28,327 bases of DNA from a virus, in IMG/VR virus record IMGVR_UViG_3300044799_000369, positions 1-28,327 of that record; one strand, written 5' to 3'. The notes under the pieces were generated by a model. That model had not been told where the DNA came from, searched no databases, and saw only the letters and a list, made by a program, of their open reading frames with translations. Shown one piece after another: positions 1-28,327 of the stretch. Positions within the stretch are counted from its first letter, which is position 1, and each line of letters begins with the position of its first letter. The position numbers were made by a program, and so were the translations under genes.

Positions 1-2
1 CA

Positions 3-461
3 GCTGGATTACAAGTTACACCTGCCGACGGTTCTATTCGTGGAGGCGATAATACTTACTATGTACAAATGGATGTAGGAGATAACTGGGCGAAAATATT
101 TGGGCAGGGTCAATTTGGCTCTTGGTTTATTGGACAGCTTGATGATTTTGATACTGGTGCTTTGCTGATAAAAACTCAAACCGCTGACGCTATCATTTTA
201 GCAACAAGCGGTGCGAATGAAAGAATGCGTATAACGCCAGCAGGGCTTATAGGCATAGGCAATAATACACCTACGCAGAAAGTTGATGTAGTAGGACAAG
301 TCAAGATAGCTAATGGTGCCAACGCACCTTTAAACGTACCCGTACTTGCAGCAAATCCAGCAGCACCTGCAAATGGAGATGTTTGGATATACAAGAATGG
401 TGCGACTCAGGCATTAAGATTTAGAGCAGCAGGAATAACATACAGCTGTACAGGCGTATGA
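3..461 (+). CDS. Fibre-like structural protein, C-terminal part (5' truncated)
   Basis: The reading frame is open from the left edge, so the gene begins outside the window and only its last 152 codons are seen. The visible part is rich in Gly, Ala, Thr and Asn and contains the segment ANERMRITPAGLIGIG followed by TPTQKVDV. That layout is typical of the repeats just before the end of many tail or head fibres, where bacterial relatives often carry a chaperone domain. No chaperone domain follows here, because the protein ends in a short beta-rich tail. It lies upstream of the head maturation genes, so it could be a capsid fibre rather than a tail fibre. A strong ribosome site (GAGGAGGTGA) for the next gene overlaps its stop codon. 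Confidence 0.6.
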   Translation, partial: AGLQVTPADGSIRGGDNTYYVQMDVGDNWAKIFGQGQFGSWFIGQLDDFDTGALLIKTQTADAIILATSGANERMRITPAGLIGIGNNTPTQKVDVVGQVKIANGANAPLNVPVLAANPAAPANGDVWIYKNGATQALRFRAAGITYSCTGV

Positions 462-471
462 GGAGGTGAAC

Positions 472-633
472 ATGACTATTGAAATAGAAAAATCTGATGG
501 ACAGATTATTGTAAAAGAGACGGTAACAAATGAGATATACAGGCTAACATTATTAGAAATAGAAGCCAAGATATTAGAAATTCAAGCTGAGCTGGCAAAG
601 TGGCAAGCTTGGAAGGCACAATTAGCACCATGA
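472..633 (+). CDS. Small predicted coiled-coil protein (53 aa)
   Basis: A short gene with one of the strongest Shine-Dalgarno sites in the window (AGGAGGTGA, 461-469) directly before the ATG at 472. The N-terminal half looks like beta strand (QIIVKETVTNEIYRL). The C-terminal half is a helix with heptad-like Leu/Ile spacing (LLEIEAKILEIQAELAKW). Its stop overlaps the next ATG (ATGA), which suggests translational coupling. Proteins of this shape follow fibre genes in many phages and may be oligomerising accessory factors, but I do not recognise a family. Function unknown. Confidence 0.6.
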   Translation: MTIEIEKSDGQIIVKETVTNEIYRLTLLEIEAKILEIQAELAKWQAWKAQLAP

Positions 634-800
634 TAAAACAGAAAAGAGTTGGAGTAAAGCCTTTGGGCGAGAGCGGAGGACATTCTCCGTTTTCCTTTGA
701 AAGACCAAAGAAGGTAGAATGGGTGCAGACCGAGAACATGCCCATGATTAACTTATTGAGAGAAATACTGGAGGAATTGAAAAAGCTCAACGCCAAATGA
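630..800 (+). CDS. Small hypothetical protein (56 aa)
   Basis: The chosen start is the ATG at 630, which overlaps the previous stop as ATGA. The frame is open further upstream only through a non-ATG codon. The protein has a basic N-terminus, a Gly/Ser/Pro-rich middle (GESGGHSPFSFERPKK) and a C-terminal amphipathic helix (INLLREILEELKKLNAK). It overlaps the following gene by four bases. No family recognised. Tight coupling on both sides supports it being a real gene in the head operon. Confidence 0.5.
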   Translation: MIKQKRVGVKPLGESGGHSPFSFERPKKVEWVQTENMPMINLLREILEELKKLNAK

Positions 801-1051
801 ACAAGGAGAAGAAAGAAACTTTAAACAGGCTGGTGGTGGCGAGTCTAGCCACGTATAGCGATTACACTCCCACGGCGAAGGAATTGTATTGCATCATAGC
901 GGAGCGAAAGCCGGTGCTCGTCACTAGAGGCTTCAAATCTTTTGTCAAAATCATGAACAGCTTCCCTGACGTAGAGAACATAGAGATACGAAAAGGAGAG
1001 CCAGACAGGTACACTTTGAAAAAAACTTTATTAGAGAGTAAGGTGAGATAA
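797..1051 (+). CDS. Small protein, possible winged-helix fold (84 aa)
   Basis: Starts at the ATG in the ATGA overlap with the previous gene. Residues 25-75 read as helix, helix, helix and then a beta hairpin with charged tip (TAKELYCIIAERKP, then RGFKSFVKIMNSFP, then IEIRKGEPDRYTLKK). This order is seen in winged-helix domains, but the match is only structural reading by eye. It sits immediately upstream of the prohead protease, so it could be a structural or assembly gene instead of a regulator. Confidence 0.45.
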   Translation: MNKEKKETLNRLVVASLATYSDYTPTAKELYCIIAERKPVLVTRGFKSFVKIMNSFPDVENIEIRKGEPDRYTLKKTLLESKVR

Positions 1052-1055
1052 GAAT

Positions 1056-2402
1056 ATGGACAACAAGTTCAAGTTCTACATACCTTTGAACAAAGCCCAG
1101 ACAATGACCATAGGCAACGACTCGCTTGTCGGTGTAGCCTCCACATTATCTTTGGATAGGGATGAAGAAAGGATGTCTGATAGAGCCCTGAAGATGATGG
1201 TATCTGACATCAAGGTCATGGGCATAAACCTATTCGGCAACCACGAGCACAACTGGGAGAACACATTAGGAGCCATAAAGGACGCAGAGCTGAGAGAAGA
1301 TAAAGTTATGATTAACGTAACTCTTGATGACCCTGTAACCAACCAGAAAATTCCTATGCTGTTAAACAAGCTAAAGAAAGGCATCAAGCTTGGCTTGTCT
1401 GTCGGAGGCACAGTCACAGATGAGAAATGGGAATACAATTCAGAGCTGGGCAAGAAGGTAAAAGTTATTGATGGAGTAAAGCTCTATGAGATTTCTGTCG
1501 TCGGCATTCCCAGCAACACAGAAAGCTTTGTATCTCTGCCCACCGCTATTTCTAAATCACGTAAATTTGCAAAAGATGAAAATTTAGTAGCCTATTGTAG
1601 CATTTGTAAGAAAAGAACAACTTGGACTAAAACTGACGGGCATTCTACGTGCGATGAATGTGGCAAGGCTGAGCAGATAATGTTTAGAAGTAAATGTCCT
1701 ATTTCTAAATCACGTAAGTTTAGCAAAGCCAAAGAATGTGTAAACTGTGGTAAGCCGATAGTAACAGCTTGGCACGACCCAAATAATCAACCAGAATTAA
1801 GTTTTTGCTCAGAAAAATGTATGAACCATTATTTTGGTAAATGTCCTATCTGCTTTGGGATTATGAAAGCACAAACTTGTCAGGCTTGCTTTTACAAATT
1901 AACTACTAAGGCTTTCCCTCGTAAAGTTAGAGCTGGTGGAGAAACGGTAACTTGCCCGAAGTGTGGTAAGGAAACCTTTAGTGTTATCGAAGATAGACAA
2001 GGCATGTACGGCAAATGCTCAAGCTGTGGCTATTCTGACCAAGTAGCTCAAGAGGAATATAGAGAAGAAAAAATAGTTCCAAAAAAACCTAAATGTGATA
2101 GTTGCGAGATGATGGTCATTAATAATATTCCAACGCACGAGCAAGGCTGTCCTAACGCCAAAAAATCAGTTATAGTTAAAGCAAGGGCAGAAGGCGTAGG
2201 TAGAATGACTTGTTCTGAGTGCCAAAGAGCCATAAATAGTTGCGATAATTGCGGCAAATATTTTAACGAGCGTGACATTGTTGAATGCGAACGTGGGAAA
2301 TTACATTATTGCAGCAGATGCTACGGACAAGTAAGTGGTAAATCCGCTCATACTTGCCCAGTCTGTTATTACAAATCTATAAATATCAGTATGGAGAACT
2401 AA
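1056..2402 (+). CDS. Prohead protease with C-terminal zinc-ribbon array
   Basis: Residues 1-165 match the HK97-type prohead serine protease family (peptidase S78). They show the catalytic His region (FGNHEHNWENTLGA, His63/His65), the nucleophile region (KLGLSVGG, Ser115) and the strand YEISVVGIPSN, which resembles the family's conserved EISLV..PAN motif. This enzyme cleaves scaffold and capsid proteins inside the procapsid. Family members normally end soon after that strand. Here about 280 further residues hold many CxxC pairs (about residues 181-202, 228-231, 251-278, 300-324, 347-365, 386-437), enough for five or six zinc-binding modules. A 19-base exact direct repeat marks the start of the extension. 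Downstream are scaffold and capsid genes, which fits the protease role. The role of the zinc array is unknown; binding of DNA, scaffold or RNA is possible. Confidence 0.85.
   Translation: MDNKFKFYIPLNKAQTMTIGNDSLVGVASTLSLDRDEERMSDRALKMMVSDIKVMGINLFGNHEHNWENTLGAIKDAELREDKVMINVTLDDPVTNQKIPMLLNKLKKGIKLGLSVGGTVTDEKWEYNSELGKKVKVIDGVKLYEISVVGIPSNTESFVSLPTAISKSRKFAKDENLVAYCSICKKRTTWTKTDGHSTCDECGKAEQIMFRSKCPISKSRKFSKAKECVNCGKPIVTAWHDPNNQPELSFCSEKCMNHYFGKCPICFGIMKAQTCQACFYKLTTKAFPRKVRAGGETVTCPKCGKETFSVIEDRQGMYGKCSSCGYSDQVAQEEYREEKIVPKKPKCDSCEMMVINNIPTHEQGCPNAKKSVIVKARAEGVGRMTCSECQRAINSCDNCGKYFNERDIVECERGKLHYCSRCYGQVSGKSAHTCPVCYYKSINISMEN
1546..1717 (+). repeat. 19-bp direct repeat pair inside the protease gene
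   Basis: CTATTTCTAAATCACGTAA occurs at 1546-1564 and again at 1699-1717. The copies are 153 bases (51 codons) apart and in the same reading frame, each encoding ISKSRKF. The repeat lies at the junction between the protease domain and the zinc-ribbon extension and brackets the first zinc ribbon. It could be a scar of in-frame duplication or insertion. Confidence 0.75.
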
Positions 2403-2406
2403 AAAT

Positions 2407-3030
2407 ATGGTAAACCGCTTTGCAATAGGTGACGCCGTGATGTATGGCGACAAAGAAGGAGTCATAGCGAGCAGAACTGGGGACGAAGCAAGGGTTAAGT
2501 TCAGGGACGGAACGTTCCAATTTCTTAACATAAGTGAACTTGCGCCCATCGTATATGTCTCGACGCTCAAGGGCGATAAAGAAGAAGTGGGCTGCCCATT
2601 CTGTCAGCACCCCGCATCCGAGATTAAGATGGATGAGGAAAAGCACTTGGGCAGAGCGTTCCAGTGCAACGCATGTGGGGCGAGATTCTACAAGGACGAA
2701 TTCGCCAAAGAAGTCTTCGCCACCATTACTTACAAGAAAATTAAATTAAGCAAAGGCTTCCATGTAGTCTGCCCCAAATGTAAAGCGGAAAAATATTACG
2801 TTGAAGATTACGACCCTAACAAGACGTGTAGATGCGATGAATGCGGTTGGAAATGGCAACCAAAGGAAAATGAAATAGACGAGGATTACAAATCACATTC
2901 TCCAGATTTAAAAAAGAGAAGGCATTCCGCCAAATGGGATAGATGCGTGGCAGACGTGAAAGCTAGAGGCGGAGTAGACAGCCCAGAAGCTGTATGCACA
3001 GAACAATTAGGAGATGAAAGTTACGAATAA
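2407..3030 (+). CDS. Zinc-ribbon head-module protein with KOW-like N-terminus
   Basis: The 207-residue protein has three recognisable parts. Residues 3-45 look like a small beta barrel of KOW/Tudor type (FAIGDAVMYGDKEGVI, then ARVKFRDGTFQFL). Residues 63-146 hold two zinc ribbons (CPFC with CNAC, and CPKC with CRCDEC). Residues 175-202 contain DRCVADVKARGG and SPEAVCTEQLG, a Cys-containing helical motif common near the ends of phage head and capsid-maturation proteins. It begins five bases after the protease stop and shares the SPDL tetrapeptide with the scaffold-like gene. A role in procapsid assembly or genome contact is inferred from position. Exact function unknown. Confidence 0.65.
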   Translation: MVNRFAIGDAVMYGDKEGVIASRTGDEARVKFRDGTFQFLNISELAPIVYVSTLKGDKEEVGCPFCQHPASEIKMDEEKHLGRAFQCNACGARFYKDEFAKEVFATITYKKIKLSKGFHVVCPKCKAEKYYVEDYDPNKTCRCDECGWKWQPKENEIDEDYKSHSPDLKKRRHSAKWDRCVADVKARGGVDSPEAVCTEQLGDESYE

Positions 3031-3042
3031 AGGAGATTCAAA

Positions 3043-3768
3043 ATGCCAAAACTAAAAGCTAAAAAAGAAAGTGAAAACTTACCCACAGCAGAAGAACACA
3101 GGGAAGTGGACGTTCCAGAAGAACAGGAAATAAAACTTAAAGACGCAGAAGCCGAGGCTGAAAGCGAAGCCGAGGGAGAAGCGGAAGCGGAAGGAGACGC
3201 CGAAGCAGGGAAACCTAAATTGAGGTACAAAGACCCAGATGCCGAAGCGGAACCAGAAGCGGAGGCATGCCCGAAGTGCGGAGCAGCCATCAAGGAAGGA
3301 ACTTGCGTCAAATGCGGGTACACCGTGAAAGGCGAAATGGGCGGCACGAACCCAGAAGAGAGCGAAACCATAGGAGCATCAGACCCACACACGATAACGC
3401 CAAACATGACGGTACCAAGCAAAGGACAAAACGTCTTTGTTCCAACTTCAAGAATATCTGTGAGCAGAGAACAACCTAAATATCCAAATGAGGTGCAGCT
3501 TAAATCTGCATCACCAGATTTGAATAAGAGCCCACTCTTTGTAGAGCTGACAAAACAGATTAATGGGATACAAAAAGCACTGGCAACGAAGTTAGAAGCT
3601 GTAGAGAAAAGCTACAACGACCGACTTGCCAACTTGCAGAAGACATTAGACAAATTTTACGCACAGCCTTTCTACAAGTCCGTTAATGAAAATGTCAATC
3701 CAGAAGCAGTACTACAACAAAGTATTGCCAAGCAAATAGAAAAAGGAAGTATAGAATTCAGAAATTAA
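3043..3768 (+). CDS. Scaffold-like protein with acidic Ala/Glu stretch and zinc ribbon
   Basis: The gene starts after a good ribosome site (AAAGGAGATTC) and lies directly before the major capsid gene, the usual place for a scaffold. Residues 32-75 are an extremely acidic repeat of Glu-Ala dipeptides. Residues 76-92 form a CPKCG/CVKCG zinc ribbon. Residues 155-240 are predicted helical or coiled coil and should include the capsid-binding end. The protein carries SASPDLN at about 156-161, similar to a motif in the preceding gene. A 241-residue acidic/coiled-coil protein fits a scaffold. A zinc ribbon inside one is unusual. An alternative is the delta domain of a capsid precursor. Confidence 0.65.
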   Translation: MPKLKAKKESENLPTAEEHREVDVPEEQEIKLKDAEAEAESEAEGEAEAEGDAEAGKPKLRYKDPDAEAEPEAEACPKCGAAIKEGTCVKCGYTVKGEMGGTNPEESETIGASDPHTITPNMTVPSKGQNVFVPTSRISVSREQPKYPNEVQLKSASPDLNKSPLFVELTKQINGIQKALATKLEAVEKSYNDRLANLQKTLDKFYAQPFYKSVNENVNPEAVLQQSIAKQIEKGSIEFRN

Positions 3769-3781
3769 AGGAGAAATACAA

Positions 3782-4924
3782 ATGGCAGATACAATAACAA
3801 TACACAAAGCCTATACTGATACGCTGGTCAGAGAATACGGTGAGGGCATGGTCACATCAAGTGCCACCCAAGACCTTAGGAAAGACCTCGCATTAGAAGC
3901 AGGCTACACGACCTTCAAGGAGACATATGTCAACTTGAGGAAAGCATTAACGACGACACTGAGCACCTATGCAGCAGGAACATTGCCTGTCTTGATACCA
4001 GTCTATGTAGACCCAGAAATTGTAGATTTGACAAGGCGTGCAACACCACTCGTAGAGCTCGTTCCGAGAGTCACCAACTACGGTAAGACAGCCGATTACA
4101 ACCAGATAACTGTGATTAACACAGCGCAAGCGCTAGGTGAAGACGCAGCTTTAACAGAACAGAACGACACTTACGTGAGGCGTTCCGTCTTAGTGAAATA
4201 CCTATATTCGATAGGCAGAGTAACTGGACAGATGTTTGCAGCAAGCAAGCAATACCTTTCAAGTGGCGGATATGTAGACGCTTTGAGCCTTGAAGTAAAG
4301 AACAAGACATTAGCATTAAAGCGACTTGAAGAAGCTATGATTTTGCTGGGCAACTCGCAAGCAGATTGGGTAGAACCAGTGAATAGCGTGACTGTAACAG
4401 GTGCGAACTCGTACGACGGACTTTGGAATTATATTTCAAATGCCAACAGCTGTGGATTCGGTGGAAGCTCATCGTACACAACGGACTTAGCCGGAGCACC
4501 GATAAGTATCAGCGCACTGCGAACAGCGATAAGGACTTGCAGGACTGCAGGCGGAGAGCCTAACCTCGTAGTGACAGATTATTCAACATACGATGCAATC
4601 AAAGGATTGATACAAGACCAGCTGAGATATGTCTCTACAACGAGCATAGCTTGGGGAATTGTCACCGTATCGTTTGAAGGCACGCCCATAATTGCAAGCA
4701 GGTTTTTGAGCAACACAGCAGGAACAGGTTCAGGCACACCATACAACGCAAGAAGCCTATTCGTGATAGACACAAATGTCATAGAAATGAGGGTATTGCA
4801 GGACGTCAGCTATGAGGAATTAGCCAAGGTAAACGACAGCGTGAAATTCATGCTGAAGTGTTACGAAGCGCTCGTAGTGAAAGCACCGCAATTCAACCAT
4901 GTCATTCATGACATAGGAGCTTAA
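3782..4924 (+). CDS. Major capsid protein, HK97 fold
   Basis: This 380-residue protein follows protease and scaffold genes and has a strong ribosome site (AAAGGAGAAA). The sequence has the profile of HK97-fold major capsid proteins: a helical N-terminal arm (to about residue 60), then GTLPVLIPVYVDPEIVDLTR, an A-domain-like middle rich in small residues (VTVTGANSYDGLWNYI), and a C-terminal segment with FEGTPIIASRFL and NTAGTGSGTPYNARSLFVID. The last two resemble the strand-rich P/A-domain end of this family. Coding is GC-richer than in neighbouring genes, as expected of a highly expressed gene. The N-terminal arm could be a protease substrate. Identification rests on gene order and profile, not on a search. 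Confidence 0.85.
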   Translation: MADTITIHKAYTDTLVREYGEGMVTSSATQDLRKDLALEAGYTTFKETYVNLRKALTTTLSTYAAGTLPVLIPVYVDPEIVDLTRRATPLVELVPRVTNYGKTADYNQITVINTAQALGEDAALTEQNDTYVRRSVLVKYLYSIGRVTGQMFAASKQYLSSGGYVDALSLEVKNKTLALKRLEEAMILLGNSQADWVEPVNSVTVTGANSYDGLWNYISNANSCGFGGSSSYTTDLAGAPISISALRTAIRTCRTAGGEPNLVVTDYSTYDAIKGLIQDQLRYVSTTSIAWGIVTVSFEGTPIIASRFLSNTAGTGSGTPYNARSLFVIDTNVIEMRVLQDVSYEELAKVNDSVKFMLKCYEALVVKAPQFNHVIHDIGA

Positions 4925-5212
4925 ATGGCAGCGATAACAGGATGTACAACACAACAGGCATCACCAAACGCAGGATATTTGATTCTGGTTGTAAAAACAC
5001 CAGCGACAGCCGATAGCAATGATACAATAGATGTATCTAGCGCAGCAGCGACAGGCGGACAAACCTTAGCGACCATATACGGGGTGCTAGGTGCATTTGA
5101 TAATACGACTGGAGACGCTGTAACTGCGACTTGGTCAGGAACCACGATTACTATTGACGCCGCAGGCGGAACAACCGACCACACGTATCGTGTGATAGTG
5201 GTGGGCATATAA
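4925..5212 (+). CDS. Small capsid decoration-type protein
   Basis: The ATG follows the capsid gene stop with no gap (TAA ATG). The 95-residue product is almost all small and beta-forming residues (Ala, Thr, Gly, Val), with AATGGQTLATIYGVL near the middle and a hydrophobic end (YRVIVVGI). Small beta proteins right after the major capsid gene are often decoration or cement proteins on the outer shell. The gene two positions down (5277-5516) has a similar size, composition and strand order and may be a diverged paralogue. Confidence 0.55.
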   Translation: MAAITGCTTQQASPNAGYLILVVKTPATADSNDTIDVSSAAATGGQTLATIYGVLGAFDNTTGDAVTATWSGTTITIDAAGGTTDHTYRVIVVGI

Positions 5213-5230
5213 ACAAGGCAAAGTAGTGCC

Positions 5231-5257
5231 TATGCTTGGGTAATAAACCCAAGCATA
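5231..5257 (+). other. Perfect 11-bp hairpin between the two decoration genes
   Basis: TATGCTTGGGT (5231-5241), loop AATAA, then ACCCAAGCATA (5247-5257) form a perfect inverted repeat in the 64-base gap between two small virion genes. A run of four A follows, not T, so on the + strand it does not look like a T-rich terminator. It could be an RNA stability or processing element that adjusts the amount of capsid and decoration messages, or protect an mRNA 3' end. Confidence 0.7.
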
Positions 5258-5276
5258 AAAACTACGGAGAAAACAC

Positions 5277-5516
5277 ATGGCAGTAATAGCAAGCGTAACA
5301 AAAAAAGAAATAACAGGCGTCATAGGAATGGAGATAATCCGTGGAACAGTCACAACTTCAGGCGACACTTATGCGAGCAGATTCGGTAAGATATGGGCTG
5401 TAATAGTACATGACGAGACTACGTTGGGTGGAGCAAAAGCAGTTGCGACAGGCTCATCGGTGGCGGTCACTTGCACGAATGGCGACGTAGTTGATTTACT
5501 GATATTCGGCTCGTAA
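5277..5516 (+). CDS. Second small capsid decoration-type protein
   Basis: A 79-residue beta-rich protein starting after ACTACGGAG. It contains GVIGMEIIRGTVTTSGDTY and ends VTCTNGDVVDLLIFGS. The order strand-loop-strand with a GKIWAVIV segment resembles the preceding small protein (ATIYGVLG) closely enough to suggest a shared fold. The two could be alternate decoration proteins, or one could be a head-completion protein. It is separated from its neighbour by the 11-bp hairpin. Confidence 0.5.
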   Translation: MAVIASVTKKEITGVIGMEIIRGTVTTSGDTYASRFGKIWAVIVHDETTLGGAKAVATGSSVAVTCTNGDVVDLLIFGS

Positions 5517-5561
5517 CTATTTATATGGCGTGGCAACCACAGTGCATAGATAGTAAAAGAA

Positions 5562-5705
5562 ATGTACAAAATAAAGTTCTACAATGGCAAGCCAAGCGCA
5601 ACACCAGATTTAAATAGTGATAATGATATAAATTGCGTATATGGTAAAAAAGAAACAAGGAAGTTGGAACAAAGGAAAAAAAGGCACGTTTCAAAAAGGG
5701 CATAA
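5562..5705 (+). pseudogene. Probable 5' fragment of a gene split by an HNH insertion
   Basis: A 47-codon frame starts at ATG 5562. Its first 24 residues (ending ATPDLNSDNDIN) resemble the SPDLN motif of the scaffold-like protein. From 5634 the frame runs through the HNH gene in another phase and stops at 5705. The downstream gene (5952-6293) is in the same phase and has the matching codons for Asp-Asn-Ile-Asn at 5961-5972. Joining the two at the shared ATAAAT gives one continuous frame of about 131 residues. This points to a gene interrupted by the endonuclease gene. It is inference, because a short separate peptide gene is also possible. Confidence 0.4.
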
Positions 5706-5970
5706 AAACTGGAATGAAGGCAAGGGCAAAGGTTGGATAGACCAAGATGGTTATAAAAGAGTCTGGGTTAATGGTAAAGAAAGCAGAGAGCATATCGAAG
5801 TTTGGAAAAAGGCTAATAGTGCAACAATACCCAGAGGATACATAATTCACCATATTAATGGAAACAGGGCAGATAATAGGCTAGAAAACTTGCAATTATG
5901 CACAAGAAGAGAACATATAACAAGATACCATAAAAATCCAAATTGGAAGAAATGGAACAAGATAACATAA
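5641..5970 (+). CDS. HNH homing endonuclease
   Basis: The 109-residue protein has a basic, Lys/Gly-rich N-terminus (NKGKKGTFQKGHKNW) and an HNH core at residues 68-93: IIHHINGNRADNRLENLQLC, then TRREH. This is the HNH_3 type found in free-standing and intron-encoded homing endonucleases. The double His at 70-71, Asn at 73/75 and Asn83 match the metal and catalytic positions. It sits between head genes, and the inserted segment (about 5634-5972) is scarcely longer than the gene itself, so no group I intron core fits around it. Its 3' end overlaps the next gene. A TATA-free, weakly signalled start suggests expression from read-through. Confidence 0.85.
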   Translation: MVKKKQGSWNKGKKGTFQKGHKNWNEGKGKGWIDQDGYKRVWVNGKESREHIEVWKKANSATIPRGYIIHHINGNRADNRLENLQLCTRREHITRYHKNPNWKKWNKIT

Positions 5971-6293
5971 ATAGAAGTCAGGCGATAGCGGAGGAGAAAG
6001 CGAATGTTCCGAAGGGGACGATAGAGAACGTCCCATCAAGGTCAGGCGTCGGAAGAGAAAGTTCGCATCCAGCCAATCCTCTGGACGATAATTACACAAA
6101 GTACAGACGAGCGAAGTATGGAGAAACGCCTATCTATCCTGAAGTTATATTGGGAATCAACCGAGACCAAATAGCGGATACGAACGTCAATAATACGAAA
6201 ACTCCAAACAATCCAACACGAGACGAAGTGATACGGCAAGACAACTGGGGTGCATGTCCGAGAACTGGTTACGGAAGGAGCATGTCACAATGA
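5952..6293 (+). CDS. Hypothetical head-module protein, probably the 3' part of the split gene
   Basis: The frame opens at ATG 5952 inside the 3' end of the HNH gene and encodes 113 residues. It is hydrophilic, low in predicted secondary structure and rich in Asn, Arg, Asp and Pro (NPLDDNYTKYRRAKYGETP, then NNTKTPNNPTRDEV). There is no membrane segment and no Cys pair. Being in phase with the fragment at 5562 and sharing codons at the junction, it may be the remainder of a gene of about 131 codons. Position between capsid and connector genes suggests a head protein. No family recognised. Confidence 0.55.
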   Translation: MEQDNINRSQAIAEEKANVPKGTIENVPSRSGVGRESSHPANPLDDNYTKYRRAKYGETPIYPEVILGINRDQIADTNVNNTKTPNNPTRDEVIRQDNWGACPRTGYGRSMSQ

Positions 6294-6336
6294 TGACCAC
6301 TTTTGATATGTATTTTAAGTTCAACAAATCTCGCAG

Positions 6337-6346
6337 TATTTAAATA
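6337..6346 (+). promoter_or_regulatory. Possible internal TATA box
   Basis: TATTTAAATA is a palindromic AT-rich box in the only non-coding gap of the head-tail region (6294-6402). A start about 25 bases downstream would give a short leader before the ribosome site GAGGT at 6390-6394. There is no clear BRE upstream, so confidence is low. Confidence 0.3.
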
Positions 6347-6402
6347 TCAGCATAGCATAAGCTAGAAGGCAAGAGCCAAATAAAACCAAGAGGTTAGAAG
6401 AA

Positions 6403-7131
6403 ATCGTATACACAGAGAAGTATTGTAATGCGACGGATGTCTACACCAAAACAGGATTATCTAGTGCCGAGTGCGATTTAACTGCAAATGACAAGCAGCT
6501 CATAGCAGATTCTGAAGCCGAAGTCGACGCAGTAACAGGACGCATGTGGGGCAATGCGCAAGTCAAGGTGGAATATCTGAATTCTCCGAAGAAGGACCTC
6601 TTTGACAACTATGCAAATTATTGCGTGCTAAGCGAATATCCCATACAGAGCATCGTGGAATTTAAAAGGCTAAACTCGGACGGAACGGTGGCAAAGACGT
6701 ATCCGACATTGACATCAGTACAGATAGCAGCAGGCACTTACGACACGACGGATTACTGGCTAGAGACGATGGTCGAGCCTTTGACGAACGCCGTTATACC
6801 TTATGGCAAAATAACCTTAAAGTCAGACGTATTTCCAACAGGGACGAAGAACATAAAGATTTCATATACCTACGGATGGACAGCTGTGCCAACGCAAATC
6901 AAGACATTAGCGACGTGCCTCGCAGGCATAAGAGCTTGGATTTATTTCCTTGGCGGAAATTATAATCGTCTTGATAGCTACAATATACCTCAGCAAAGTG
7001 TAACGAAAGGAAACTTCTACGAAAGGGGAAAGCAGAATATCGAGCAATTGAGAGAGGAGGCAGATAGATTGCTTGATAGGATAGGACGAAGACAGAGGGT
7101 TTTATTTTTTGGCTCATCAGGAGGCACTTGA
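6403..7131 (+). CDS. Head-tail connector (gp6-like adaptor), unusual start codon
   Basis: The product resembles head-tail adaptor proteins. It has an N-terminal helical region with ATDVYTKTGLSSAECDL, IADSEAEVDAVTGRMWG, then a beta section ending in KNIKISYTYGWTAVPTQIKTL and a C-terminal helix with basic residues. The family-like similarity begins well before the first ATG (6544). The frame is open back to 6361 but has no ATG, GTG or TTG there. GAGGT at 6390-6394 is ideally spaced (8 bases) from ATC at 6403, which I take as a non-standard start or a mutated or misread ATG. With that start the protein has 242 residues. It overlaps the next gene by one base. Confidence 0.65.
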   Translation: MVYTEKYCNATDVYTKTGLSSAECDLTANDKQLIADSEAEVDAVTGRMWGNAQVKVEYLNSPKKDLFDNYANYCVLSEYPIQSIVEFKRLNSDGTVAKTYPTLTSVQIAAGTYDTTDYWLETMVEPLTNAVIPYGKITLKSDVFPTGTKNIKISYTYGWTAVPTQIKTLATCLAGIRAWIYFLGGNYNRLDSYNIPQQSVTKGNFYERGKQNIEQLREEADRLLDRIGRRQRVLFFGSSGGT

Positions 7132-7493
7132 TGGCAACGGGCGTCAGCACTAACGATTTCACGCAAATCTATAACGATTTTTCACGAGTCTTGAGCTATA
7201 AGGTAGTTACGAAAACAACAGACCCGACTTCGGGCTCTGAGACAAGTTCTTTCGCAACAGCCGTAGACAAAACCATGATTTTCTTTAAGGAAGATTGCAG
7301 GTATCTATTTGACAAGGAAGGTTTGCTGCAAGTGGGAGACGCTTATGTCATGGCTCCAACAGCGACGGGCATCAAGCGTTACGACCAATTTACAATAGAT
7401 GGACAGACGTATTATATTGAAAACGTAATTCGGAGGTACGTGGCTGGAGTTGCAATGATGGACTATGCAACTTGCTTCGTAGTAACCGCATAA
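7131..7493 (+). CDS. Head-completion/stopper-like protein
   Basis: ATG at 7131 overlaps the connector stop (TGATG). The 120-residue product has an N-terminal helix (NDFTQIYNDFSRVLSYKVV) followed by a small beta barrel (GSETSSFATAVDKTMIFF, then LLQVGDAYVMAP, then YDQFTIDGQTYYIENVIRR). This is the pattern of SPP1 gp16-type stoppers, whose barrel carries a phrase like GD.YVLAP...IK..D.I...G..Y.V. The position between connector and gp10-like protein fits that role, which is closing the head after DNA packaging and receiving the tail. Confidence 0.6.
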   Translation: MATGVSTNDFTQIYNDFSRVLSYKVVTKTTDPTSGSETSSFATAVDKTMIFFKEDCRYLFDKEGLLQVGDAYVMAPTATGIKRYDQFTIDGQTYYIENVIRRYVAGVAMMDYATCFVVTA

Positions 7494-7990
7494 TGGCTGA
7501 AGCATTATACAAGCAGGCAAAAGGGATACTGTCTCTGGAAATGATAGACGTGATATTATGCCATATCGGAGCCGTCGTAGCGGAGAGAGCGATTAATATG
7601 GCTCCAGTGGATACGGGCGAGTTGAGAAGTAAAATCAAATACAAGAAGGTAGGCTCGAACGTCGTTAAAATTTATGCAGATGTTCCTTATGCAGATGACT
7701 TGGAATACGGCAGACCGCCCGAGCCATTAAATGAAGACGAAAAAGAAGGGTTGAGAAAATGGGCGGAGAGACACGGCGTTAAGAATCCAGACGGCACCGT
7801 CCGCTACATCGAGAAGCACGGATTGGAAGTCGGCACGGTAGATAAGCCTTTGCACGTAACGTGGCTGGGAAGAGATAGTTACAGACCGTTCCTAAGACCG
7901 GCGTTATACCAATCGATACCATACATTAGAGAAGCAATCATTGCGGATGTAAAGAGGGGTAAGGCACCGCCTTGCTCGTTCACAGGATGA
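7493..7990 (+). CDS. HK97 gp10-like head-tail joining protein
   Basis: The ATG overlaps the previous stop (TAATG). The 165-residue product has the hallmark N-terminal helix of this family followed by AINMAPVDTGELRSKIKYK and then DVPYADDLEYGRPP. These correspond to the conserved A..Ap.dTG.Lr.si and YA..vE.G signatures of HK97 gp10. The C-terminus ends SYRPFLRPALYQSIPYIREAI, also typical (the .PFl.PA.......i pattern). It sits at the head-tail junction or supports tail completion. Gene order connector, stopper, gp10, terminator is the canonical one. Confidence 0.8.
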   Translation: MAEALYKQAKGILSLEMIDVILCHIGAVVAERAINMAPVDTGELRSKIKYKKVGSNVVKIYADVPYADDLEYGRPPEPLNEDEKEGLRKWAERHGVKNPDGTVRYIEKHGLEVGTVDKPLHVTWLGRDSYRPFLRPALYQSIPYIREAIIADVKRGKAPPCSFTG

Positions 7991-8670
7991 CAACAATAAA
8001 CTTAACAAATGTTAGGAATGAACTGACATACTTTCTTAGAAATAGCGATATACTCACAACAGCCATAAGAGGAGCTACGACAGCAACGGACACATTTGTT
8101 GCCACGGCAGGGCAGATTGTGTTTAATCTCACGCATACAGGTATAAGAAACATAAGAAGCCTGACTGTCCAAGCGGTTAGCAAGGCTTGGATACGAGATT
8201 ACACTTTTAACGCCATCACGGGCGTCGTGACATTGAACGTAGGAGCGACATTGGGAGATTCTGTCATAATTAACTATGACTACGGCACGAGCGGAGAGAA
8301 GATATATCCTGATAGACCGAGAGACGACATTACGCTCACAAGCTTTCCGAGGATAGGAATAGACATACCCACTACGACAACGACAGAATTCGGTCTGGGC
8401 GGAGCAACGCACATCACTGACCCTCTGCTCGTAACGATATTTATCTGGGTGCCTGTGAACAAGGATTCCGCCGTAGCTGGAGGAATTGGAGGCACGACAG
8501 ACCTTAACGATTTAATCTCAACGATACGAGATAAAATAAGAATAGCGGCAAAGAATTTCATCACGTTCCCTTGGATTACGCCAGCCAGCACGACTGGGAT
8601 AATCGCAGGGCAAAATAATAAAATCATACAAATGTCACAAGATTTCAAAGTGAGATTTGTAACGGAGTAA
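7987..8670 (+). CDS. Tail terminator-like protein with inserted beta domain
   Basis: ATG at 7987 overlaps the gp10-like stop (ATGA). The 227-residue product starts with a helix (VRNELTYFLRNSDILTTAIRG). Residues about 35-100 look like an inserted beta module (TAGQIVFNLTHTGIRNIRSL, then WIRDYTFNAITGVVTLNVGA) of a kind seen in tail and fibre proteins. The sequence then resumes with DDITLTSFPRIGIDI and LLVTIFIWVP and a helix with ISTIRDKIRIAA. The helix plus strands plus helix arrangement and the position before the tail tube gene match tail terminators, which cap the growing tail. The insertion makes it longer than most members. Confidence 0.6.
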   Translation: MTTINLTNVRNELTYFLRNSDILTTAIRGATTATDTFVATAGQIVFNLTHTGIRNIRSLTVQAVSKAWIRDYTFNAITGVVTLNVGATLGDSVIINYDYGTSGEKIYPDRPRDDITLTSFPRIGIDIPTTTTTEFGLGGATHITDPLLVTIFIWVPVNKDSAVAGGIGGTTDLNDLISTIRDKIRIAAKNFITFPWITPASTTGIIAGQNNKIIQMSQDFKVRFVTE

Positions 8671-8676
8671 ACTAAA

Positions 8677-9651
8677 ATGGCACAAAATGTAGTTTCAGGA
8701 TATGCAGCGTATGTCAACTATGGTTATGAAGCAACATACGGAACAGGCGTAACTGGAACAAGAGTATTCGGACACGGAAATAAGGTAACCTTGACAAGAA
8801 AGAATAACATGGACAAGATATTTGGACTTGGCTCAAGGAATGCAACAGCATTAGCAGCAAAGAAATACGAAGGCTCAGCAAGAGTTGAATTCGTTATGGC
8901 TAACGGAAGTTTCTTCAGGTCTATATTAGGCACTGTAGCAGATGGCGGAGTCTCAGGAGCATATACACACACATACACAGAAACTAATACTATACCAAGC
9001 ATGACAATAGCATCTGGAACAGAAATGGGAACAAATGATGAAGTAGCAACTTTCGTTGGAGCAAAGGTTATGACTGCTACTATAACGGCGGCACAGAATG
9101 AACTTGTAAAGGTGGTTCTGGAATGCCCATATAAAACTGAAACATTAGCTACATCGGGCATAGGCTCACAAGTAGCTGAAACAGAAGAACCATTTACATT
9201 TGCACAAGGAACTTTGCAGTTGCCTTCTGGTGCAACAATAGGCTATGTGCAAAACGTAGAGCTGACTGTAAACAACACTTTGGAAGGAGTCTGGGGATTA
9301 GGTAGCAGGCTATTGCAAGCACAACCTGAAAAGATAAGGGAGTATACGTTTAAGATGTCAATAGCTTTCAGCGATGTATCTGTATTCCTTACTAAATTTC
9401 TGGGAGCATCCGGAGCACCCGCAGCAGGCACACCAGCACCATCAGCATCTCTGGTACTGACATTTACTAACGGATTATCAAACCCTGACGGTAGGTCAGT
9501 AGTTATGACATTTGCAAACATATATTTGGATGACGAGTCTTTGCCTAAAGATGTAAACGACATAATAAAGGAAGACGTCACAGCGTTTGCATTCAGTTGT
9601 ACAAATGTGGTTTATACAAACAACACACAGGTAGATGTAGGTAGCCCATGA
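8677..9651 (+). CDS. Major tail (tube) protein
   Basis: The 324-residue protein starts a few bases after the terminator gene and immediately precedes the chaperone and tape measure genes, the standard tube position. Near the start it reads YAAYVNYGYEATYGTG, similar to the beginning of many tube proteins (Y..yg.E.tyGt). A beta sandwich follows, rich in Thr, Ala and Val, with FVMANGSFFRSILG and VELTVNNTLEGVWGLGSR. An Ala/Pro-rich loop at about residues 245-258 (GASGAPAAGTPAPSASL) may be exposed on the tail surface. The stop overlaps the next ATG. Confidence 0.8.
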   Translation: MAQNVVSGYAAYVNYGYEATYGTGVTGTRVFGHGNKVTLTRKNNMDKIFGLGSRNATALAAKKYEGSARVEFVMANGSFFRSILGTVADGGVSGAYTHTYTETNTIPSMTIASGTEMGTNDEVATFVGAKVMTATITAAQNELVKVVLECPYKTETLATSGIGSQVAETEEPFTFAQGTLQLPSGATIGYVQNVELTVNNTLEGVWGLGSRLLQAQPEKIREYTFKMSIAFSDVSVFLTKFLGASGAPAAGTPAPSASLVLTFTNGLSNPDGRSVVMTFANIYLDDESLPKDVNDIIKEDVTAFAFSCTNVVYTNNTQVDVGSP

Positions 9652-9956
9652 CTGAAACTAAAGCAGTTGAGATAGATTGGCAAGGAGCCAAAGCTAAAGT
9701 GACATTAAAGAGGCTTACATTCGGCGAATACAACCAATTGCAGGAAGAGGCTGTTGACATTAGAATTGTTAATGGACAGCCATTAGTAAAGGTAAACAAT
9801 AGCAAGCTTACGGAACTGGCACTTCTGAAAAGCATAATAGAAGCACCCTTTACAATAGACATAAGCAACATAAGAGCATTAGACCCTACTATTGGCAACC
9901 AGTTATTCGGTGAGTGGACAGAACTTAACTCAGCAGATTATAAAAAAAAAGGCTGA
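9648..9956 (+). CDS. Tail assembly chaperone, short form (gpG-like)
   Basis: The 102-residue protein starts in an ATGA overlap with the tube gene and ends shortly before the tape measure, the place of the lambda gpG/gpGT pair. It begins with a short beta hairpin (VEIDWQGAKAKVTLKRLTFG), common in such chaperones, followed by helices. Its last codons are three AAA, GGC and TGA. The nine-A tract allows ribosomes to slip back one base and continue into the next frame. The short form should bind the tape measure during tail assembly. Confidence 0.75.
   Translation: MTETKAVEIDWQGAKAKVTLKRLTFGEYNQLQEEAVDIRIVNGQPLVKVNNSKLTELALLKSIIEAPFTIDISNIRALDPTIGNQLFGEWTELNSADYKKKG
9941..9950 (+). other. Programmed -1 frameshift site (A9 tract)
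   Basis: T followed by nine A (9942-9950) contains the slippery heptamer A AAA AAA in the correct phase. After a -1 slip the ribosome reads AGG CTG ATT AAG TTC ATG and enters the frame at 9950-10162 with no stop. The zero frame terminates two codons later. This is the classical arrangement for making a G and a G-T chaperone. Confidence 0.7.
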
Positions 9957-10162
9957 TTAAGTTCATGGTAAGTGGTGGCGAGGTAAACGATTACGAAGTA
10001 GAGAAACTCGCCATATACTACAAGCTGGCTAAAGCATTTGGCTGGAGCAAAGGGGAGATAGACAAGCTGGATATGGTAGAGTTGCAGAACATGATAGTAT
10101 TGATAGACGAAATAAATAAGAAAAGGGCAGAAGCAGGAGACCTATCCTTAATGAACGAATAA
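9950..10162 (+). CDS. T-domain of the frameshifted tail chaperone (gpGT-like)
   Basis: This frame is open from the slippery site and encodes 70 residues to the stop at 10162. The fused product would have about 171 residues. An ATG at 9965 exists, but no convincing ribosome site stands before it, which favours frameshifting over separate initiation. The domain is helical (VEKLAIYYKLAKAFGWSKGE, then LQNMIVLIDEINKKR), like T domains that recruit the tube protein to the tape measure. The tape measure gene starts two bases downstream. Confidence 0.7.
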   Translation, partial: RLIKFMVSGGEVNDYEVEKLAIYYKLAKAFGWSKGEIDKLDMVELQNMIVLIDEINKKRAEAGDLSLMNE

Positions 10163-10163
10163 T

Positions 10164-11393
10164 ATGGCGGATGTGACTGTAGCAGTAGAGCTTAAAGGCG
10201 ATAAGAAAGCCGCATCAGATATAGGCAACGCAATAGGCGAAGGTGCATCAAGCATATTAAGAAAGTTAGGTTTTGGAGCTATTACAACACAAGTCCAGAA
10301 AGCTACTGCGAGTGTTCCTGCTGGAGCAGGCGGATTTACATATGGAAAAGCAATAGCAGGCGGAGTAGCGGCTGGAATGGCTATGTCAGGTATGACAGCC
10401 ATAATAGATTCGCTAAAAGATATGCCTGTTGTTGTAGCCATAATGAAGATATTCAAGATAATATTGCTTATGTTGCTTATGCCTTTGATACCAATACTAA
10501 AGCCTATTATGACCAAGCTTGCTGACTTTGCTAAAAGCTTTATGGGATGGGTGAAAGCAAATCCAGAACCTGCCGCAGGCATGGCAGGAATGGCTGTAGG
10601 CGGTATTATTGGTGCATCACTTGGCAAGATGTTAGGTGGTGTTGTAGGAGAAACTGTAGGAGCTTTAATTGGTGCGGCAGTAGGATTATCATTTGGAGCA
10701 CCTCCAAAAACATCAGTTGAAGACGCACTGCCAGCTACGACAGACTTCGCAAACGCAATTGATAAATGGGTTACAGGCTTTAATGCCACACTACCTGACC
10801 TTAATCTTTTGCTGGACACATACGTATACCTTCCTATTCAGGAATGGTTTTCAAAGTTTTCATGGGAACCAATTACAAAAGCTTGGGCAAGCTTCTGGAA
10901 TAAATTAGCAGAGGGAGTAGACACACTTGTTAATGTGCTTAAAGAAGGAGTGAACTCTGTTGTCAGGACTGTCAATAAATGGCTCGGCACGTCTTTCAAG
11001 GAATTAACAAGTACAGTAACGTCAGGAGGAATGTCTTTTACAACCTCACCAGCCTTTGCAGAAGCTCTCAAAGCAGCAAAGAAAGGTGAAGGCGGTACGC
11101 CTGCTACGCCCAGTAAAGGCTATACTGGAATTCCATCAATAGTTCCTTGGGGTAACATAAAAGGTTGGCAATTAGGAGGTACGGTTCCAGCTACGGGAAT
11201 GTATATGTTGCATAAAGGAGAAGAAATTACGAGTGCGACAAAGGCAGGCAAAGGTAAAGGGATAATTTCACCAACAATAAACATTAACATAGACAGACCA
11301 AGCATTAGGGATGACAGGGACATAAAGGAATTGGTAAAGCAGATTAACTTTGAACAGCAAAGAGCCATGCGTCGCTACGTTTCATACGTGTAA
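10164..11393 (+). CDS. Tape measure protein (short)
   Basis: The 409-residue protein follows the chaperones directly. Its N-terminus resembles tape measure starts (VTVAVELKGDKKAASDIG). Residues about 67-110 and 128-165 are hydrophobic or Gly/Ala-rich membrane-like helices (IMKIFKIILLMLLMPLIPIL, then MAVGGIIGASLGKMLGG). The C-terminus contains WQLGGTVPATGMYMLHKGE, close to the common tape measure ending GG.VP.TG.yllHkGE, and then a basic helix. At about 1.5 angstrom per residue this predicts a tail of roughly 60 nm. The membrane-like segments may help DNA cross the host membrane. Confidence 0.85.
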   Translation: MADVTVAVELKGDKKAASDIGNAIGEGASSILRKLGFGAITTQVQKATASVPAGAGGFTYGKAIAGGVAAGMAMSGMTAIIDSLKDMPVVVAIMKIFKIILLMLLMPLIPILKPIMTKLADFAKSFMGWVKANPEPAAGMAGMAVGGIIGASLGKMLGGVVGETVGALIGAAVGLSFGAPPKTSVEDALPATTDFANAIDKWVTGFNATLPDLNLLLDTYVYLPIQEWFSKFSWEPITKAWASFWNKLAEGVDTLVNVLKEGVNSVVRTVNKWLGTSFKELTSTVTSGGMSFTTSPAFAEALKAAKKGEGGTPATPSKGYTGIPSIVPWGNIKGWQLGGTVPATGMYMLHKGEEITSATKAGKGKGIISPTININIDRPSIRDDRDIKELVKQINFEQQRAMRRYVSYV

Positions 11394-11394
11394 G

Positions 11395-11850
11395 ATGGTA
11401 TTCAAAAAAGGGCACAAAATAAATCTGGGAAGAAAATGTAGCGATAGCAAGAAACAAAAAATCAGCATAGCAAAAAAAGGAAAGCCAACTTGGGCGAGTT
11501 TGAATAAAGAGATAGTTAGCCAAAAAATGAAGGGCAGAAAGATAACATGGTCTGACAAAATTAGCGAAGCCTTGAAGGGAGAAAAGAATTATAATTGGAA
11601 AGGCGGTATTAGAATAGACCAACAAGGATACATACAAGAATATTGCCCGCAGCATCCATTTGCAAATAATCACGGATATGTTATGCAACATAGATTAGTT
11701 ATGGAAAAGCATCTTGGTCGCTATCTTTTGCCAACTGAATTAGTACACCACATAAATGGAAATAAGCAGAGTAACGTAATAGAAAATTTAATGAAATGGA
11801 CTTGGTCGGAGCATGGCAAGTTTCATGGAGGACATAAGAAAAATGTCTGA
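11395..11850 (+). CDS. HNH homing endonuclease with NUMOD3-like repeats
   Basis: The best start is ATG 11395, one base after the tape measure stop, giving 151 residues. Residues 16-65 contain helix-turn repeats resembling NUMOD3 DNA-binding motifs (DSKKQKISIAKKGKP, then SDKISEALKGEKNYNWKGG). Residues 94-144 form an HNH_3-type core with GYVMQHRLVMEKHLGR, LVHHINGNKQSNVIENL and WSEHGKFH. It lacks the adjacent gene disruption seen for the first HNH gene and sits cleanly between tail genes. It differs from that gene in length and specificity region, so the two are related but not recent copies. Confidence 0.85.
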   Translation: MVFKKGHKINLGRKCSDSKKQKISIAKKGKPTWASLNKEIVSQKMKGRKITWSDKISEALKGEKNYNWKGGIRIDQQGYIQEYCPQHPFANNHGYVMQHRLVMEKHLGRYLLPTELVHHINGNKQSNVIENLMKWTWSEHGKFHGGHKKNV

Positions 11851-11989
11851 AGATTTAAGCAAGCCGCCAACAACTGAAGAGCTGATGTTGATTGAATGGA
11901 AAAAAATAGAGCACAATACGAGAATGGCAAATAATTTCCTATATAAGATACTTGAAAAGCTTGAAAGCTTGGACAGGAAGGTAAAATAA
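11843..11989 (+). CDS. Small helical protein (48 aa)
   Basis: ATG at 11843 is preceded by GGAGGA (11827-11832) inside the end of the HNH gene. An in-frame ATG at 11825 would put that ribosome site inside the coding sequence, so the later start is preferred. The product is hydrophilic and helical, with TTEELMLIEWKKIEHNTRMA and a short coiled coil LYKILEKLESLDRKVK. The stop lies two bases before the next tail gene. It may be a tail accessory protein. No family recognised. Confidence 0.55.
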   Translation: MSEDLSKPPTTEELMLIEWKKIEHNTRMANNFLYKILEKLESLDRKVK

Positions 11990-11990
11990 A

Positions 11991-12368
11991 ATGGCATGGA
12001 CTTTAACGAATAATTTAGGAGCCCCTATTGACTTGGGTACTGTAACATACGAAGACAGCAATCTGGATGCACAGCTATTCCAGATGCCTATTCCATCAAC
12101 GCCAGATAGCGAAGCATTTATTATAGACTTGTTTGGAGCGTTTAGAACAATAACAATAAAGGGCATTAAAACTGGTTCAGCATCTGATATAGCAACATTT
12201 CTACAAAATCTTGACGGCTTGGTAAACGGCAGTCAGAATATGAAATCATATCACAGCGACAAGAGCAACATTACATATTCCGTATTAGTTAATACTGTAA
12301 GATGGTCTGCTGAGGCAGGAGCAGTATCACAAGTCAGCTACGAAATGATTATGTTTAGAGGAGCATAA
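11991..12368 (+). CDS. Distal-tail-region protein (125 aa)
   Basis: Starts at ATG 11991 just after the small helical gene. The product begins with beta strands (MAWTLTNNLGAPIDLGTVTY), has a middle strand with IIDLFGAFRTITIKG and a helix around TFLQNLDGLVNG, and ends with strands containing VSYEMIMFRGA. Proteins of this size and mixed beta layout between tape measure and hub genes are usually distal tail or baseplate wedge components. LFGA.R.I.I.G echoes related tail proteins, but the family is not certain. Confidence 0.55.
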   Translation: MAWTLTNNLGAPIDLGTVTYEDSNLDAQLFQMPIPSTPDSEAFIIDLFGAFRTITIKGIKTGSASDIATFLQNLDGLVNGSQNMKSYHSDKSNITYSVLVNTVRWSAEAGAVSQVSYEMIMFRGA

Positions 12369-12373
12369 AGTTA

Positions 12374-13936
12374 ATGGTCTTAACGCAGGTAACAATTAAT
12401 GGTACTGATGTAACAGACTACGTCATTAATTATATTTCTGACAGGACGTGGGGAGAGGCAATAGCACAGGCAGAGATAAAAGTCAAGAAAATCATAGATG
12501 AGGTCTTAACTTTGGACACTGGTCAAGCAGTCTTAATTCAAAGAGGCTGGACTTTGCCAACTGATGAAAACATATTTCAAGGCTACATAGAAAGTTATAA
12601 TCCTGAAGGCGGAACAATTAAGATAGTCTGCAAGGACAAGGCTTGGGACTTAATAAGAAAGGAGGTAACCCACACATACACATCTGACGATATAACCGCA
12701 GGTAAGATAAGCGACATATTCCTTGACTTGGTTACAACCTATGGCGGCTTGACAGCAGACGGAACTACAGTACAGGACTCTGGTACAGTAATAACCCTCA
12801 CTAAATTTGTGTGCAATCACGTAGATATATTTGAAAGATGTCAGAAGTTAGCTGGTGTATTGGACTGGCAGTTTTACTATAATCCTCATACAGACAAGAT
12901 TTATTTTGAGCCAAAAGGATTCACTTCAAATTCAACAATTCTTACAGTAGGAGATAATGTAATTAATGTGCCTAAATGGCAATATGACAATACAGAGATG
13001 TGCAACGACCTTACGGTAGTTGGAGCGTATCAGGAAATAGAAACTACGGAAATGGGGCAAATAGGCATAACCGCAGGCTATACAACTACATCAGTTCAGT
13101 TAAGCTTTACGCCAATATCTGTAAAGGTCTATAATGATATGGCTAATCCACCAACCACTTTGAAAACAGGCGGACTGCCAGACAGCACAGGCACTTACGA
13201 TTATTACGTAGACAAGACACAGAAGCAGATATTGCCCAAGCCAACAACTACGTTTATAAATAACAGCTTTATGGAAGTTAGATATTCTCATGCTGTGCCT
13301 ATTCCAGTGCACATGTACAGCCAGACAAGTATAGACGCTTATGGCTATTTTACAAAGACAATAACATTTACAGATTTAAGAAGTGTAGCGGACGCTGAAA
13401 GCAGAGGACAAACTTATTTAATACAGCATTCTCAGCCGTATATCTACTCAACTCTTAATGTCAAGTCGGATTCAACTTTCGGTCTTAAGGTTGGCAACAT
13501 GGTTCAGGTAGTTGATAGTGTTTCTACGCCGACAGTAAACAAGCAAATGGTGATTAACAGGCAGGTTATTCGCTACCCAGCAGACTATGAGGAAAATTAT
13601 GTGGGTGACCAGTACTGGAGATTATCTGCATGGCAGGCTTCCGTTGAGCAAAGATTGAAGCAATTACAGGAAGAAGAGATGCAGAACCAAGACCTGATAA
13701 CAGAAGTCATCACTGCAGACGATACGCTCAACTATCCGATTAATCTAAATTTACGATATAACAAAACCTTGACACAGAATACCGTAGCTGGCAAAGCGAT
13801 ATGGGGTTTAAGCATGTGGGCTGGAGGGGACGTTTGGTGTACAGATGCTTTCACAGCAGAAGCGGATTATTTTGTCATACAATATCAAAATATCTATGTT
13901 GAAACATTCATAGATACGGACTTCAAGGGGTACTAA
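12374..13936 (+). CDS. Tail hub / baseplate protein (gp27/gpD-like)
   Basis: The 520-residue protein begins with VTINGTDVTDYVINYISDR and QAEIKVKKI, then GQAVLIQRG and a segment IFQGYIESYNPEGGTIKIVCK. That order matches the first beta domain of tail hub proteins of the gp27 / late control D group. A helical region follows (ITAGKISDIFLDLVTTYGG), then VDIFERCQKLAGVLDWQFYY and DKIYFEPKG, both typical of the second hub domain. The C-terminal third is beta-rich and may contact the adhesins. It overlaps the next ATG by one base. Hub proteins form the ring through which tape and DNA leave the tail. Confidence 0.65.
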   Translation: MVLTQVTINGTDVTDYVINYISDRTWGEAIAQAEIKVKKIIDEVLTLDTGQAVLIQRGWTLPTDENIFQGYIESYNPEGGTIKIVCKDKAWDLIRKEVTHTYTSDDITAGKISDIFLDLVTTYGGLTADGTTVQDSGTVITLTKFVCNHVDIFERCQKLAGVLDWQFYYNPHTDKIYFEPKGFTSNSTILTVGDNVINVPKWQYDNTEMCNDLTVVGAYQEIETTEMGQIGITAGYTTTSVQLSFTPISVKVYNDMANPPTTLKTGGLPDSTGTYDYYVDKTQKQILPKPTTTFINNSFMEVRYSHAVPIPVHMYSQTSIDAYGYFTKTITFTDLRSVADAESRGQTYLIQHSQPYIYSTLNVKSDSTFGLKVGNMVQVVDSVSTPTVNKQMVINRQVIRYPADYEENYVGDQYWRLSAWQASVEQRLKQLQEEEMQNQDLITEVITADDTLNYPINLNLRYNKTLTQNTVAGKAIWGLSMWAGGDVWCTDAFTAEADYFVIQYQNIYVETFIDTDFKGY

Positions 13937-15306
13937 TGGTGGACTTTACGATTAATAATACGGCGGGATTTGACGCAGGGACAAAGAGCAGCACATCTAC
14001 AACCACAGACGACTACAAAGCAACAGCAAACAGATTGGAACTCTCCTGTCCGCCTTATGCAAAAGACTCAAACCTGAAAGCGTTCTGGGCTATGGACGAA
14101 GGCTCTGGCGACCCTGCTGATGCAACAGGAGTGAATAACGGCACCATAAATGGAACCGTGACTTGGGTAGGTACGGGCGTATGGAGTGGAAATTGTCTAA
14201 ACTTTGATGGCAGTACGGGCTATGTGGCTTGCGGAGGCGATGCAAGTTTAAACATAACAGGAGACGTCACTTATTGCGGTTGGCTGTACATACCTGCTCC
14301 CTTGCCAGCCATTTCCACGTTCATGACAAAAGGAGATTCAGCAGGCTCAACAGGTCACCAATATATTTTCTATTCCTCAGACGCTGGTGCGTATGAAATG
14401 TTTATAGGTGACCCGATTAATGCCACATTAGTTGGCGGCACTGGGATGGGCACTGGTGCGTGGCATCATATAGCTTTTACTAAAGCGGGAACAGCTTGCA
14501 ATATATATTATGACGGAAGTCCAGACGGCAACGTAACGAAGACTGCACCGAGTTCATGTGGAGATGCCTTTTTGATAGGCAGGCATAGCAGCATAGGCAG
14601 GTATTTCAAAGGCAAGATGCAGTGCTTGCGTGTTTACAATAGAGGCTTGTCTGCAGGCGATATAACCACACTTTACAATTCTGCATTATTGTATAAAACA
14701 AGTGGTAATTGGAATTCGGCAACACAGACCATGACGCCTGCCAAACAGATACTGAATACGATTATAGATTACACGGGCGTGGACGCCAATAATTACATCG
14801 ACAAGATAGAGTGGAGCGTAGGCGGAGTTGTCAAAGCCACGTACGATACAAACATCACTTCAGGAACAACCAAGACCATAACAGAGGCAGACCTGACATC
14901 AGGCACATTTCATGACGTGGTTGCAGATTTCAAGGTTAAGATTTATTTTGTTGGAAATGGTTTAGGCTCGCCTATAATATCCTCCATTACGGGAAATTAT
15001 GAAACCGCACGTGCCAACTGGAACACCACCGCAAAGCAATTAGAATTCGCTGCAAACCAAGAAGCGTATAGCAAGAGCATCGATTTTAACAACGGAACAA
15101 TAACGCAAGCCAAGATGACAGTAACAAAGACAAGCGGCTCTTTTGATTATTATTTAAGTGCTGATGGTGGAGCTAACTGGGAAGCAGTAACCAGTGGAAC
15201 TTTGCACAGCTTTACAAACACAGGCACAGACCTGAGATGGAGAATAGTTGAGAACGCAGCGAGCACAGGCGTAGTGACAAAAGTAAAGGTAGAACAATAT
15301 CATTAA
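13936..15306 (+). CDS. Adhesin with LamG/concanavalin-like lectin domain
   Basis: The 456-residue protein starts in a one-base overlap with the hub gene. Residues about 45-250 form a LamG-type lectin domain: LKAFWAMDEGSGDPADATG, CLNFDGSTGYVACGG, VTYCGWLYIPAP, WHHIAFTKAGTACNIYYDG, then FKGKMQCLRVYNRGLSAGDI. These are the canonical W..dEgsG, l.FdG....yv, and D.vriYnraLs motifs. The remaining 200 residues are beta-rich and may attach to the tail. Such domains bind glycans and here probably recognise the host surface. Confidence 0.8.
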   Translation: MVDFTINNTAGFDAGTKSSTSTTTDDYKATANRLELSCPPYAKDSNLKAFWAMDEGSGDPADATGVNNGTINGTVTWVGTGVWSGNCLNFDGSTGYVACGGDASLNITGDVTYCGWLYIPAPLPAISTFMTKGDSAGSTGHQYIFYSSDAGAYEMFIGDPINATLVGGTGMGTGAWHHIAFTKAGTACNIYYDGSPDGNVTKTAPSSCGDAFLIGRHSSIGRYFKGKMQCLRVYNRGLSAGDITTLYNSALLYKTSGNWNSATQTMTPAKQILNTIIDYTGVDANNYIDKIEWSVGGVVKATYDTNITSGTTKTITEADLTSGTFHDVVADFKVKIYFVGNGLGSPIISSITGNYETARANWNTTAKQLEFAANQEAYSKSIDFNNGTITQAKMTVTKTSGSFDYYLSADGGANWEAVTSGTLHSFTNTGTDLRWRIVENAASTGVVTKVKVEQYH

Positions 15307-15330
15307 TAATCAGGAAGGAGATAAAGCAAC

Positions 15331-15732
15331 ATGGCAACTGGTAATTGTCTGACAAATCTGGGCAAGACGATAGCTTTAAACCGAACATTCAAAGCTATAC
15401 CAGACTACACAGCACCGACTTGTTTCAAAGTAGGCACTGGAGTAAACACACCAAATATAACTGACACAGACCTGCAGACTCCCATTTCTATCGCAGGCAG
15501 TGCAACAAAAACTATTATTTCGGGCTACCCCGTACTTAACGAGACTACCTTCCAAAGCACGATAAGAGGAATAATATTGACGACAGAATGCAACGGCAAC
15601 ACCTTAACGGAATTTGGGCTATTCAACACAGACGGGACAAAGAAATTATTCAGCAGGCTCGTCCATACGGCACTTTCAAAGACATCCAGCGTTCAGGTTA
15701 TCTATGTTGAAAAAGACATGATAGGAGCATAA
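15331..15732 (+). CDS. Tail fibre/baseplate accessory protein
   Basis: A good ribosome site (AAGGAGAT) precedes ATG 15331. The 133-residue product contains CFKVGTGVNTPNITDTDLQTP and later TLTEFGLFNTDGTKKLFSR. Both are recurrent in small fibre-associated proteins (vGtGt..p...Dt.L..pi, and e.glf...g..lfsR.v). It sits between two adhesin-like genes, so it likely joins the fibre to the tail. Exact partner unknown. Confidence 0.6.
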   Translation: MATGNCLTNLGKTIALNRTFKAIPDYTAPTCFKVGTGVNTPNITDTDLQTPISIAGSATKTIISGYPVLNETTFQSTIRGIILTTECNGNTLTEFGLFNTDGTKKLFSRLVHTALSKTSSVQVIYVEKDMIGA

Positions 15733-15733
15733 A

Positions 15734-16807
15734 ATGCCAACAATTAAAAACGGATATGCAGCAAATGCGGATGACGTATTGAGCTTTTTCTCAGTAACTA
15801 TGTGTCAGAATATTACAGACGCTTTAAACAATTCGAGACAGACTATGTCCGGCTCTTATGTACTAACTTCGCCATATCAGTTGTATGTGGCTAAAGACAT
15901 TAACGATGATATGGATACGACAGTGTTAAATCTCGAAATAGCATCGGGTGCCAATCCAACTTGCATAAATGCTTCAGGAGCTTTTTGGAGTGCTACAAAC
16001 AAAGAATTTTACTCTGGAGAGCTTTATGATTTCTACGATAGCGTCGTAGATGCGAACAAGTGGACTGCAAGCGGATTAGGAGCTGATGTTGAAACAACAG
16101 GCTATACTGGACGTAGTTATACTGGAAATTTGGCAGGAAGCGTAACAGTAGATGGATATGGTACTACGACTTATTGTAACTTAAAGCCAGCCTCAGGCAC
16201 AGATGCAGAGTGTTATATGCATGTCCGTTGGGACAGCAGTTCTGCCGCAGGGGCGAGCAATAATTATCTTTACTTAAGAGATAACCTTGGCAATAGCATC
16301 CAGCTTTATACCGAGAATTTTGATGTGTATAACAAAAATTATCTTTTCAGGCTTGTATTCAGGTCAGGGAATAATGTTGACATTTACAAGAATGGAGTGT
16401 TTGACAGCACGCAAAGCACAGCAGCTTTGACAGGCACTTCTTGGTATCCAAGACTTGTAGCGAATAAAGGAGCAGGTGGTTTTGGTGGATACGCAGGTGC
16501 TTATTTCTATCCTATCGTGTTTGTCAGAAATGCTGCTTTGTCAGTTGATAGAATTTATCAGTCCACTGTACAAACAGCAACGGCAACAGCTAATTATGGA
16601 TTAGCATACTTTAAATGGACTACAGGCGAGGCTAATGCAACGCACAGCATGTGCTTGGACGGTTCTACTTTCTGCACGGTGACAAACAAGCAGATAAATA
16701 ATGCTATAACGCCAACAGGAACGAGCATAAAGAGAAAGGTAGCTTTTGGCACAACCGCAGTAACGGCTATTCCGAAGTTCACAGAAAACGGTATGGCATG
16801 GATATAA
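15734..16807 (+). CDS. Second adhesin / tail fibre with lectin-like domain
   Basis: The 357-residue protein starts right after the previous stop. Residues about 95-260 have a jelly-roll profile like concanavalin-type lectins: FYDSVVDANKWTASG, CYMHVRWDSSSAAGASNNYL, YLFRLVFRSGNNVDIYKNG, WYPRLVANKGAGGFGGYAG. The FRSGNNVDIYKNGV phrase is typical of glycan-binding domains of virus fibres. The C-terminal 90 residues form another beta segment. With the LamG protein at 13936 it gives the tail at least two potential receptor-binding proteins. Confidence 0.65.
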   Translation: MPTIKNGYAANADDVLSFFSVTMCQNITDALNNSRQTMSGSYVLTSPYQLYVAKDINDDMDTTVLNLEIASGANPTCINASGAFWSATNKEFYSGELYDFYDSVVDANKWTASGLGADVETTGYTGRSYTGNLAGSVTVDGYGTTTYCNLKPASGTDAECYMHVRWDSSSAAGASNNYLYLRDNLGNSIQLYTENFDVYNKNYLFRLVFRSGNNVDIYKNGVFDSTQSTAALTGTSWYPRLVANKGAGGFGGYAGAYFYPIVFVRNAALSVDRIYQSTVQTATATANYGLAYFKWTTGEANATHSMCLDGSTFCTVTNKQINNAITPTGTSIKRKVAFGTTAVTAIPKFTENGMAWI

Positions 16808-16989
16808 GCATGGAAAACGGCGATAAGACCTTTGTAAAGATAAGCAACAAGGATATATACAAAAAGCTTGAAACTATGGAGACCAAGCTGGACAGAACTT
16901 GTGGTCAGGTAAAGGTAGTGCACTGGATAGCAACGACCGCCATAACATTATCTATAGCCACAATAGGCTTTATCTTTTATCTGAGATGA
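16798..16989 (+). CDS. Small single-pass membrane protein (XhlA/holin-like)
   Basis: ATG 16798 overlaps the adhesin end. The 63-residue product has a helical N-terminal half (NKDIYKKLETMETKLDRT) and one hydrophobic C-terminal segment (VVHWIATTAITLSIATIGFIFYL). This coiled coil plus terminal membrane helix is the shape of haemolysin XhlA and related small lysis or membrane-attachment proteins found after tail fibre genes. Assignment rests on shape and position only. Confidence 0.55.
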   Translation: MDISMENGDKTFVKISNKDIYKKLETMETKLDRTCGQVKVVHWIATTAITLSIATIGFIFYLR

Positions 16990-17183
16990 ATATGCAAATG
17001 ACCAAAGAGATAGACAGCCCAACAAGGCGAATGTGCCAGAAGTGCGGCAAGATATATTGGGCGTTCTCTAGGCAGTGGCAATGCGTAGATTGCTGGCAAA
17101 AAGAGCAGATTTTTAAGCTAAATAGAGATATTTGTAATATAGAAAAAGAAAGATATATAAAACAACAACCTCTTAATGCTTAA
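16986..17183 (+). CDS. Small zinc-ribbon protein (65 aa)
   Basis: ATG 16986 overlaps the previous stop (ATGA). The frame is open farther upstream but inside the preceding membrane protein gene. Residues 16-37 form one zinc ribbon (CQKCGKIYWAFSRQWQCVDC). A charged helix follows (RDICNIEKERYIKQQ). Its place inside the membrane-protein run is unexplained. Confidence 0.6.
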   Translation: MNMQMTKEIDSPTRRMCQKCGKIYWAFSRQWQCVDCWQKEQIFKLNRDICNIEKERYIKQQPLNA

Positions 17184-17474
17184 ATGGTAAGCTGGCAACA
17201 AGTCATCATTACCTTGGCTGCAGGTGTTTCATGGGCAGTCTTAGGCTACCTCCGAGCCATCAAAGACGGAGAAACGTTCAGCTCGCCGAAGTTCATAAAA
17301 TCTATTCTTCTTGGCTGCGTTGTTGGTGCAGCAATGACTTATCAAGGGACATTGAACCCAGATACGACATGGAGCTGGTTGTCCAATCTAGGAGTTTTAA
17401 CAGGTCTAACCGCTTTATTAGATAAGATAGTGACTGCCGTATTTGCAAAATCGGCAGTTAGGCAAGAGCCATAG
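17184..17474 (+). CDS. Holin-like membrane protein
   Basis: The ATG directly follows the zinc-ribbon stop. The 96-residue product has three hydrophobic segments: VIITLAAGVSWAVLGYL, SILLGCVVGAAMTYQG and LGVLTGLTALLDKIVTAVF, with short polar loops and a basic end. Size, topology and place after the tail fibres resemble class I holins. Archaeal virus lysis is poorly known, so other membrane roles remain possible. Confidence 0.6.
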   Translation: MVSWQQVIITLAAGVSWAVLGYLRAIKDGETFSSPKFIKSILLGCVVGAAMTYQGTLNPDTTWSWLSNLGVLTGLTALLDKIVTAVFAKSAVRQEP

Positions 17475-17496
17475 TTTAACTTGAAGGGAGGTCACA

Positions 17497-17619
17497 ATGG
17501 ACAAAGAAGTTGTTGATTTGATGAAAGACACCACACCGTACATAGGGTACGTGTTTATGACTGTCTTTTCAGTGTTGATAATGTACATCTTCATCATTGC
17601 CGCACTGGCAAAACTGTAA
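17497..17619 (+). CDS. Forty-residue membrane peptide
   Basis: GGGAGGTCAC (17487-17496) is a strong ribosome site before ATG 17497. The peptide has a charged N-terminus (MDKEVVDLMKDTTP) and one membrane helix (IGYVFMTVFSVLIMYIFIIA). The strong ribosome site and the following tight gene spacing support it as real. It could be a holin partner or another lysis helper. Function unknown. Confidence 0.6.
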   Translation: MDKEVVDLMKDTTPYIGYVFMTVFSVLIMYIFIIAALAKL

Positions 17620-17620
17620 G

Positions 17621-18010
17621 ATGGGCGTTACCATACAGCCACGAGTCGTGGCTAAGAAGGCAGACAGGAGAGGAATATGGGTTGTAGCCATCGTTCTTAT
17701 TCTGGCTGCCATTTTTTTATTTTATTACTATACTACATATAAGCATCACACTCAAGAGGTAACCCCGCCAAAGCCTACAGACATACCCGTTTCTCAGCGA
17801 TATCACATCACCTCCATCAACGATATTAACAATCAAGACTCGGTCACGGCGAGATTTAGAAGGCAGGTAGAATTAAGGAAAACTTTAGACAGCTACAATG
17901 AAGGGCTCTTGTGCCGCTTCATGCTTCGAAACAACTACACGAAGCTTTACGACGAAGACTACATCTGCAATATTAATAGCGCACAGGTCTGCAAGTGCGT
18001 CAGCATTTAA
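17621..18010 (+). CDS. Membrane-anchored protein, possible spanin-like
   Basis: The preferred start is ATG 17621, one base after the preceding stop, giving 129 residues. A basic segment (AKKADRRG) precedes a single membrane helix (IWVVAIVLILAAIFLFYYY, about residues 18-36). A Pro-rich linker (TPPKPTDIP) and a soluble domain with four Cys near the end (LLCRFML, CNI, QVCKC) follow. Such topology is shared by N-anchored lysis factors, but no family match is visible. It overlaps the resolvase start by one base. Confidence 0.55.
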   Translation: MGVTIQPRVVAKKADRRGIWVVAIVLILAAIFLFYYYTTYKHHTQEVTPPKPTDIPVSQRYHITSINDINNQDSVTARFRRQVELRKTLDSYNEGLLCRFMLRNNYTKLYDEDYICNINSAQVCKCVSI

Positions 18011-18387
18011 TGGTAAATCACAACTACAGAAAAGGATACGCTTGGGAATTGGTTTGCAAGCGACAGCTTGAAGGAAGAGGTTTTAGAGTATATCGAACGG
18101 CTGGCTCTCACACGGAGACCGATTTAATCGCCATCAACCCTAGCTCTCCGTTGATAAAAGAGGCCGTCGAGAAGAGTGCGTTAATATTTACGCAATGCAA
18201 GGTTCGTAGAAATGCGAGAGGCGGAGAGAAAACGTATATTTTCCCACTATATCCCTATCAAATCGTATTCGTCGTAAAACCCTCTAAAACTTACATGAAC
18301 CATAGACAACCCGTAGTCGCATCAGCTAAAACCGAGAAAGAAGAGGTATCTGGGCTTAGTCATCCCAAAGATGTCACTGTCGTCTAA
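18010..18387 (+). CDS. hjc: Holliday junction resolvase, Hjc type
   Basis: The 125-residue protein has the Hjc layout: RKGYAWELVCKRQLEGRGF, YRTAGSHTETDLIAI, and FTQCKVRRN. These carry the catalytic Glu13, Ser33/Asp38 and Lys64 of the PD-(D/E)XK nuclease fold. The third acidic position is Gln62 in place of the Glu usual in characterised Hjc enzymes. Gln is tolerated in some members of this fold, but activity is not certain. Hjc is characteristic of archaea and their viruses. It would resolve branched replication intermediates before packaging. It is the last gene of the late operon. Confidence 0.8.
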   Translation: MVNHNYRKGYAWELVCKRQLEGRGFRVYRTAGSHTETDLIAINPSSPLIKEAVEKSALIFTQCKVRRNARGGEKTYIFPLYPYQIVFVVKPSKTYMNHRQPVVASAKTEKEEVSGLSHPKDVTVV

Positions 18388-18397
18388 AGCCCGAGCC

Positions 18398-18406
18398 TCT
18401 TTTTTT
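18398..18406 (+). terminator. T-rich terminator after the late operon
   Basis: TCTTTTTTT runs just after the resolvase stop. Archaeal RNA polymerase terminates at such T tracts without needing a hairpin. It separates the late operon from the non-coding region. Confidence 0.6.
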
Positions 18407-18459
18407 ACCATATTATAACGAGCTTCTATCTTAAAAATTTTACTATGCTGCCAAAAGTC

Positions 18460-18488
18460 TTATATTTAACCTCCGTATATATAATATT
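18460..18488 (+). promoter_or_regulatory. Two TATA-like boxes upstream of hairpin RNA A
   Basis: TTATATTTAA (18460-18469) and TATATATAATATT (18476-18488) lie close together in the non-coding region. Initiation about 25 bases after the first box would fall near 18490, at the run of five G before the hairpin. They mark the left side of the structured region. Strength is not testable by reading. Confidence 0.45.
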
Positions 18489-18489
18489 A

Positions 18490-18551
18490 GGGGGAAAGTC
18501 GCACATATTTGTCGGTACTGGTAGTTAAAATCGTCTTTTAATGTGCGGCTT
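18490..18551 (+). ncRNA. Candidate small hairpin RNA A
   Basis: Bases 18496-18506 (AAGTCGCACAT) pair with 18541-18551 (ATGTGCGGCTT), giving eleven pairs with one G-U. Inside it a second stem, TTAAAA (18525-18530) with TTTTAA (18536-18541), closes a five-base loop and would compete for one base. No reading frame with a start is seen. The stem is followed by a pyrimidine-rich stretch that could end transcription. A leader or small RNA is inferred. Confidence 0.35.
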
Positions 18552-18574
18552 CTCTCTATGTTTCTAAAGAAAAG

Positions 18575-18586
18575 TTTTATATATTA
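18575..18586 (+). promoter_or_regulatory. TATA box upstream of structured RNA B
   Basis: TTTTATATATTA preceded by GAAAAG matches the GGAAAG plus TATA pattern of the other early promoters. The expected start is near 18606-18612, just before a chain of inverted repeats and 345 bases or more from the next gene. Confidence 0.5.
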
Positions 18587-18605
18587 GGTCAGCTTTAACT
18601 TCTTT

Positions 18606-18900
18606 AACTACTGGTGCCAAAAAACTTTGGAGAGATTTAGTTTATGATACCAAAGTTGTGAGCTGGAGACGTTTACTAACAAGAGAGACAACCGCAGACG
18701 AGTTTATTTCCCAGAAAAGCGATGCAGTGGCGCAGTGAAAGATTAAGCGCATACACACACAATTTAGAAAAGCATGTAGTATGCGCTGGATAACTTGGCG
18801 GGTTAAGCCTTTTTAGCCTCGGGTGCAAAAGCGTAGCCTTTGTAGCTAGTAGTATGACTAAAAAGGCATAGATATGAAGTATGCAGCTTACTACGCTTCC
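18606..18900 (+). ncRNA. Candidate structured non-coding RNA B with possible pseudoknot
   Basis: About 295 bases with no credible gene carry four perfect inverted repeats. They are AACTTTGG 18623-18630 with CCAAAGTT 18650-18657; GCGCATAC 18747-18754 with GTATGCGC 18779-18786; GCCTTTTTAG 18807-18816 with CTAAAAAGGC 18858-18867; and AAGCGTAG 18829-18836 with CTACGCTT 18891-18898. The fourth starts inside the loop of the third and pairs outside it, so together they form a pseudoknot or a two-state switch. A TATA box lies about 25 bases before the block, and a U-rich end (CCTTTTAGTTT) follows. No known RNA family is recognised. Confidence 0.4.
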
Positions 18901-18956
18901 TTTTAGTTTAAGTATATGTGTGCGTGGAGTGGAAACGTAGGGGTGTGGAGGACGAT

Positions 18957-19328
18957 ATGGTGGATGAAATAACGAAAAAGAATATGGAAGAAATAATACG
19001 CATCGTTTCTGATTTTCCAGAAGGGTGCAAGTTTACAGACGTATTAGCCCAAAGCATGATAGATAGAAACAGCTTGCAACTGCTTCTAAGCGGCATGGTG
19101 GCGGGTGGCAGGCTGCTTAGAAGAACATCTGGAACAGAAATCACCTATTTTAAAAAACTTAAAACGCAACCGCTGTTTGACGAGTACGTGATTCTCTGCG
19201 CTGTAGATGGTTGCCACTGCGAGAAAGACATGCAGATATGCCCACAGTGCGGAGAAAAGAAGTGGAGGAGAAGTACGCTGCATAAAGGCTATTGCTCGAA
19301 CTGGAACTGTAGATACGAAGAAACTTAA
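18957..19328 (+). CDS. Winged-helix plus zinc-ribbon protein
   Basis: ATG 18957 has GGAGG (18947-18951) in front of it and is preferred over the upstream ATG at 18918. The 123-residue product starts with helices resembling a winged helix (NMEEIIRIVSDFPEGCKFTD, then SLQLLLSGMVAGGRLLRR, then TEITYFKKL). A zinc ribbon follows (CHCEKDMQICPQCGEKKW, with further Cys at the end). The combination suggests a DNA-binding regulator. It lies at the exit of the structured RNA region, and its 3' end overlaps the convergent gene by four bases. Confidence 0.6.
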   Translation: MVDEITKKNMEEIIRIVSDFPEGCKFTDVLAQSMIDRNSLQLLLSGMVAGGRLLRRTSGTEITYFKKLKTQPLFDEYVILCAVDGCHCEKDMQICPQCGEKKWRRSTLHKGYCSNWNCRYEET

Positions 19329-19834
19329 TCGTGATAGTCCACGGTCACAAGATAGCCTGAATTTATCTTCAGCTTCTTGAGCTGTTTCTTCACGTTACCA
19401 TCGAACTTTGTCTTGACCCAGTCCTTTCCGTTCCATCTCTCTCGGTGTATGGGTTTGCCACGTACAATTAAAGTATAGCAATCAAGCTTGTCTGAGATTT
19501 TCTCAACAGGCACGATATCGCCTTTATATCTAGCCAACTTAAGTTTAACCATGACTCTCTTTCCCTCACAGGCGTTACATTTTACTGGCTTGCTTCCTAA
19601 GTCCGTTCTCTTCCCAGTTGCGTTACAGTATTTACAGACCTCGAGATTGCGAATATCTTCTCTTGGGTTATATCCGTCATGCTCTCCAGTCCATCGTCCG
19701 CCTATTTGAAACCAGTCCCAGAACGGCTTTTTCCCTTTCGTCGGATTGTTCTCATCGTAAGGTGCCATGATGTCTGCTATGGTAGCGTCTATGTCTTTGT
19801 TTTTCTCTATCCAGATTTCGGAGTGATAGTGCAT
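19325..19834 (-). CDS. Phage-type protein with DnaJ-like zinc centre
   Basis: Start chosen at ATG 19834 after GGAG; a TTG farther upstream is less likely. The 169-residue product has the phrase FWDWFQIGGRWTG (about residues 43-55), seen in uncharacterised proteins of many phages. A central CKYCNATGKRTDLG...CNACEGKR segment carries two CxxC.(x)G repeats like half of a DnaJ zinc domain. The C-terminal part is basic and beta-rich. It is the last gene of the leftward four-gene operon. Function unknown. Confidence 0.6.
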   Translation of the reverse strand: MHYHSEIWIEKNKDIDATIADIMAPYDENNPTKGKKPFWDWFQIGGRWTGEHDGYNPREDIRNLEVCKYCNATGKRTDLGSKPVKCNACEGKRVMVKLKLARYKGDIVPVEKISDKLDCYTLIVRGKPIHRERWNGKDWVKTKFDGNVKKQLKKLKINSGYLVTVDYHD

Positions 19835-19835
19835 T

Positions 19836-19976
19836 TTAATCAATCTCCTTAATTGCCTTTAGGAATACGTTTACAAAGTCGTTTGAACTCATCTTTTTAT
19901 CTGGATGCTGTTCAAACCATTTAGCGAGCATTTCCAGCGTTAGCTGCCTTCTCAGAACTTCTCTTTGTTTTGCCAT
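19836..19976 (-). CDS. Small helical protein (46 aa), leftward operon
   Basis: On the minus strand a frame starts at ATG 19976 after a GAAGAGG ribosome site and ends at 19836, one base before the next gene. The product is fully helical and charged (QREVLRRQLTLEMLAKWFEQ, then SSNDFVNVFLKAIKEID). It carries the ribosome site for the following gene in its 3' end. A small regulator or anti-host factor is possible. No family recognised. Confidence 0.6.
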   Translation of the reverse strand: MAKQREVLRRQLTLEMLAKWFEQHPDKKMSSNDFVNVFLKAIKEID

Positions 19977-19981
19977 CTTGT

Positions 19982-20236
19982 TTACCTCTTCCTTAAATAT
20001 TCTTTTTTACAAGCGCAGCTTAAAAGCTGACCTTCACACTTCGGACATCGTTCCATATCACAACCGAAGTGATGTACGTTTCCGTTAATTATTCCACAAT
20101 CATGACATCTTACATTTATATCGCAATATGAGCAAGAAGTTATGCGCTTGTATTTTTTCTTGTCTATCGTAATAAAGGGAAATAGACAAGATTTTGCTTT
20201 TAGCATTTCTAGATTACAATCTTTGCATTTAGCCAT
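19982..20236 (-). CDS. Multi-zinc-ribbon protein (84 aa)
   Basis: ATG 20236 follows GAGGTTC and is preferred over a TTG four codons earlier. The small protein contains CKDC (residues 4-7), CSYC and CHDC in the middle and, at the end, HHFGCDMERCPKCEGQLLSC. That ending resembles a recurring H..GCD.E.CP.C.GQ..SC.C motif of uncharacterised phage and bacterial proteins. It overlaps the preceding gene's 3' end by eight bases. It may bind nucleic acid or a host protein. Confidence 0.65.
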   Translation of the reverse strand: MAKCKDCNLEMLKAKSCLFPFITIDKKKYKRITSCSYCDINVRCHDCGIINGNVHHFGCDMERCPKCEGQLLSCACKKEYLRKR

Positions 20237-20384
20237 TTTGAACCTCAAGCGAGCGTATTCTCGGCCTATTGCAGTAATGGCAAGGGTCGTCGGAGTAGTC
20301 TTTTATGTGTCTGCATTTTTTGCAGTAGAAATTTCCGTTTATTTCTATCGTATTCTCGTCAACTTGTTTTAGTGTAGTTACCAT
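20229..20384 (-). CDS. Single zinc-ribbon protein (51 aa), first of the leftward operon
   Basis: Starts at ATG 20384, 37 bases after the centre of the CTTTATAAAG box, with AGGTAA as ribosome site. The 51-residue product has one zinc ribbon (CKKCRHIKDYSDDPCHYC, residues 21-38) between short strands. It is the promoter-proximal gene of the operon and should be strongly expressed. No function is apparent. Confidence 0.65.
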   Translation of the reverse strand: MVTTLKQVDENTIEINGNFYCKKCRHIKDYSDDPCHYCNRPRIRSLEVQNG

Positions 20385-20398
20385 TTGTTTACCTATGG

Positions 20399-20425
20399 CT
20401 AACTAGTTAATTAGTCTTTATAAAG
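20399..20425 (-). promoter_or_regulatory. Leftward early promoter and operator
   Basis: On the minus strand GGGAAAGCTTTATAAAG gives a BRE-like purine stretch and a TATA box (20416-20425). Downstream of it is the operator-like CTAATTAACTAGTTAG (20399-20414), ending close to the expected transcription start. The same order occurs at 24520-24549 on the other strand. A repressor binding here would block polymerase, the usual archaeal mode. Confidence 0.65.
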
Positions 20426-20502
20426 CTTTCCCTTGTCATTTCTAATGGAGAATGAGTGAAGCTGTTATTTTCCATATTGAGCTAGTTTCTTCAGAAAAGT
20501 GG

Positions 20503-20517
20503 CAAAGCTTATAAATT
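20503..20517 (+). promoter_or_regulatory. Rightward early promoter of the amidoligase operon
   Basis: CAAAGCTTATAAATT has the same AAAGCTT plus TATA core as the divergent leftward promoter, in opposite orientation. The start codon of the first gene is at 20557, giving a leader of about 15-20 bases. The operator seen at 20399 and 24530 is not repeated here. An AT-rich CATATATTATAG follows. The stretch between the two promoters (20426-20502) shows no gene. Confidence 0.6.
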
Positions 20518-20556
20518 CCATATATTATAGAATATCATACCTTGGAAAGGCGAAAC

Positions 20557-20934
20557 ATGGTAAAATGTAAACAGATAGAACAAAAAGAATCTCAACCAGA
20601 ATTCAATAATGGTTTTGTAACTTCCATAGCATTGTTTTTAGCTCACATAAATCAAAACTATCTCGTTTGCAAAGATAAGCAAGGTAAGGTCATCACAGAC
20701 ATAAGGCTATACGCTGCAACAGACCATCTGCTTGAAATGGATTTTCCACGACATCTGCCTATCGCTCTTTTAAAAAGAATCAAAAAATGGAGAACTCGCT
20801 GCCTTAAGCACAGATACGATAATTTCAAAAGCACACAGTTTTCAGATAGCCTTTTCAAAGAAGCTGAAAAAATCCTAAGCAAAATTGACGAGCAGGTCCT
20901 TAAAACGCCAAAAGTCATCATCCGTTATTCGTGA
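20557..20934 (+). CDS. Hypothetical protein (125 aa), first of the amidoligase operon
   Basis: ATG 20557 follows GGAAAGG and is preferred over TTG 20542. The product has a beta/helical N-terminal half (FNNGFVTSIALFLAHINQNY, then KVITDIRLYAATDHLLEM), then basic helices (LLKRIKKWRTRCLKHRYDN) and SLFKEAEKILSKIDEQVLK. There are no CxxC pairs or membrane segments. It ends seven bases before the amidotransferase. It may contribute substrate or regulation to the following enzymes. No family recognised. Confidence 0.6.
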   Translation: MVKCKQIEQKESQPEFNNGFVTSIALFLAHINQNYLVCKDKQGKVITDIRLYAATDHLLEMDFPRHLPIALLKRIKKWRTRCLKHRYDNFKSTQFSDSLFKEAEKILSKIDEQVLKTPKVIIRYS

Positions 20935-20941
20935 GATTAAT

Positions 20942-22039
20942 ATGTGCTATGAAGCGATAATGATAAATCCGACAGCCGTCGGAGAAGAAGGCTACTGGGC
21001 GCTTGTAAACTTGATAGCAGAAGGCGTCTATAATAAAGACGGGTACGCCTTGCGAGTAGATGATGAGCTGATAAGAACTCTAAGCTTCAAGCAATTTTTG
21101 CAATTTGTTAAAGAAAAAAAGGATAAAATCATCAAGGCGAAGGTCTGGCACCTGCACATGCGACTCGCCACCAACATCGTCAACACTAAATACATTCATC
21201 TGTGGAATTTCAGCGACTGGTATTGCTCGCACAATGGAGTTCTGTCCAACACGATAGACAGACTGCAAAACGATAGCTATCTATTTTTTAAAAGCGTGAA
21301 AGCGGAACTTAAAGAACCAGACGTCGCAAAGTTAAAGAAAAAATTAGAGAAAGACGAAGGCTACGGCGTGTTTTTACTCTCGCATAAGGACAGAAACGAA
21401 CAAATCGTGATTGCCTACGGCAAAGAAGTCAAGATGTTTAAGTTAAACGACAGCTTCATCTTTAGTTGCGATGACATAAACTTCGATAATTTCGTTACGG
21501 GCATAGTGCACATAAAGGTAGCGGAAGAGAAAAAAAATTACTTAGGTATAGAATTCGAAAAGGTGGAAAATATGCCTCTGTCCGTGGGCAAGGTTAAAAT
21601 TAATTTGCTCGCAGAGGCGGCAGTTGAAAGCAGCCTGATGTACTTCAAGGACTTCCAGTTAAAAACTGCCTTGCCTCTCGTTAAAAAAGAAAGACAATTT
21701 TCATGTTACGGCAGTAGCCGATACATAGGCTTGGACGATGATTACTATTTTAGATATACGAACAGCTACGTAGAAGCAAACCAAGTGATAGAAGCGGAAG
21801 CCGCTGCGATGCTGATGAAGGACATCGTTGGCTTTAAGGCTCATGAGAAAACTATCAACAGCCTCATCGTTCTAGCAAAGTCGCAAAATAGAACGGAAAG
21901 CCAAGAAAAATTGGAACACTTGCTCGCTTTAGATTGCGCTAATAAGGACACTGAAATGGAAATAGGCATCGAAGCCGAATTGACCCAGCTGCCCTTTAGG
22001 AATCTAAGAAGATTGCATCGCAGGCTCATAGGAGATTGA
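20942..22039 (+). CDS. Class II glutamine amidotransferase-like protein
   Basis: The start at ATG 20942 places Cys at position 2, the nucleophile of N-terminal (Ntn) glutamine amidotransferases after Met removal. Further hallmarks follow in order: VWHLHMRLATN (residues 68-78, like H.R.AT.G), IHLWNF (85-90), CSHNGVLSN (95-103, like HNG...N) and NDSYLFFK (110-117, the D-S pair). The family hydrolyses glutamine and passes ammonia to a partner. Residues after about 180 have no assignable domain. It lies in one operon with an amidoligase, which suggests a two-enzyme system forming amides on an unknown substrate. Confidence 0.75.
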   Translation: MCYEAIMINPTAVGEEGYWALVNLIAEGVYNKDGYALRVDDELIRTLSFKQFLQFVKEKKDKIIKAKVWHLHMRLATNIVNTKYIHLWNFSDWYCSHNGVLSNTIDRLQNDSYLFFKSVKAELKEPDVAKLKKKLEKDEGYGVFLLSHKDRNEQIVIAYGKEVKMFKLNDSFIFSCDDINFDNFVTGIVHIKVAEEKKNYLGIEFEKVENMPLSVGKVKINLLAEAAVESSLMYFKDFQLKTALPLVKKERQFSCYGSSRYIGLDDDYYFRYTNSYVEANQVIEAEAAAMLMKDIVGFKAHEKTINSLIVLAKSQNRTESQEKLEHLLALDCANKDTEMEIGIEAELTQLPFRNLRRLHRRLIGD

Positions 22040-22040
22040 A

Positions 22041-22526
22041 ATGGAAATTGAACTACAGTCGATAAGAGGCAAACCGAATCTTACGATAAGGTATGAAAAC
22101 GACGAGTGGCCGAAGTTGGAAAAGGTATTGCGAGACAGGCTTAACCTCGTTGTGCACGAAGTAGCCAACGCTTGGAACATGGGCAAAAAGCTATCTTGTT
22201 ATACGGAAAAAAATGAAGACCTGAAATTTTATCTGCTCAATACGATTAGCCAAGAACTTAGATGCCAAAGCGGTTTTGACGTATTTGACGATATCAACAA
22301 GCCGATTAGCCAAGGGCGTTCCATCAATATCGCTGTTTTAAGAATCGTTCCTTCTGGTAACAGAGTGAACATTCCTTTGGACAACAAATACCTGACCATC
22401 GCTGAGGTAAACAAAATAGCCCGAGTGTTATCTGAAGCTGTCAGGGCGTTGCTCGAAATAGTGAATGAAACGAAAATCAAGATAGCGATAATTGACGAAA
22501 GCGTGACAGCAGATGGCAATAAATAA
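22041..22526 (+). CDS. Uncharacterised partner of the amidotransferase/amidoligase pair
   Basis: A 161-residue protein with GGAGATTGAA as ribosome site, one base after the amidotransferase stop. It reads as alpha/beta with WPKLEKVLRDRLNLVVHEVAN near the N-terminus, a basic or polar centre (INKPISQGRSINIAVLRIVP) and a long C-terminal helix (VNKIARVLSEAVRALLEIVN). No motif is recognised. It overlaps the amidoligase start by 14 bases, so all three are likely made together and may form one complex. It may be a substrate carrier, but this is a guess. Confidence 0.65.
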   Translation: MEIELQSIRGKPNLTIRYENDEWPKLEKVLRDRLNLVVHEVANAWNMGKKLSCYTEKNEDLKFYLLNTISQELRCQSGFDVFDDINKPISQGRSINIAVLRIVPSGNRVNIPLDNKYLTIAEVNKIARVLSEAVRALLEIVNETKIKIAIIDESVTADGNK

Positions 22527-23517
22527 ATACATTATGAGTATAGGTTTTGAAGTGGAATGCGGCATTAACTGCTATGACCGAGACGCTCTCGAGCAATGGT
22601 TTATGGCGAACCATCTATTGGATTATTTTGATTATTGCAGCGACGGCAGCGTCCACGTAAAAAGCAAAGAATACCAAGACGAAGAAATCCGGATTTGGCA
22701 CTACTCTATTAAAATCATTAAGAGAATGATGCGAGCGATTTTTGACATAGGTAAAATCTCAACGAATTGCACCTGCGGCTTTCACATACACATTGTGATT
22801 CCTAAAAAATACGAAGGGCTCACGACGTACGGTCCGTTCGTTGTAAATTTCATAAACGCCTACAAGACCGAATTTGGACATTTGCGAAGATACGAAAAAC
22901 GTCTGCACAATAGCTATTGCAATCCTAAGTATGACCGAGAAGAAGTCATAATGGGCTTGGAGAGCGAGGATAAAGATAGCCGCTACTGGGCGATAAACTT
23001 CAATTCCATACCCGTCCACGAAACGTTGGAGTTCAGGATATTTCCCGCCCAGAGAAATTACAAGGAGTTTATCAAGACGTTTAACTGGTTTAGGAAAACG
23101 GTCGCTAGTCTGATTTCAAAGATGAAACAAAAGCGCACCATTTATTTAGAAAAAATAGCAGAAGCGCCCTCGTACAAGCTTGCGAGGTCTTACAAAACCA
23201 AGCTGAAAGAAGCGCTGATAACGGAGTTCAAGATAATACCCACCAAACTCGGACAAGTTCAAGCGCTTTCAAAGAAACAACTCGAGACGCAAGAACAAGA
23301 ATTACAAGCATACAAAGAGCACAAGGAATTTCTCAAGTTTCTGCCAGTGGACAGCCAGCAGTTTAGACACGTCTTCCTTCCGCCTAATCAAGCTCGTGCG
23401 CTAGAAGTACCCATAGCTTATCGTGCTGCTTTTGGCGTACCTTCGGATTACTATGAAAGTATAGATGACGCTCAGACAGATGATGCTCAGACAGAGGAGG
23501 CTGAATCGAATGGATGA
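22513..23517 (+). CDS. Amidoligase (glutamine-synthetase-like COOH-NH2 ligase)
   Basis: The 334-residue product shows the Amidoligase_2 signature order: GFEVECG (residues 11-17, metal-binding Glu), CSDGSVHVK (42-50), CTCGFHIHIVIP (87-97), DSRYWAINFNSIPVHETLEF (155-174) and EFRIFPAQRNYKEFI (173-187). The family joins a carboxylate and an amine using ATP, with a fold related to glutamine synthetase. The C-terminal third is helical and acidic and ends with a tandem DDAQT repeat. The operon partner at 20942 would supply ammonia, and the target is unknown. Amidoligases are known to occur beside amidotransferases in genome-context studies of this superfamily. Confidence 0.8.
   Translation: MAINKYIMSIGFEVECGINCYDRDALEQWFMANHLLDYFDYCSDGSVHVKSKEYQDEEIRIWHYSIKIIKRMMRAIFDIGKISTNCTCGFHIHIVIPKKYEGLTTYGPFVVNFINAYKTEFGHLRRYEKRLHNSYCNPKYDREEVIMGLESEDKDSRYWAINFNSIPVHETLEFRIFPAQRNYKEFIKTFNWFRKTVASLISKMKQKRTIYLEKIAEAPSYKLARSYKTKLKEALITEFKIIPTKLGQVQALSKKQLETQEQELQAYKEHKEFLKFLPVDSQQFRHVFLPPNQARALEVPIAYRAAFGVPSDYYESIDDAQTDDAQTEEAESNG
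23464..23493 (+). repeat. 15-bp tandem repeat in the amidoligase 3' end
   Basis: GATGACGCTCAGACA and GATGATGCTCAGACA follow one another with one mismatch, encoding DDAQT twice. The repeat is in frame and would change tail length without breaking the gene, so copy number may vary between relatives. Confidence 0.8.
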
Positions 23518-23818
23518 GGAAGAAAGCCGCTTCGATAAAGTGAATTCCAAAGAACTCGGGGAAGAACCGCATCTGGAATATCCCGAGAAGAGCGAACCGC
23601 AGCCCGTCTTTAGAGCGAGATTGAGAAAGGGATACTGGTTCCAAATCGTGGAAGAATTTATTTTAAGCGAGGCGAATTATGCGAGAGTGCGAGGAAATCT
23701 GCCAAAGAATTGGCGTACTTCTTTGCGAGCGGCAATAAGAATTGCACGTGCGAATGTCGTGATAAGATTAGATGAGAAAAGCAGACCGTATCTAATGAGA
23801 GCGGACTGGATTGCATAG
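23510..23818 (+). CDS. Hypothetical protein downstream of the amidoligase (102 aa)
   Basis: ATG 23510 is preceded by GAGGAGG and overlaps the amidoligase end. The first 30 residues are acidic and flexible (EEESRFDKVNSKELGEEP). The rest is a basic alpha/beta domain with RARLRKGYWFQIVEEFILSE, WRTSLRAAIRIARANVVIRL and SRPYLMRADW. No Cys pairs. The split acidic-basic character could allow protein or nucleic acid binding. No family recognised. Confidence 0.6.
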   Translation: MDEEESRFDKVNSKELGEEPHLEYPEKSEPQPVFRARLRKGYWFQIVEEFILSEANYARVRGNLPKNWRTSLRAAIRIARANVVIRLDEKSRPYLMRADWIA

Positions 23819-23820
23819 TC

Positions 23821-23837
23821 AAGGGCATCATGCCCTT
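23821..23837 (+). other. Intergenic inverted repeat
   Basis: AAGGGCAT-C-ATGCCCTT is a perfect eight-base inverted repeat around one base. It could fold as a six-pair hairpin with a five-base loop. It lies between the stop at 23818 and the ribosome site of the next gene, so a regulatory or mRNA-processing role is possible. Confidence 0.6.
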
Positions 23838-23852
23838 ACAGGAGTGAACGAA

Positions 23853-24104
23853 ATGGAAATGAACGTAATAAAATGTGATGAGTGCGGTAGAAAAGAAGAT
23901 TTGCCAGCAGGCAGAAGAACACCAGAAACTTGGCTAAGATTAGAAGCCGTAAGACTGCTGTATCGACCAAAAGAATTCAGCGGAGCGATACAAGAGAAAA
24001 ACATCGTGGATATACAAACCCCTGAAAAAGACCCTGACTTTTGTAGCGCCGGCTGTTTGCTTGCTTGGATAGGAAAACAAGTTGAAAAAATAACGAAGGC
24101 GTAA
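23853..24104 (+). CDS. Zinc-finger protein (83 aa)
   Basis: ATG 23853 is preceded by CAGGAGTGA and is preferred over an ATG at 23811, which overlaps the previous gene and spans the hairpin. The product has CDECGRKEDLP at the start (residues 8-18) and FCSAGCLLAWIGKQ near the end. The paired CxxC and CSxGC form a treble-clef or FCS-like zinc site similar to small phage proteins with DFCS..C...W. Function unknown. Confidence 0.6.
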   Translation: MEMNVIKCDECGRKEDLPAGRRTPETWLRLEAVRLLYRPKEFSGAIQEKNIVDIQTPEKDPDFCSAGCLLAWIGKQVEKITKA

Positions 24105-24105
24105 T

Positions 24106-24435
24106 ATGGCAGAAAAAGAAAGGACATGGATGTACGATGGAATCACCTTTAGGAAGTGCCCTAAGTGTGACAAGGGCATACCCAAAGGCTGGGACGAGCA
24201 TAAAAAATGCGGATGGAAAGAGAATCCAACGCCCGACGTAACGGAAGCGAAAGAAGCCATCAACGAAATGAAGCAAGAAGGGCTGAATACCGAGCAAATA
24301 ATGGATTTAGCTCACAACTACGTGGATACGAAGTTTGTCGCATACACGCCTGAAGCGAAGGCGAGGCTTGTCAACATGTTCGTGATGGACTACCGCAAAG
24401 AGCAGTGGATTAAAAATAAAGGCAAGGAGAAATGA
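24106..24435 (+). CDS. Zinc-ribbon protein with helical tail (109 aa)
   Basis: Starts just after the previous stop. Residues 12-36 form a ribbon-like domain (FRKCPKCDKGIPKGWDEHKK, then CGW). The remainder is helical and charged (EAKEAINEMKQEGLNTEQIM, then AKARLVNMFVMDYRKEQW). The CPKCDKGIPKGW.EH..CGW pattern is like small nucleic-acid-binding ribbons of phage replication regions. It ends with a GGAGAAATGATG overlap to a tiny frame. Confidence 0.6.
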   Translation: MAEKERTWMYDGITFRKCPKCDKGIPKGWDEHKKCGWKENPTPDVTEAKEAINEMKQEGLNTEQIMDLAHNYVDTKFVAYTPEAKARLVNMFVMDYRKEQWIKNKGKEK

Positions 24436-24512
24436 TGCAGAAAGCAAGTCTGAATCGGCGGGTTTTGACTACCATGTTTGCACGCCGCTGGTTTAGACTC
24501 GCCTGCAACTAA
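24435..24512 (+). CDS. Possible 25-residue basic peptide
   Basis: AAGGAG (24424-24429) precedes ATG 24435, which overlaps the preceding stop. The peptide is strongly basic with Arg-rich runs (SLNRRVLTTMFARRWFRL). The same stretch folds as a long hairpin (24437-24506), so the apparent frame may be only the hairpin's sequence. Its reality is uncertain. Confidence 0.25.
   Translation: MQKASLNRRVLTTMFARRWFRLACN
24437..24506 (+). other. Long hairpin upstream of the 24520 promoter
   Basis: AGTCTGAATC (24447-24456) pairs with GGTTTAGACT (24490-24499) over ten positions with two G-U pairs. After a three-base bulge, GGCG (24457-24460) pairs with CGCC (24483-24486). Outside, GCAG (24437-24440) can pair with CTGC (24503-24506). 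The loop is about 22 bases. No T tract follows, so it may not be a simple terminator. It could be an attenuator, processing site or small RNA. Confidence 0.5.
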
Positions 24513-24519
24513 TAGAAAA

Positions 24520-24549
24520 CTATTTAAAGCTAATTAAGTAGTTAATTAA
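24520..24549 (+). promoter_or_regulatory. Early promoter and shared operator
   Basis: CTATTTAAAG (24520-24529) is followed by CTAATTAAGTAGTTA and ATTAATAGG. The same order, TATA box then CTAATTAA-N-TAGTTA, then ATAGGT before the ATG, is found at 20399-20425 in the opposite orientation. The start codon is 35 bases from the box centre, so the leader is short. Two promoters with one operator suggest a common regulator. Confidence 0.65.
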
Positions 24550-24559
24550 TAGGTGAAAA

Positions 24560-24679
24560 ATGGTTAAAATCAAAGTGAAAAGAAAGGTAGCAGCTGCGTA
24601 TGAGCTTGAAATATGCACTTGCCCGAGATGCGGGCAAAAGCACTGCCAAAAACAGTTGTTCAAGCAGAGAGGTAAATAA
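24560..24679 (+). CDS. Small zinc-knuckle protein (39 aa)
   Basis: ATG 24560 after AGGTGA. The peptide has a basic strand (MVKIKVKRKVAAAYELEI) and one CTCPRCGQKHC knuckle (residues 19-29). It is the first gene under the 24520 promoter and ends one base before the next ATG. It could be a nucleic-acid-binding factor or a zinc-stabilised inhibitor. Function unknown. Confidence 0.55.
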   Translation: MVKIKVKRKVAAAYELEICTCPRCGQKHCQKQLFKQRGK

Positions 24680-24680
24680 A

Positions 24681-25379
24681 ATGGAAAGTACGATAATAAA
24701 AAAACAAACGGAAGTATGGACGTGCGGAAACTGCGGAGCGATTCTGCGAGAGGAATCCGAAGCTAGACAACCAGTGCAAGTGGCGAGTGTGCCTATCGCA
24801 CCGGCTATTTCTAAAAACGTAGATAAGCGTCAACATCACTATTGGACGATACCGATGTATACGGTCTTGAGAGAAGTACTCGCAAAAGGATTCGATATGG
24901 TAGCTACGCAGAAAGAACTCAACGCTAAATTCGGCACCAATCTGTCGCCTTGGGCAGTAGGCATAAAAATGACAAGAATAAATAGCAACGCTTGCGTATC
25001 CTGCGCCGAACCCGTTATCAAAAAAGGCGAGCTGTTCTGTCCGTACCACATGGTACATGCGTTAAAAGAGTCTCGAGTTAATACCGAGGCATCGATAGCG
25101 CATAGACGTTCTTACCAGTACCACCATTGGACGGCTCAAATGGAACGAAGACTAGCAGATTTAAAGGCCGAAAACAAAGACCCGCAGACATGCGCAGACA
25201 TACTGACAGCGCAGTTTCAGTTGAATCCGCCGCTGACTCGTTCATCGGTATACAACAAGCTGACGTTGTTACGGATACTTCCAAAATGCTTAGCGTGTGG
25301 AAAAGCCATGTTAGCGCTTTGCGCAGGGAATTACTGCACGTCTTGTGCGATAAGCCTGAAAAATGCAGGGAAAATCTAA
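24681..25379 (+). CDS. Zinc knuckles alternating with two SANT/Myb-like helix domains
   Basis: ATG 24681 follows AGAGGTAAAT and is preferred over a GTG/ATG farther upstream in another gene. The 232-residue product alternates CGNC (residues 15-18), a first helical domain (53-101, HHYWTIPMYTVLREVLAKG with ATQKELNAKFGTNLS), a second zinc centre (CVSC...FCPYH, 105-123), a second helical domain (148-200, YHHWTAQMERRLADLKAENK with CADILTAQFQL) and a third knuckle (CLACGKAM...CTSC, 203-222). The helical modules begin with W-t and end with an N-or-Q-F turn, like SANT/Myb DNA-binding units. It may be the regulator of these promoters, but this is inference. Confidence 0.65.
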   Translation: MESTIIKKQTEVWTCGNCGAILREESEARQPVQVASVPIAPAISKNVDKRQHHYWTIPMYTVLREVLAKGFDMVATQKELNAKFGTNLSPWAVGIKMTRINSNACVSCAEPVIKKGELFCPYHMVHALKESRVNTEASIAHRRSYQYHHWTAQMERRLADLKAENKDPQTCADILTAQFQLNPPLTRSSVYNKLTLLRILPKCLACGKAMLALCAGNYCTSCAISLKNAGKI

Positions 25380-25547
25380 ATGTCCGAAGTTAAAACCGCA
25401 AGTTGTGGTTGCGAGCTGGAATACGTCACGATAGATGGCTTTAGCTTTTGGCACGTCGTGCGGTTCTGCAAGAAGTTCCGAAAGAACGCCAGACATCGGC
25501 TTCAAGCCATAGACGAGATATCGCAATTGGAGAAAGAAAATGATTAA
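25380..25547 (+). CDS. Small hypothetical protein (55 aa)
   Basis: ATG 25380 directly follows the preceding stop. It has a possible metal site with SCGCELEYV (residues 8-16), a further Cys at residue 30, then a basic helix (CKKFRKNARHRLQAIDEISQ). The 3' end overlaps the following gene by eight bases (ATG 25540). No family recognised; coupling supports it as a real gene. Confidence 0.55.
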   Translation: MSEVKTASCGCELEYVTIDGFSFWHVVRFCKKFRKNARHRLQAIDEISQLEKEND

Positions 25548-25803
25548 CATAACTTCGCAAACAGCGGACGAGGAAATCATGAACGAGATTACTCAGTTTT
25601 ACGACAACTTAGAAAGAGCTAAAACTAATAAAGACATCGCAGACGCCATCCGCATGGTGGTGAATCTATGCAAAGCGAGAGAACAAATCAAGGTCTCGGA
25701 ACTGCGGAAACGGCTCATAGACTTAAAAAAAGTTAGCGATGACGTTCTCATAATGGCGAGAGAATTACATGTCAAAATCAAGGAACTATGGAGGAGCGAC
25801 TAA
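25540..25803 (+). CDS. Coiled-coil protein (87 aa)
   Basis: The ATG at 25540 has GGAGAAAG in front. The product is fully helical with heptad spacing (EIMNEITQFYDNLERAKTNK, then LRKRLIDLKKVSDDVLIM, then ELHVKIKELWRSD). No cysteine motif. A dimerising accessory factor is likely by shape. Its stop overlaps the next ATG. Confidence 0.55.
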   Translation: MINITSQTADEEIMNEITQFYDNLERAKTNKDIADAIRMVVNLCKAREQIKVSELRKRLIDLKKVSDDVLIMARELHVKIKELWRSD

Positions 25804-25907
25804 TGAAAAAAGCGAGATATACTGAAATCATGCGAGTTTCGCCTAAAGAAAGAAAAGACATTTTAAGAGAGAGATATAGGCAACAGTTAAAGGAGCTTAG
25901 ATGGTAA
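25803..25907 (+). CDS. Very small basic protein (34 aa)
   Basis: ATG overlaps the previous stop (TAATG). The product is very basic and helical (MKKARYTEIMRVSPKERKDI, then RERYRQQLKELRW). Its last codons overlap the next start, and AAAGGAGC near its end serves as the ribosome site for the next gene. Could be a nucleic-acid-binding peptide. Function unknown. Confidence 0.5.
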   Translation: MKKARYTEIMRVSPKERKDILRERYRQQLKELRW

Positions 25908-26110
25908 AACTACTTGATAAAGAGCAATTTTTATTGCAGAAGCCCGCCGAGTGGAGAATCGGGCAGACCTTTTTTAACTTCTGCGAGTGGCTATTGCAGA
26001 AAAAAGGTTATCCGCAAAACCAAAGTTCAAGAATGGCAGACCCGTTTCACGTCGCAGACGAAGATTTCATTAAGCTGTGGCAGGAATTTTGGGAGGAGAT
26101 TCAGAAATGA
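25901..26110 (+). CDS. Small phage-type protein (69 aa)
   Basis: ATG 25901 with AAAGGAG before it. The protein contains RIGQTFFNFCEWLLQ and MADPFHVADEDFIKLWQEFW, a layout shared by small uncharacterised phage proteins with a R.GQ..fN motif and a D-P-F near the end. Helical throughout. It overlaps the genes on either side. Confidence 0.55.
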   Translation: MVKLLDKEQFLLQKPAEWRIGQTFFNFCEWLLQKKGYPQNQSSRMADPFHVADEDFIKLWQEFWEEIQK

Positions 26111-26352
26111 GCCTAACCCAGACCATTACGAATAAAGCTTTTTACGCACGTCTAAGCGAGCTGAGAACTTATGCGGCTCAATTGCAGAACGCCGTGGAAG
26201 ACTTATGCCAGTTTGTCAAATATCGAGAAGCGGAAGCGAGTACCGAACGTAAAACATATAGACGACAATATATGCTGCAATGGTACGCTAAGCAAAAAAC
26301 GATAAACCAGCCACAGGAGCAACATGAAAAAACTAAAAACAAAAACGATTAA
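26107..26352 (+). CDS. Helical protein (81 aa)
   Basis: ATG 26107 overlaps the previous stop (ATGA). The product is one or two long helices (FYARLSELRTYAAQLQNAVE, then CQFVKYREAEASTERKTYRR) with a disordered Gln/Lys-rich end. It could be a coiled coil. The last 29 bases overlap the following gene. No family recognised. Confidence 0.5.
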   Translation: MSLTQTITNKAFYARLSELRTYAAQLQNAVEDLCQFVKYREAEASTERKTYRRQYMLQWYAKQKTINQPQEQHEKTKNKND

Positions 26353-26530
26353 GGTAACTTTACAAGCTTGCGGTGACCATAACGGCAAGTATTGCTTCAT
26401 CAAAGTTAAACAGCCCAAGAGCAGAACTGTAGACAGCGAGACAAGAGACGACTGCGTCATGGATTACGACAAGCAAGGGAACTTAACGGGGATAGAGCTT
26501 TACAACGGCTTTGAATTAAAAAAGAAGTAG
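26324..26530 (+). CDS. DUF2283-like small protein (68 aa)
   Basis: ATG 26324 has CAGGAGCA before it. The strands YCFIKVKQPKSRTVD and DCVMDYDKQGNLTGIELYNG match the usual ending of DUF2283 proteins (D-y-D-..G-n-l-v-G-i-E). That family is uncharacterised and common in phages and bacteria. The N-terminal strand begins with KTIKVTLQACG. Assignment is moderate because only the end resembles the family clearly. Confidence 0.5.
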   Translation: MKKLKTKTIKVTLQACGDHNGKYCFIKVKQPKSRTVDSETRDDCVMDYDKQGNLTGIELYNGFELKKK

Positions 26531-26532
26531 AG

Positions 26533-26775
26533 ATGAAAATGGAAAAGAAACTAACGATAAAAGTAAGTGAAAACGAGTTGAACTGGGCAGAGGACTACAT
26601 CCACTGCTGGCTATTATGCAAGAAGCATAATAGTGTGTTCTCTGATGTAAGCGATGCTGTACTGTATGCTTATACACATGGACAATGCAAGAAATGCACA
26701 GCAAAGACAACTAAGGGCAGAAAGATATGCTGGAGCATAATCAGCAGGCTGTTTGATGAGATGGAGAAGAAATGA
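26533..26775 (+). CDS. Hypothetical protein with CxxC motif (80 aa)
   Basis: ATG 26533 follows the previous stop after two bases; an ATG two codons later is equally possible. The protein begins with a strand (KKLTIKVSENELNW), then helices (AEDYIHCWLLCKKHN) and carries CKKCTAKTTKGRKICW near the end. The Cys positions could bind one metal. It overlaps the next gene by four bases. Confidence 0.5.
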   Translation: MKMEKKLTIKVSENELNWAEDYIHCWLLCKKHNSVFSDVSDAVLYAYTHGQCKKCTAKTTKGRKICWSIISRLFDEMEKK

Positions 26776-26975
26776 AAAAATCCCGCCTGAAAGCCAAGCC
26801 CGAACATAAATGTGAGTGGAATAAAAAGCTTCATAATTATGGAACTGGTTGCTGGTGGCTTAAAGACCCAGAATGGTTATGGCTTTGCCCTAATTGCACT
26901 CACAAATATTGGGACAAGCAATTTGCGAGAATTATGAAAAATAAACGCTTGGCTGGGCAGGGGACTGGGAAATGA
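26772..26975 (+). CDS. Small zinc-binding protein (67 aa)
   Basis: ATG 26772 overlaps the previous stop (ATGA). The sequence has Lys and Trp in high amount, with HKCEWNKKLHNYGTGCWWL and WLWLCPNCTHKYWDKQF. His12/Cys14, Cys27, Cys39 and Cys42 may hold one zinc. Possibly a nucleic acid binder. No family recognised. Confidence 0.5.
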   Translation: MKKSRLKAKPEHKCEWNKKLHNYGTGCWWLKDPEWLWLCPNCTHKYWDKQFARIMKNKRLAGQGTGK

Positions 26976-27295
26976 CTGAAAAACAGGGCTGGTGGAATGA
27001 TATTGCTTTTAATATTCTAAAGGACTATTATGGCTTTGATAATTGGAATGATATTAATACGCAACTTCAAAAGCATATTATTGAAATGATTAAAGATACT
27101 GTTGAACGCTGTAAAGCCCAGCATGAAAAGAAGATGCAGGAACTTAAAGACCTTCATGCAGATTGCTGCGAAGCTCAAAAGAAATGTGAGCGAGAGGCGA
27201 CTTTAAATGAAGTTTTGGAATTCTACGATAATCCCTGTGATACTTTGCCATTTAGAATTTGGCTTGAAGGAAATATCAAAAAGCTTAAGGAATGA
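26972..27295 (+). CDS. Coiled-coil protein (107 aa)
   Basis: ATG 26972 overlaps the previous stop. A short N-terminal domain (GWWNDIAFNILKDYYGFDNW) is followed by a long helix with heptads (CKAQHEKKMQELKDLHADCC, then QKKCEREATLNEVLEFYD), including a Cys pair. The final part is LPFRIWLEGNIKKLKE. The neighbouring genes are unrelated small ones. Function unknown. Confidence 0.5.
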   Translation: MTEKQGWWNDIAFNILKDYYGFDNWNDINTQLQKHIIEMIKDTVERCKAQHEKKMQELKDLHADCCEAQKKCEREATLNEVLEFYDNPCDTLPFRIWLEGNIKKLKE

Positions 27296-27660
27296 AAATG
27301 GTAATTACGATGCCTTGCTATTTCTGTGGAAAAGTAATTGTAAATCCAACCATCCTGCAATCTAATTGTAGGGCTGAGATTTGCAAGAAAGCTGACAGAA
27401 GAATTCGCCATAGGGCGTATAGACAAAGAGACGAATACAAGGCGTATCACAACGAGTGGGCGCTTACTAATATTGAAAAAGTTAGGGACTATAAAAGGAA
27501 ATGGAAATTGAAATACCAAGCAAGAAAGAAAGCTGCAAAGCTATTCATCTCACTCGCAGTACAGTTACAACAAATGATAGTCTTACACAGGGCAGGCGTT
27601 AATGTAAGACCCTTTCTAAAACAAGGCGTAATCTGTCATACGACCTGCCCACCATGTTAA
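27292..27660 (+). CDS. Basic Cys-rich protein (122 aa)
   Basis: ATG 27292 overlaps the previous stop (ATGA); a second ATG at 27298 is possible. The start has CYFCGKVIVNPT and a second Cys set (CRAEICKKAD), a likely zinc site. A highly basic helical section follows (RRIRHRAYRQRDEYKAYHNE, then KRKWKLKYQARKKAAK) and the end holds CHTTCPPC. The R-Y-R..Y..yh..W...N spacing resembles tails of small phage DNA-binding proteins with a zinc start. It is the last gene before the next promoter. Confidence 0.55.
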   Translation: MKMVITMPCYFCGKVIVNPTILQSNCRAEICKKADRRIRHRAYRQRDEYKAYHNEWALTNIEKVRDYKRKWKLKYQARKKAAKLFISLAVQLQQMIVLHRAGVNVRPFLKQGVICHTTCPPC

Positions 27661-27664
27661 AACG

Positions 27665-27681
27665 GAAGCTTTATATTAAAG
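27665..27681 (+). promoter_or_regulatory. Promoter of the glycosylase operon
   Basis: GAAGCTTTATATTAAAG has the AAGCTTTATA core shared with the promoters near 20416 and 20508. The ATG at 27699 is about 24 bases from the box centre, at or near the expected start of transcription, so the message is probably leaderless. TTAAATAACGTAGATA follows and partly resembles the operator at 24530. Confidence 0.6.
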
Positions 27682-27698
27682 TTAAATAACGTAGATAT

Positions 27699-27833
27699 AT
27701 GGAACAGCCAATTGTGATAACGAAGCGCTTGTGCAAGCAAGGCAACCAAGTTCTGCTCGTAGTTCCGATGAGCCTGAAGAACTTATTGCCCGCTGGCACG
27801 TTGGCGAAGATTACGATAGAGAAACTAGAGTGA
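27699..27833 (+). CDS. AbrB/SpoVT-fold mini-protein (44 aa)
   Basis: Starts at the ATG expected from the leaderless promoter. The product reads as the swapped-hairpin AbrB fold: IVITKRLCKQGNQVLLVVP, then SLKNLLPAGTLAKITIEKL. This matches the archaeal pattern V.VTkrltKqGNs..v.iPk.l...l....G..v.v...kl. Such proteins bind DNA as dimers and often act as regulators or antitoxins. Here the gene stands alone with a glycosylase. The stop lies two bases before the glycosylase ATG, so both are co-translated or coupled. Confidence 0.7.
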   Translation: MEQPIVITKRLCKQGNQVLLVVPMSLKNLLPAGTLAKITIEKLE

Positions 27834-27835
27834 AG

Positions 27836-28237
27836 ATGATGTTAACGCAAGAGAAGTTTTCGTGCACGCCATGGCATATCATAGTCGTATCTATTTTGTC
27901 TAAGCGAGTCGATGGAGGCAAGCGTCTCTCCGTAATGAAAGCGTTTTTCAAGTTGTGTCCGACGCCTAAATCTGTGAATTCTAAAGCCGTCAAGAAGATG
28001 GTCGAGCTTTTATCTCCGTTCGGGCTGCAGCACGTCCGGAGCGCCGAGATTCAGAGAGTGGCGGCTTTGTTAAAAAGAGAGAAGAAACCGACGAGAGCCC
28101 AGCTGGATGACATAAAAGGCGTAGGCAAGTACGTGTCCGACGCTTACGCTCTCATATATCTAAAAGATTTTTCCATACAGCCGGACGATTACGCCCTCGA
28201 GCTATGGAAGGAGGAACATGGAACCCATCATCGTTAG
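27836..28237 (+). CDS. MBD4-type HhH-GPD mismatch DNA glycosylase
   Basis: The start at ATG 27836 follows the AbrB-like stop; the GTG at 27731 lies inside that gene and is less likely. The 133-residue product aligns by eye with the MBD4 catalytic domain: CTPWHIIVVSILSKRVDGGK (near the family's PWKLLIATIFLNRTSGK), MVELLSPFGLQHVRSAEI, DDIKGVGKYVSDAYALI (helix-hairpin-helix, like HGIGKYGNDSY) and IQPDDYALELW (Asp118 aligns with the catalytic Asp of VHPEDHKLN). Such enzymes remove T from G:T mismatches left by deaminated 5-methylcytosine. The domain is complete and lacks the MBD part. The following gene looks like a DNA methylase with a ParB domain, supporting a base-modification role. Confidence 0.8.
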   Translation: MMLTQEKFSCTPWHIIVVSILSKRVDGGKRLSVMKAFFKLCPTPKSVNSKAVKKMVELLSPFGLQHVRSAEIQRVAALLKREKKPTRAQLDDIKGVGKYVSDAYALIYLKDFSIQPDDYALELWKEEHGTHHR

Positions 28238-28327
28238 CATGTCCGTGGAGAAGCTGAAGCAGTATCCGAACAATCCGAAGAAACATTCGAAAGAGCAGAT
28301 ACAGAAGATAGCCAAGAGCATTCAAGA
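28218..28327 (+). CDS. ParB-domain protein, probably a DNA methylase (3' truncated)
   Basis: GGAGG (28209-28213) precedes ATG 28218, which overlaps the glycosylase end by 20 bases. The 36 visible residues include VSMSVEKLKQYPNNPKKHSK, then EQIQKIAKSI. This is the typical ParB/Spo0J-like N-terminal domain (v.i..L.pyp.NPR.hs.eqi..ia.sI). In many phages and plasmids this domain precedes a DNA methyltransferase domain. The methylase part, if present, lies beyond the window. A plain ParB protein is the alternative. Confidence 0.65.
   Translation, partial: MEPIIVSMSVEKLKQYPNNPKKHSKEQIQKIAKSIQ

Follow-up and report, generated by a model that had tools for sequence, protein, structure and literature searches.

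A divergent class II amidotransferase and an Amidoligase_2 enzyme encoded in one operon of a tailed virus with a probable archaeal host

Results

Organization of the operon and its upstream region

The DNA analysed here (the window) is the whole 28,327-bp IMG/VR virus record IMGVR_UViG_3300044799_000369, which is probably a fragment. Four genes follow each other on the plus strand at 20557-20934, 20942-22039, 22041-22526 and 22513-23517, the first three separated by 7 bp and 1 bp and the last two overlapping by 14 bp. This spacing confirmed two proposals of a preliminary description of the locus, namely that the four genes form one operon and that the gene lying between the two enzyme genes overlaps the second of them. 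The operon encodes an orphan protein of 125 aa (20557-20934), a putative divergent class II glutamine amidotransferase (GAT) of 365 aa (20942-22039), a second orphan protein of 161 aa (22041-22526) and a predicted Amidoligase_2 enzyme, i.e. a glutamine-synthetase-like carboxylate-amine ligase, of 334 aa (22513-23517). It runs on past the amidoligase gene, whose stop codon is overlapped by an ATG at about 23510 that starts a further orphan gene (23510-23818, plus strand), the product of which had no Pfam match and only chance-level matches to PHROGs. Further downstream, the product of 24106-24435 (plus strand), which adjoins a CxxC pair, matched the C-terminal domain of replication factor C weakly and under the cut-off (E 8.8e-4), and a weak match to HhH-GPD DNA glycosylases, likewise under the Pfam cut-off (E 0.0016), was detected for 27731-28237 (plus strand) at the right end of the window.

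Neither orphan protein encoded within the four-gene operon could be assigned to a family. The 125-aa protein had no match at E<=1 in Pfam and PHROGs and a non-significant best match of 0.14 in NCBIfam, searches of Pfam, PHROGs and NCBIfam with the 161-aa protein gave nothing above chance, and relatives of the two proteins were found in none of the libraries or cassette loci searched.

Approximately 41 bp 5' of the first start codon, an archaeal-type BRE/TATA element (AAAGCTTATAAA, 20504-20515, plus strand) matches the consensus exactly. This is the single exact match in the record, 0.11 being expected under a first-order Markov model. A second, TATA-like element (AAGCTTTATAAA, 20417-20428, minus strand) lies in the opposite orientation about 33 bp before the leftward gene 20229-20384 (minus strand). 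Since the two elements face in opposite directions, the region between both operons resembles a pair of divergent promoters. That the operon is expressed early, as it had been labelled, we only infer.

A very divergent class II amidotransferase

The motifs named in the preliminary description for the two enzymes were all found at the places given for them, in the first case MC at the N-terminus, HLHMRLAT and HNGVLSN. The signature H.R.[AS]T...HNG did not arise in any of 200,000 shuffles, and when 1,368 long frames from the examined loci were searched, the full pattern including the N-terminal Cys occurred in GAT-like frames only. A profile of phage GATs matched the protein with an E-value of 1.4e-6 and 26.1 bits (best shuffle 5.5 bits), and none of the Pfam GAT families (GATase_4/6/7) matched the 365-aa protein at E<=1. 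M1, C2, H72, R74, H86, H97, N98, G99 and D111 are invariant across 37 sequences including the GAT of the record, which therefore has the class II catalytic residues, i.e. the N-terminal Cys following Met, the Arg, the HNG oxyanion loop and the Asp. A near-invariant Pro following His86 is missing.

The protein consists of an Ntn-type domain, comprising approximately residues 1-177, and a C-terminal region of about 185 residues without relatives. A structure model built with a GAT alignment (m6d3d51753606) was confident for most of residues 1-150 and not for most of residues 190-365, and all 36 PDB matches of this model at E<=0.001 were class II amidotransferases (GlmS, GFAT, EgtC, PurF). The Ntn alpha-beta fold predicted in this way depends on the alignment, and the match lends support without being independent evidence, because that alignment was made of known GATs; a single-sequence model computed with no alignment was uninformative. 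The predicted fold is common to the glutaminase domain of GlmS and GFAT and to EgtC, although sequence identity to these proteins is low (10-16%). As the C-terminal part was modelled at low confidence, no synthase domain is recognisable there, and a gamma-glutamyl cyclotransferase (GGCT) domain, which a YGS motif had suggested for this part, found no support in Pfam. The profile match, the conserved catalytic residues and the predicted fold together bear out the proposed class II amidotransferase-like nature of this protein, which we regard as a very divergent, predicted class II glutamine amidotransferase.

The same fold comparison bears on an alternative role of the protein, that of an independent amidohydrolase of the EgtC or YafJ kind cleaving or editing an amide related to the gamma-glutamyl or other amide product of the amidoligase. 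The best fold matches include EgtC, an Ntn hydrolase that stands alone, a viral YafJ was matched as well, and the GATs of other phages are short and have a single domain. The glutaminase domains of GlmS and GFAT donate ammonia and give slightly better matches, however, and we consider the amidohydrolase role unlikely.

An Amidoligase_2 enzyme with a conserved active site

The product of 22513-23517, which contains the motifs FEVE, CGFHIHI and TLEFRIF, matched the Pfam family Amidoligase_2 (PF12224) with 32.6 bits, above the cut-off of 22, and phrog_2443 with an E-value of 5e-9. Comparison with a profile of 112 viral amidoligases gave an E-value of 6.9e-17 and an hhalign probability of 98, the best shuffle scoring 7.5 bits. 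G11, E13, E15, D44, S46, E53, G89, H91, H93, R157, Y158, N162, E173 and R175 are kept, so that the complete active-site set of the family (G-x-E-x-E, D-x-S, E, H-x-H, R-Y...N, E-x-R) is present. Exceptions among the near-invariant columns of the 112 relatives are a V to Q exchange at position 55 and an R to K exchange at position 129, the latter with an adjoining Arg. These matches and the retention of near-invariant residues uphold the earlier assignment of the protein as an Amidoligase_2-type enzyme, which is predicted to catalyse ATP-dependent carboxylate-amine ligation.

Conservation of this kind also speaks to the idea that the two proteins are degenerate or repurposed, with their folds kept and at least one enzyme inactive or turned into a binding protein. 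The strong divergence of the GAT, the loss of the Pro after His86 and the unique C-terminal extension would fit such a history, but both enzymes retain their catalytic residues, their reading frames are intact and the operon is tightly packed, which makes degeneration very improbable.

The virus and its probable host

Profile searches identified a prohead protease, an SU10-type major capsid protein (MCP), an adaptor, a neck protein, a tape measure protein and a baseplate hub in the left part of the record. Ten other IMG/VR contigs encode capsid proteins with 73-81% identity to that of the record. At 37-40% identity the MCP matches contigs from MAGs that bear the labels Woesearchaeota, Nanoarchaeota, 'archaeon' and WOR-3, with four contigs from archaeal MAGs at 38-40% or 37% and one further relative in the MAG labelled bacterial (WOR-3); the MCP of the haloarchaeal virus HHTV-2 is 24% identical. 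The head module is thus in common with viruses of archaea. Because MCP relatives occur in archaeal MAGs and in HHTV-2, and because of the BRE/TATA element, the record probably derives from a tailed virus with an archaeal host, whereas the relative in the WOR-3 MAG counts against such a host. The preliminary description had called the virus an archaeal tailed virus; this part of it is supported indirectly, by the capsid relatives and the TATA element. The MAG contigs labelled Woesearchaeota, Nanoarchaeota and 'archaeon' (L035, L036, L037 and L039) carry SU10-type tailed-virus capsid genes and may represent viruses or proviruses of DPANN archaea. A candidate for the receptor-binding protein is encoded in the tail region of the record at 13936-15306 (plus strand); it contains a LamG/concanavalin-like domain (Laminin_G_3, E 1.4e-20).

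A class II GAT has been published for the archaeal viruses PhiCh1 and ChaoS9 (PMC8651126). In these tailed viruses of archaea, as in the present record, a class II GAT gene occurs, and theirs adjoins a gene for a protein of about 357 aa. In the alignment, this 'uncharacterized' 357-aa protein of ChaoS9 (ChaoS9_220, L040:2319-3392, minus strand), a homologue of which is encoded by PhiCh1, showed the amidoligase-like motifs HGMEVE, GSHVH and TIELR, and motifs of this type were also seen in the PhiCh1 homologue and in L044:2027-3313. The motifs and the neighbouring GAT suggested an Amidoligase_2 enzyme, but profile tests gave chance scores. The haloarchaeal partner therefore differs from the amidoligase of the record in resembling the family by motifs alone, and ChaoS9_220 is kept as a lead only.

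The head-tail half of the record is common to its relatives, whereas the half carrying the GAT and amidoligase genes is not. Among 15 related viral records, mostly fragments, none encoded the amidoligase or, as judged by protein search, the GAT. Direct searches of IMG/VR and a phage collection for close relatives of the two enzymes gave none or weak matches only. None of 279 genomes from the phylum to which one of the archaeal MAGs belongs contained PF12224, and an amidoligase profile found nothing in 34 more genomes; both searches were run without a positive control.

Recurrence of the enzyme pair in bacteriophages

Phage cassettes combining an amidoligase and a GAT have been on record since 2009, and the usual interpretation is that they alter bacterial peptidoglycan to stop superinfection. 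In IMG/VR, the two genes lay close together in 18 of 28 loci anchored on a GAT and in 11 of 80 anchored on an amidoligase, two sets with some contigs in common, near-duplicates included; either gene occurred in 0 of 34 control loci, which were structural regions of related viruses. The pair was found in the phages UFV-P2, LUZ24, phiEco32, O4 and C75C1, in MW202615, in the gut phage MT835576 and in a Christensenellales phage, and is widespread in bacteriophages (phiEco32, LUZ24, PA11, RIO1-like and gut phages). That carrying an amide-forming pair would in itself make a tailed virus unusual is therefore not supported, the pair being both widespread and published in bacteriophages. Repeated pairing with a synthetase also favours ammonia supply over amide editing by the GAT, while leaving room for editing.

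As in the cassettes of the phiEco32, LUZ24, PA11 and RIO1 type, the Amidoligase_2 gene of the record lies near a class II GAT gene on the same strand and near replication genes. The phages LUZ24, UFV-P2 and phiEco32 have a gene for a protein of about 190 aa that overlaps the start of the amidoligase gene, as the gene of the 161-aa protein does in the record, and in O4 the order is GAT, ligase, a 182-aa protein and amidoligase. The record differs from the phiEco32 type in its probably archaeal host and in the small protein encoded before the amidoligase, which is not homologous to its phage counterpart: comparison of the 161-aa protein with the family of LUZ24 gp17 gave an hhalign probability of 0.2, and BLASTP gave no match. 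Membership of this protein in an enzyme complex, suggested in the preliminary description, thus found no support, as it is an orphan unrelated to the similarly placed phage proteins of about 190 aa; it may be a partner of the enzymes. The two conditions named earlier as refuting the proposal gave divided answers: the enzymes do have the conserved catalytic residues, whereas no other genome was found with the exact trio, and only the pair recurs.

The record also differs from the phiEco32 type in that no COOH-NH2 ligase (PF14395), ATP-grasp or GGCT gene was detected among the proteins scanned of what is probably a fragment, and the part seen therefore represents a minimal version rather than the full cassette. 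In this respect it resembles two-gene cassettes of an amidoligase and a small GAT in gut and environmental phages (for example MT835576, L063-L067 and L142-L150). In these the amidoligase gene precedes the GAT gene, whereas in the record the GAT gene comes first, and the GAT of the record has a 185-residue C-terminal extension; amino-acid identity is only approximately 24%. The GAT of MT835576 was the sole BLASTP match of the record's GAT within the cassette loci, and this protein and the adjoining amidoligase matched the pair of the record with E-values of 2e-5 and 7e-9, each in a single comparison. Two further proteins (L056:4001-4897 and L060:4001-5218) are annotated as gamma-glutamyl cyclotransferase only, yet have an N-terminal class II GAT domain and an amidoligase gene nearby; they are apparently GAT-GGCT fusions.

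The long version of the cassette has been described as a 'peptidoglycan modification cassette' with a proposed role in changing the cell surface against superinfection (PMC5498523), and cell-surface alteration against superinfection has also been proposed elsewhere with reference to Iyer et al. 2009 (PMC10580990). No biochemical proof of peptidoglycan modification or activity data for the phage cassettes was found in the literature. In Phage-ZRK32 the same gene set was read as nitrogen metabolism (PMC10945688), i.e. as a metabolic pair making or recycling small gamma-glutamyl or amide metabolites for nitrogen or amino-acid supply rather than modifying a macromolecule. This would agree with some phage GATs carrying the annotation gamma-glutamyl cyclotransferase and apparently being fused to that enzyme. 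We nevertheless judge a metabolic role improbable here, since cyclotransferase and ATP-grasp genes are absent among the proteins of the record tested and viral amidoligases are sequence-diverse and seemingly lineage-specific.

Discussion

Both enzyme assignments hold, and an ammonia donor acting with an ATP-dependent amide-forming enzyme, as first suggested for this locus, is the best reading of the operon. We consider it fairly probable that the record carries an amide-forming cassette of two enzymes, of the phiEco32/LUZ24 type, in a tailed virus that probably infects an archaeon. As its fold and the residues Cys2, Arg74, Asn98, Gly99 and Asp111 suggest, the class II GAT domain would hydrolyse glutamine and free ammonia; the amidoligase, by virtue of its Amidoligase_2 membership, would phosphorylate a carboxylate with ATP, and attack by ammonia or an amine would yield the amide. 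Their recurrent adjacency points to joint action of the two proteins, and placement of the ammonia from the GAT on a carboxylate by the amidoligase would be the likeliest mechanism. What weighs against this explanation is the strong divergence of the GAT, with neither the Pro after His86 nor a Pfam GAT family, and the absence, in what is probably a fragment, of the genes for ATP-grasp, COOH-NH2 ligase and GGCT that long phage cassettes contain.

The most likely substrate is a carboxylate carried by a surface or envelope molecule of the host, by a small peptide or by a metabolite. Archaea lack ordinary peptidoglycan, and pseudomurein is found in some methanogens. The usual substrate proposal would for this reason not carry over, and ordinary murein is an unlikely substrate if the host is archaeal. 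A more specific and tentative possibility, to which we give rather little weight, is that the GAT with a new C-terminal domain, the orphan protein as a coupling protein and the Amidoligase_2 enzyme jointly amidate an archaeal surface protein, a glycan or a translation or replication factor. If this were true, the general role of the phage cassette would not be peptidoglycan modification.

Altogether, the pair of this record is a well-supported divergent further example of a known viral enzyme cassette, and the chief reason for interest in it is that the likely archaeal host sharpens the substrate question. With two enzymes and one small protein, the record offers a minimal system for this question, and the presence of the pair in a probable archaeal virus would argue for another or a broader substrate.
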